From Bacteriovorax stolpii (GTDB lineage Bacteria > Bdellovibrionota > Bacteriovoracia > Bacteriovoracales > Bacteriovoracaceae), in NCBI GenBank assembly GCA_945860895.1, contig CAMASK010000017.1, forward strand, positions 1 to 44,933: DNA of 44,933 nucleotides. The letters are read 5' to 3'. Of this stretch, positions 1-44,933 are shown piece by piece; the first letter of the stretch is position 1, and the number at the start of each line of letters is the position of its first letter. The notes under the pieces are model-generated. The model saw only the letters and a list, made by a program, of their open reading frames with translations, was not told the DNA's origin and searched no databases. A program made the position numbers and the translations under genes.

Positions 1-23
1 GCCATGATACTTTACTCATAAAC

Positions 24-41
24 GTAATCCCGAGGGATTAC
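24..41 (-). terminator. Hairpin downstream of tRNA-Thr
   Basis: Two perfect 8-base arms (24-31 and 34-41, GTAATCCC and GGGATTAC) lie just after the 3' end of tRNA-Thr on the minus strand. No clean T-run follows in that direction, so it may be a processing hairpin in a longer tRNA transcript rather than a terminator. Confidence 0.3.
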
Positions 42-52
42 CATTGAAAAAA

Positions 53-128
53 TGGAGCTGCTCACAGGAGTCGAACCTGCGACCTACGGTTTACAAAACC
101 GTTGCTCTACCAACTGAGCTAGAGCAGC
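53..128 (-). tRNA. tRNA-Thr (anticodon TGT)
   Basis: The minus strand folds as a full cloverleaf of 76 bases with the CCA end encoded (53-55). The 7-bp acceptor stem is GCTGCTC/GAGCAGC, the D arm is GCTC/GAGC, the anticodon stem is ACGGT/ACCGT with loop TTTGTAA, and the T loop contains TTCGA. Anticodon TGT reads ACA threonine codons. In many proteobacteria this tRNA opens a Thr-Tyr-Gly-Thr-tuf operon. Whether that follows to the left cannot be seen. Confidence 0.97.
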
Positions 129-160
129 CCATAACATCAACTTAATCGATGAGTCTGAAA

Positions 161-189
161 TTTATAATGTTAGAGGCCTTGGAAATCAA
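161..189 (-). promoter_or_regulatory. Sigma-70 promoter of tRNA-Thr
   Basis: On the minus strand, TTGATT (184-189) and TATAAA (161-166) are separated by exactly 17 bases. Transcription would start near 154, about 26 bases before the tRNA. It sits in the gap after the rlmB stop codon, so the tRNA need not depend on read-through from proS-rlmB. Confidence 0.65.
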
Positions 190-200
190 GCTTTTTCAAG

Positions 201-959
201 TCACAATCCAAAACATTTTTCCATGGCTATAGCGGCAGCAGATGCGACATTGAGCGACTTAATCTCTCCCTGAGAGGGAAGACTGAGATTTTTTTGAACT
301 AATCTTGCAACTGCATTGGAAAGGCCAGTTTCTTCGGCTCCTAGCAGCAAACATATTTTTTGAGCAGTTCTAAGCTCCGGCTGGGTTAAATTTTCTGAAG
401 AATGCTCAGACAGGCCTACAGTTAGGTATCCGGCCTCATTTAACTGACCAACGGCTCGGCTTAAGGAATTTACACGAATTAGATTCACATACTCAGTAGC
501 TCCAGAAGCAATTCGATAAAATGAAGGCGTTAAACCAAATGATTTAGAGGATGGAATCAATACGCCATTAATCCCATAAAAACAGGCAGATCTTAATATC
601 GCAGCCCCATTATGGACATCTGTAATCTGGTCCAAGGCTAAAAGTCTGGAATTTGGACGAGTTAAAAATTCCTTTAATTCATAAGTTTGCAAGGGAGAAG
701 TCTGTAAAAATATTTGGGAGGGAACTCGGAAGAATTCCACATCCATTTCAGCACATAACATCTTGGCTTCTTCCTGAACCGAATGGCTCGAGAAAAGTTC
801 AATTTTAATTCCAAGATTTTTAGCATTGATATTATGTTTGCGCTGAAGCTCCATCAAGCCTTCGTCAGTTGCAACAATACGCTGATGTATTCTGGTAGGA
901 TTTTTTAATGCGGCTGCAATACTATGCAAACCAAAAATAATTTCAAAATCTAGTTCCAT
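201..959 (-). CDS. rlmB: 23S rRNA 2'-O-ribose methyltransferase, TrmH/SpoU family (RlmB-like)
   Basis: This is a SPOUT-class, SAM-dependent 2'-O-methyltransferase of 252 residues, the usual size for RlmB, which methylates G2251 of 23S rRNA in E. coli. All three SpoU motifs are visible: NGAAILRSA around residues 117-125 (catalytic Asn and Arg), LLLGAEETGLS around 204-214, and SLNVASAAAIAM around 235-246 (the knotted SAM-binding loop). The N-terminal 90 residues match the substrate-binding domain of the family only loosely. Its start overlaps the end of proS by ten bases, so it is probably translationally coupled as the second gene of that operon. The exact rRNA or tRNA target is inferred; other TrmH paralogues share these motifs. 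Confidence 0.85.
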   Translation of the reverse strand: MELDFEIIFGLHSIAAALKNPTRIHQRIVATDEGLMELQRKHNINAKNLGIKIELFSSHSVQEEAKMLCAEMDVEFFRVPSQIFLQTSPLQTYELKEFLTRPNSRLLALDQITDVHNGAAILRSACFYGINGVLIPSSKSFGLTPSFYRIASGATEYVNLIRVNSLSRAVGQLNEAGYLTVGLSEHSSENLTQPELRTAQKICLLLGAEETGLSNAVARLVQKNLSLPSQGEIKSLNVASAAAIAMEKCFGL

Positions 960-2680
960 TTGCTAAGCTCTTCGAGTTTCTTTTTCACTGTATTAAGAAG
1001 TTCATCTTTTTTCACTTTTAGCGTTTCACCAGTTTTACGAACTTTAATTTCGATTTCACCAGTAGCGACAAAATCTCTCTCACCTAAAATCACCCTAACT
1101 GGGAGTCCAATCAAATCGGCGTCTTTGAACATCATACCAGGTCCAAGTTGACGATCATCAAACAGCACCTCCAATCCAGCTTTTTTAAATTCCGAATAAA
1201 GTCCTTCCGCTACTTCCTTAGTCTCGGGAGTTTTCCCAATGTAACCTAAATACAAATCGTAGGGTGAAATTGATGCTGGAAAAATAATCCCATCTTTATC
1301 ATTACTCTGCTCAATTGCCGAAGCTAGAACACGCGTTACGCCAATTCCATAACAACCCATTATTGGAGTCACGGCCTTCCCTTGGTCATTCAATACGGTC
1401 ACTTTCATCGACTTGGTATATTTATCACCCAGCTGGAAGATGTGTCCGACTTCAATGCCTTTTTTAAGCACGATCTGATTGTCACCAATGAAGTCACCTT
1501 CTTTAGCAAGTCGCATATCCGCACGGAAATTTTTAGGTTTAGTATCTCGGCTTGGAACAAATCCTTTTAAGTGATGATCTGGCTCATTGGCCCCCACTAT
1601 ATATGAAGAACTCATGTCGATAGCTTCATCAAAAATAATTTTAAAACCTTCTGCCGTAGTAGTTGGACCCATGAAACCTTTCACGAGACCAAGCTTTTCC
1701 AATTCAACATGTTGGGCAGGACGGATATATTCTGCATTTACTTTGTTTTTAAATTTCACTTCATTGAGAGTATCATCACCTAACATCATCACCATGAAAA
1801 ATTGATCTTTCCCGTTTATCACAGTGTGCATAACCAAAGATTTTAAACTTTGAGTGATTGGCAGTCCGTGAGCGGCACAGACTTCTTCACAAGTTTTTTG
1901 ATTAGGCGTCGCAAATTTAATTAACTCTCCCGCCGGAGTAAGTGGAATGTTCCTACGAACAGTCATTGCCTTCTCAATATTGGCAGCAAATCCAGTTTTA
2001 GGTACAGTGACGACGTAATCTTCCCCATTGTCGGCCACGACCTGGAATTCATGAGTTTTAGCTCCACCACCGGTCATAGCCCCACCATCAGCTTCAACGA
2101 TGATGAATTCTAATCCTAGACGTTTAAAAATGTTCTCATAAGCGATGTAAATCTCATCGTAAAACTTATCCAGTGATACCTTATCCATGTGGAATGAGTA
2201 ACCATCTTTCATGGTGAATTCCCGTGCACGCATTAAACCGAAACGAGGACGAATTTCATCGCGGAATTTTGTGTTAATCTGATAAAGACAAACTGGGAGT
2301 TGTTTATAGGAATTGACGGTACGACGGAAAAGATCTGTAACTGTTTCTTCATTGGTGGGAGAAAAGCAAATCTCGCGTTCTGCGCGATCTTTTACTTTCA
2401 ACATTTGGCCACCCATAGCATCCCAACGACCAGTTTCGTGCCATAGTTCTGCTGGGGTCATCACTGGCATCTGAATTTCAAAGCAGTTAATTTTATCTAG
2501 TTCTTCACGAATAATTTTTTCAATTTTCTTCAAGGATTTGAAGGCCATTGGCAAATATGTATAGAGACCAGCTCCGGTTTTATACATCAAGCCTGCTCTC
2601 ATCATAAGTTGTTGAGATACAATATCCGCATCAGAAGGTGTTTCTTTTAAAGTTTGCCAGTAACCTTGGGACAGTCGCAT
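950..2680 (-). CDS. proS: Prolyl-tRNA synthetase
   Basis: This cytoplasmic enzyme charges tRNA-Pro with proline. At 576 residues it is the bacterial class II type with an inserted editing domain, which deacylates Ala-tRNA-Pro. Visible are the TNEE loop (109-112), class II motif 2 starting FRDEIRPRFG near 139, the insertion domain at roughly 220-400, and motif 3 (GCYGIGVTRVLAS) near 440. The C-terminal anticodon-binding domain follows (EVLFDDR then VRVILGERD). The start ATG has AAGAGG four bases upstream. It is preceded after nine bases by the small secreted-protein gene and overlaps rlmB downstream. Confidence 0.97.
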   Translation of the reverse strand: MRLSQGYWQTLKETPSDADIVSQQLMMRAGLMYKTGAGLYTYLPMAFKSLKKIEKIIREELDKINCFEIQMPVMTPAELWHETGRWDAMGGQMLKVKDRAEREICFSPTNEETVTDLFRRTVNSYKQLPVCLYQINTKFRDEIRPRFGLMRAREFTMKDGYSFHMDKVSLDKFYDEIYIAYENIFKRLGLEFIIVEADGGAMTGGGAKTHEFQVVADNGEDYVVTVPKTGFAANIEKAMTVRRNIPLTPAGELIKFATPNQKTCEEVCAAHGLPITQSLKSLVMHTVINGKDQFFMVMMLGDDTLNEVKFKNKVNAEYIRPAQHVELEKLGLVKGFMGPTTTAEGFKIIFDEAIDMSSSYIVGANEPDHHLKGFVPSRDTKPKNFRADMRLAKEGDFIGDNQIVLKKGIEVGHIFQLGDKYTKSMKVTVLNDQGKAVTPIMGCYGIGVTRVLASAIEQSNDKDGIIFPASISPYDLYLGYIGKTPETKEVAEGLYSEFKKAGLEVLFDDRQLGPGMMFKDADLIGLPVRVILGERDFVATGEIEIKVRKTGETLKVKKDELLNTVKKKLEELSKWN

Positions 2681-2688
2681 AGATCCTC

Positions 2689-3063
2689 TTATTTAAAAAA
2701 ACTCGTAGTCATTAAGTCTTTATTTTCAATGAATATTTCTAAGATACATTTCTCAATTTGAGCGCCCACTTCTACCACGGGAGAAGTGTTCTTAACAGCA
2801 ATGATTTCCATGTCTGTCCTGAGGCTTTGGCCTGGACAATTTTGGTAATCGAACTGGAATAGAACCACACCAATTTCCAGACCTATAATTTCTTTTAAAA
2901 TTAACTCCTCATTCTCCATCACATCAACCAATGAACGACTGCGCTCTAGTTGGGGTAACTGAAATGATTGAGTGAGTTTATATTTTTGATCCAGCTCAAG
3001 TTCAGACCAATCTGCTGCCAATATATTAAATGATAAAAGCATGAGTCCAATAAATAGACGCAT
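2689..3063 (-). CDS. Small secreted protein of unknown function
   Basis: I do not recognise this 124-residue protein. Residues 1-16 form a signal peptide (MRLFIGLMLLSFNILA, then a likely cleavage before ADW). The mature part is acidic and appears to be a single mixed alpha/beta domain. Two cysteines (in YQNCPGQ and EKCILE) could form a disulfide in the periplasm. A strong ribosome-binding site (AAGGAGGGGGG) precedes the ATG. It lies between lpxC and proS on the same strand, but nothing links it functionally to either. Confidence 0.7.
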   Translation of the reverse strand: MRLFIGLMLLSFNILAADWSELELDQKYKLTQSFQLPQLERSRSLVDVMENEELILKEIIGLEIGVVLFQFDYQNCPGQSLRTDMEIIAVKNTSPVVEVGAQIEKCILEIFIENKDLMTTSFFK

Positions 3064-3122
3064 TTCCCCCCTCCTTGGTAGTCCTAATATCCTAACTGAA
3101 AGGATGAGAATTGGGAAAAAAT

Positions 3123-4040
3123 CTAGTGAGAAACGGTGATAAATTGCGGTAATTTATGCGCCTCGTGCACTTCAGCTTTAAGTGCAGAAGCAGCTACGAT
3201 TTCATAAGCTGATGGAGTTTCCAAAAGCTTGCGGCACAATAAATTGTGAAGATTATGACCTGATTTATAAGTGGTGATTTTCCCAGCAATTTCATAACCA
3301 AGAAGACTTACGTCTCCAATAGTATCCAGGATTTTGTGACGAACAAATTCATTATCAAAACGCAGGCCTTCAGTGTTCATAACTTTGTAGTCATCAAGCA
3401 CAATCGCATTGTCCAAGGAGCCACCCTTAATAAGACCTTTGCGCTTAAGCATATCTACGTCGCGGGCAAAACCAAATGTTCTCGCACGGGCGATGTCATG
3501 AATAAAGTTTTCGCATGAAAATTCAAAACCAAATCTTTGGGTCTTGATCGCTGGGTGAGCAAAAACAATGGTTGAGTCGATTGCTAGATTTGAATGAGGT
3601 TCAAATTGGGCCCATTTTCCATCTTTTTCCACACGAACTGTATCCAAAATGACTAAGAATTTTTTAGATCTATTAAGGTTCTTGATGCCAGTTTCTTTAA
3701 ATAAAAAAATGAATGAAGCACCGGAGCCGTCCATAATTGGTACTTCCGGACCATCAATTTCGATTAGAACGTTATTAATTCCGAGGCCATAGAGCGTTCC
3801 TAGTAAATGCTCAACCGTATGAATGGCTTCAATGCCAGAACCTAAAGTTGTTGCATTTTCTGTCGTTCCTACAGTCAATGCATTAGCTTTCATAGCTTTA
3901 GAATTTGAAATATCGGTTCGAATAAATTTAATACCAAAGTCCGAGTCTTGTGGAATAAGATTCATGGTCACTTTTTTACCAGAATGGAGACCGATTCCAG
4001 TGACTTTAACTTCTTTGGCCAGGGTACGTTGATAAATCAT
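3123..4040 (-). CDS. lpxC: UDP-3-O-acyl-N-acetylglucosamine deacetylase LpxC
   Basis: LpxC is the zinc-dependent deacetylase that performs the first committed step of lipid A synthesis, so the cell makes lipopolysaccharide. The zinc motif HTVEHLL lies near residues 74-80, and the second half has RHKILDTIGD and SGHNLHN, which hold the remaining zinc and catalytic residues. MDGSG marks the substrate tunnel region. I chose the ATG at 4040 (MIYQRTLAKEV) rather than one at 4070, because AAGG sits six bases upstream and the protein then begins where the family begins, giving 305 residues. Confidence 0.96.
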   Translation of the reverse strand: MIYQRTLAKEVKVTGIGLHSGKKVTMNLIPQDSDFGIKFIRTDISNSKAMKANALTVGTTENATTLGSGIEAIHTVEHLLGTLYGLGINNVLIEIDGPEVPIMDGSGASFIFLFKETGIKNLNRSKKFLVILDTVRVEKDGKWAQFEPHSNLAIDSTIVFAHPAIKTQRFGFEFSCENFIHDIARARTFGFARDVDMLKRKGLIKGGSLDNAIVLDDYKVMNTEGLRFDNEFVRHKILDTIGDVSLLGYEIAGKITTYKSGHNLHNLLCRKLLETPSAYEIVAASALKAEVHEAHKLPQFITVSH

Positions 4041-4069
4041 TGATAACCTTATAAAAACGTTCGTTGTCA

Positions 4070-4075
4070 ATTATA
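4070..4075 (-). promoter_or_regulatory. Probable -10 element of lpxC
   Basis: TATAAT occurs on the minus strand 30 bases before the lpxC start, placing +1 near 4063. No good -35 hexamer is seen 17 bases upstream, so this is a moderate call. Confidence 0.4.
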
Positions 4076-4255
4076 AGTGAATTTTAAGAGTTTGTATGGA
4101 AGAAAATTGTGCTTTACGTATAAGTTTCCTGGTCGAAGGACAATACCCGACTTAGAAGGTTAACTTTAGAAATCAAAAAATGCCTTTAGCCTATTAATCT
4201 GGGCATATTCGATTTTCTTTAAAGAAAATATCTCATTTTTCCGATCATTTTAAAT

Positions 4256-5101
4256 ATGAAGATGAATCTCGCCCTAACTTTAATATTCACATTTTCTGGT
4301 TTATTAGGATGCAAAGTCTCTTACGACAAGAACATTACACCTGCGGGGAATGAGTATCCTGGGGTTTATTTAAATGCCAAGGTTTGTCTTGAAGGAGCTG
4401 GTACCTTTCCTATGTCCACAGCTCTCAAAAATAACAACACTCTCCCATTTGTAACTCCTTATACACTAGCAAATCCTTGGCTTCATTATAGTATTGAGGA
4501 CATAGCTCTAAGTCCTGCTACTTACGCTTCACCCTGGGTGGACTGGGTACTTGTTGAAATTTATAAAATTGAATTTGGTTCTTATTTAAAAGTCGATGGT
4601 CAATCAGCACTTTTGCATGAAGATGGATCTCTTAATTCCTCTACAGCAACTCAAAGTCTATACTTTGCTAATCTTGTCCCTGGTAACTACTATATCAATA
4701 TCAAACACAGAAATCACCTTGCTATTGGCACACAAAATGCCGTCTCACTTTCAATACAAAATTATAGCGAAATTGATCCTTTAGTATTTGATGTCGATTT
4801 TACCGATCCACAAACAGTTCTTACGGGTAATGCCTCAAGCTCGGGTGGCATTCAGTGTTTAGCAGCTGGTGATGTCAACAACGATAATTTAATTGACTCA
4901 AGTGACCTTGCTGCTATTAACAGTCAAGTGAATGCCATTTTTACTGCTGCTCCTGATGGTACGACACTTAATGGCTACTTTGCTGGAGATGTTAACTTGG
5001 ATAATTCTATTACTGTAAATACATCTCTATCTACCATCGATCATGGAATTATCTCCGCTAACGATGGCTTAACAACACTTGTTCACCCAAACGCGCCATA
5101 G
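4256..5101 (+). CDS. Lipoprotein with C-terminal dockerin-like calcium loops
   Basis: This 281-residue protein has a lipoprotein signal peptide ending in the lipobox LLGC (Cys about residue 19), so it should be lipidated by Lgt and cut by LspA, both encoded at the right end of this window. The C-terminus has two loops of the dockerin/EF-hand kind: GDVNNDNLIDSSDL at about 205-218, with the Asx pattern that ligates calcium, and a weaker GDVNLDNSI near 244. The middle is probably beta-rich. Dockerins bind cohesins, but no cohesin is visible here, so the loops may simply stabilise a surface protein. The start is uncertain because two in-frame ATGs (4256, 4262) both lack a clear ribosome-binding site. 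Confidence 0.7.
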   Translation: MKMNLALTLIFTFSGLLGCKVSYDKNITPAGNEYPGVYLNAKVCLEGAGTFPMSTALKNNNTLPFVTPYTLANPWLHYSIEDIALSPATYASPWVDWVLVEIYKIEFGSYLKVDGQSALLHEDGSLNSSTATQSLYFANLVPGNYYINIKHRNHLAIGTQNAVSLSIQNYSEIDPLVFDVDFTDPQTVLTGNASSSGGIQCLAAGDVNNDNLIDSSDLAAINSQVNAIFTAAPDGTTLNGYFAGDVNLDNSITVNTSLSTIDHGIISANDGLTTLVHPNAP

Positions 5102-5149
5102 CCTGTTAGTCCTTTACATATGAGATTTTAATTATTTATCATTGGTACA

Positions 5150-6217
5150 ATGATAAAATTATTTTTTTGTTTTACCTTACTGCTTTATCAAATTGCAGGC
5201 CATGCCATTCATTTGGATTCAAAATCCAAAATTCCCAAATTTTTTTATCGCACCAAAGATGAAACTAAATATCAAAATAAAGAATATCTGACGGTAAAAT
5301 CAGACGATTTCAATATCTTGACTAAAAAGCATGAAGTTAAAGACGGAAAAATTTACTGGAAGACAGTGAAGATTAAAATCAAGAATCAACAAGCAGTAGA
5401 AAAATGGCCTTATGAACTACAAGACATGATCAAAAAGATCAAACAAAAGACCACTCCTCGGGAACCATTATTTAATCTATCCCTTTTTGCCAATCCTATT
5501 TCCATCACCACCATAAACCAGCAAAGAACGATCAATGCCGGTTATAGAATTGGAACAACATCGGCCATTTCTGAAAAACATGAATTTGGTCATGATTCTT
5601 CTATCTACCACAGTCAAGGTCGAAATGATTTCGATCATTCTCAACAAGAAATGATCACTTACACCTCCAATCTTGTGTATGATTTTAATCGCTTCTACGG
5701 AAATTGGACATATTTTGCGATCACTGGTTATAGGCGTGAGCGAATTAATGGTATTTATAATATCAAAGACCAGATTCGTCTTGGTCTGTTTGGGTTAAAA
5801 TATGCCTTCATTCGAAACGGAGAAATTATTAAGAAGATGGATATTAGCTATATCCCATTATACGAATGGGTGAGTAGTGATAATGACATTCAACCACCAG
5901 GTGAGCCACTATCTAAAACTGTGGAAACAGTCCGACATTCACTTCGCTACAGGTTAGCGATGGATATAAAAGATTGGACCATTAACTACGTATTTAATTA
6001 TCAGCCAGCTTATTATTTTAGAACTCAAACTCTTGATATGCAGGACATTGATTTACGTTCAACTCTTCTAATAAGGCGTCTACTTACAGAGAAATTAAGT
6101 CTTACTTACTCAAATGAATATACTTATGATATCCGCCGCATAAGATCAGGCAGGCAAGGTTCAAGACGTGACAACGCTGTAAACTCATTTGCTCTTGAAT
6201 GGAGCACCGAAATTTAG
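5150..6217 (+). CDS. Probable outer-membrane beta-barrel protein (DUF481-like)
   Basis: The 355-residue product has a signal peptide (residues 1-19, ending AGHA). It has a basic N-terminal part of about 110 residues, followed by alternating hydrophobic/polar, aromatic-rich strands. Examples are FYGNWTYFAITGYRRER, NYVFNYQPAYYF and LSLTYSNEYTYDIRR, with the C-terminal strand NSFALEWSTEI. This pattern is typical of outer-membrane barrels, and the last repeats recall the DUF481/YdiY group. It follows the dockerin-like lipoprotein by 48 bases on the same strand. Its stop overlaps the convergent ruvB stop by four bases. Function is unknown. Confidence 0.6.
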   Translation: MIKLFFCFTLLLYQIAGHAIHLDSKSKIPKFFYRTKDETKYQNKEYLTVKSDDFNILTKKHEVKDGKIYWKTVKIKIKNQQAVEKWPYELQDMIKKIKQKTTPREPLFNLSLFANPISITTINQQRTINAGYRIGTTSAISEKHEFGHDSSIYHSQGRNDFDHSQQEMITYTSNLVYDFNRFYGNWTYFAITGYRRERINGIYNIKDQIRLGLFGLKYAFIRNGEIIKKMDISYIPLYEWVSSDNDIQPPGEPLSKTVETVRHSLRYRLAMDIKDWTINYVFNYQPAYYFRTQTLDMQDIDLRSTLLIRRLLTEKLSLTYSNEYTYDIRRIRSGRQGSRRDNAVNSFALEWSTEI

Positions 6218-7197
6218 GCGATATGGATCGCTGCTTTTTCCGAAAGAGTTCTACCTCTCGGCGTTCGAAGAATAAATCCCTCTTTCAACAGATAAGGTTC
6301 ATAAACTTCTTCAATGGTTTGCTTATCTTCGCCTAAGGTTGCAGACAAAGCTTCGATGCCTACAGGGCCACCATGATAGTAATTTTTCATGACACTTAAA
6401 ATTTTGCGATCCATAGAATCTAAACCGAGATCATCTATATCTAACAAGCTTAGCGCTGCTTTAACTTCTTTATATTCCACCTGCTTCGATTTATTAACCA
6501 ATGCAAAATCTCTAACTCGCCTAAGAATTCTATTTGCAATGCGGGGAGTTCCACGTGAGCGCATAGCTATTTGCATTTTCGCTTCTTCAGATAAATCAAG
6601 ATGTATCTTACGAGCGTTATTCATTAAAATTTTCCCCAACATTTCCGGCTCATAAAAATCAAAATTTAAATGCGCCATAAAACGATCTCGCAACGGATTG
6701 GACAATAATCCCGAACGAGTGGTGGCACCTATTAAAGTGAAAGGAGCCAGATCAATTTGCATAGTTCGAGCCGAAGCGCCCTGACCGATTAAAATATCCA
6801 GCCTAAAATCTTCCATCGCTGAATAGAGAATTTCCTCAACGGTGATGTGGATACGGTGAATTTCATCTATAAAAAGTACATCTTTAGGCTTTAAATTTGT
6901 CAAAACTGCAGCAAGATCACCTTTCTTTTCGATGGCAGGACCAGAAACTAAATGCAATTCAGAACCAATTGCTTTTGAAATAAGCATAGCTAGAGAAGTT
7001 TTACCTAGCCCCGGTGGTCCTGATAGGAGCACGTGATCCATAGCCGCTTTTCTAATGACTGATGACTTCACCATAAGATCAATATTTTCTACGACCTTTT
7101 TCTGGCCTATAAATTCTGAAAAATTCTGCGGACGCAGTTGTGCTTCATGCTCTTTTTCAGTTCCGTTTAAGTCACTGGTGACAATTCTATCGGCCAT
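6214..7197 (-). CDS. ruvB: Holliday junction branch-migration ATPase RuvB
   Basis: RuvB is the AAA+ hexameric motor that, with RuvA, drives branch migration of Holliday junctions in recombinational repair. At 327 residues it is normal in length. The Walker A motif GPPGLGKT is at about 60-67, Walker B is LFIDEIHR, and the sensor/arginine-finger region TLIGATTRSGLLSNPLRDRF is characteristic of RuvB. A winged-helix DNA-binding domain ends the protein. It follows ruvA by four bases on the minus strand. Confidence 0.97.
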   Translation of the reverse strand: MADRIVTSDLNGTEKEHEAQLRPQNFSEFIGQKKVVENIDLMVKSSVIRKAAMDHVLLSGPPGLGKTSLAMLISKAIGSELHLVSGPAIEKKGDLAAVLTNLKPKDVLFIDEIHRIHITVEEILYSAMEDFRLDILIGQGASARTMQIDLAPFTLIGATTRSGLLSNPLRDRFMAHLNFDFYEPEMLGKILMNNARKIHLDLSEEAKMQIAMRSRGTPRIANRILRRVRDFALVNKSKQVEYKEVKAALSLLDIDDLGLDSMDRKILSVMKNYYHGGPVGIEALSATLGEDKQTIEEVYEPYLLKEGFILRTPRGRTLSEKAAIHIA

Positions 7198-7201
7198 GAT
7201 C

Positions 7202-7816
7202 TTACCTTAATTCTTTGAGAATAATTTTTACTAAATCTTCCGGCTTATTTGCATTACCCGTTTGTAAATGACGCTGAATCATCGGAAGAATATCCTGATC
7301 TTTAAATCCCAGCCCCTGACAAGCGGCTAGAGTTTCCTTTACCAGCATTGCTTCTTGTCTAATTTCCGGCAACACTTTGCCGCCAGCCTTAACCAGCTTT
7401 TCGTGCGCGACAAAACCGATTTCAAGCCTACTGATTTTATCTTTTAATGAAAGGATAATTTGCTCCGCACTCTTTTTACCAACACCTGGTGCAGATTTTA
7501 AAATATCTGAATTGTCAAAAGTGATCGCACTTATAATTTGTTGTATGCCTAAATGAGTAATGAGGGAAAAAGCAGATTTTGGACCTATGCCATTCACATC
7601 AATTAGCATTTCAAAAAACTTTTTTTCATCCACTGACTCAAAACCATATAAGTCTTGAGAAGTTTCTCGAATGATATGAGAAATGTAGAGGGCTACATCT
7701 CGATTAGGCATCATAGGAGTTGAAGTGCTGATTTCATAACCCACGCCTTGAGCAGTGAGGATAATAGATTTTTGAGAATCAGAATAAACAACTGTTCCTG
7801 AAATATAACCAATCAT
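7202..7816 (-). CDS. ruvA: Holliday junction DNA helicase subunit RuvA
   Basis: RuvA is the tetrameric junction-binding subunit that loads RuvB. The 204 residues show the N-terminal OB fold (MIGYISGTVVY onward), two helix-hairpin-helix motifs (VNGIGPKSAFSLI and APGVGKKSAEQII), and a C-terminal RuvB-contact domain (CQGLGFKDQDI). Its start overlaps the ruvC stop by four bases, so translation is probably coupled. Confidence 0.96.
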   Translation of the reverse strand: MIGYISGTVVYSDSQKSIILTAQGVGYEISTSTPMMPNRDVALYISHIIRETSQDLYGFESVDEKKFFEMLIDVNGIGPKSAFSLITHLGIQQIISAITFDNSDILKSAPGVGKKSAEQIILSLKDKISRLEIGFVAHEKLVKAGGKVLPEIRQEAMLVKETLAACQGLGFKDQDILPMIQRHLQTGNANKPEDLVKIILKELR

Positions 7817-8385
7817 ACAATTTTTTCCTTAATTTTATGAGCCAGAGAAGCCGCTAAACTGTTTCCCATTTTTTTGGAAGAGATCTTTTTTTTCTTGGGA
7901 ATATTCAAAGTTCTCACGTTTAAACTCAATAAATGGCATAGAGCAATGGCAACAGCATCACTTTCATCATGAGTTTTAAAATTAGTAAGTCCTAAGTATT
8001 GTTGTAAAACTTTTTGAACGCCCTCTTTGTCTGCATGACCGTGGCCAGTAACTGTGGATTTCACCAGATTGGGTGAATATTCATAAATTTTTTTATGATA
8101 CTTTTGAGTTAGCGACGCCAACATGGTTCCACGCGATTGCGCTAATTTAATAAGCGCCGTTGGACTTTTAACAAAGATCAACGATTCGAGAGCAATTTCA
8201 TCAGGTGAATATTTTTCGATGAGATTTTGAGTTTGGTCGAAAATATCTTTTACCCGATGCAAGAATTCATCATCACCATTAAACTTAAGAATTCCGGAAG
8301 CAATATAATTGATTTTTCTGCCTTCTTGTTGCAGAAGGGCAAAACCAGCCGTGATAGAACCTGGATCTATAGCGAGTACAATCAT
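7813..8385 (-). CDS. ruvC: Crossover junction endodeoxyribonuclease RuvC
   Basis: RuvC cuts Holliday junctions symmetrically. The acidic catalytic set is visible: D7 in LAIDPG, E67 in ALESLIF, and D140/D143 in HDESDAVA. At 190 residues it is slightly longer than E. coli RuvC because of a lysine-rich tail (IPKKKKISSKK and beyond), probably extra DNA-binding surface. It is the first ruv gene in a ruvC-ruvA-ruvB order. No strong ribosome-binding site precedes the ATG. Confidence 0.95.
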   Translation of the reverse strand: MIVLAIDPGSITAGFALLQQEGRKINYIASGILKFNGDDEFLHRVKDIFDQTQNLIEKYSPDEIALESLIFVKSPTALIKLAQSRGTMLASLTQKYHKKIYEYSPNLVKSTVTGHGHADKEGVQKVLQQYLGLTNFKTHDESDAVAIALCHLLSLNVRTLNIPKKKKISSKKMGNSLAASLAHKIKEKIV

Positions 8386-8421
8386 GTTACGGAAATTGTA
8401 CAGGACAAAAGAATAAGGCGT

Positions 8422-8601
8422 CTAGCCGAGAGATTTACCTTTTAAATAATTTCCAACGTAAAAGACAAAAGAACCAATAACTAATTGGGCCAATTCAAAC
8501 TGACCATAGTCACCATTTCTAATTCCTGAAATAAAACACAGTCCTACAGCAATTAGGCCAAAAAGTTGCATGCCAAGGCCAAGATAAAATTTTGCTTTCA
8601 T
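8422..8601 (-). CDS. Small two-helix membrane protein
   Basis: An open frame of 59 codons reads MKAKFYLGLGMQLFGLIAVG at its start, then a short polar turn (SGIRNGDYGQF), a second hydrophobic helix (LAQLVIGSFVFYVG) and a positive tail NYLKGKSLG. The pattern of two transmembrane helices with lysines at both ends is that of a real small inner-membrane protein. It is oriented like ruvC and ends 36 bases before it, so it may lead the ruv operon. No family is recognised. The main doubt is its size and weak ribosome-binding site. Confidence 0.6.
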   Translation of the reverse strand: MKAKFYLGLGMQLFGLIAVGLCFISGIRNGDYGQFELAQLVIGSFVFYVGNYLKGKSLG

Positions 8602-8678
8602 GCTTCAACAGATACTGCAGGAATAATAAATAAGAAAGGACTTTTTAAAGGTGAACGTCTATAGTTTAGCTACCTATT

Positions 8679-9542
8679 ATGACAGCACAAATACTTACGG
8701 CACTCCCAGTTGTAGACCATCTCAAATCAGATTTAAAGTCTCGTGTTGCAGAATTAAAAAGTCGCGGAGTAATCCCATGCATGAGTGTCGTGCTGGTGGG
8801 AGATAATCCCGCATCTTTGAGTTACATTCGAAATAAAAAAAAACTTTGTGAAGAAGTTGGGTCGACATTTAAATTAGTACAACTTCCAACTTCAATTTCA
8901 GAGAAAGATTTTTTACAGCAACTGAAGTCATTGAATCAAGATTTGACCATTCATGGCATAATCATCCAGCTTCCAGTGAGCGATCATTTAAAAAAACTGG
9001 ATATTGCCAATCTTGTAGTACCCGAAAAAGATATCGATGGATTTCATAAAGATAATACCAATGCGATCTATTCTGGCAGCACGAATTTAAAACTCATGTT
9101 ACCTTGTACGCCTAAAGGTGTGCTCTATTTATTGAAGTTTTACGGCATTGAACTTGCCGGTAAGCATGTGGTGGTTATTGGAAGAAGTCTGATCGTTGGT
9201 AAGCCACTTTCTATGCTTATGTCTAATTTTGATGCCACAGTAACTCTTGCCCACTCTAAAACTAAGAATTTAGCGGAAATCACCAAGATCGCTGATATTA
9301 TTGTAGTGGCTATTGGAAAAACGCATTTCATCCACGCTTCTCATCTCAATCCTTCCAAAAAAACCATCATAATAGATGTGGGAATGAATACTTTGAATGG
9401 AAAATTAACCGGGGATGTTGCTCCTGATGTTCTTAATGTTGCTGGAGCTGTTACACCGGTTCCAGGAGGAGTTGGGCCAATGACTGTGCTTTCTCTGATC
9501 GAAAATTTAATCACTGCAGCTGAAAATAAATTTAAAGGATAA
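8679..9542 (+). CDS. folD: Bifunctional methylene-THF dehydrogenase/cyclohydrolase FolD
   Basis: FolD interconverts 5,10-methylene-THF and 10-formyl-THF, feeding purine and formyl-Met synthesis. At 287 residues the length is normal. The catalytic YxxxK (Y49, K53 in SYIRNKKKLCEEVG) is present. The NADP Rossmann loop is GRSLIVGKPLSMLM, and the C-terminal signature is PVPGGVGPMTVLSL. It is followed after three bases by gcvT, placing production and use of methylene-THF in one operon. Confidence 0.97.
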   Translation: MTAQILTALPVVDHLKSDLKSRVAELKSRGVIPCMSVVLVGDNPASLSYIRNKKKLCEEVGSTFKLVQLPTSISEKDFLQQLKSLNQDLTIHGIIIQLPVSDHLKKLDIANLVVPEKDIDGFHKDNTNAIYSGSTNLKLMLPCTPKGVLYLLKFYGIELAGKHVVVIGRSLIVGKPLSMLMSNFDATVTLAHSKTKNLAEITKIADIIVVAIGKTHFIHASHLNPSKKTIIIDVGMNTLNGKLTGDVAPDVLNVAGAVTPVPGGVGPMTVLSLIENLITAAENKFKG

Positions 9543-9545
9543 ACA

Positions 9546-10622
9546 ATGTCTCAATTGTTTCGGACTCAACTTTTTGATGAGCACGTAAAACTCGGTGGAA
9601 AAATCGTTCCTTTCGCTGGATGGGAAATGCCTGTTCAATATACATCTGTAAAAGATGAAGTATTGGCGGTCAGAAACAATGTGGGTGTTTTTGATGTTTC
9701 CCATATGGGAGAATTTTTTATTGATGGTAAAGATGCTGAAGCTTTTGCAGATTATCTGGTAACAAATGATATTTTGAATGCTCCAATGAGAAAAGCCATC
9801 TATTCTCCACTTTGTAGGGAAGATGGAACGATAGTGGATGATTTAATCGTCTATAAACTGGCGACAGGTCGAGTGATGATCTGTGTGAATGCCTCAAATA
9901 TTGAAAAAGATTTTGCCTGGATGAAATCCAAGCAAGCCGGCTTTGAATGCAGCCTTACCAATCTTTCTAATGTGTTTTCTTTAATCGCTTTGCAAGGACC
10001 GAAATCTTTTGAAAAATTACGCCCTTTATTAACTGAACTTTCCGATATGGAGTACTACTCAGTTTGTGAAACCTTCGCTGGTGGTGCACCAGTTATCATC
10101 GCTCGCACTGGTTATACGGGCGAAGATGGTTTTGAAATCTTTGGTCATCATCAAACGATCAAGGATCTTTGGCAGAAACTTCTGATGGCAGGAGTAACTC
10201 CATGTGGCTTGGCTGCCCGCGACGTTTTGCGTCTTGAAGTTTGCTATCCACTTTATGGTCACGAACTGAATGACGATGTGAATCCTTATGACGCAGGTCT
10301 TTCATGGACAGTAAAAGCCCAAAAAGCAAAATTTATTGGCAAAGAAGTTTTACAAAATAAACCAGCTAAATACAAATTGGTTAAACTGCAATTAGATAAG
10401 GGAATTCCTCGCGAAGGTTATCACGTTTTAAATGCAAATAACGAAGTCATCGGCTTAATTACTAGTGGAACCATGTCGGTGGTTATTAACAAAGGTATAG
10501 CCTTGGCGCGTATTCAAATTGATAAAGCCCCAAAAGATGAAGTATTCATGGTGGATATCAGAAATAAACTTTATTCCGCTCAATTAATTAAAAAACCGTT
10601 TGTAACCGGAGGACATAAATAA
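9546..10622 (+). CDS. gcvT: Aminomethyltransferase, glycine cleavage T protein
   Basis: GcvT releases ammonia from the aminomethyl group carried on lipoyl-GcvH and transfers the carbon to THF, forming methylene-THF. The 358-residue protein starts with the typical LFDEHVKLGGKIVPFAGWEM and contains the family motifs FDVSHMGEF, ARTGYTGEDGFEIF and CGLAARDVLRLE. A downstream THF-binding barrel completes it. The stop overlaps the gcvH start by one base (TAATG), a sign of coupled translation. It is distinct from the YgfZ paralogue at 34241-35773, which lacks these catalytic motifs. Confidence 0.97.
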   Translation: MSQLFRTQLFDEHVKLGGKIVPFAGWEMPVQYTSVKDEVLAVRNNVGVFDVSHMGEFFIDGKDAEAFADYLVTNDILNAPMRKAIYSPLCREDGTIVDDLIVYKLATGRVMICVNASNIEKDFAWMKSKQAGFECSLTNLSNVFSLIALQGPKSFEKLRPLLTELSDMEYYSVCETFAGGAPVIIARTGYTGEDGFEIFGHHQTIKDLWQKLLMAGVTPCGLAARDVLRLEVCYPLYGHELNDDVNPYDAGLSWTVKAQKAKFIGKEVLQNKPAKYKLVKLQLDKGIPREGYHVLNANNEVIGLITSGTMSVVINKGIALARIQIDKAPKDEVFMVDIRNKLYSAQLIKKPFVTGGHK

Positions 10623-11011
10623 TGGCTAACAATATCCCTGCGAATTTAAAGTACACTAAAGAACATGAATGGACGCTTATCGAAGGAAATACCGTAACTG
10701 TGGGTATCACAGACTTCGCACAATCTGCGTTAGGTGACATTGTTTTCGTTGAAGTTCCAGAGGTTGGCTCAGATCTCAAAGAAGGATCAACTTTCGGCGT
10801 AGTTGAATCAATTAAATCTGTAAGTGATTTATATTCACCAGTTAGTGGTGAAGTCATTGCAAAAAATAGTGACGTAGAAGGATCTCCAGAAAAAATAAAT
10901 AAGGATGCTTATGGTTCGTGGTTAATAAAAGTCAAGGTTAAAGATCTTACTGAAATCAATAAACTTTTATCGGCAGAGCAATATCAAGAATTTTGTAATT
11001 CATCTCACTAA
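10622..11011 (+). CDS. gcvH: Glycine cleavage system H protein
   Basis: GcvH is the small lipoylated shuttle of the glycine cleavage complex. Its 129 residues match the family, with the lipoylation site at K65 in ESIKSVSDLYSP and the conserved start LKYTKEHEWT. It is the last gene of folD-gcvT-gcvH. The P-protein gene (gcvP), often next in line, is not in this window. Confidence 0.97.
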   Translation: MANNIPANLKYTKEHEWTLIEGNTVTVGITDFAQSALGDIVFVEVPEVGSDLKEGSTFGVVESIKSVSDLYSPVSGEVIAKNSDVEGSPEKINKDAYGSWLIKVKVKDLTEINKLLSAEQYQEFCNSSH

Positions 11012-11022
11012 GTCATAACATT

Positions 11023-11051
11023 GGAAGGCTAAACATTTTATTTAGCCTTCC
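11023..11051 (+). terminator. Hairpin closing folD-gcvT-gcvH
   Basis: An 11-bp perfect stem (11023-11033 with 11041-11051, GGAAGGCTAAA and its complement) with a 7-base loop lies 12 bases after the gcvH stop. The following bases are not a T-run, so termination may be imperfect or the hairpin may protect the mRNA 3' end. Confidence 0.6.
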
Positions 11052-11110
11052 TCAAATCTAGTCCAAATGGATTTTTCAACCTAAAATTTTCCATAAAAAA
11101 TCAAAAGGTC

Positions 11111-11139
11111 TTTACGAAAGACTCGAGTTTATAGATACT
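11111..11139 (+). promoter_or_regulatory. Candidate promoter of the 11180 gene
   Basis: TTTACG (11111-11116) and GATACT (11134-11139) are spaced by 17 bases. Each matches the sigma-70 consensus at about four of six positions. A 6-bp hairpin (GTCTTT/AAAGAC, 11108-11122) overlaps the -35 element and could be an operator. Confidence 0.3.
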
Positions 11140-11179
11140 GCATCTCCATTCAACATTGAAGTTTTGAGGAATTTATTAA

Positions 11180-11458
11180 ATGGAATCTATTCAGCTTTTA
11201 AATACAGCCATCATCAAAAGCAAAGAAAAAAAAGTGATTCAATCTTTTGAAGAAAGATTGAATCAAGTTTGTAACTCTCCTATTATTGAAATTTTAAATA
11301 AAACAATTTCTCAATATGCAGAGACACAAAAAATTTCACGTGATCAAGCGGCACTACAAGTTGTTGAAGCTATCCGTGAACTCGATTCTATCTGGTCTGA
11401 TTATGTTGTAATGGAAGGTATCGATCGTCTTAAGAATCTACTTCGTTCTCCACACTAA
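11180..11458 (+). CDS. Small helical protein of unknown function
   Basis: This 92-residue, soluble, mostly helical protein has no signal peptide, no cysteine cluster and no motif I recognise. Charged and hydrophobic residues alternate as in a helical bundle (for example AALQVVEAIRELDSIW). AGGA lies nine bases before the ATG. It is a single gene bounded by the gcvH hairpin upstream, and its stop overlaps the convergent tonB-like stop by four bases. Confidence 0.65.
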   Translation: MESIQLLNTAIIKSKEKKVIQSFEERLNQVCNSPIIEILNKTISQYAETQKISRDQAALQVVEAIRELDSIWSDYVVMEGIDRLKNLLRSPH

Positions 11459-12357
11459 GACTTAACTACAAATCCCCAATCAATTGTGGCCTTGCCGTTT
11501 ACCAAAAGCTCTTTAGGTGGATTAGGAAATGGACCTGCTTGATTGAATGATTCAATAGCAGCATCATCCAGTTCTTTAACTCCAGAAGCACCTAAGATTT
11601 TAACACTGATAATTTCTCCTTTGGCATTCAAGCTAACCTGAAGTGACGTTACGAGATTTTCACTAGCAGGGATTCTTCGCCCAGATCTAAATAGAGCATC
11701 TGCTTTTTCCTGAATACTCTTGCCCCAAAATTGCTCGAGTTTTTGACGGATACGGTGGTAAAAGCCATAAAACTTATATTCCACAGTGTTCAAATGAGTG
11801 AAATCCCCTAACATCACTTCTTCAACATAGTCATTAGTTGCAGAAAGACCCTGAGATAAAGGATCTCCGTTTTTTATCCCTTCTAAGGAATTACTGGCGG
11901 GAGAGCGAGTAATCTCTTTTGGCATTGGATCACCGCTGGCCATTCCAAAATCAGATAGCTTTAAATTCTTCATGTCGGCTTTTTTCTTAGACTGAGCTAC
12001 TTTTGTTTGGTTTTTTTTAGTAATCGTGGCATCACCTAAGGCCGCCCGCTCAAAAATATCAACGGTTTTTGCCATGGTCTCACGGTCAAAAGTGCGATTT
12101 TTATCACTTAAAAAAGCGTCTTTCTTTTTTTCAGTATTGTCAGAATCTTCAGATTGAACAATTTGTTTTTTCTGATTCATGGCCAGTTCTTGCATAGCTT
12201 CTTGAACGAGTTTTAATTTAATTGATTGTGGTGGAGTCCAGGTCGCGGCTGGCAATTGATCACGAACTTTTGTCACCAATAAAATGGCGTGTACAAAAAA
12301 GATGACACCAAAAAAAATATAAAAAGTCCGTTCATTCCGGGAGAGAGAAGAAACCAT
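11455..12357 (-). CDS. TonB-family periplasm-spanning protein
   Basis: The 300-residue protein has one N-terminal membrane anchor (about residues 11-29), then a long charged low-complexity linker. A C-terminal TonB-like domain follows (about 205-300), with the typical strand pattern LQVSLNAKGEIISVKILGAS and AIESFNQAGPFPNPP. TonB proteins transmit proton-motive force to outer-membrane receptors. The short linker lacks the classic Pro-Lys/Pro-Glu repeats, so it may be a TonB/AgmX-like relative with another partner. No exbB or exbD lies nearby. It follows the protease gene at 12438 on the minus strand. Confidence 0.75.
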   Translation of the reverse strand: MVSSLSRNERTFYIFFGVIFFVHAILLVTKVRDQLPAATWTPPQSIKLKLVQEAMQELAMNQKKQIVQSEDSDNTEKKKDAFLSDKNRTFDRETMAKTVDIFERAALGDATITKKNQTKVAQSKKKADMKNLKLSDFGMASGDPMPKEITRSPASNSLEGIKNGDPLSQGLSATNDYVEEVMLGDFTHLNTVEYKFYGFYHRIRQKLEQFWGKSIQEKADALFRSGRRIPASENLVTSLQVSLNAKGEIISVKILGASGVKELDDAAIESFNQAGPFPNPPKELLVNGKATIDWGFVVKS

Positions 12358-12437
12358 TCAGCCTCCATTAAGAGACTTTTCGGCATAATAATAAATATAG
12401 TTAAAGATTTAGTCTCAAGGAAAGAGGCTTGCCGGGC

Positions 12438-12983
12438 TTACTGGGGAGATGCCAGCATGATACTGCTTGTATCAATAATGTAACCTTGATCTAGGACATT
12501 TTTACCTATGAGGAATTTACGTTTTAAATGACTTCTATCAGTTAAATTTACATTCACAAAATAAGAATGCTCACCGATCCAGATTTTTTCTTGAATAAAA
12601 TATCTCTTGTGGCGACCCAGTGAACTTTTAATTTCATCAATTTTAACTACCGGACGAATAAGCCTTTGAGGATTTTGATGTTCATCAACTGTATCAAACT
12701 CTACATACAAGACGGCTTTATCATTTTCTATGCGATGAAATGTTGAAATATTTTTAGCGTGCAGAGATGAGGATTCAGCACCGGAATCCATCTTGGCGAA
12801 ATATTCCAAATCCTTGTTTTCACCTAAATGTATTTTTTCAAGATTACCAACCATTTTATAATTTACAGAAGCAGGACCACGAGCCAATTTATTAGCTTTA
12901 AACTCATTTCTTACAATTAAATTAGTCAGTACCGATAGGCAAAGCAGAGAGATATAAAAAATATGTATGCGCCGAAAAGTCAT
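12438..12983 (-). CDS. Retropepsin-like aspartic protease (COG4067, RimK-associated family)
   Basis: The 181-residue protein has an N-terminal membrane anchor or uncleaved signal (IHIFYISLLCLSVLTNLIV), then a single retropepsin-like domain. The signature AKMDSGAESSSLHA (near 63-76) matches the family pattern D-[ST]-G-A-x-[TS]-S-x-L-H-A, where the Asp is catalytic. VNLTDRSHLKRKFLIGKNVL matches the conserved second half. Databases often call these ATP-dependent zinc proteases, a name the fold does not support. Cytoplasmic relatives sit beside rimK; here it appears membrane-tethered and lies between PBP1A and the TonB-like gene, so an envelope role is plausible. Confidence 0.8.
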   Translation of the reverse strand: MTFRRIHIFYISLLCLSVLTNLIVRNEFKANKLARGPASVNYKMVGNLEKIHLGENKDLEYFAKMDSGAESSSLHAKNISTFHRIENDKAVLYVEFDTVDEHQNPQRLIRPVVKIDEIKSSLGRHKRYFIQEKIWIGEHSYFVNVNLTDRSHLKRKFLIGKNVLDQGYIIDTSSIMLASPQ

Positions 12984-13025
12984 ACAAGTATCTTCGGCAC
13001 ATATCTCTTACTTTTTAACAGGAAT

Positions 13026-15758
13026 CTACTGATTTTTAAAATAATCTCCATCATCCAGTGACTGGGCTTTGTTTTCATCAGCTTGGCCATTCTCTCCAAA
13101 TTCCTGAGGTGTAGAGTCAGGATCAAAACCTTCAACAAATGACTCTAAAAAACCTTCTGAAGAACCCGGTGGAAGTGGTCTGCCAGTTTCTTTATTCACC
13201 ATAATATTCACTATACCTTCAGGAATTTTAAATTCAGGAACTCCAAATTTTGGAATAGCAGCTTCCATATAATCAATCCAGATGGGAAGTGCTGATTTTC
13301 CACCAGTTTCACCGTAACCCAATGAGCGGTTATCATCAAAACCTGCCCAAGTACCCACGACTAAATTCTCTGTGAAACCAACAAACAGGGCATCAACATA
13401 ATTATTAGTTGTCCCGGTCTTACCACCAATGTTGTGACTTAATTTGCCTGCAGCAGCAGCGGTTCCATAAATAGTTACGCCACGTAAAAGATTGGACATA
13501 ATGTAGGCTAAACGTGGATCTAAAACCTGAGTTGGATTTAGTTTTGAGATAAATGGATTTAAATTCATAGCCGGCGCTAAAGACGTTTCATCAGCTGGAA
13601 ATTCTTCTTTGGGAGCCGCTTCAACTTCAGTTGCTTCGGGCCAGGAATTATCAGCTTGAGGAATAGTATATGATTTACCATTACGATCTTTTATTGAGGT
13701 AATGTGATGTAGTCTAACAGCTCGTCCACCGTTTGGAAAAACAGCATAGGCTTTGGTAAGTTCGGCGAGGCTTATTCCAAATGATCCCAGAGCAAGACTC
13801 ATATCTTTGGGTAAATCAGTCTGCATATGAAAACGATTTACAAAATTATGAATTTTAGCAACCCCTAAATCCTGAACCAGTCTAACGGTTGGAATATTTC
13901 GACTTACTTCGAGAGCATTTCTAAAAGTCATTGGACCTTTAAAGTCTCCGTCATAATTTCGTGGCTTCCAACTTAACGAGTCATCAACCCCTCCCAGTGC
14001 TTGTGGTGTATCCATTAGAATTGTCGATGGATTGTACCCATTCTCCAAACTCGCAGCGTATATGAACGGTTTAAATGCGGAGCCTGGTTGTCTTGCGGAT
14101 TGTATAACTCTATTAAATTGAGATTTTTGAAAATCAATACCACCTACAAGGGAAATAATTTCTCCATTGTTAGCATTGAGGGCAATGAGAGCTCCTTCCA
14201 CTTCTGGTTCCTGGTCAAGAGCACCTTCAAAAATTTTTTGCTTTGCCAAGATTGCTTTAAGCGCTGGATCTTTATATTTCTTAAAAAATTCAGGAGCAAT
14301 TAATTGATCAGAAGGAACAGATTTCTTTTGAATTGATATCAGAATCACGTCTCCACGTTTAACAATTTTTGAAGGATTTTTTTGTGGATTAAAATAAGCA
14401 GGATGTTCACCAAATTTTCTTTCATGTGCCCAACTAAAGCCTGCTTCTGGAATCATTACTCTGGTTCCAGCAATTTCTGCTAAAATGGTGTGTTTGAAAT
14501 CATTAACTTCAAGAACAACCGCAGGATAAGATTTATTAATTTGAAGGAAATTAAGAAATGGATCGACTAGAGAATTTCCAATATCTACTAAGCCTTTAAA
14601 TCTTTCATTAAGTTTCGCTTTTTCATCTTCGAAATATGAAAGATTTTTTTGAAGAGTGTCTTCTTCTTCATGAAATTCATAAATATTTTTTCCATTAGTT
14701 GTAAAAGTAAAAAATGAGGATTGTTCTTTTAATATTTTCTCTCTTTGCTCTGAGATAAATTGAGTTATTTCATTACCATCTTTTAAACTTCTTTGAACAC
14801 CTTGGTAACCTTGGCGCTTATCTAATTCTTTAATTCTTTCTTTTACTAAAATTTCCGCTTTTTTCTGAAGATTCCAATCCAGAGTCGTCACAACTGTAAA
14901 TCCATTGGTTAAGAACTCTTCTGTCCCAACAGACTTCATAACTTCCTGTCTAATCCAGTCTGTAAAATGTCCACCCTTAACTTCATTAGGAATACGAATG
15001 CGCATTTTTATGTCTTCTTTCAGACCTGATTGATATTCTTCCTCATTAATTTTCTTTGTTTCGAACATCCTCTTTAATACATAACTTTGACGAAACTTGG
15101 CATATTGAGGATTAATATAAGGCGAATATCTACCTGGAGCTACGAGAAGACCGGCCACGAGGGCACATTCCGCAGGTGTAGCGGCTTCAAGGCTTTTATC
15201 AAAGTAACCCTTAAAGGCAGCCTTCACACCATAATATCCACCACCAAGATACACTTGGTTTAAATAAAGAAAGAGGATTTCCTGTTTGGAGAATTTTTGT
15301 TCGATTTTTCGAGCGAGCAGAAGATCTTTAATTTTACGAGAAATCGTTCGTTCTTTAGATAGTAGAAAAGATTTAGCCACCTGTTGAGTAATAGTTGATC
15401 CACCCTGTACCAAACGCCCTTCTTTAAGATTGACGATAAACGCACGTAAAATTCCATAATAATCAATACCTTCATGATTATAAAAATTGTCATCTTCGGC
15501 GGCTAAGAATGCATCCACTACTTTCTTCGGAATTTTTTCGAAAGCTACAACTTCTCTGGTTTCCTTACCATCTTGTAAAAGGACCTCATTATCTCTAGAG
15601 AGAATGCGGTAATTCATAGGAGGGTTATAATCTTTCAAAGAATTGATCTGTGGTAAATCATGAGAGATAAAAAAGAATACACTTATAAGCGCCATGACTC
15701 CAAATAGACCCAAGGCCGCAAGAACTGCGAGAGTTTTCACTAAACGTTTCAAGAACAT
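13026..15758 (-). CDS. mrcA: Bifunctional penicillin-binding protein 1A
   Basis: This class A PBP (910 residues) polymerises and crosslinks peptidoglycan from an inner-membrane anchor (residues 9-32). The GT51 glycosyltransferase has its catalytic Glu88 in EDDNFYNHEG, followed by GGSTITQQVAKSFLL. An OB-like insert precedes the transpeptidase, whose three motifs are S560-x-x-K563 (GSAFKPF), S619-R-N, and K780-T-G-T. The tail after 850 is acidic and Pro/Gly-rich. The ribosome-binding site GAAGGA abuts the ATG at 15758, so the TTG two codons downstream (15752, six-base spacing) is an equally good start. Confidence 0.95.
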   Translation of the reverse strand: MFLKRLVKTLAVLAALGLFGVMALISVFFFISHDLPQINSLKDYNPPMNYRILSRDNEVLLQDGKETREVVAFEKIPKKVVDAFLAAEDDNFYNHEGIDYYGILRAFIVNLKEGRLVQGGSTITQQVAKSFLLSKERTISRKIKDLLLARKIEQKFSKQEILFLYLNQVYLGGGYYGVKAAFKGYFDKSLEAATPAECALVAGLLVAPGRYSPYINPQYAKFRQSYVLKRMFETKKINEEEYQSGLKEDIKMRIRIPNEVKGGHFTDWIRQEVMKSVGTEEFLTNGFTVVTTLDWNLQKKAEILVKERIKELDKRQGYQGVQRSLKDGNEITQFISEQREKILKEQSSFFTFTTNGKNIYEFHEEEDTLQKNLSYFEDEKAKLNERFKGLVDIGNSLVDPFLNFLQINKSYPAVVLEVNDFKHTILAEIAGTRVMIPEAGFSWAHERKFGEHPAYFNPQKNPSKIVKRGDVILISIQKKSVPSDQLIAPEFFKKYKDPALKAILAKQKIFEGALDQEPEVEGALIALNANNGEIISLVGGIDFQKSQFNRVIQSARQPGSAFKPFIYAASLENGYNPSTILMDTPQALGGVDDSLSWKPRNYDGDFKGPMTFRNALEVSRNIPTVRLVQDLGVAKIHNFVNRFHMQTDLPKDMSLALGSFGISLAELTKAYAVFPNGGRAVRLHHITSIKDRNGKSYTIPQADNSWPEATEVEAAPKEEFPADETSLAPAMNLNPFISKLNPTQVLDPRLAYIMSNLLRGVTIYGTAAAAGKLSHNIGGKTGTTNNYVDALFVGFTENLVVGTWAGFDDNRSLGYGETGGKSALPIWIDYMEAAIPKFGVPEFKIPEGIVNIMVNKETGRPLPPGSSEGFLESFVEGFDPDSTPQEFGENGQADENKAQSLDDGDYFKNQ

Positions 15759-15814
15759 TCCTTCGTTTGAAAGCTTTGAGAGTATTTTAAGGGTTTTTGG
15801 GAAGAATGAAAGAA

Positions 15815-16033
15815 CTACTCTTTGTAATCTATTTCTTTGAGGCTATCGCTCAAGATTTTAATTTTCTTTTCGGCACTTTCCAAGGTCTGGCGACACTTTT
15901 TATAAAGATCAATCCCTTCTTCAAATCTGAGCAAACTATCATTCAAACTTACATCACCTGACTCAAGTTCTCGGACGATTTGTTCCAATTTTTTTAGAGA
16001 AGCTTCAAAATCTTTGTCAGTTTTGCCGGTCAT
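15815..16033 (-). CDS. xseB: Exodeoxyribonuclease VII small subunit
   Basis: XseB is the small helical subunit that coats the XseA catalytic chain of exonuclease VII. The family pattern FEASLKKLEQIVRELESGDV is complete, and KILSDSLKEIDYKE ends the protein. I place the start at the second ATG (16033, 72 residues) because GGAG lies six bases before it but directly abuts the first ATG at 16039. xseA is not in this window. Confidence 0.9.
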   Translation of the reverse strand: MTGKTDKDFEASLKKLEQIVRELESGDVSLNDSLLRFEEGIDLYKKCRQTLESAEKKIKILSDSLKEIDYKE

Positions 16034-16143
16034 ACCCATCTCCGTTGTCGTTTTGACACCTTAATAGTCCCATATCCCATCGGCCTTCGACAAGGTATCA
16101 GCGACTTATAAATTACTGGATGAAATTGCCCATGCTAGGTTTA

Positions 16144-16159
16144 TGGCACAGGGGTTGCT
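16144..16159 (+). promoter_or_regulatory. Sigma-54 promoter of the flgF operon
   Basis: TGGCACA, four bases, then TTGCT gives GG-N10-GC, the strict -24/-12 spacing of an RpoN promoter. The match to consensus is nearly complete. Transcription would begin near 16170, about 45 bases before the flgF start. Sigma-54 control of rod and hook genes is established in Campylobacter, Helicobacter and Vibrio. It needs an enhancer-binding regulator, not present here. Confidence 0.85.
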
Positions 16160-16191
16160 AAAATTGCCTAAGCGGGCATTTTTCGCCCCCA

Positions 16192-16210
16192 CTCCATCAG
16201 GATGAAGGAG
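16192..16210 (+). promoter_or_regulatory. Candidate CsrA-binding hairpin in the flgF leader
   Basis: Arms 16192-16198 and 16204-16210 pair at six of seven positions and present AGGAT (16199-16203) in the loop. The 3' arm contains the flgF ribosome-binding site AAGGAG. A GGA in a hairpin loop overlapping the Shine-Dalgarno sequence is the classic CsrA target. csrA is encoded 8 kb downstream. The same loop recurs before flgJ. Confidence 0.5.
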
Positions 16211-16214
16211 CCAG

Positions 16215-17060
16215 TTGAAAAATATTTGGGTACCGCTATCAGGTCAAGTGGCTCAACAGAGAAAAGTTGAAACCATTGCCAACAATGTGGCAAATGCCAA
16301 CACTGTGGGATTTAAGAAAGATCAATTGGTGTTTAAAGAGCACCTCACAGCACTCACCAATAACGGTGTTGAAGATATTCATATTCCTCGTAAAGAATTT
16401 TCGCCTGCAGATTTTTATCATACTCAAGGCGCAGAAAACGCCATGGTGGCAGTTGACGGTAGCTATACTATTCACGAGCAAGGTCAATTCATTCCGACCA
16501 GTAATCCCCTGGATGTTGCTCTTAAAGGGGATGGTTTTCTTGAAGTACTTACGCCCACCGGAGTTCGCTTCACCAGAAAAGGTAACCTCTCTTTAAATCG
16601 GGAAAGTGAACTAGTGACCGATCAGGGTTTTAAAGTACTAAGCGCTTTAGAAGTAGCCCCAATAGCTTTACGTGAACCTGCCTCAATTAATACCTTTCCA
16701 AAACCTGAAGATCGCATTTTGAAATTGCCAACAAATTCCAAAATAACAGTATCCTTGGATGGTGAAGTTTTAACTAAAGACGGTTCAGTCGGAAAAATTT
16801 CATTGGTTGAATTTGCCGATAAACAAGCTTTAAGAAAAGAGGGAAATTCCCTCTATATCACTCCAGATGAAAAAAATATTATTCGTACAGATATTAAGAC
16901 AACAGTAAACCAGGGTTTTCTTGAAGGCTCAAACGTGAATGCGATTGAAGAAATGTCAGAGTTAATTAAAGCTCACCGTCATTTCGAATCCATTCAAAAA
17001 GCGATTAACGCTTATGACAGTATTTCAGGAAAAGCCGCTAATGAAATTGGTAAATTTTAA
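16215..17060 (+). CDS. flgF: Flagellar basal-body rod protein FlgF
   Basis: FlgF forms part of the proximal rod crossing the periplasm. The 281-residue protein has the rod/hook N-terminal signature (ETIANNVANANTVGFKK) and the C-terminal helix ending in EMSELIKAHRHFESIQKAINAYD. GDGFLEVLTPTGVRFTRKGNL is the usual FlgE/F/G core. Translation starts at TTG (16215), four bases after AAGGAG; no ATG fits. It is the first gene of the sigma-54 operon and precedes flgG by 13 bases. FlgF rather than FlgG is chosen because the second copy matches FlgG better. Confidence 0.9.
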   Translation: MKNIWVPLSGQVAQQRKVETIANNVANANTVGFKKDQLVFKEHLTALTNNGVEDIHIPRKEFSPADFYHTQGAENAMVAVDGSYTIHEQGQFIPTSNPLDVALKGDGFLEVLTPTGVRFTRKGNLSLNRESELVTDQGFKVLSALEVAPIALREPASINTFPKPEDRILKLPTNSKITVSLDGEVLTKDGSVGKISLVEFADKQALRKEGNSLYITPDEKNIIRTDIKTTVNQGFLEGSNVNAIEEMSELIKAHRHFESIQKAINAYDSISGKAANEIGKF

Positions 17061-17073
17061 TGAGGGGTTATAA

Positions 17074-17859
17074 ATGATTCGTGCACTCCACACATCGGCT
17101 ACGGGCATGGCTGCTCAAGAATCAAACGTAAACACGATATCCAACAATATCGCAAACGTTAACACCACCGGATTTAAGAAGGCTCGTACTGAGTTTGACG
17201 ACCTATTGTACGAAACAGTCCATGAAGCAGGAGCAAAGTCTTCTGCCACTTCAGAATATAATGTTGGTCTACAGGTCGGTTCGGGAGCAAAAGTATCTGC
17301 CACTCGAAAAATCCATTCTCAGGGTTCACCTCAAATGACGAATAACCCCTATGATTTAATGGTTAATGGTGAAGGCTTTTTAGGAGTTATTGGTTCCAAT
17401 GGTGAACTAAAATATACTCGGGATGGAAGCTTCAACGTTGATTCTCAGGGAAATATGGTGACAAGGGCAGGTCAGAAAGTATTTCCAGGAATTGTTGTGC
17501 CACCAAATATTATGAAAATTAGTATTTCTGAAAATGGAATTGTAGAAGCTTTCACACGTCAGTCAATTGAGCCCATTAATTTAGGACAAGTTCCTGTCTT
17601 TACTTTCGTTAACCCGGTTGGTTTGCGCTCTGAAGGTGGAAACTTATTAGGGGCCACTTCTGGAAGTGGCCAGGCGATCCAAAACATCCCAGGGGAAAAT
17701 GGTTCAGGCACACTTATGCAAGGAGCTATCGAAGCTTCAAATGTAAACGTGATGAATGAAATGACCGATCTAATTAAGGCTCAACGAGCTTATGAAATGA
17801 ATTCAAAAGTCATGGGTGTAGCCGATCAAATGTTACAAACCGTGAATAACATCAGATAA
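17074..17859 (+). CDS. flgG: Flagellar distal rod protein FlgG
   Basis: FlgG builds the distal rod that passes the P and L rings. At 261 residues it has the standard length. It starts MIRALHTSATGMAAQE, followed by TISNNIANVNTTGFKKAR, and ends with DLIKAQRAYEMNSKVMGVADQMLQTVN, all diagnostic for FlgG. The rod-length-determining stretch and NPYDLMVNGEGF are present. It sits five bases before flgA. Confidence 0.97.
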   Translation: MIRALHTSATGMAAQESNVNTISNNIANVNTTGFKKARTEFDDLLYETVHEAGAKSSATSEYNVGLQVGSGAKVSATRKIHSQGSPQMTNNPYDLMVNGEGFLGVIGSNGELKYTRDGSFNVDSQGNMVTRAGQKVFPGIVVPPNIMKISISENGIVEAFTRQSIEPINLGQVPVFTFVNPVGLRSEGGNLLGATSGSGQAIQNIPGENGSGTLMQGAIEASNVNVMNEMTDLIKAQRAYEMNSKVMGVADQMLQTVNNIR

Positions 17860-17864
17860 AAAAT

Positions 17865-18740
17865 ATGAAATACTTTTTACTATTGATTCTAATTTTTGCC
17901 AAACATGCCGATGCATGTGAAGTAACTTTACCAAATCAGATGCTTATCATGAATGAAGACTTAATTGACAAAAGTATCTATCAGTCATCAAATTGTGAAT
18001 CTAAATTGATTGATGATCTTCATCAAACAGTAACAGGTCTTGAAGGACGAATAGCATCATTCCAGTTGAAAGAATTAATGTCCATTAAAGGTCATTCGCT
18101 TGAAATAAATCCTCCGTCAATACTCATTCAGCAGTTAAAAACTTTAATTCGCGAGCAATTGAAAATGCCATCAGGTGTACAGGTCAAAGCAGCCCACTCG
18201 CAAAATCTGCCCGGAATCATTGGATTGCCAGCAGGTGATAAGGTTGAAATAAGTTGTTTTAGCTGTCTTTTTGGTACTCAGGAACCTATCCATATTATCA
18301 TTTCTGGTATTGATGGAAGTAAGAAAACTATTATTGCTTCTGTCGATTTTAAAAAATTAGTGAAAGCTTATCGATTAATTTCACCATTAACCTCTTTTAG
18401 TCTCCTAGATGATGTAAGTATTTTAAAAGAAGAATATCTAGAAGCTATCCCCCACACTGATTTAATTACAGATAGGAACTTGCTTAAATTTTATAAAACA
18501 AATAAGCCACTTAGAGCTGGCGAATTATTAAAAAAATCAGATCTTAATGCAGTAAATTTGGTGCGTGCTGGACTAAAAACAGATGTGGTTTTAGAAAATA
18601 AAATGGTCCGGATTAAAACTTCTGGTATTAGTCGCAGCAATGGAAGTATTGGTGAAATGGTTGAAGTTTTTCATCCTCAAAAGAATAAAAAATACCTAGG
18701 TAAAGTTGTAGATATTAACAAAGTATTAGTGGAATTATGA
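17865..18740 (+). CDS. flgA: Flagella basal-body P-ring formation protein FlgA
   Basis: FlgA is the periplasmic chaperone for P-ring assembly by FlgI. A signal peptide (residues 1-17, ending ADA) leads 291 residues, longer than E. coli FlgA. The C-terminal SAF-type domain is visible in LRAGELLKKSDLNAVNLVRAG and GEMVEVFHPQKNKKYLGKVVD. Two short cysteine pairs in the N-terminal half may be oxidised. Its stop overlaps the flgH start by four bases. Confidence 0.85.
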   Translation: MKYFLLLILIFAKHADACEVTLPNQMLIMNEDLIDKSIYQSSNCESKLIDDLHQTVTGLEGRIASFQLKELMSIKGHSLEINPPSILIQQLKTLIREQLKMPSGVQVKAAHSQNLPGIIGLPAGDKVEISCFSCLFGTQEPIHIIISGIDGSKKTIIASVDFKKLVKAYRLISPLTSFSLLDDVSILKEEYLEAIPHTDLITDRNLLKFYKTNKPLRAGELLKKSDLNAVNLVRAGLKTDVVLENKMVRIKTSGISRSNGSIGEMVEVFHPQKNKKYLGKVVDINKVLVEL

Positions 18741-19501
18741 AAAAATTATTATTGTTTTTATTATTATCAGTAGTCTCTTGTTCTAATTATGTTAATAACA
18801 TTCACAGACAAATTGATCGTGAACAAAAGGTCGCTCGTGATGTTACCACTGGAGACATGTACCAGGACAACAGGCCCCCTAATAATCGTTTTACTAGAGA
18901 AAATGATAAACGTCCAATCAAAGACCCTCATACTTTTTCACTAGACGGTGGTCAAGCTGGACAACAGTTGCTTCCATCTGTCAAAAGAGACTATCGTCCA
19001 CAGCGAGTAACTAATAAGGACTTTGTAGACAACGATAATACAGGTAGTTTATGGGCTAACCAAGGATCTAGTTCTTCCTTATTCACTTATCAAAACGATA
19101 AACATACTGGAGATATGGTCATAATTAATGTTTTAGAAAATCTTCGAAATCAAATTTCAGCTGAATTAAAGCGAACTTTCCCTGATAAACCAAAGAAAGA
19201 TGTATCTGGTGCAAATATCGATGGAAAAAATTCTGTTTCTTCTTCCACGTCGACAACAAGCTCTGCAGATAATGAAATAGATATGAAAATTTATGATAAA
19301 GTATCTGGTACTGTTATGGAGGAGATAAGTAAGGATTACATTCTACTTCGCGGAAGAAAGGATGTGATCTTCAAGAAGGAAAAAAGGGCCATCGAAGTCC
19401 AAGGACTTGTGTCAAGAAAGGACATCATGGAAAATGATTATGTAAACTCGGATAAACTTTTAGATTCCAAGGTCATTATATTATGGGTAGAAAATCAATG
19501 A
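18737..19501 (+). CDS. flgH: Flagellar L-ring protein FlgH
   Basis: FlgH forms the outer-membrane ring of the basal body and is a lipoprotein. The signal ends in the lipobox VVSC at about residue 14. The family core appears as GSLWANQGSSSSLFTYQNDKHTGDMV and the end as IEVQGLVSRKDIMENDYVNS. The serine/threonine-rich stretch near 165-177 is low complexity. Its stop overlaps the flgI start by four bases. Confidence 0.93.
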   Translation: MKKLLLFLLLSVVSCSNYVNNIHRQIDREQKVARDVTTGDMYQDNRPPNNRFTRENDKRPIKDPHTFSLDGGQAGQQLLPSVKRDYRPQRVTNKDFVDNDNTGSLWANQGSSSSLFTYQNDKHTGDMVIINVLENLRNQISAELKRTFPDKPKKDVSGANIDGKNSVSSSTSTTSSADNEIDMKIYDKVSGTVMEEISKDYILLRGRKDVIFKKEKRAIEVQGLVSRKDIMENDYVNSDKLLDSKVIILWVENQ

Positions 19502-20496
19502 AAAGTATTCTTTCAATCGTTTTATGCATCATAACTCTTCCCGCATTTGGATCTGCCAGCAGATTAAAGGATCTCATTACTATTAAAGGAGTAAGAGAAA
19601 ATCCTTTAGTTGGTTATGGTCTAGTCATTGGACTCAATGGAACAGGTGATGGTGGTGGAGAAATCACTAACACTTCATTAAAAAAGATGTTCCAAACTCT
19701 TGGTCTTAATCCACAAAAAGAAGTGACTTCGAAAAACGTTGCAGCAGTTATTGTAACAGCCAAACTACCGGCTTTCGGGCGCAATGGGCAGAAACTTGAT
19801 GTCACGGTATCTTCAATTGGGGATGCATCCAGTCTGGCTGGCGGGACACTTCTTGTGACTCCATTAAAAGGTGGCGATGGTCAGATTTACGCTGTTGCCA
19901 ATGGTCCACTTTCTGTTGGTGGGCTTGATAAAGGTAAAAAGTTTTCAACTACGGCTCGCATTCCAGATGGTGGTATTATCGAGAAAGAATTAGATATTTC
20001 TTTCAATGATAAAAAAGCCATTCGTATGGCGTTGAATAATCCAGATTTCACAACAGCAGCTAGAATTGAAAGAACCATCAATCAAGAATTAGGTGGAAAA
20101 TACGCAACAGCAGCCGATGCTACAACCATTGATGTAATCATTCCTAGTTCTTACGAGAGAAAAGTAGTTGAGTTAATTGCTAATATTGAAAATTTTAAGG
20201 TCATTGCTGATGTTTCAGCTAAAATCGTGATTAATGAAAGAACGGGAACTTTGGTAGCAGGTGGTGACATAGTTTTAAAGAAATCAGCTGTCAGCCATAG
20301 AGATATGGTACTAGAAGTTAAAGGTGGAGATGAAGTCTCAGGTAAACGTTCAATAGTGGCCCTGGAACAAGCCACAACTATCAATGATTTAGTTAAAGCT
20401 TTGAATGCTTTAGGTACGACTCCGGAGGATCTTATTTCCATTTTCCAGGCACTCAAACAAAACGGTGCGCTCTTGGCTGAAATCGAACTAATTTAG
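19498..20496 (+). CDS. flgI: Flagellar P-ring protein FlgI
   Basis: FlgI forms the peptidoglycan-associated ring. I take the ATG at 19498, which overlaps the flgH stop as ATGA and begins a clean signal peptide ending FGSA. A start at 19483 would add five residues in front of it. The mature protein shows ASRLKDLITIKGVRENPLVG, LNGTGDGG and the C-terminal ALNALGTTPEDLISIFQALK of the family. The length of 332 residues is usual. It is the last gene of the sigma-54 operon. Confidence 0.96.
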   Translation: MKSILSIVLCIITLPAFGSASRLKDLITIKGVRENPLVGYGLVIGLNGTGDGGGEITNTSLKKMFQTLGLNPQKEVTSKNVAAVIVTAKLPAFGRNGQKLDVTVSSIGDASSLAGGTLLVTPLKGGDGQIYAVANGPLSVGGLDKGKKFSTTARIPDGGIIEKELDISFNDKKAIRMALNNPDFTTAARIERTINQELGGKYATAADATTIDVIIPSSYERKVVELIANIENFKVIADVSAKIVINERTGTLVAGGDIVLKKSAVSHRDMVLEVKGGDEVSGKRSIVALEQATTINDLVKALNALGTTPEDLISIFQALKQNGALLAEIELI

Positions 20497-20506
20497 TTCC
20501 TGGTTT

Positions 20507-20536
20507 GGGTGTCAACAAGATACCCGGCCAATTTTT
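20507..20536 (+). terminator. Weak terminator after flgI
   Basis: A 7-bp stem with one G-U pair (20507-20513 with 20519-20525) has a five-base loop and is followed six bases later by five Ts (20532-20536). It may separate the two flagellar operons. Read-through is likely. Confidence 0.35.
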
Positions 20537-20594
20537 CCCTATTAAGTTTTCTCCTAACACTCCGACCCCAAAAAATGCTACACTTTTAGATAGA

Positions 20595-20628
20595 ATCTCA
20601 TCAGGATGATGGGATAAAAACTAGGATG
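20595..20628 (+). promoter_or_regulatory. Candidate CsrA-binding hairpin and second GGA motif before flgJ
   Basis: Arms 20595-20602 and 20608-20615 form an 8-bp stem (one G-U) presenting AGGAT (20603-20607) in the loop. A second AGGATG follows at 20623-20628, over the ribosome-binding site, 20 bases downstream. CsrA is a dimer that prefers two GGA sites at about this distance. The loop and its flanks match the flgF leader hairpin. Confidence 0.5.
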
Positions 20629-20635
20629 GTACCGA

Positions 20636-20998
20636 TTGAAAGTCTCTGCAGATTTCAAAACTCTACCCAATCAAAACAAGCCAACAAATCCGGTTAAGCC
20701 ATTCGAAGAAATTGCTGAAGGTATGGAAGCTAACTTTACGTCGCATATGTTGGCAGAGATGAGAAAAACTGTACCTAAAGAAACAGAAGATTCATCGGCA
20801 ATGAATTATTATAATTCTTTGCTAGATTACGAAAGAGCCCAACTTATGGCAAAATCTGACAGTGGTCTGGGTATTAAGAAAGTTATCCTGGATCAAATTG
20901 TACCTCAGCATATGAAACATTATTTAAAAAATGCGCAAGCCACGGGACCAAGTCAAGGAATGACAAAAGTATCCATGAAGGAGAATACAAATGAGTAG
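20636..20998 (+). CDS. flgJ: Rod-binding protein, FlgJ N-terminal type
   Basis: This 120-residue protein corresponds to the rod-capping half of FlgJ (EIAEGMEANFTSHMLAEMRK, then NYYNSLLDYERAQLMAKSD and GIKKVILDQI). The muramidase half found in E. coli is absent, as in many non-enteric bacteria, so another hydrolase must open the wall. Translation starts at TTG (20636), nine bases after AGGA. It leads the second flagellar unit and overlaps flgM by eight bases. Confidence 0.85.
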   Translation: MKVSADFKTLPNQNKPTNPVKPFEEIAEGMEANFTSHMLAEMRKTVPKETEDSSAMNYYNSLLDYERAQLMAKSDSGLGIKKVILDQIVPQHMKHYLKNAQATGPSQGMTKVSMKENTNE

Positions 20999-21320
20999 TA
21001 TCGACACCCGTTCATCTTTTTTTCCTCGCACCCGTTCTTCTCAGACTGAGTCGACAAAAAGTGGCAGTCAAGTGGATGGTCTTTCAGATAGAAATTCTAC
21101 AGAACGTGCTGCCGAGCTCATGGACAAAACTGCAACTGACGCTAAAGTAAGTATCCCTGAAGGTGTAAAAGATTTTTCACGCATTAAGAAAGCAGCCTTG
21201 AATGCACCTGAGCAAGATAACTCTGAAAAGATTGCTCGTTTAAAAGCTCAAATTGCTGCCGGCACTTATGAAGTAGATTATGACGGTCTTGCAGACAAAA
21301 TCCTTACCTCAGAGTTTTAA
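20991..21320 (+). CDS. flgM: Negative regulator of flagellin synthesis FlgM (anti-sigma-28)
   Basis: FlgM holds sigma-28 inactive until the hook is complete, then is exported. The first 60 residues are Ser/Thr-rich and disordered. The C-terminal sigma-binding segment is recognisable as EKIARLKAQIAAGTYEVDYD followed by GLADKIL. At 109 residues it is close to family size. Presence of flgM implies a sigma-28 gene elsewhere. AAGGAG precedes the ATG. Confidence 0.85.
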   Translation: MSSIDTRSSFFPRTRSSQTESTKSGSQVDGLSDRNSTERAAELMDKTATDAKVSIPEGVKDFSRIKKAALNAPEQDNSEKIARLKAQIAAGTYEVDYDGLADKILTSEF

Positions 21321-21329
21321 GGAGTTCAG

Positions 21330-21830
21330 ATGACGGATGCACGCATGGATGAGAAGAGGCTCTATTACCATCGCGCCTTAGACGTGTGGGAAGCTTTTTG
21401 CCAACTCCATAAAGAACTTTATGACCTCACTTGTGAAGAGTATCTCACTCTGCTTGCCAGTGACATTGATAAACTTGAAGATATGCTTCCAATTAAGAAA
21501 GAAATCATAGGAAAAATTTCAGATCTTGAATTAGTGCGTACAGAGCTAATTGACAAAATAAACGACACCAAATTATTTCCTAAAATTATTCGTGCTAGTG
21601 ATCTTTTAGCCGCATTTACAGATTTCGATCAGCAATCCCCTATTCCTGCACTTTATAACTTAAATAGCCTTTTACTGGATATTATCCATAAGATTCAGGA
21701 TCAAAATAAAAAGAACCAAATGTTCTTAAATAAATCGATGCTCTCATTGCGTGAAATTAAACAAGGTTTCACTGGAAAAAAAACTTATACAACCTATGGC
21801 GCGGATGGAATGACCCGCGCTGGTCGATAA
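21330..21830 (+). CDS. flgN: FlgN-like chaperone for hook-associated proteins
   Basis: This 166-residue helical protein has heptad-like hydrophobic spacing (LHKELYDLTCEEYLTLLASD, DKLEDMLPIKKEII). It lies directly between flgM and flgK, where FlgN is normally encoded. FlgN binds FlgK and FlgL before export. Sequence identity in this family is low, so position and helical pattern carry the call. AAGGAG is close upstream. Confidence 0.7.
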   Translation: MTDARMDEKRLYYHRALDVWEAFCQLHKELYDLTCEEYLTLLASDIDKLEDMLPIKKEIIGKISDLELVRTELIDKINDTKLFPKIIRASDLLAAFTDFDQQSPIPALYNLNSLLLDIIHKIQDQNKKNQMFLNKSMLSLREIKQGFTGKKTYTTYGADGMTRAGR

Positions 21831-21849
21831 AAATGACGAAGGACTTGCA

Positions 21850-23316
21850 TTGTCTGGCGATTTATTAAATATTGGTAAATCTGGTCTGTTTACAGCGAAG
21901 CAGTCGATGTCGACGACTTCGCATAACATTGCCAACGCTAACACTGAGGGATTTTCCCGTCAGGAAGTCCGTACTGAAACTGGCACAGCCATCCAGGAAG
22001 GTGATTATGTTATTGGTCGTGGTGTAGAAATTCAAAGCATTCGCCGGCAGCACGATGAGCTAATTGAAAAGAAGCTCAACAATTCAATCACTGCTGATAA
22101 ATATAATGAAGAACGTACTAACCAACTTGACCAGGTAGAGGAAATCTTCAACGAGATTAACTCAGATGGTATGAATAAAATTCTAAATCGTTTTTTTAAT
22201 TCGATGAGAGAGCTCGCAAATCAGCCAGATAATCAAGCAGTGAGAAGCGTTGTAAAAGAAAATGCTAATGTTGTTGTTGGTGACTTTCATCGCATTCAGG
22301 ATAATCTCGACAACAACCGCAACAGCATTAATAAAAAAATCAATTTAACCACTCAAGAAATTAATAGCTTGGCATCCACCATTGCTAATCTCAATAAAGA
22401 AATTAATATTCAGGAAGTGACCGGAGGCATGGCCAATGATCTTCGGGATCAGCGTGATATTGCTCTCAGAAAACTATCTGAATTTTTTCCATTACAAACA
22501 TACTCTGATTCTGAAGGACAATTTGTCGTCAGTATTGAAGGAGTTGGTTCAATTGTTTCTGGTGGATTAGCCCAGCAATTAGCTGTCGGCTCCGTTGTTA
22601 AAGAAGGCTCATCTTCAGTAGATAAAGGTAATGCAGAAATATTTTTTGCCAATCGTCCCAGCCATGCATTTTCAGACAAGATTAAGAACGGAACCCTTGG
22701 GGCACTTTTAAAAACACGAAATGATGAAATTGAAGGTCTTGAGAAACAACTTAATGATCTTGCTCACGGTCTGGTACTTTCGACCAATGCTATCCATAGA
22801 CGAGGATTTGCCAATCATCCGGTTCCTATTGATGCATTAGGAAATCCTCTTCCTAATAATGCTCAGAAAAAAGTCACAGGAATCAACTTTTTTAAAGAGC
22901 CATTGGACCTCACACGAGCCGCTGAGTACATTGATATTTCAGATGAAGTTAAAGAAGATGTTAATAATATTGCTGCTGGTTTAGAAGCGAATAAACCTGG
23001 TGATAATCGTATTGCAATTGCCATATCAAAACTTCAACATGAAAAAGTTTTGGATTCAGGTACGACGACTTTCGAGGAACAATATTTAAAATCAGTAGGT
23101 AATATTGGTCTTCAAGCTGGTAAGGCTAAAATTGATGGAGAACAATCAGCAGGCATCTTAGCCCAGGCAAAATCATTCAAGGAGCGTCTTTCAGGCGTCT
23201 CATTAGATGAAGAAGCAGCCAATATGGTACGTTATCAGAATGCATATGAGGCATCAGCCAAAGTAATTAAAGCATCAGATGAGATGTTTAAAGCTGTAAT
23301 GAGTTTACTTCCATGA
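21850..23316 (+). CDS. flgK: Flagellar hook-associated protein 1 FlgK
   Basis: FlgK joins hook to filament. The N-terminal D0 signature is complete (NIGKSGLFTAKQSMSTTSHN, then IANANTEGFSRQEV) and the C-terminal one is DEEAANMVRYQNAYEASAKV. At 488 residues it is near typical length. Translation starts at TTG (21850), six bases after AAGGA. This is the third TTG start among the flagellar genes here, after flgF and flgJ. Confidence 0.96.
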   Translation: MSGDLLNIGKSGLFTAKQSMSTTSHNIANANTEGFSRQEVRTETGTAIQEGDYVIGRGVEIQSIRRQHDELIEKKLNNSITADKYNEERTNQLDQVEEIFNEINSDGMNKILNRFFNSMRELANQPDNQAVRSVVKENANVVVGDFHRIQDNLDNNRNSINKKINLTTQEINSLASTIANLNKEINIQEVTGGMANDLRDQRDIALRKLSEFFPLQTYSDSEGQFVVSIEGVGSIVSGGLAQQLAVGSVVKEGSSSVDKGNAEIFFANRPSHAFSDKIKNGTLGALLKTRNDEIEGLEKQLNDLAHGLVLSTNAIHRRGFANHPVPIDALGNPLPNNAQKKVTGINFFKEPLDLTRAAEYIDISDEVKEDVNNIAAGLEANKPGDNRIAIAISKLQHEKVLDSGTTTFEEQYLKSVGNIGLQAGKAKIDGEQSAGILAQAKSFKERLSGVSLDEEAANMVRYQNAYEASAKVIKASDEMFKAVMSLLP

Positions 23317-23325
23317 GAATAAAAA

Positions 23326-24297
23326 ATGAGTAGAGTCTCAGAAAATTCATCAGTCAGCTCAATCAACTATGCCCTTGGAAAAAGTAAAGGCAAAGTTGAG
23401 GAGCTACAATTAAAAGGATCGACACTTAAACGTCTAACGAAGCCGTCTGATGACCCTTTGGGTAACGTGGAACTCATGGCCGTTCGTTCGCAGAAAGTGG
23501 ATGCTGAGCAGTATCTCCGTAATTTAAATTTTGCGAAGACACAACTTTCATATACAGAAAATATTCTTGAAGAAATGACTGATATTTTGGTGACGGCCAA
23601 AGAATTAGCCATCGGACAAGCTTCTTCAATTTATTCACCCGATGTTCGTCTTGCAGTTTCTAAAGAAATTCACCAAATACGCAATCAAGTTTTAGGACTT
23701 GCTAATAAGCGTATTGGTAATCGTTATCTTTTCTCAGGTCAAAAAGTTTTAACTCGTCCATTTGATGAGAGTGGTCACTACAATGGTGATCAGAACAAAA
23801 TTAATATCGAAATAAATAAAGACTTATTTATTCCGATTAATTTATCAGGAAGAGATCTATTCTTCTGCGATGAAAAAAAATCGATAGAGAGTGAGCAACT
23901 AAATCTTTCTCCTACTTCAGATGATCTTCAACGAACACCCGCTGCAGAATCTGGTGAAGTACCAATGAGCATATTTGATGAATTATTCGCACTAGAAAAT
24001 GCACTACTCAATGATAATCCTAAAATAATTCAGGGACTCTTAGAGAACTTAGACTCAAGCATTGAAAGGGTTGTGACATTCAGAACAGAAATTGGCGCAC
24101 TCACAAATACTATTGCGAATACTGAGACTAATATCGAGAAGAGCAATCTTGTTAACGAGGCGCACAAGAGCAGAATTGAGGACGCTGACGTTTCAGTAAT
24201 CATGGGTGATCTGCAAAAAGAGCAGGCAATCCTTAAGGCTACCTATAAAGCTAGCTCAAATTTGATGAATACATCCCTTATGGACTTCCTGCGATAA
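23326..24297 (+). CDS. flgL: Flagellar hook-associated protein 3 FlgL
   Basis: FlgL completes the hook-filament junction. The 323-residue protein resembles flagellin at both ends: LKGSTLKRLTKPSDDPLGNV near residue 30 and ESNL-type helices ending DVSVIMGDLQKEQAILKATY. It follows flgK after nine bases and is the last structural gene of the unit. No flagellin gene is present in this window. Confidence 0.94.
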   Translation: MSRVSENSSVSSINYALGKSKGKVEELQLKGSTLKRLTKPSDDPLGNVELMAVRSQKVDAEQYLRNLNFAKTQLSYTENILEEMTDILVTAKELAIGQASSIYSPDVRLAVSKEIHQIRNQVLGLANKRIGNRYLFSGQKVLTRPFDESGHYNGDQNKINIEINKDLFIPINLSGRDLFFCDEKKSIESEQLNLSPTSDDLQRTPAAESGEVPMSIFDELFALENALLNDNPKIIQGLLENLDSSIERVVTFRTEIGALTNTIANTETNIEKSNLVNEAHKSRIEDADVSVIMGDLQKEQAILKATYKASSNLMNTSLMDFLR

Positions 24298-24354
24298 GAA
24301 ATTCTTACTAAAACTTAATTATTTTTTTAAATTTTCTTGATTTTCCTACACGAA

Positions 24355-24382
24355 TTGACGTAAACCTCTGCAACAGTAACTT
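24355..24382 (+). promoter_or_regulatory. Weak candidate promoter of csrA
   Basis: TTGACG (24355-24360) and TAACTT (24377-24382) are 16 bases apart. The -35 match is good and the -10 match poor. The 130-base gap holds no convincing terminator for flgL, so csrA may also be reached by read-through. Confidence 0.25.
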
Positions 24383-24414
24383 TATTGAGTGAAGTCATAT
24401 TCTTGACACGATAG

Positions 24415-24446
24415 ACAAGGATCAACCATGCTAGTTCTGACAAGGA
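24415..24446 (+). promoter_or_regulatory. Candidate CsrA autoregulatory sites
   Basis: ACAAGGAT (24415-24422), covering the ribosome-binding site, matches the known CsrA consensus core ACARGGAU. A second ACAAGGA (24440-24446) lies in codons 5-7, 25 bases downstream. Those codons encode the conserved TRK of CsrA, so the second site may be fortuitous. CsrA autorepression is known in E. coli. Confidence 0.45.
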
Positions 24447-24658
24447 AGCTAGGAGAAAGCATTGCAATCGATGATAATATCAAGATTGTTGTAGTGCAGA
24501 TAAAAGGTAAACAAGTTCGCCTCGGTATTAAAGCGCCGAAAGAAACTAAGATACATCGCGAGGAAGTTTACCAAGCGATTCAGGATCAGAATACTGAAGC
24601 TGTACAAGCGTCAATGTCTGACATCGCGCGCTTAGGCGAAGAGCTAAAGAAGAAATAA
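24428..24658 (+). CDS. csrA: Translational regulator CsrA
   Basis: CsrA is a small dimeric RNA-binding protein that blocks translation at GGA-containing leaders. The 76 residues begin [20 protein letters not shown] and contain [22 protein letters not shown], a full match. The C-terminal 20 residues form a helical extension in which FliW docks in other bacteria. Placement between flgL and fliW repeats the flagellar CsrA-FliW module of Bacillus, spirochaetes and Campylobacter relatives. Confidence 0.97.
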
Positions 24659-24683
24659 TTTTCCTCCTTGATCATTTAATAGA

Positions 24684-24711
24684 TTGACTGATACCATCAA
24701 AGTGTTATGGT
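24684..24711 (+). promoter_or_regulatory. Candidate fliW promoter
   Basis: TTGACT (24684-24689), 16 bases, TATGGT (24706-24711) preceded by TG forms an extended -10 promoter. It would give fliW its own transcript apart from csrA. The -10 element overlaps the hairpin at 24707-24727. Confidence 0.4.
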
Positions 24712-24735
24712 AAGAATACCTTACCATTTTATTTT
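24707..24735 (+). terminator. Terminator-like hairpin between csrA and fliW
   Basis: A perfect 8-bp stem (24707-24714 with 24720-24727, ATGGTAAG and CTTACCAT) with loop AATAC is followed by TTTATTTT. An upstream TACCAT (24692-24697) can pair with the same first arm, so two exclusive structures exist. The low GC of the stem suggests partial termination. Confidence 0.45.
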
Positions 24736-24746
24736 GGAGGAAATCC

Positions 24747-25298
24747 ATGAAAGTCAAAACCACCAGATTTGGGGAACTTGAAGTTAACCCTACTGACCTC
24801 ATCACATTCGCTGAGGGATTATTTGGTTTTGAAAACCTCAAGAAATACTTCGTGGTTGATCCGGGAGATAGCACTCTAATTCTTTGGCTACAATCAACTG
24901 AAGATGAGAAAGTTGCATTTCCAATAATTGAACCAAAAATTTTCAAGCCAGACTATATAGCAAAACTTTTACCAGCTGACCTGAATGGCCTTGAGCTTGA
25001 TTCTCTTCAATCTGCTAAGCTTTACAGTGTTTTAACAATTCCTGGAAACGTAACTGAAATGTCTGCAAACTTGAAAGCACCGATAGTTATCAATTCAGCA
25101 AAAAAAATTGGTAAACAAATCGTTCTTCAAGATTCTAAACTCTCTGTTAAGCATGAAATGTATAAAGAGCTTAAAACTTATATTGTAAACTTCTCATCCG
25201 ATGTTTTTCGTTCAACTTCTTATGACACAAGCATCACTCTTGAGACTGGTGTTCTTAAATCAACTAAGACAAATACCAAAATTCTGGAAGCTCAATAG
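24747..25298 (+). CDS. fliW: Flagellar assembly factor FliW
   Basis: FliW binds flagellin and CsrA in exchange, coupling flagellin translation to secretion. The family pattern is clear: TDLITFAEGLFGFENLKKYF, then WLQSTEDEKVAFPIIEP. The 183 residues exceed the usual 140-150. The extra C-terminal 40 or so (ELKTYIVNFSSDVFRSTSYD and beyond) are not part of the core fold and I do not recognise them. GGAGG lies six bases before the ATG. Confidence 0.93.
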   Translation: MKVKTTRFGELEVNPTDLITFAEGLFGFENLKKYFVVDPGDSTLILWLQSTEDEKVAFPIIEPKIFKPDYIAKLLPADLNGLELDSLQSAKLYSVLTIPGNVTEMSANLKAPIVINSAKKIGKQIVLQDSKLSVKHEMYKELKTYIVNFSSDVFRSTSYDTSITLETGVLKSTKTNTKILEAQ

Positions 25299-25318
25299 TA
25301 TCAATTTAAAGCTAAAAT

Positions 25319-25333
25319 AAAAAAGGCTCCGTA
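25319..25333 (+). terminator. Left half of the terminator split by the insertion sequence
   Basis: AAAAAAGGCTCC followed by GTA is the 5' arm and loop start of a hairpin whose other arm, GGAGCC plus seven Ts, lies at 26700-26712. Removing the element and one GTA copy restores a 12-bp stem with a GTAA loop, a strong terminator serving both fliW and the convergent operon. Confidence 0.85.
25331..25333. repeat. Target-site duplication, left copy (GTA)
   Basis: GTA at 25331-25333 and 26696-26698 flank the element. Three-base duplications are normal for IS3-family elements. Confidence 0.8.
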
Positions 25334-25353
25334 TGATCTGTACCCCGTTTTCT
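25334..25353 (+). repeat. Left terminal inverted repeat of the IS
   Basis: The 20 bases TGATCTGTACCCCGTTTTCT match the complement of 26676-26695 at 18 positions. A shortened inverted copy recurs at 25402-25417, over the orfA start. Confidence 0.9.
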
Positions 25354-25390
25354 AGATAAGCAATAAAGACCGCTTTTTCTAGAAAATGGG
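25344..25390 (+). promoter_or_regulatory. Left-end hairpin of the IS
   Basis: Arms 25344-25356 and 25378-25390 pair over 13 bases with one wobble, around a 21-base loop containing a nested AAAG/CTTT stem. It would form only in RNA entering from outside the element. Such structures limit transposase synthesis from flanking promoters in other IS families. Confidence 0.5.
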
Positions 25391-25416
25391 TTAAAATCCT
25401 TAAAACGGAGCAGATC

Positions 25417-25794
25417 ATGAAGGGCCTTTCTATTTCGGACCTCAAAATTCTCGAATCTAGTCCTTACGTTCTCAAAATCACTGAAAAGCACATCATCTTC
25501 ACTGAACCTTTTAAGAATCTAATGCTGGAATCGTCTATCGAAGGGATGACGAGACAAGAAGCATTCAATAAAACTCTTGGGGTTGATTGCTTTGATAAAA
25601 AGTTCGTTGATACATGTCTAGCTAGATGGCGAAGGAAATGGAGGGCCGACGGTGATCTTGTCCCAGGAAAAAAGGGACGTAAAAAAGATTTAAACAAAAT
25701 GACCTTTGAAGAGATGAAAGCGGAAATCGCTTATCAGAAAGAGGTCATCGCTCATCTAAAAAAGCTCAGGGGCCTTGCGGACGACGAGCTTTGA
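25417..25794 (+). CDS. IS3-family transposase subunit OrfA
   Basis: OrfA (125 residues) is the DNA-binding subunit. It has a helix-turn-helix region around 45-75 (SIEGMTRQEAFNKTLGVDCF then FVDTCLARWRRKW), a basic stretch (PGKKGRKKD) and a C-terminal leucine-rich helix for multimerisation. CGGAG lies six bases before the ATG. The slippery A-AAA-AAG at 25758-25764 is in frame (codons AAA AAG), so some ribosomes should shift back one base and make OrfAB. The stop overlaps the orfB TTG as TTGA. Confidence 0.9.
   Translation: MKGLSISDLKILESSPYVLKITEKHIIFTEPFKNLMLESSIEGMTRQEAFNKTLGVDCFDKKFVDTCLARWRRKWRADGDLVPGKKGRKKDLNKMTFEEMKAEIAYQKEVIAHLKKLRGLADDEL
25758..25764 (+). promoter_or_regulatory. Programmed -1 frameshift site (A AAA AAG)
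   Basis: The heptamer is read in the orfA frame as xxA AAA AAG. After a -1 slip the frame stays open through AQGPCGRRA and joins orfB without a stop, producing the OrfAB transposase. This is the usual IS3-family arrangement. Confidence 0.75.
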
Positions 25795-26669
25795 CATTCG
25801 AGCTTATCCGTAAGGTCAAAGAATCCAATCATTCTTTGAAGATCTCTGCTCTCTGCAGAGCCGCTCGTGTTAGCTTGAGCGGTTATTATTACTTCGTAAA
25901 AACAAAGGAAGATCGAAGGCAAAGAGATCGCACCGCTCTGGAATTAATTAGAAAATACTTCCTAAAAAGTAGAGAGAAAGGTGGAGTTCGAACAATAGAC
26001 ATGATGATTCGAAATTCAACAGCAATGGTAGTTAATCATAAGAAGATTCAGAGAATTAAACGAGAATATGGACTAATAACAAAAATCAGAAGAAAAAATC
26101 CATATAAAAACCTTCCAGAGGCAGAAAACGCGCATACTCCAAATTTATTAAAAAGAGACTTTGTAACTCCTCTTCCGAATGAAATCTATTCTACTGATAT
26201 GACTTACTTATTCTACGCTGGAGGACAAAAAGCTTATCTGTCTGCAACTAAGGACCTGGCGACAAATGAAATAGTGTCTTACAAAGTGATGAGAACTCCA
26301 TCAATAGCGCACTTTACCGAAGAATTTAAAGACCTCCTGTCACAACTATCAATTACCACGCGACGATCGCTCATCGTGCACTCGGATCAAGGGTTCCAGT
26401 ATACGCATCCGAACTTCAGATTCTTACTTAAAGAACTTGGCGTGTCTCAGTCCATGTCTCGAAGAGGGAACTGCTATGATAATGCTCCAATCGAAAGCTT
26501 CTTTGGGCACTTCAAAGACCTATTGAACTTACGAAAGTGCAAAACCTTCACTGAGCTGACGAAGGAAGTTAAAGAAGTAATGGATTACTATAATTATGAA
26601 AGACCTCAGATAGCTTTAAACAAAAAGCCCCCGGCTGTTTACCGGGGGCTTATTAGCGGTCTTTTTTAA
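25791..26669 (+). CDS. IS3-family transposase subunit OrfB (DDE integrase core)
   Basis: OrfB carries the rve integrase fold. Its catalytic triad is visible as D136 (YSTDMTYL), D199 (VHSDQGFQYT) and E235 (NAPIESFFGHFK), with 35 residues between the last two. An N-terminal HTH_21-like segment (REKGGVRTIDMMIR) precedes it. The 292-residue frame opens at a TTG overlapping the orfA stop. The active protein is more likely OrfAB made by frameshifting. No stop or frameshift damage is seen. Confidence 0.93.
   Translation: MTFELIRKVKESNHSLKISALCRAARVSLSGYYYFVKTKEDRRQRDRTALELIRKYFLKSREKGGVRTIDMMIRNSTAMVVNHKKIQRIKREYGLITKIRRKNPYKNLPEAENAHTPNLLKRDFVTPLPNEIYSTDMTYLFYAGGQKAYLSATKDLATNEIVSYKVMRTPSIAHFTEEFKDLLSQLSITTRRSLIVHSDQGFQYTHPNFRFLLKELGVSQSMSRRGNCYDNAPIESFFGHFKDLLNLRKCKTFTELTKEVKEVMDYYNYERPQIALNKKPPAVYRGLISGLF
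26625..26651 (-). terminator. Inward-facing terminator at the right end of the IS
   Basis: A 10-bp GC-rich stem (26625-26634 with 26642-26651) with a 7-base loop is followed on the minus strand by CTTTTTG. It lies within the last codons of orfB. It should stop antisense transcription arriving from the operon at 26731-30518, which lost its own terminator to the insertion. Confidence 0.65.
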
Positions 26670-26675
26670 CTGTAC

Positions 26676-26695
26676 AGAAAACGGGGCTCAGATCA
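26676..26695 (-). repeat. Right terminal inverted repeat of the IS
   Basis: Read on the minus strand it is TGATCTGAGCCCCGTTTTCT, differing from the left repeat at two adjacent positions (AG for TA). Confidence 0.9.
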
Positions 26696-26712
26696 GTAAG
26701 GAGCCTTTTTTT
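26696..26712 (+). terminator. Right half of the split terminator, with the second GTA copy
   Basis: GTA (26696-26698) is the second target-duplication copy. A then completes the original GTAA loop, and GGAGCC (26700-26705) plus seven Ts complete the hairpin begun at 25319. Confidence 0.85.
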
Positions 26713-26730
26713 GTATCTGGAATTTTTAAT

Positions 26731-27462
26731 TTAGATATTAACCGTAGTTTCAGTAGCCCCGCGAGAAAGATTCATATACATATTAGCTTCTGAATGGCTG
26801 GGTTCGCGACTTAAAACGTTTTGCCACTCTGCTTGAGCTTCAATAATGTTTCCATTTCCATAATATAATAATCCAAGTGCAATTCGAGCTGGCATATATC
26901 CAGGCTGTTCATTCTTAAGACGCTTCAATTCTTCAAAAGCTTTTGAAGTGAAACCTTTCTTAGTATAGTTCTTGGCGATTTTAATTCTGATCTCGAGATT
27001 GTCAGGATCAAGAGTTGCTGATTTATTATATTCAAAAAGAGCTTCTTCATAACGACCATAAGAAGCGTACATTTCTGCGAGCTCGTAATGCTTGAGAGAA
27101 AATTTACGATTTAAATGAGGATCAGAAAGGCCCTGACCTTGGCCGCTCTTAACGTGTGAATTGGCCTTTTCGAAAATAGCCTTAGCCTCTTCGTATTTGC
27201 CAATATCATTGTAAATAACAGAGAGAGAGATCGCTGCATCCGTATGATGTGGATCTAGCTCCAGAACCCGGCTAAAAGCTTTTATGGCCTTGCCTAACTC
27301 GCCCCTAACATGGAAAACGTTAGCAAGATGAAAGAAACCTTCAGTTGAATTTGGATTTTGGTCAATTACTTCATTAAGTAACAGGCTTGCGGTCTTTAGA
27401 TCATTTTTTTGGAAAGCTTCCTTAGCTTTTTTAAGCAAGTCATTCATTTTGACGTATTCCAA
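26731..27462 (-). CDS. Tetratricopeptide-repeat protein
   Basis: The protein is built of consecutive 34-residue TPRs from end to end (for example FFHLANVFHVRGELGKAIKA, FSRVLELDPHH, and AEMYASYGRYEEALFEYNKS, ATLDPDN). It has no signal peptide, so it is probably a cytoplasmic scaffold. I start it at TTG 27462 because a strong GGGGAGG lies five bases upstream. A TTG at 27492 would run back into the bamD-like gene without a ribosome-binding site, and the ATG at 27447 is too far away. It is last in the minus-strand operon. Confidence 0.8.
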   Translation of the reverse strand: MEYVKMNDLLKKAKEAFQKNDLKTASLLLNEVIDQNPNSTEGFFHLANVFHVRGELGKAIKAFSRVLELDPHHTDAAISLSVIYNDIGKYEEAKAIFEKANSHVKSGQGQGLSDPHLNRKFSLKHYELAEMYASYGRYEEALFEYNKSATLDPDNLEIRIKIAKNYTKKGFTSKAFEELKRLKNEQPGYMPARIALGLLYYGNGNIIEAQAEWQNVLSREPSHSEANMYMNLSRGATETTVNI

Positions 27463-27473
27463 GCCAACCTCCC

Positions 27474-28217
27474 CTAAAGTTTTTTGCTGCAAGTATCTTT
27501 AATTGATTTTATTTCGGACTGGGACTGTTTATCAACTAATTGGTAAAACTTTTCTATGTATTCAAGACAAGGATTCCACTCTTTCAACTCATAAGTAGCC
27601 AGAATTGTTCTAAGCATCGCATGCTCACGAGTTTTCTTATCCTGATGATTCTCTAAAATATCCAAATACCAATAGCGTGCCGGGGCATACTTATCTGTTT
27701 TAAAATAAAAATCGGCTATATAAAGATCTTTTTGACGAAGCATTTGCTTAGCTTTCTTAATTTTCTTTAAAGCCTGGCCTTTGTAATTATTGTCACCGTA
27801 TTTTTGAACCACTTCTTCATAATACTTAATTGCTTCGAGTGCTGGTTCTAGATCACGGTCAATAGTGTCAGGGATTTGTTTGTAAAATGATTCTGCTATT
27901 CTAAAAATGACATAAGCTATCTTTTCATGTCTTGGATGAAAATCACGGAATAATAAATAGGCTGCAGCCGACTCTACAAAACTTTCCTGCTCAAATAGAA
28001 TATCTGCCTGCATAAGTTCTGCCGGAGTAGCATAAAAAGAATATGGATGCTGGGTTTTAATGGCATTGAGCTTCTCTGTGGCCAGAATAAAACGTTCTGC
28101 AGCTACTAATTCCTCAGCTTCCTTAAATAGAACTTCAGCCTCTGTACGACCTTTCGGCTTATCAGAAGAACAAGCAGCGAATATGGAAACTAGAATAACT
28201 AATCGTATTAAACTCAT
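27474..28217 (-). CDS. bamD: BamD-like outer-membrane assembly lipoprotein
   Basis: BamD is the essential lipoprotein that works with BamA to insert barrels in the outer membrane. The signal ends with the lipobox FAAC at about residue 16. The 247 residues follow BamD along their whole length: AEELVAAERFILATEKLNAI, THPYSFYA-type first repeat, DRDLEPALEAIKYYEEVV, and KDLYIADFYFKTDKYAPARY. Its start overlaps the permease stop by four bases. A general TPR lipoprotein (YfiO-like) is the alternative name for the same family. Confidence 0.85.
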   Translation of the reverse strand: MSLIRLVILVSIFAACSSDKPKGRTEAEVLFKEAEELVAAERFILATEKLNAIKTQHPYSFYATPAELMQADILFEQESFVESAAAYLLFRDFHPRHEKIAYVIFRIAESFYKQIPDTIDRDLEPALEAIKYYEEVVQKYGDNNYKGQALKKIKKAKQMLRQKDLYIADFYFKTDKYAPARYWYLDILENHQDKKTREHAMLRTILATYELKEWNPCLEYIEKFYQLVDKQSQSEIKSIKDTCSKKL

Positions 28218-29242
28218 AATTGTACCGAAAGATCCTTGTAGATTTCTTGAAACAATAACTTAAAAAAAGCAATAAATGGAATGATTACAATCATTCCCAC
28301 AATTCCGCCAACTTGACCACCGACGATTACACTTACCACAACGATAATAGGGTTTAAATCTACCACTTTGGAAACCAAAAGTGGGAATACTAAGACCATG
28401 TCGATTAAGTTGGCAAAGGCAAAAATAAAAACCATCCCTAACATGGAGATTTGAGGGTCCTGCGATAAAAGGGCAACTAATAAAGCAGGTAAAACACCAA
28501 TTAAAGGTCCAATGTAAGGCAAGATATTAGTGATCCCTGCAATAAAGCCTAGAACGAAGGGATATGGGAAGCCAATAGCCAGAAGTCCAATCGTAACGAT
28601 AGTACCCAAAAATGTGGCTTCTATAAATTTGGCAATGATGTACTCACCAAATTTTGTATTAAACTGAGAAGTTAAAACATATGTTTTCTCAAAAATAGAA
28701 TTAGGAATTGAGCGAAGAAATTTGTGACTAAATTTTTTGCTTTGGAAAAAGAAAAAATATAAAAACATTGGCACTAATAGCATCCATTCAAAGAATGAAG
28801 AAAGATAAGTTGGAATTTGAGCCAGTAATAATGCTCCTTGTTTTTCAAGTTTCCTAACAACAAAACTAACCGGATCAATATTAATTCGGTAACCGATTTT
28901 TTCAAAAACATAGACTTTAAATATAAAAAACTTATCCTGTAGATTCTTCTGGAGCTCAGGTAATTGAGCTGAAAATTTGCTGAAGTCTGTATCAATATTA
29001 TAAAAAGCTGCAAAAAGCGGAAACATTGAAAATACAACACCTAAAATCAGAAGCATAAAAAAGAAAATACGTTGCTGTCCTGATCCATTGAGGAGAAGTA
29101 CCTTTAAAGGTTGGGCCATCAAATAAATGATGTAAGCAAAACCAAAAGGCAGTGTTAATCGAGGAAACAAAAAAGCAAAGCTAATTGTTGCGAATAATAG
29201 AAAGAAAAAAAGAAATAATTTTAACTTTAAATTTCGATGCAT
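28214..29242 (-). CDS. AI-2E family membrane permease
   Basis: The 342-residue integral protein has the AI-2E_transport topology: two N-terminal helices, a soluble loop (about 75-135), then a helical bundle ending in FPYPFVLGFIAGITNILPYI and the conserved GPLIGVLPALLVALL. Members export quorum signals, act as Na+/H+ antiporters or have unknown substrates, so the substrate here is not known. Its stop overlaps bamD by four bases. Confidence 0.85.
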   Translation of the reverse strand: MHRNLKLKLFLFFFLLFATISFAFLFPRLTLPFGFAYIIYLMAQPLKVLLLNGSGQQRIFFFMLLILGVVFSMFPLFAAFYNIDTDFSKFSAQLPELQKNLQDKFFIFKVYVFEKIGYRINIDPVSFVVRKLEKQGALLLAQIPTYLSSFFEWMLLVPMFLYFFFFQSKKFSHKFLRSIPNSIFEKTYVLTSQFNTKFGEYIIAKFIEATFLGTIVTIGLLAIGFPYPFVLGFIAGITNILPYIGPLIGVLPALLVALLSQDPQISMLGMVFIFAFANLIDMVLVFPLLVSKVVDLNPIIVVVSVIVGGQVGGIVGMIVIIPFIAFFKLLFQEIYKDLSVQL

Positions 29243-29244
29243 GG

Positions 29245-29859
29245 TTAAACTCTCTGCTCAAGCTCTTTAATCTTTCGCTTAAGTGACATTACTTCACGGG
29301 TTAAATGTCCCATTCGGTTAGCCATAATAAGGGCTGTTTCACGTAAAAACTTAGCACCTAATACTGGATAGAATTCAAGCATTTTTTCAAGGTCAGGCTT
29401 AAAGATTCCTAATACTACCGTATTCTCAGCGGCTACAACTGAAGCACTTCTGCGATTGAATTCTTCAAGCAAGCCCATTTCTCCAAAATATTGTCTCTGA
29501 TCAAGGCGAATGATCAATTCACCTAGATCATCCTTGTTAGGATTTAGATGATTTGCATAAATATTTACAGAACCTTGAAATACAAAATAAAAACCGTAAC
29601 CAGAATCACCCTGCCGAAAAATGACTTCACTTGTTATGAATTCACGACGATGTAAAAATTTTGAAAATAATCTGAGTTCATTATCTGAAAACGAATTGAG
29701 CACTGAAATTTTCTTAAAGAATTCATGATAATTTTCTTTTGAAGAACCAAATGAAAGTGGACTTGCATCCCATAAATATTTTAGCAGGGGAATGTCCAAT
29801 TTATCGGGAATGACCTCGCCTCTTTGATTTTTTTCCATCATATCTTTTTCGTAACTCAT
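29245..29859 (-). CDS. Cyclic nucleotide-binding domain protein
   Basis: Residues about 50-165 form a cNMP-binding barrel: REFITSEVIFRQGDSGYGFY then the phosphate-binding cassette YFGEMGLLEEFNRRSASVVA, with the Gly-Glu and Arg that bind the sugar phosphate. A C-terminal coiled helix (VMSLKRKIKELEQRV) replaces a DNA-binding domain, so it is a sensor or adaptor rather than a Crp regulator. It sits two bases before the permease gene and overlaps the upstream gene by four bases, suggesting it signals to the membrane proteins of the operon. Confidence 0.85.
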   Translation of the reverse strand: MSYEKDMMEKNQRGEVIPDKLDIPLLKYLWDASPLSFGSSKENYHEFFKKISVLNSFSDNELRLFSKFLHRREFITSEVIFRQGDSGYGFYFVFQGSVNIYANHLNPNKDDLGELIIRLDQRQYFGEMGLLEEFNRRSASVVAAENTVVLGIFKPDLEKMLEFYPVLGAKFLRETALIMANRMGHLTREVMSLKRKIKELEQRV

Positions 29860-30518
29860 TTAAGCTCCAAACGTTTTAAACCTTGTGACTTTATCCAGCC
29901 TGAAAATCTTGACGGGTAAATAATTTGTTCCCAATCACCTTTCACATTTGTAATTAGCAATAGTCCTGGAGGTAATTCTCCTCTGGCTTCGAACAAAGCC
30001 GATGGCCCCTCAAAGATAATTATAGAATTTATAGCGATTTTTTTTGGCCATGAATCAATCCAAAAATTAAGAATAATTGGGAATGAGACTGAACCCAAAA
30101 AGATCATAGCAGATTTTAATGAGGGTGATTTTTTTATCAGCCATAAACCAATGATTAAAAAAATTAAACTGAGACTTAAAAGAGGACCTTGACTAGCAAT
30201 CATTCCGGCTTTAATCAGGTAATCAGATGGATCCAGTGGCTTCTCTAAACGAGGAATCTCTAAAATATTTTCTACTAACTCAAGATTCTGATGTAATTCC
30301 TTTGAATCCATTCCAGAACGTTCAGCTAAAATAAAATGCAAACGGGCCATAGGCCAGTTTTTCATCTCTGCCAAAACTGTACCCATATCGTAATGCCAAA
30401 TACTAGGATCAATTTCTTTTTGATTTTTTTCCAGAGTCAAAATAGCATTAGGATAGTCCTTTTTAAGATAATATTCTTCAAAGGTTTTCAAGGCGTTTTC
30501 TATAGTAGTATCCTCCAA
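29856..30518 (-). CDS. TPR/SH3-like membrane protein (BatE-like)
   Basis: The 220-residue protein has about 90 residues of TPR-like helices (FEEYYLKKDYPNAILTLEKN, WHYDMGTVLAEMKNWPMARL), then two transmembrane helices (about 112-130 and 137-153). It ends in a small beta domain that ends SGWIKSQGLKRLELK, as in bacterial SH3 domains. The order recalls BatE of aerotolerance operons, but no batA-D genes are adjacent. It is first in the minus-strand operon. Confidence 0.6.
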   Translation of the reverse strand: MEDTTIENALKTFEEYYLKKDYPNAILTLEKNQKEIDPSIWHYDMGTVLAEMKNWPMARLHFILAERSGMDSKELHQNLELVENILEIPRLEKPLDPSDYLIKAGMIASQGPLLSLSLIFLIIGLWLIKKSPSLKSAMIFLGSVSFPIILNFWIDSWPKKIAINSIIIFEGPSALFEARGELPPGLLLITNVKGDWEQIIYPSRFSGWIKSQGLKRLELK

Positions 30519-30571
30519 ATGTGATAGTTATTATCCCTAGCGACTTAAAGTAAATCAAGGACAACGATAGA

Positions 30572-31273
30572 ATGACACCTCGGACAAAAGAGATTGGGGA
30601 GCTAGGCGATCTGGGCTGGCTTTCCCAACAACTATTGAGTCAAGTTGATTCTAAAAATTCTACTTACGACTTATCCGGTGAGGGTTCTTTATTTAAACTC
30701 CTGCACCCCTCACTTATAAAGTGCCGTCATTCTTTTTACCAAGGTCAATCTGATTTAATATCCAAAGAAAAGTGTCAGGATTGGTATATTTCGACTTTCA
30801 AAAATATCTCAAAAGCCCAAGCCTTGCATTCGAAAGTCTCCACTTTTGGTGGATTTCCCTATCAGATTTATGCTTTCCTCGTCCAGTCTCCCTTTGAGGC
30901 GATCTTAGATTTCGGAAAATTAGGGGCTATTTACGTCAGTCAAAATGTCATAGAAATCGATAAGCAAGATCAGGCGCTCCATCATTTAGAATTACCAATT
31001 TGGTTGGATTACGCGTTAAGTCCCGAATTATGGAGTCCTGCTGGTAAGTGGACTCGCTTTCATGAGAGGCTTCATACGCAATTTGAAAAATTTGGTTTAT
31101 TAGTACATAAAGATTCGCCCGGGTACTATCCGCTTAAAACGGAAGCTCAGTGGCTGAAAGATTATGGTTTTGTGGGCAAACTCTCATCTACATCTTTTGA
31201 ACTTATTTTGCCTTGGGACTTTCCACTAACTGGATTAGTTGAATTAGAAAAAATCCTGGCACGGGGGCCATAA
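30572..31273 (+). CDS. Protein of unknown function upstream of astA
   Basis: I do not recognise this 233-residue soluble protein. It has no signal peptide or membrane helix, one Cys in KCRHSFYQG and another in KEKCQDW, and many aromatic residues (for example WSPAGKWTRFHERLHTQFE). Its stop abuts the astA-like ATG with no gap, so both are one transcript and translation is likely coupled. A role linked to the acyltransferase is inferred only from this. Confidence 0.7.
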   Translation: MTPRTKEIGELGDLGWLSQQLLSQVDSKNSTYDLSGEGSLFKLLHPSLIKCRHSFYQGQSDLISKEKCQDWYISTFKNISKAQALHSKVSTFGGFPYQIYAFLVQSPFEAILDFGKLGAIYVSQNVIEIDKQDQALHHLELPIWLDYALSPELWSPAGKWTRFHERLHTQFEKFGLLVHKDSPGYYPLKTEAQWLKDYGFVGKLSSTSFELILPWDFPLTGLVELEKILARGP

Positions 31274-32302
31274 ATGTATATTCTCAGATCAGTTAAAACT
31301 GATGACCTTAAAGACCTTTTTAAGCTCAGTAATCTTATGACATTTATAAATCTTCCTCCCGATGAAGAACTAATAAGCAAAAAAATCTCAAGTTCAATGA
31401 AGAGTTTTAAAAATCCTAGTAAGCGATTATGGGAAAACTACTATATTTTTGTTTTAGAAGATCACAACAGTGGGGACATTCTAGGTGTTTCAATGATCCA
31501 TGCTCAACATGGAACTGAAAATGAACCTCATTTTTTTTTAACGGTAGGACAGGAAGCAAAATTCTCTCAAACTATTAATACTGGTTTTGTTCATGGGACG
31601 CTAAAATTAGGTCTAGATACTAATGGTCCAACAGAAATTGGTGGATTAATCCTGAGTCCTGAATTTCGTGGTCACCCAGAAAAACTTGGAAAACAATTAT
31701 CTTTTGTTCGTTTTCTTTACATGATCAATAATACTGATCGATTCAAACCGATGATACACTCCGAACTAATGCCACCATTGGATAGAAATGGAAACTCCCC
31801 CCTATGGGAAGCCGTTGGCCGAAGATTTTTTAATATGAATTATCATGAGGCTGATGTTTTAAGTCGTAATAATAAAGAATTTATTTTGAGTCTTTTCCCC
31901 TCAGAAAATATCTATCAAACTCTTCTTCCTATGGAAGCCAGAGAGTCTATTGGAAAAGTTGGAAAAGAAACTGAACCTGTAAAAAGAATGCTGGAAAATA
32001 TTGGTTTTAAATATACTTGTGAAGTTGATCCTTTTGATGGTGGTCCTCATTATCGATGTCCACTTAAGGACATACGGCCAATAAAAGAAAGAATAACTGG
32101 TCAACTTATTGATAAAGGAACATTTAATCCGTCGAAGACAAGAGAAGTTTTAATTTCAGTAGAAAACGTTGATTATGATTTTTTTGCATTTAAGACTTTG
32201 CTTGAGATTCATGGAGATGGACAAGTTTCAATGGATTCAAATTTAATGAAAACCCTAGGTATCAAATCGCCACAGAAAGTAACCGCGATACCATTTAGTT
32301 AA
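31274..32302 (+). CDS. astA: Arginine N-succinyltransferase family protein (AstA-like)
   Basis: AstA transfers succinyl from succinyl-CoA to the alpha-amine of arginine, opening the AST arginine-degradation route. The 342-residue GNAT-fold protein aligns along the family. Matches include LRSVKTDDLKDLFKLSNLM, LPPDEELISKKISSSMKSF, and MHSEL-like MIHSELMPPLDRNGNSPLWE. AVGRRFFNMNYHEADVLSRN and FDGGPHYRCPLKDIRPI follow. No astB, astC, astD or astE is nearby, so substrate and pathway are open. Its stop overlaps the convergent 32299 gene by four bases. Confidence 0.85.
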   Translation: MYILRSVKTDDLKDLFKLSNLMTFINLPPDEELISKKISSSMKSFKNPSKRLWENYYIFVLEDHNSGDILGVSMIHAQHGTENEPHFFLTVGQEAKFSQTINTGFVHGTLKLGLDTNGPTEIGGLILSPEFRGHPEKLGKQLSFVRFLYMINNTDRFKPMIHSELMPPLDRNGNSPLWEAVGRRFFNMNYHEADVLSRNNKEFILSLFPSENIYQTLLPMEARESIGKVGKETEPVKRMLENIGFKYTCEVDPFDGGPHYRCPLKDIRPIKERITGQLIDKGTFNPSKTREVLISVENVDYDFFAFKTLLEIHGDGQVSMDSNLMKTLGIKSPQKVTAIPFS

Positions 32303-32775
32303 GCTTGTTTTTTATCTACTAAAACACCATTTATTGATGCAAAACGAATTTTTTCAGCATCTTCGCTAGATGGTTTTTTTACCACATACATTTGTGTAGA
32401 GCGTGCATATCCTTTTACGGCATCTTTTTTCAAAGGTACTGAAACATCTCTCGTTAGTTCACGGTGCCATAAGAGAAAATCACTAGATAGGATTGAGGAC
32501 GAATCATCAGTGGATACTTCTTTTTTCGCTGGCCTTTCTTGAGAATTGTCCAAATCATTAGGTTGGTAAGGCTTTTTATTGAAAGGTAGAACATTTTTTT
32601 CTTCAGGGTTAGGCTCGACATGCGCCACCGCATCTGAACCATAGTTCCAAGCCATTAGCTCCTCGCCAGCTGCTTTTTTTAGTTCTACCGGCTTAACTTG
32701 GATCGTACGAGAGATTTTTAGTATCTCTTCAAGGCCAAAAATCCGCAAAGCTTTTAGAACAAACGATTTAGCCAC
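32299..32775 (-). CDS. Unknown protein with disordered middle
   Basis: The 158-residue product has a helical N-terminus (VLKALRIFGLEEILKISRTI), a charged Pro/Ser-rich middle and a short basic C-terminal part. It has no signal peptide and no known motif. The start is GTG 32775, five bases after a perfect AAGGAGGT. A TTG at 32781 overlaps that site and is unlikely. Confidence 0.65.
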   Translation of the reverse strand: MAKSFVLKALRIFGLEEILKISRTIQVKPVELKKAAGEELMAWNYGSDAVAHVEPNPEEKNVLPFNKKPYQPNDLDNSQERPAKKEVSTDDSSSILSSDFLLWHRELTRDVSVPLKKDAVKGYARSTQMYVVKKPSSEDAEKIRFASINGVLVDKKQA

Positions 32776-32870
32776 GGCCAACCTCCTTTCCTAGCTATAT
32801 CGGTCAAAAAAGGCAAAAACTTGAGTGTTTTACTATATTTATTTATCCTCTAATGGTCTAAAAAGATGTG

Positions 32871-32899
32871 TGGACAAACAAAAGGGGCAGGTTTATAAA
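32871..32899 (+). promoter_or_regulatory. Sigma-70 promoter of tRNA-Asn
   Basis: TGGACA (32871-32876) and TATAAA (32894-32899) are 17 bases apart, a near-consensus promoter. The start would be near 32906, 17 bases before the tRNA. It probably also transcribes the HExxH gene. Confidence 0.7.
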
Positions 32900-32922
32900 A
32901 TACTGACCTTTTGACAATGAGT

Positions 32923-32999
32923 TGGGAAGTGGCGCAGTTGGTTAGCGCAGCAGACTGTTAATCTGTTGGTCGAGAGTTCGAATCTCTCCTTCCCAGCCA
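32923..32999 (+). tRNA. tRNA-Asn (anticodon GTT)
   Basis: A 77-base cloverleaf with encoded CCA. The acceptor stem is TGGGAAG/CTTCCCA, the D arm GCGC/GCGC, the anticodon stem CAGA/TCTG with loop CTGTTAA, and the T loop TTCGAAT. Anticodon GTT reads AAC/AAU. Confidence 0.97.
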
Positions 33000-33005
33000 C
33001 TTTTT

Positions 33006-34244
33006 ATGCAATTTTCCACTACAAACTATGGCCGATTAAAAACACGAATTAAGCGTCGTTATCAATCTCAATTAGCTAAGACAACTAAAGCATTTAAATC
33101 ATTTCCCCAATCTAAAACTGGAAAGTGGTTAAGAGAACATCACTCGGAATTTAAAGAATTCAATCCACAACGTTGGTTCTATCTTCAACAAGTGGAGACC
33201 TTGCTCTTTTTTTTAACCAATTCAGAAGTTGAATCAGTGGATGGTGAATTCAGTAATCTGGAAAATGATATTTTTGAGAAATGGAATAAAAGTGAATTCG
33301 CCGATGTTTTCCTTAAATTTCTAAATCAAAGAATGTCCTTCAAAAAAGCTTCAAATGAATCAACGAAAATTTTGGATGCCCATTTAGTCGACTTGGGAAA
33401 TCTCCATCTTTTAAAGATCAGTGCATCAACTAAAGACTATCGTATGCAGCCCTCCCTTGGGGACGTCAAAATTAAAAAGAAAGTTTCAAAACTTCTTGAA
33501 ACAACCCTTCATCTTGAGGGAAAAGAATTAATCCTACTCACTTCGAGCATGAAAGAAATGAAAGTCTTTTCCACACGTATTGAAGCGGCGGTCAAGATTA
33601 TTAAAAAATTCTCACCAGATTCATGGGATCGTTTTGCAGCTTTTACGGAAGTCATTCTGCCAATCAAGCAAGAAGAATTGGTCAGTTACTCCCATCAAGA
33701 GCTACCTGGAACCTCTATGATAAACATGTATCATAGAGATTTCGTAGATCTATTGGACGATCTTCTTCATGAGAATGGTCATCATCATCTCAACTATTAC
33801 TTAAATCTAGATACACTTATCCAAGAGCCTATTGATTGTATTTATTATAGTCCATGGAGAAGAACTCTCAGACCACTGAGAGGAATTTACCATGCATATT
33901 TCACATTTTTTTGGGCCTTTAAACTATTCTCAGACTTGGCGAATTCTAAAGAGCTCGATTCCATTTGGTATCAGTTCTCTGTGGCGGAAAAAGAAAAGAT
34001 CTTTTGGCGAGCGATTGAAGAATTCCATATGCTCGAATATTCATTTCAAGATCTTCAGTGGGCAAAAAAACAAGGTTTAATTTCTGATTTAGGATGGGAA
34101 CTTGTTAAAGAGCAGAGAGCTTGTGTCGTAAAATTAAAAAAGAAAATTGTTGTTTGGGAAAAAAATCTCAGGACATATAAAAGAGATCTGTCTGATTTGA
34201 AAAAAACTTTAATTCATTCAAGAAAACACTATAAGAAGATTTAA
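33006..34244 (+). CDS. Stand-alone HExxH-domain protein, aKG-HExxH peptide beta-hydroxylase-like
   Basis: The 412-residue soluble protein carries H255-E-N-G-H259 followed by SPWRRTLRPLRGIYHAYFTF (282-301). This pair, HExxH then PW...RPL.G..H, is the signature of the HEXXH domain (TIGR04267). That domain was first known fused to or beside radical SAM peptide-modifying enzymes, and fused forms were shown to be alpha-ketoglutarate-dependent peptide beta-hydroxylases. H296 is a candidate third metal ligand. The N-terminal 230 residues and the lysine-rich coiled C-terminus are not recognised. No radical SAM partner or precursor peptide is nearby. The ATG is six bases after the tRNA-Asn CCA and has no ribosome-binding site. 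Confidence 0.7.
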   Translation: MQFSTTNYGRLKTRIKRRYQSQLAKTTKAFKSFPQSKTGKWLREHHSEFKEFNPQRWFYLQQVETLLFFLTNSEVESVDGEFSNLENDIFEKWNKSEFADVFLKFLNQRMSFKKASNESTKILDAHLVDLGNLHLLKISASTKDYRMQPSLGDVKIKKKVSKLLETTLHLEGKELILLTSSMKEMKVFSTRIEAAVKIIKKFSPDSWDRFAAFTEVILPIKQEELVSYSHQELPGTSMINMYHRDFVDLLDDLLHENGHHHLNYYLNLDTLIQEPIDCIYYSPWRRTLRPLRGIYHAYFTFFWAFKLFSDLANSKELDSIWYQFSVAEKEKIFWRAIEEFHMLEYSFQDLQWAKKQGLISDLGWELVKEQRACVVKLKKKIVVWEKNLRTYKRDLSDLKKTLIHSRKHYKKI

Positions 34245-35773
34245 AGATTCTGTAATTCAAATTGCATTTGATTGGCCGGCATAAGATCCCCTCTTTTAGC
34301 GGCTACAATGATTCCCTCTCTCCATATTGATTCAGCCTTTTCTTTTTGCCCTGAGCCTTTAAACGCTTTGCCGAGAGCTAAATAGGCGACTGAATAATTC
34401 ACATCGGCTAGAATAACTTTTTGCAAATGTTTGATGGCCGCATCCCAATTCTGTCTTTCGACCTCAATTGATCCCAAGCCAAAGTTTGCCAGGGTGTCTT
34501 CTTCGTCAATTTCCAGTACCTGACGATACATGGATTCTCGTTTTACCCATTCTTGGTCTTGTTTTTCCTTCTCGTCAGCTATTTTTTGTTTCAGTTTCGC
34601 TTCATCTCCAAACTTCTGAAAGGACTTTACGGTCGCCAGCGACTTCTCTTGCTCAGCTTCTTCAATCTTACCAAGTCGCATGAGGTAAAGTGATTTGTTA
34701 GTATGGGCCAGGACAGAAGAAGGATCTACTTTAGTTAAGTGGTCCATGAGATCAATGGCTTCATGAAATCGTTCCTGACGTCCGAGCATCACACCCAGGC
34801 TCTCATAAGCATCGGCCAAAGCGGGGTCAAGTTCAATCGCTTGTTTAAAACTGGCTTCGGCTTGATCTAACTGATCATGCCGAAAAAAATCAGATGCTGA
34901 ATAATAGAGTTCAAGGGCCTTCTCTGCAGAGGAGCCAGGGAGCAGAGGATAATAAGTAACGATAGCTTTTAGCTCTTTATCATCTTTTGTAAAAGTGACT
35001 TCCATATTTTCTACTCGAAAATCTCTGAGAAGCTTGGCACTCAAATAATAATGACCCCGCCAATTATTTACATGTTTGATTTCACCGATCTTTTTTTCGA
35101 ATGAATAGATGGATCCAGTCGTTGTAAGAGTGTTTGTTTTAAGTAAAACGGGACTGTAAGCGGCACCACGTCTTGTGGCAATTTTTGAAACTGTTTCTTG
35201 GCCAGGATAACAACCCTTATTAATCGAAACACTAAGATCATAAATTCGTAAGTTATTAATAATTTCAGCAGAAAATTCTTTACCAATAAAATCGGGCCAA
35301 CCATTTAAGCAGCGCCAGCCTTCAATTTCTTCAGGCTTAATTTCAGGGAGATTTATTTTTTGAGATTTTGTAAGGTAAGCTTTCTCTTCAAAAATTTCGC
35401 CAGCAAAACAATCTTCCCCAATAAAGACATGAGCTTTAGGTCCCAGCGTAACGGTCCATTCTTCTAGACCTATTTCTTGAATATTCACATCTTCAGATAT
35501 TAGAAATCTTTCAAGTCTCGCTCTTGCCTGGTCTTTAAGAAGTTGCGGAGTTAGAAGATAAACGTCAGCATCCATTTTAAGTGCCCATGCATAGAATTCA
35601 ATTCTTCCCTGTGGATCGAGAAAACTAGTTAAGTGAAAACCTTTATTAGTTAAAAGATCAAAATTAAAAGTAGATTGATTTTGTAAAAAGGCAAAGACAT
35701 CTTCACCAGTGAGTTTGAAGTTAAAAAATGATACCGGAAACTTACCGGCCGAGTAACGGTAAGTTTCTAACAT
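34241..35773 (-). CDS. ygfZ: YgfZ/GcvT-fold Fe-S repair protein fused to a TPR domain
   Basis: Residues 1-280 are a YgfZ protein: a folate-binding relative of GcvT that supports maturation or repair of some Fe-S enzymes. Its signature KGCYPGQETVSK is at 186-197, with the key Cys188. The N-terminal LTGEDVFAFLQNQSTFNFDL and DPQGRIEFYAW fit. Residues 290-505 are TPRs (ASFKQAIELDPALADAYESL, AIKHLQKVILADVNYSVAYL), not part of E. coli YgfZ. It follows the A-type carrier gene by three bases, the partnership known from IBA57-ISCA. Confidence 0.88.
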   Translation of the reverse strand: MLETYRYSAGKFPVSFFNFKLTGEDVFAFLQNQSTFNFDLLTNKGFHLTSFLDPQGRIEFYAWALKMDADVYLLTPQLLKDQARARLERFLISEDVNIQEIGLEEWTVTLGPKAHVFIGEDCFAGEIFEEKAYLTKSQKINLPEIKPEEIEGWRCLNGWPDFIGKEFSAEIINNLRIYDLSVSINKGCYPGQETVSKIATRRGAAYSPVLLKTNTLTTTGSIYSFEKKIGEIKHVNNWRGHYYLSAKLLRDFRVENMEVTFTKDDKELKAIVTYYPLLPGSSAEKALELYYSASDFFRHDQLDQAEASFKQAIELDPALADAYESLGVMLGRQERFHEAIDLMDHLTKVDPSSVLAHTNKSLYLMRLGKIEEAEQEKSLATVKSFQKFGDEAKLKQKIADEKEKQDQEWVKRESMYRQVLEIDEEDTLANFGLGSIEVERQNWDAAIKHLQKVILADVNYSVAYLALGKAFKGSGQKEKAESIWREGIIVAAKRGDLMPANQMQFELQNL

Positions 35774-35776
35774 ATA

Positions 35777-36112
35777 TTAAATTGAAAAAGATTCACCACA
35801 GCCGCAAGTATTTTTTGCATTGGGATTATCAAAAACAAAACCTTTACCATTAAGACCATCTTTGAAATCTAAGACAATTCCTTTAAGGTAAATAACTGAT
35901 TTAGGATCAACAAGTACTTTAATTCCATTAAAATCTAAAACATTATCTTTGTCCTTCTTATCGGAGAATTCGATTTTATAAGAGAAACCAGAGCAACCAC
36001 CTCCAGTAACCGCTAAACGCAAACCTTTTGTGCCATCAGGATTCTCGGAATGGTTAATAACTTTGATTTGATCCAAAGCCTTATCAGTAATAGAAATAAT
36101 TGATTGATCCAT
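35777..36112 (-). CDS. erpA: A-type iron-sulfur carrier protein (IscA/ErpA family)
   Basis: A-type carriers receive and pass Fe-S clusters to apo-enzymes. The three cysteines are in place: GGCSGFSYKIEF and the C-terminal NTCGCGESF. I chose ATG 36112, with AAGG six bases upstream, giving 111 residues. An upstream ATG at 36169 would add an unrelated leader. ErpA, IscA and SufA cannot be separated from sequence alone. It is translated just ahead of ygfZ. Confidence 0.88.
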   Translation of the reverse strand: MDQSIISITDKALDQIKVINHSENPDGTKGLRLAVTGGGCSGFSYKIEFSDKKDKDNVLDFNGIKVLVDPKSVIYLKGIVLDFKDGLNGKGFVFDNPNAKNTCGCGESFSI

Positions 36113-36202
36113 AAAAACCTTCTCTTGAGAGATGAGACTATTAATAGAATAAGTGTAGCACATTTTCAATTAAATACTGCGTCAAGATTGGGTTTCCTCC
36201 CT

Positions 36203-36231
36203 TTGGAAAAACGACAAGTTAAGACTATAAT
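36203..36231 (+). promoter_or_regulatory. Sigma-70 promoter of grxB
   Basis: TTGGAA (36203-36208) and a perfect TATAAT (36226-36231) are 17 bases apart. The start would be near 36238, and AAGGA precedes the ATG at 36253. Confidence 0.65.
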
Positions 36232-36252
36232 AGGTGTACTTAGAAGGAAATT

Positions 36253-36900
36253 ATGAGTTTTACGCTCTATCATTACGTTCATTGTCCCTTTTGCATGCGT
36301 GTTCGCATGGTATTTGGCTTTTTGAACATTCAATATACTTCCAAAGTCTTGGCCTATAATGATGAAGTCACCCCAGTAGAACTAACCGGAAAAAAAATGC
36401 TACCTGCTCTGGTGAGTAATGCAAAGGCGCTAAATGAGAGTCTCGATATTATTGCTTTTATCGATACTCAGAATATTTTTAAAGTGAAAGAAGTTACGAA
36501 CAGTTCAGATTTCAAAACTTTTGAAAGTTTTTTAAATACAATTGGAAATCCTATCCATTCACTGGCCATGCCCTATTGGATGTACACTCCGGAGTTTTCA
36601 CCTGAAGCGAGAGTCTATTTTCAAAAGAAAAAAGAGATTAAGAGGGGCCCTTTTAAGGAACTAGTAAAAAATCAAAAACACTTTGTGCAAGAACTAGAAC
36701 CACTCCTGAGACAGATAGAAAATAAGTTACAGCCTTTTTATGAATCAAAAACACTAACGCTGAAAGATATACTTTTAGCTGCACACCTATGGGGCCTTTA
36801 TGTGGTTCCAGAATTTCAATTTTCTGAAAAAATGCATCAGTATTTACAAAGAATAAAAGTATTATGTAATTTCAATTATCACCAAGATGCTTGGGGTTAA
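36253..36900 (+). CDS. grxB: Glutaredoxin 2 family protein (GrxB)
   Basis: GrxB-type glutaredoxins are larger, GST-like thiol-disulfide enzymes. The 215 residues show the active site HCPFC (C11, C14) after a thioredoxin-fold strand, the conserved MRVRMVFGFLNI, LTGKKMLPALV (cis-Pro) and LNESLDIIAFID. A helical C-terminal half follows, as in Grx2. It may use glutathione to reduce or deglutathionylate proteins. Confidence 0.92.
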   Translation: MSFTLYHYVHCPFCMRVRMVFGFLNIQYTSKVLAYNDEVTPVELTGKKMLPALVSNAKALNESLDIIAFIDTQNIFKVKEVTNSSDFKTFESFLNTIGNPIHSLAMPYWMYTPEFSPEARVYFQKKKEIKRGPFKELVKNQKHFVQELEPLLRQIENKLQPFYESKTLTLKDILLAAHLWGLYVVPEFQFSEKMHQYLQRIKVLCNFNYHQDAWG

Positions 36901-37660
36901 TGTGATTGTTGTTTTAAAGCTTAATTCGCCTACGGGGGATTCTGAGGTAACGGTTACTTCGGATAAAAGTCTTACCTTGGGAAGAAGTAATCATTGTGAT
37001 CACATGATAGCCGACCTCATGTTGAGTGGTACCCACTGTAAATTCACACTAATTCCACCAAAACTTAAAATCAAAGATTTAGAATCTAAAAATGGCACTT
37101 ATCTGAATGGTCTCAGGATTGAAGAGGCACAAGTGTATGCAGGAGACCAAATAAAAATTGGCAACACACAAATAACCATTTTAGTAGATAAAATGGACGA
37201 GAATTCAACAAGGGCACTTCACTTTCCAGGCCTAGTAAAAGATAGAGTCGCCCACGAGCTGAAATTAGATGTCGATAATTCCTATCACACAGAGAAACTT
37301 CAAAAAGAACAAAGAAATTATAAAAAACTATCTCCAATTGAAAAAGTTCTGACCGCAAAAAAACCATCCAGAAAACTCAAAACTACCAAACAAGAAATAA
37401 AGCGAAAGAACAAGGAAAAGGCTTCTCTAGCTAACACTTTAGATATTGTTTTATTTTTTTCCGTTATGGCACTGCCACTAATTTTTACCAATGCTCTTTT
37501 TTTCATCAATCCATTAGTTGTAAAAAATCAGCGGCTTCTGGTTGTTAGTGAGATCGGTTTGATCACATTGTTTTATTTCCTAAATTATAAATTTTGGAAA
37601 TTTACTTTAGGTGAAAGAATTTCTGGTATAGCGGCCCTTTACGAAGTTGAAGAAGATTAA
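36887..37660 (+). CDS. FHA-domain protein with C-terminal RDD-like membrane region
   Basis: Residues 10-105 are a forkhead-associated domain that binds phosphothreonine: LTLGRSNHCDHMIADLMLSG followed by THCKF, and SKNGTYLNGLRI. A lysine-rich linker (about 150-190) leads to two or more hydrophobic helices ending in KFWKFTLGERISGI, the RDD motif. This suggests a membrane protein recruited by Ser/Thr phosphorylation. The ATG overlaps grxB by 14 bases. A GTG at 36902 with GGGG upstream is an alternative start. Its stop overlaps the convergent adenosyltransferase stop by four bases. Confidence 0.78.
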   Translation: MLGVNVIVVLKLNSPTGDSEVTVTSDKSLTLGRSNHCDHMIADLMLSGTHCKFTLIPPKLKIKDLESKNGTYLNGLRIEEAQVYAGDQIKIGNTQITILVDKMDENSTRALHFPGLVKDRVAHELKLDVDNSYHTEKLQKEQRNYKKLSPIEKVLTAKKPSRKLKTTKQEIKRKNKEKASLANTLDIVLFFSVMALPLIFTNALFFINPLVVKNQRLLVVSEIGLITLFYFLNYKFWKFTLGERISGIAALYEVEED

Positions 37661-38229
37661 CTTTTTGGCTTCCAAGTCACTTCATCACAATTATCTGTTT
37701 TATTTACATACCTAGCGAGCACAAATAGATAATCAGAAAGCCGATTTAAAAAAATTATGCTGAGAGCAGGAAGCTCTTCTTTGGTTGTTTGTTGATAATG
37801 AACTAACTTACGCTCAACGGAGCGAGCAAAGGTTCTACAGAGATGTAGACTTGCAGCACGAAGAGAGCCCCCTGGTAAAATGAAATTTTTTAATGGGTCC
37901 AGAAAATTATCTAAGCGATCAATCTCATTCTCCATTTCTTTTATGACTTCGGGATTCAGTTGAGGAAGCTTAAACTTAGATCGATTTTCGTATTCGCAGG
38001 CCATATTTGATCCCAAATCAAAAAGTGCTGACTGGATTTGATAAAGGAAATTAACTTCTTGAACATGAGAAGATTTCATTAATGATGCTGAGTAGCCAAT
38101 CCTTGAATTCAATTCATCCAGATCACCATAAAGGTCGATGCGAGGATCGGATTTAATTATTCTATTACCACTTACTAAACCCGTTTCTCCGGAGTCACCA
38201 GTTCGGGTATACACATTGGACTTTTTCAT
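37657..38229 (-). CDS. ATP:cob(I)alamin adenosyltransferase (PduO/MMAB type)
   Basis: This enzyme transfers adenosyl from ATP to cob(I)alamin, making coenzyme B12. The PduO family pattern is clear in 190 residues: VYTRTGDSGETGLVSGNRI (ATP site), DLYGDLDELNSRIG, LPGGSLRAASLHLCRTFARS and FLNRLSDYLFVLARYVN. Its start overlaps the icmF stop by one base (TAATG), so carrier and mutase are made together. This supports adenosylcobalamin loading of IcmF. Confidence 0.96.
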   Translation of the reverse strand: MKKSNVYTRTGDSGETGLVSGNRIIKSDPRIDLYGDLDELNSRIGYSASLMKSSHVQEVNFLYQIQSALFDLGSNMACEYENRSKFKLPQLNPEVIKEMENEIDRLDNFLDPLKNFILPGGSLRAASLHLCRTFARSVERKLVHYQQTTKEELPALSIIFLNRLSDYLFVLARYVNKTDNCDEVTWKPKS

Positions 38230-41200
38230 TACATATTCCTTCTGTAGCGACCACCAACTTCATATAAGACAGAAGTTATCTCGCCCAGACTGCAATATCT
38301 GACCGTAGTTAAAAGTTCTTCAAAAATATTTCCACCATCCAAAGCAACATCACGCAAACGCTTAAGCTTTTCTGTAGAATTCGACTTATTTCGATCTCTA
38401 AAAATCTCAAGGCGCTTTATTTGATCATTTTTTTCTTCTTCTGAAGCACGAGACATTTCAATTGGTTTCCATTCTCCATGCTTATCTGACAGATAGGTAT
38501 TAACACCAATGATTGGAAATTCTCCTGAATCCTTAAGAGTTTCGTAATATAGCGATTCTTCCTGAATCTTACCTCGTTGATACATAGATTCCATAGATCC
38601 AAGTACGCCACCCTTGTCAGAAATTCTTTCAAATTCACTTAACACTGCTTCCTCTAAGATTTCTGCTAATTCATTGACAATAAATGAGCCCTGAAGTGGA
38701 TTGTCGGTTTTATTTAAACCAAATTCTTTATTGATAATTAACTGTATTGCCATTGCTCTTCGTACTGACTCTTCTGTCGGCGTTGTTATTGCTTCATCAT
38801 AGGCATTCGTATGAAGTGAATTGCAGTTATCAGATAATGCCAAGAAGGCCTGAAGTGTTGTCCGTATGTCATTAAAATCAATTTCTTGAGCATGTAAAGA
38901 TCGACCGGAAGTCTGAATATGATACTTTAATTTTTGAGACTTATCTGAAGCACCGTACTTTTCTTTCATTGCAACGGCCCAGATCTTGCGCGCCACTCGA
39001 CCAAGTACTGTGTACTCTGGATCAAGACCATTTGAGAAAAAGAAAGACAAGTTCTCGCAAAAATCGTCAATCTTCATTCCACGGCTCAAATAGTACTCAA
39101 CGTAAGTGAACCCGTTAGAAAGCGTAAGTGCTAATTGAGTTATTGGATTGGCACCGGCTTCTGCAATATGATAACCAGAAATTGAAACTGTGTAATAATT
39201 CTTAATTTTATTAAGACAGAAAAATTCCTGAACATCTCCCATCATCTTCAATGCAAACTCTAATGAAAAAATGCATGTGTTCTGGGCCTGATCTTCTTTT
39301 AAAATGTCGGCTTGAACAGTTCCCCGAACTTGTTGCATGACTTCAACCATCTTATTGCGATTTTCCTGTTCATGAGCAGGAAGAGAACGATTAATTGCAG
39401 TGTTCATGAACATAGCGAGGATGATTGGAGCAGGACCATTGATGGTCATTGAAACTGAAGTTGAAGGAGAAGTTAGATCAAATCCCTGATAGAGATCCAT
39501 CATATCATCCAGCATACAAATTGAGACACCAGATTCACCAATTTTGCCATAAATATCAGGACGAGTGTCAGGATCTTCACCGTATAAAGTTACTGAATCA
39601 AAAGCCGTTGAAAGCCTTTTAGCCGAATCATTTTTAGATAAGTAATGAAAACGGGCATTGGTACGTTTAGGTCCACCCTCACCGGCGAACTGACGCTTAG
39701 GATCTTCATCTGCACGCTTGAATGGAAAAACTCCAGCCGCATAAGGATAAAAGCCAGGTAAGTTTTCAGAACGAATGAAGTTTAATTTCTCTGAAGCATA
39801 ATTAAATTTAGGAAAACCCACTTTAGAAATCGCAGACTGAGATAAAGATGTATATTTTGTTGGAACTTTTATATCTTTTCCACGTACGACATAAGTATAT
39901 TGGCCATCTATATACTGACTTATCACATGATCAAATTGTTTTATTTCTTCAAATTCTTTTTCGAGTTTAATTTTAAGATCATCTTTCTTGATTATTAAAC
40001 TGGCACTATCAGAAATTATTTTACCGGCTTCTTCAAGGACTTCATATTGCCTCAACAGTTTAACGGCTTTACTGGCATTCAAATTGTATGTGCGAACAGT
40101 ATCAGAAATGTCTCTTAAATAATTAACCCTCGAAGTTGGAATGACTGCTTGTTTTTTTTCTGGAGCACGATCCGAAAGAATTTTATCCAATTCCGACGGC
40201 ATGACAAAATCAAATGATCGAACAATATCTTTAAAAAGGGCATTGACTCCAACATCATTAAACTTTGAAGCCATAGTACCATAAACAGGTAGATCGCTAT
40301 CTTCAGGTGATCCCGGATGATTTGCAAAGAGCATTTTATTTCTCCTATACTGTTTTCTTACATCTCTTAGTGCATCCTCACTGCGAGGTTTTTCGTATTT
40401 ATTGACTGCTATAAAGTCTGCAACATCTAGCATTTCAATTTTTTCTAGTTGTGTGGCCGCACCAAACTCAGGAGTCATTACATACAATGTCTTATTTGCA
40501 ACTTTGGTTATTTCGTCAGAAGCTTGTCCGATTCCGGATGTCTCAACTAAAATCAAATCAAAGTCTTGAGTTTTTAGAAATTCTACTACTTTTTTTATTT
40601 CTGGTGAAAGTTCATTGGCAGAATCACGAGTGGCCAATGAGCGTATGTAAAAACCTGGATAAACGGCAGAACCTAAACGAATACGATCCCCTAGTAGGGC
40701 ACCTTGATTTTTTTTCTTTGTTGGATCAACTGAAACAAGAGCGATTTTTTTATCTCCATAATATCTATGAAAACGAAGAAGGAGTTCATCAATCAAAGAT
40801 GACTTTCCTGCCCCACCAGTACCGGTGATTCCAAACACAGGTATACTTTTACCTTTCATCTCAAAAGGCAATTCACGATTATCTTCAATGTAGGTAATAA
40901 CTTTTGCGACCTCATTGGCCGACAGATTTTTATTAGCAAAAGATTTAAAATCAACTTCATCTATTGTTGAATAATCACATTTAGCAATCATGTCATCTAT
41001 AATTCCATTTAAACCGAGACTCATTCCATCATTGGGGTGATAAATTCGCGTGATTCCTCGCTTGTGTAATTCCGTTATTTCTGGAGGAGTGATTACACCT
41101 CCGCCACCACCAAAAATTCGAACTTTTTTTCCACCCCTCTTATCAAGCAAGTCCCGCACATAAGTAAAATACTCCATATGCCCACCTTGATAAGAACTCA

Positions 41201-41384
41201 AAGCTATAGCATGGACGTCCTCCGCTAAGGCTGCCTCTACAACTTCTTGCGCCGAGCGGTTATGACCTAAATGGATGACTTCCACACCCTTTGATTGAAG
41301 TAACCGACGCATAATATTGATCGAAGCATCATGCCCATCGAATAAGCTAGCCGCCGTAACAAAACGAAGTTTTCTTGCAGTCAT
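38229..41384 (-). CDS. icmF: Fused isobutyryl-CoA/methylmalonyl-CoA-type mutase IcmF
   Basis: IcmF fuses a B12-binding domain, a MeaI-like G-protein chaperone and the mutase barrel, catalysing coenzyme-B12-dependent acyl-CoA rearrangement (isobutyryl/n-butyryl-CoA, sometimes isovaleryl-CoA). The B12 loop is FDGHDASINIMRRLL near residues 15-29 of the chosen start, the P-loop GITGTGGAGKSSLIDELL near 185-202, and the mutase core includes YPYAAGVFPFKR and SGYHIAEAGANPITQLALTL. I use ATG 41384, with GAGG eight bases before it, giving 1051 residues; ATG 41408 lacks a ribosome-binding site. The adenosyltransferase follows. Confidence 0.95.
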   Translation of the reverse strand: MTARKLRFVTAASLFDGHDASINIMRRLLQSKGVEVIHLGHNRSAQEVVEAALAEDVHAIALSSYQGGHMEYFTYVRDLLDKRGGKKVRIFGGGGGVITPPEITELHKRGITRIYHPNDGMSLGLNGIIDDMIAKCDYSTIDEVDFKSFANKNLSANEVAKVITYIEDNRELPFEMKGKSIPVFGITGTGGAGKSSLIDELLLRFHRYYGDKKIALVSVDPTKKKNQGALLGDRIRLGSAVYPGFYIRSLATRDSANELSPEIKKVVEFLKTQDFDLILVETSGIGQASDEITKVANKTLYVMTPEFGAATQLEKIEMLDVADFIAVNKYEKPRSEDALRDVRKQYRRNKMLFANHPGSPEDSDLPVYGTMASKFNDVGVNALFKDIVRSFDFVMPSELDKILSDRAPEKKQAVIPTSRVNYLRDISDTVRTYNLNASKAVKLLRQYEVLEEAGKIISDSASLIIKKDDLKIKLEKEFEEIKQFDHVISQYIDGQYTYVVRGKDIKVPTKYTSLSQSAISKVGFPKFNYASEKLNFIRSENLPGFYPYAAGVFPFKRADEDPKRQFAGEGGPKRTNARFHYLSKNDSAKRLSTAFDSVTLYGEDPDTRPDIYGKIGESGVSICMLDDMMDLYQGFDLTSPSTSVSMTINGPAPIILAMFMNTAINRSLPAHEQENRNKMVEVMQQVRGTVQADILKEDQAQNTCIFSLEFALKMMGDVQEFFCLNKIKNYYTVSISGYHIAEAGANPITQLALTLSNGFTYVEYYLSRGMKIDDFCENLSFFFSNGLDPEYTVLGRVARKIWAVAMKEKYGASDKSQKLKYHIQTSGRSLHAQEIDFNDIRTTLQAFLALSDNCNSLHTNAYDEAITTPTEESVRRAMAIQLIINKEFGLNKTDNPLQGSFIVNELAEILEEAVLSEFERISDKGGVLGSMESMYQRGKIQEESLYYETLKDSGEFPIIGVNTYLSDKHGEWKPIEMSRASEEEKNDQIKRLEIFRDRNKSNSTEKLKRLRDVALDGGNIFEELLTTVRYCSLGEITSVLYEVGGRYRRNM

Positions 41385-41491
41385 AAGAAGGTCCTCGATG
41401 CTAAACATAATCTATTTAAAAAATGCTTTATCCAATCTAATATGTCTAAGCGGATTCAATCACGTTGCGGCCAAATTGTATAAGGAAATGC

Positions 41492-41520
41492 TTTATAGCT
41501 TCTAAGCACAGGTGTACAAT
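41492..41520 (+). promoter_or_regulatory. Candidate promoter of the ferredoxin gene
   Basis: TTTATA (41492-41497) and TACAAT (41515-41520) are 17 bases apart. The start would be near 41528, 25 bases before the ATG. Confidence 0.4.
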
Positions 41521-41552
41521 GAATAAGATTTTTCGACAGTGCAAGGATACAT

Positions 41553-41921
41553 ATGAGTGAAGACATTAAGGTTGAAAACCCATTTCATACGGCACGTTTC
41601 AAAGCCCCGCGAAAGGGTAAGAAGCCGCCTAAACTTTTAGCGATAGTTCACCAATCAGGTTGTACTGGTTGTGAAGTTTGTATTGCTGGATGTCCGGTGG
41701 ATTCAATTGAATTAGTCCCAGGACCTGATCCATTAAATCCGGGTTATCAACAAATGGTGGAGATTGATCTCTCTAGATGTATTGGTTGTCAAAATTGTTC
41801 TCAGGATTGTCCTTGGGAAACCATTACGATGTATCAACACGATGACGCTTTCACGGCCTGGGGTAATGAAACCCTTTCATCTGAGCTTTATGTTGACGAA
41901 GAAAAACTAGAAAAATTATAA
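41553..41921 (+). CDS. 2[4Fe-4S] ferredoxin-like protein
   Basis: The 122-residue protein has two clusters of CxxCxxCxxxCP: GCTGCEVCIAGCPVDSIEL near 36-54 and RCIGCQNCSQDCPW near 74-87, binding two [4Fe-4S] clusters. A basic N-terminal 30 residues and an acidic C-terminus flank the fold. It probably shuttles electrons for an oxidoreductase, but no partner gene adjoins it. It is a single-gene unit bounded by a strong terminator. Confidence 0.9.
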   Translation: MSEDIKVENPFHTARFKAPRKGKKPPKLLAIVHQSGCTGCEVCIAGCPVDSIELVPGPDPLNPGYQQMVEIDLSRCIGCQNCSQDCPWETITMYQHDDAFTAWGNETLSSELYVDEEKLEKL

Positions 41922-41938
41922 GTTGAATCTGCTGCAAT

Positions 41939-41969
41939 AAATAAGGCTCCTTAAAATGGAGCCTTATTT
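41939..41969. terminator. Bidirectional terminator between ferredoxin and barrel genes
   Basis: A 12-bp perfect stem (41939-41950 with 41958-41969), loop TTAAAAT, with A-rich and T-rich outer arms, works on both strands between two convergent genes. The core GGCTCC/GGAGCC is the same as in the terminator split by the insertion sequence, so it shows what that site looked like when intact. Confidence 0.9.
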
Positions 41970-41989
41970 ATTTAAGCGTGCAGAAATTT

Positions 41990-42571
41990 TTAAATTGTAA
42001 AAGGGACAGACAATCCAAGCATAATGGTTGAATAACTAAATTTACCATCATAATCAGTTCCACCACTACTAAACTCAGTCCAAGTGGCGCGACGATACTC
42101 AAGGTTGATGTCAATAAAAGGAAGTCCGGTAAAGCCGACACCCAATTTAGTTCCAGATTCTTTTTTTAAAGTACTGCTGTCACCATTAATTTTGGTTTTT
42201 CCAGTCCCTGAAAAAATATACCCTGCATAAACACGAAACAATATTGGGAATTCATATCCAATGAATCCTGCCCATTCATTAATTTTCATGTCGTCATCGA
42301 AATCACCACCAGAAATGGTGCTGTTAAGATAATCGAGCCCGAGTTGAAAACCAAGTTGTTGATAGCCTAAACGACCCCCATAGGCGGCGCCTCTGCCACC
42401 AGAAAGATTGTCATTCATTGCAGCAGCAGCGATGGCATCATCAAATTTCATCTCTAATTTAGAATTTAAATTATAACCAATGACTGGTTCAATGAGTAAA
42501 GCTGCTTTAGCATTGAAAGATGCTCCTAAAACGAAGGCAAAAACCAAAGCCAATTGTGTTAATTGTTTCAC
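41990..42571 (-). CDS. Outer-membrane beta-barrel protein
   Basis: A signal peptide of about 23 residues (ending FNAKA) leads an eight-strand-like barrel. Alternating strands include AAYGGRLGYQQLGFQLGLDY, FRVYAGYIFSG and INLEYRRATWTEF, and the C-terminal strand STIMLGLSVPFTI ends hydrophobic, as outer-membrane proteins do for Bam recognition. The 193 residues suggest an OmpA/OmpX-sized barrel. Ligand and function are unknown. Confidence 0.8.
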   Translation of the reverse strand: MKQLTQLALVFAFVLGASFNAKAALLIEPVIGYNLNSKLEMKFDDAIAAAAMNDNLSGGRGAAYGGRLGYQQLGFQLGLDYLNSTISGGDFDDDMKINEWAGFIGYEFPILFRVYAGYIFSGTGKTKINGDSSTLKKESGTKLGVGFTGLPFIDINLEYRRATWTEFSSGGTDYDGKFSYSTIMLGLSVPFTI

Positions 42572-42633
42572 TCTAAAACTCCTCTAATTAAGTTGGTGAC
42601 CACTTAATTCTAAAAGTTTTCGAAAAAAAAGCA

Positions 42634-43848
42634 TTACCTTTGTATTTTACCAATTAGGTCTTCTACTTTGACCATGAGAATTTCATTCTGATTAACTAAT
42701 TTTATAGCCACATAGCCTTTGGGAACTTCCTGAATCTCTTCACTTGCTATCACTCTTCCCGTAGTGTCTTGGGAAATTTTGCCTACCATATCACCTTCAG
42801 TTGCCATAATTTGCCCGATTGTACCTTGGCCAAAGATCATCACATCACCATCTCGCACAGGATATTTACACAATAAACAATTGTAACGATTGTCTACCAC
42901 TAAGGTTTGACCTTGCTTCAAGTTAAAGACACTTAAATCATCTCTGATTTTAGTCAGTGAAAATAAATTCATTTCAGAGTGTCCGACAAGCGAAAAAATA
43001 AAGGTCACTGTTACTGTTTGTAGTATTTTAGATCTGCGAAGAACTATTCCTTCAAATTCAATATCCCGGACTTTGTCATCAGGACTAGAATGCATTTGAA
43101 ATTTAAGCCTTATATCAAAAATAAATTTTTTCAAAACAAACGAATACATAAAGGTCGTGACTAATAAGATCAACATCGAATACATAAATAATCTGAACAG
43201 ATATACTGAATGTTGATGAACGATTATCTCACGTGTTTGAATGAAGTAAGTAATCATTAAAAAACTAAGGGGAATTACTATCCAATTTAATATATCTATC
43301 ACTTTATGTCGAAAAAACCATTCTTTACGCTTTTGATGGTGATCATATTGCACTAGCTTCATACGAAATGAATTGAATTCCTCGATTGAAGCAATATCTG
43401 GACGAGCCGCTTGTAGTCCATCCCAGACATAATCAATTCGTTCCAGACTAGAGCTAAAGTAATGTTTTTTTCCATTATTCATTTTAAAATAAAAAATGGA
43501 CCAATAAACAAATCCCACACTTTTAATTTCCGCAAACAAAACATCTTCCGAATGAACACCCCTATGAATTTTGATATGTGTTGGATAGATTTGAATTGAA
43601 CGATTTAAACGCGATTTTAAGCAAAAAAAATAAAAATTAATAAAAGCAAAAAAATAAGCACCTGAAATCCATAATTCATTCAAATATTGATTATATACAA
43701 TAGTCCACCGGTCTTGAGTTATTCGGTGTCCCCAAAAAGAAAGAATAAGACCAGATAATACTAACAGTAGAACAAGAAAGATTTTGTAATGACTTCGATA
43801 ATGGAGGAATCGAGGCTGAAGTGAGTCATACTTTGCTTTAGATTCCAA
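42634..43848 (-). CDS. Membrane protein of unknown function with possible degenerate S26-like domain
   Basis: The 404-residue protein has four hydrophobic helices (about 24-42, 61-76, 188-206, 220-241) with a beta-rich PH-like segment between the pairs. The soluble C-terminal 90 residues (RDGDVMIFGQGTIGQIMATE, then GDMVGKI, then EVPKGYVAIKL and VEDLIGKI) resemble the beta core of type I signal peptidases (GD.V.., GLPGD.V, VP.G...., ..IVGK). The catalytic Ser and Lys positions are not retained, so it is not a working peptidase if related. It follows lgt after 55 bases. Confidence 0.55.
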   Translation of the reverse strand: MESKAKYDSLQPRFLHYRSHYKIFLVLLLVLSGLILSFWGHRITQDRWTIVYNQYLNELWISGAYFFAFINFYFFCLKSRLNRSIQIYPTHIKIHRGVHSEDVLFAEIKSVGFVYWSIFYFKMNNGKKHYFSSSLERIDYVWDGLQAARPDIASIEEFNSFRMKLVQYDHHQKRKEWFFRHKVIDILNWIVIPLSFLMITYFIQTREIIVHQHSVYLFRLFMYSMLILLVTTFMYSFVLKKFIFDIRLKFQMHSSPDDKVRDIEFEGIVLRRSKILQTVTVTFIFSLVGHSEMNLFSLTKIRDDLSVFNLKQGQTLVVDNRYNCLLCKYPVRDGDVMIFGQGTIGQIMATEGDMVGKISQDTTGRVIASEEIQEVPKGYVAIKLVNQNEILMVKVEDLIGKIQR

Positions 43849-43903
43849 ACAATGCTCCTGGTTTATCCAACATTGTTATCGGTATTTGCCTAAACAAACT
43901 TGA

Positions 43904-44635
43904 CTATTTATGTACAAATTCCTCTACTGGCTTGTTTTGATTGAAGACTATCAAGGTCAATCCAAATAAAATAAGACCAAAAGACATCCATTGAGATGGT
44001 GAAAACATTCCCCAGAGACCTCTAATTTCATCTCCTCTAAGGCACTCAATCCCAAACCTTAAAATTCCATAACCCATAAAATAGATAGCAGCTGATTTAA
44101 GCGACGGCTTACTTTTTACAACCATCAGCGATATTAATGTTAGTCCTAAACTTTCTAAAATTTGGGTCGGATGCCGATTGGCTCCATGTAAATTAATGCC
44201 CCACCATAATTCAGTAGGTGCACCAAAACAGCAACCAGCTAATAAACACCCTAAGCGCCCAATGGCATGCCCCAAAGTAAGAGCCGACAGCAAAGCCCAA
44301 AGTGTATTTAAAGTAAGAGGAAGTTTAAATGACTTATAAAATGAAAGGAAGACGATGCTCAATATTAACCCACCATAAAAAACAAATCCACCACCAGTCC
44401 AAAAAGAGGCTTGGGTTAGAGCCGTTTGATGTATTTCTTTAGTCGTTAGAAAAAAAAGCAGCTTAGCTCCTATCCAAGAAGATATAAATAAGCCCCAAAA
44501 TATGATTTGAGAAAACTTCCATGAAAGGTCAGTTTTTGCGAAGAAAATCTGATATCCAAATCCCCAACCTAGTCCCATCAATAAGGGATAAGAATAAATA
44601 ATTAATTCATGATTTTGATATAGTATTGGAAGCAT
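43904..44635 (-). CDS. lgt: Prolipoprotein diacylglyceryl transferase family protein (Lgt)
   Basis: Lgt adds diacylglycerol to the lipobox cysteine of prelipoproteins. The 243 residues form seven hydrophobic helices with the motif [16 protein letters not shown] (123-138), a Cys-rich variant of the canonical GRIGNFxNGE signature, and [12 protein letters not shown] (153-164). FVFYGG has Tyr where E. coli has the essential His103. It overlaps lspA by 29 bases, matching its pathway partner. Several lipoproteins in this window (4256, flgH, bamD) would be substrates. Confidence 0.85.
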
Positions 44636-44933
44636 GTTCTTCAGTTTTTGAGTTGTCTTTTTTCTTAGTCTTCAATTGTTGAAAAAAATCAATAATCAAT
44701 AATCCAGCTGCTACAGTTATGCAGCTATCAGCAATATTGAAGGCTGGAAAGTGATTGGATTCGTTTTTCCAGTAAAAAAGAAGAAAATCCACAACATAAC
44801 CAAGGGAAAATCTATCAATGAGATTACCAATGGCCCCAGCAAGGATAAGGGCGTAGGCAAGAGAGATATAAAAAAAACCTTTTAAGGATTTTATGAGCAT
44901 ATAAAAGATATAGCCGCAAAAGATAACTGGTAA
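44607..44933 (-). CDS. lspA: Lipoprotein signal peptidase LspA (partial, N-terminus beyond window)
   Basis: LspA cuts the signal peptide of diacylated prelipoproteins. The frame stays open to the window edge, so the first helices (about 60 residues) are missing. The catalytic aspartates are visible in [10 protein letters not shown] and [13 protein letters not shown], with VVDFLLFYW between them. The lysine-rich tail after residue 75 is cytoplasmic. Its last 29 bases overlap the lgt start. Confidence 0.93.

Follow-up and report, generated by a model that had tools for sequence, protein, structure and literature searches.

An IS150-subgroup insertion sequence in the loop of an intrinsic terminator in Bacteriovorax stolpii, with terminator-like hairpins at both ends

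The window analyzed here, a stretch of 44,933 nucleotides from Bacteriovorax stolpii (GCA_945860895.1, contig CAMASK010000017.1), carries an IS3-family element in the loop of an intrinsic terminator. From this copy, its relatives and its empty site, we judge it likely that this IS150-subgroup element inserts in the loops of intrinsic terminators and brings its own terminator-like hairpins at its ends. The choice of target is well supported by a survey of related elements, while the recognition of the target and the function of the end hairpins are matters of interpretation, set out below. Insertion sequences are commonly portrayed as choosing their targets either loosely or by one fixed sequence.

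The split terminator and its uninterrupted counterparts

The element spans 1,362 bp between the termini TGATCTGTACCCC (left) and GGGGCTCAGATCA (right), and sequence and end-repeat comparison place it between two copies of a 3-bp target duplication, GTA (Table 1). When one GTA is removed and the flanks are joined, 12 pairs form around a GTAA loop (AAAAAAGGCTCC-GTAA-GGAGCCTTTTTT; stem score 29, left offset 3, right offset 1), in a site that lies between the convergent fliW and TPR-like genes. An earlier note on this DNA had described the same arrangement, with the element in the loop of a rho-independent terminator, the 12-bp stem restored by its removal and fliW facing a convergent operon, and the sequence and ORFs bear it out. 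Its statement that the insertion split the terminator into halves holds for the DNA, with the nuance that each end of the element contributes a terminator-like hairpin; both neighboring genes may still be terminated despite the split.

Table 1. Features of the element and its flanks (window positions)
Feature	Position	Strand	Basis or remark
fliW	24747-25298	+	ORF, name from the earlier note; upstream gene whose terminator is the target
Left arm of split host terminator, A6-GGCTCC (AAAAAAGGCTCC)	25319-25330	+	Sequence; GGCTCC ends at 25330
Target duplication GTA, left copy	25331-25333		Sequence; in terminator loop
IS3-family insertion sequence, IS150-subgroup clade	25334-26695	+	Repeats, duplication, NF033516 (E=2.6e-74), tree
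IRL (TGATCTGTACCCCGTTTTCT...)	25334-25359	+	Inner limit approximate
Left-end nested hairpin	25334-25417	+	Fold
Outer pairing of nested hairpin, TGATCTG with CAGATCA	25334-25340 with 25411-25417
Inner pairing of nested hairpin, CCCGTTTTCTAGA with TCTAGAAAATGGG	25344-25356 with 25378-25390
orfA, 125 aa	25417-25794	+	ORF
AAGGGCCTTTCT in orfA codons 2-5	25420-25431	+	Predicted pairing with AAAGGCTC of left host arm
Putative -1 frameshift site, an A6G run read as A-AAA-AAG	25758-25764	+	Sequence, reading frames
orfB, DDE transposase (rve, HTH_21)	25791-26669	+	ORF, domain and family profiles
Right-end internal palindrome, AAGCCCCCGG-CTGTTTA-CCGGGGGCTT	26625-26651		In last orfB codons
IRR	26670-26695	+	IRL-like match at 26673-26695 on - strand; inner limit approximate
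Target duplication GTA, right copy	26696-26698		Sequence
A, then right host terminator arm GGAGCC-T7	26699; 26700-26712	+	GGAGCC 26700-26705, T7 26706-26712
Downstream ORF, convergent with fliW	26731-27492	-	TPR-like by its repeats alone

The OrfB transposase matches NF033516 with 250.7 bits (cut-off 160) and carries rve and HTH_21 domains; D136, D199 and E235, named as the DDE residues from their motifs, are invariant in eight sequences. The ends are of IS3-family form (TG...CA, here TGATCTG...CAGATCA, with GTA duplicated), and IRL and the right end are identical at 20 of 28 positions. orfA, unmatched in both Pfam and NCBIfam at E<=0.001, overlaps orfB in frames suited to a -1 frameshift at the A-AAA-AAG run, which we take to be the usual IS3-family form and to join the two reading frames. 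In an OrfB tree of 84 rows, computed quickly (LG+G4) with long branches flagged and with the IS51 and IS407 groups lacking named references, E. coli IS150 joins the window element in a 69-row clade (SH-aLRT 99) that leaves out IS2 and IS3; IS1397 was absent among the matches listed in the distant search and hence is not on the tree. Judged by these sequence features, the element is a member of the IS150 subgroup.

A fliW homologue was found in 24 of the 26 genomes of the genus, one of the 24 being the window genome itself. Judged by eye from printed folds, the DNA 3' of fliW forms an uninterrupted A-tract/T-tract hairpin in 22 of the 23 same-genus relatives, the exception (G002) having a long hairpin without a T-tract. 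The very GGCTCC/GGAGCC stem that is split in the window is intact in three relatives, namely G015 (AAAAAAGGCTCC-GAAA-GGAGCCTTTTTTTT), G006 (AAAAAAGGCTCC-TTCC-GGAGCCTTTTTT) and G013 (AAAAAGGCTCC-GTTAA-GGAGCCTTTTT, with a left arm one A shorter than the window's), and most of the others have an AGCCCTC-type stem. Given these uninterrupted stems, the arms existed without the element; a stemless empty site, the outcome that the earlier note had named as counting against its reading, did not turn up.

Target choice in the genus and the wider clade

An OrfB search returned 13 full-length copies in six of the 26 genus genomes, with two in the window genome, seven in G016 and one each in G011, G022, G008 and G017. 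They adjoin exact 3-bp duplications, as in AAAGGGCCC|IS|GGGCCCTTTT and AAAAAAGGCCTC|IS|GAGGCCTTTTTT. Both flanks are readable in 11 of them, and ten of these 11 sit in terminator hairpins with a stem score of at least 18; contig ends truncate L011 and L013, and the single readable flank of each resembles a terminator half. Once the copies of G144 and G191, from the same phylum, are added, 18 of 21 reach that score, the copies below it being L012, L270 and L280. A preference for terminators, which the earlier note had inferred from one copy, is thereby supported by many. It had held copies without a hairpin to be refuting. Exceptions do exist, both as these three copies below the threshold and as the 54 of 116 clade sites that miss the strict one in the wider survey, but they do not overturn the pattern as a whole. 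The half-terminators on the two sides of L012 (G008:C26) do not correspond to one another, and a duplication is absent; this copy may be a recombinant of two copies. The arms of the genus copies vary in detail and have a GGCC-type core in common (GGGCCC, GGCCTC, GGCCCC, GGCTCC, GGGTCC), and a sequence element may therefore have a part in target choice there.

In G144, the seven copies of one element, all beside exact 3-4 bp duplications, each have an arm pair of their own (AGCCCTC, AAGGGTACC, GGCGGTT, GGCCGGTT, GGGCAGA, GGGCTC and one that is poorly paired). Since one element has seven arm pairs, the arms belong to the target and not to the element. The contrary reading, in which the GGCTCC arms are extended terminal repeats of the element, could draw on a fragment on contig C23 of the window genome that is 99% identical to the window copy over 111 bp, the match starting at A6-GGCTC. 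We regard its probability as negligible, and it was rejected on the variety of arms in G144 and on the empty sites of the relatives, which have the arms without the element.

The window genome also holds two short remnants, L003 (G000:C23:8529-8639) and L004 (G000:C29:26291-26378), with the left end only. They retain approximately the first 75-95 bp of an element, fused to the right terminator arm at AAGGGCCTTT, in the segment of orfA codons 2-5, or at the nearby GGAGC. Each folds into a long hairpin with a T-run at its end (-53.4 and -49.4 kcal/mol, respectively); deletions through short repeats would have rebuilt a terminator in each. A further variant, L348 (G000:C8:375-397), is represented by a left end at a contig end, behind the half-terminator AAAAAAAGCCCTC; immediately inward of its left repeat lies a terminator-like hairpin of the element itself (GCCCTATC..GATAGGGC, followed by a T-run). 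All five left ends of the window type found in this genome (window, C1, C8, C23 and C29) thus lie within terminator-like DNA, and two IS3-family matches of other kinds, on C81 and C115, have no callable ends.

For the wider survey we read 230 loci in overlapping sets: the 13 genus loci, the best 80 of 577 loci from more distant relatives, 77 IS3-family loci from seven other genomes (partial matches and the matches of G102 and G016 left out) and 60 chosen from the IS3-family matches listed for the window's phylum. Loci with cut flanks or uncallable ends were dropped, leaving 129 distinct sites with both flanks. In two of the locus sets, sites were kept only if they had a duplication of at least 3 bp and at least 17 of 26 matching repeat positions, apart from named sites that were set by hand or added; for L180-L185, L191, L210-L218 and L280, the ends were placed manually after comparing copies with one another or by a repeat motif. 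L058, L097 and L099 have an OrfB too short for the tree and were counted in the clade by source search. A first criterion, at least eight RNAfold pairs across the junction with a loop of at most 14, was satisfied by 102 of the 129 sites but also by 37% of random and 55% of mispaired ones, and it was replaced by an ungapped stem score, with strong sites scoring at least 18.

By this score, a strong stem spans the junction at 62 of 116 sites of the IS150-subgroup clade and at 0 of 13 sites of other IS3-family elements (Fisher p=1.4e-4), a control group that is small and partly doubtful, with ends made uncertain by odd element length in L227, L274, L319 and perhaps L302, and with four members (L285, L287, L292 and L316) included without a duplication. 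At a threshold of 14, the counts are 68 of 116 and 1 of 13. With that qualification, the trait is limited to the clade. The figure of 62 is likely an underestimate, since stems with bulges escape the ungapped score and some of the ends were probably miscalled (e.g., L201).

Could such a pattern arise from more or less random insertion, with survival restricted to copies that do no harm, as at gene ends? The sites do lie mostly where insertion is cheap: among neighboring mechanical ORFs of at least 80 aa, 44 of the 116 are convergent, 35 co-directional and only 3 divergent, with 19 sites inside a predicted ORF and 15 unassignable. Yet random non-ORF positions near the sites score at least 18 in only 84 of 4,205 cases (2.0%), and random positions in the fetched loci at large in 1.05% of 10,320; the other IS3-family clades do not show the pattern, within the limits of their ends noted above; and selection for harmlessness fails to explain hits in a loop of a few bases. 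We therefore consider an absence of targeting very improbable.

The strong sites have a characteristic layout, 48 of 62 combining an A-rich left foot with a T-rich right foot, and across sites the A content is highest from -14 to -23 and the T content from +15 to +23. These peaks would also be expected if the transposase read a pattern of sequence or composition (an A-tract, GC blocks and a T-tract at fixed spacing, perhaps with a GGCC core) and pairing were a by-product. Consistent with such reading are the core common to the genus arms and the 48 clade sites that score below 14, of which 16 keep both an A-run and a T-run of at least 4, compared with 81 of 4,640 random positions. Pairing, however, goes beyond composition: correctly paired flanks score at least 18 at 62 of all 129 sites, whereas mispaired flanks of equal composition do so in 4.4%, and the mean fold energy over 63 sites is -15.8 kcal/mol when correctly paired and -7.6 when mispaired. 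In G144 and in Bacillota, moreover, the arms vary freely. We hold this explanation to be improbable as a whole, though it accounts for part of the sites.

Terminators are also places where RNA polymerase pauses, and the transpososome might instead be attracted by a polymerase that is pausing or terminating, or by the hairpin in the RNA. Most strong sites, 51 of 62, do have the T-tract side, as such dependence on transcription would have it. Against it stand the symmetry of the 48 sites with both an A foot and a T foot, and a clade element of Bacillus sp. SG-1 that is found in a different setting; we think it rather unlikely. In that strain, six of seven copies (L180-L185, L191) lie in a common REP-like palindromic context (..GTGCCTG|IS|CTG.CAC). 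Two related elements from candidate phyla, L092 and L097, lie directly after an apparent tRNA 3' end and have no strong spanning hairpin.

Hairpins at the element ends and a proposed route of insertion

Both ends of the window element contain hairpins. The left end folds on its own (25334-25420) with -31.9 kcal/mol, and a transcript arriving from fliW (25310-25440), which includes the left host arm, with -48.3 kcal/mol. In the latter fold, AAAGGCTC of the host arm and GGGCCTTT, within orfA codons 2-5, are base-paired outside the nested hairpin, such that the orfA sequence can, in this predicted structure, replace the lost right terminator arm. The nested hairpin covers a presumed Shine-Dalgarno sequence (GGAGC, 25407-25411) and extends to the orfA start; the nine bases after its stem include three T, with no T-run directly there. 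AGGGCCTTT recurs at the orfA start of a five-copy element of G016 in a different frame (ATG AAG GGC CTT TCT in the window, ATG AGG GCC TTT TCT in G016), which hints at selection on the nucleotides. At the right end, the palindrome is followed by a T-run on the - strand and so forms a terminator-like hairpin facing leftward transcripts, which could stop those from the convergent operon.

These hairpins recur across the clade. A left hairpin scoring at least 22 is present in 63 of 68 clade representatives (48 with a T-rich tail) and in 1 of 13 non-clade elements, and a right hairpin scoring at least 18 in 59 of 68 and in 2 of 13, respectively (1 of 13 in another count). The T-tract of the right hairpin lies on the antisense (-) strand in 53 of the 59. 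Mean scores at the right end and in mid-element are 23.6 and 12.3 within the clade, versus 13.4 and 13.3 outside. Among 47 distinct right palindromes, several pair positions change on both sides (e.g., G-C 22 / T-A 20; C-G 20 / T-A 16 / G-C 6; G-C 30 / C-G 7 / A-T 5); these palindromes were preselected for pairing and lie in codons, which inflates the percentages, and it is the variety of pair types that is informative.

Taken together, the sites suggest a target laid out as A-tract, GC arm, a loop in which 3 bp are duplicated, GC arm and T-tract. Under the reading we prefer, targeting of terminator loops, the transposase would pick this hairpin or palindrome architecture flanked by A/T tracts more than the sequence of the arms, recognizing the palindrome as a cruciform or otherwise. 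Speaking against this reading are the 54 clade sites under the strict threshold, with both runs kept by only 16 of the 48 that score below 14, the 19 sites inside a predicted ORF, the GGCC-type core of the genus arms, the missing T-run behind the window's left hairpin and the E. coli IS150 sites discussed below. IS3-family elements transpose by copy-out/paste-in, and the selection would occur at the insertion step. Each element end brings an inward-facing terminator-like hairpin, the left one of the window copy partly using the host's own left arm, and both host transcripts would still stop, with neither running through the transposase gene. The anatomy of the end hairpins thus points to transcription termination, which would make the insertion nearly neutral and suggests how an element could live in a terminator without harming either neighbor.

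IS150 and other systems that insert at hairpins

The nearest named members are E. coli IS150, which lies inside the clade on our tree, and ISSau2, which its authors place in the IS150 subgroup and which is not on our tree. For E. coli IS150, we took 14 loci (L325-L338), picked for scattered positions among the 60 rows listed out of 3,429 matching records. Type I toxin-antitoxin genes of the hok family adjoin ten of the 14, several of these being at one hokA site, and the order annotated in MG1655 is hokA, IS150, sokA. Flanks at 12 distinct sites (mean 14.8) did not pair better than mispaired (17.8) or random (13.9) ones; the stems there are short, the loops long and the sites alike. Because this pairing test was negative, IS150 is not counted as a confirmed case.

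According to the literature, IS150 makes 3-bp duplications, as the window element does, and its target site has been called highly specific (PMC2891674); a hotspot lies between trg and mokB (PMC5289635), and insertions are described at hokC, hokE, mokB and ldr loci (PMC5419217). Unlike the terminator-loop pattern described here, published IS150 insertions are also found in genes. The word "terminator" does not occur in the IS150 and ISSau2 papers PMC5289635, PMC5419217, PMC11708052 and PMC5771124. We suggest, as a lead, that the terminators of antisense RNAs are the target of IS150 at hok/sok. More broadly, we lean slightly toward a picture in which a large IS3 clade, the IS150 subgroup as sampled here from Bacillota, candidate phyla and the phylum of the window, consists of terminator parasites that enter terminator loops of many different sequences and have matched, inward-facing replacement terminators; the IS150 hotspots at hok/sok and ldr would then reflect target choice (the antisense RNA terminator) and not selection for toxin loss, a simple alternative reading of the hotspots in evolution experiments.

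A clade that reads a class of structures, intrinsic terminators, would offer a testable system for target recognition by DDE transposases and possibly a safe-harbor insertion tool, and it would be a means by which 3' ends, and read-through between convergent genes, come to vary. Group IIC introns likewise insert next to rho-independent terminators; they differ in mechanism, being retroelements that use RNA-based homing and not a DDE transposase. Among DNA elements, IS1272/TnSha1 belongs to the IS1182 family. It inserts at hairpins without preference for arm sequence, and several of its targets were confirmed as terminators by RNA-seq, according to PMC4923244 and PMC5678879. With its different transposase, it deletes part of the hairpin and makes no target duplication, whereas the window element duplicates 3 bp of the loop, loses no target sequence and keeps both arms, and so is not of this type.

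Closer in family are IS1397 and ISKpn1, IS3-family elements that, like the window element, insert in palindromes and whose transposase is said to fix the choice of target (PMC1525189, citing Wilde et al. 2003). Their targets are the repeated REP/PU sequences of one host, in the Enterobacteriaceae. Here, a repeated, conserved palindromic unit is not what the sites have in common: the arms differ among sites of one element, the GGCC-type core is common only in the window's genus, and it is the terminator layout that is shared. Searches of the open-access literature, which takes in neither ISfinder nor most subscription papers, turned up neither terminator targeting by IS150-type elements nor paired end terminators. 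Targeting of loops and hairpins as such is already known from IS1397/ISKpn1 and IS1272.
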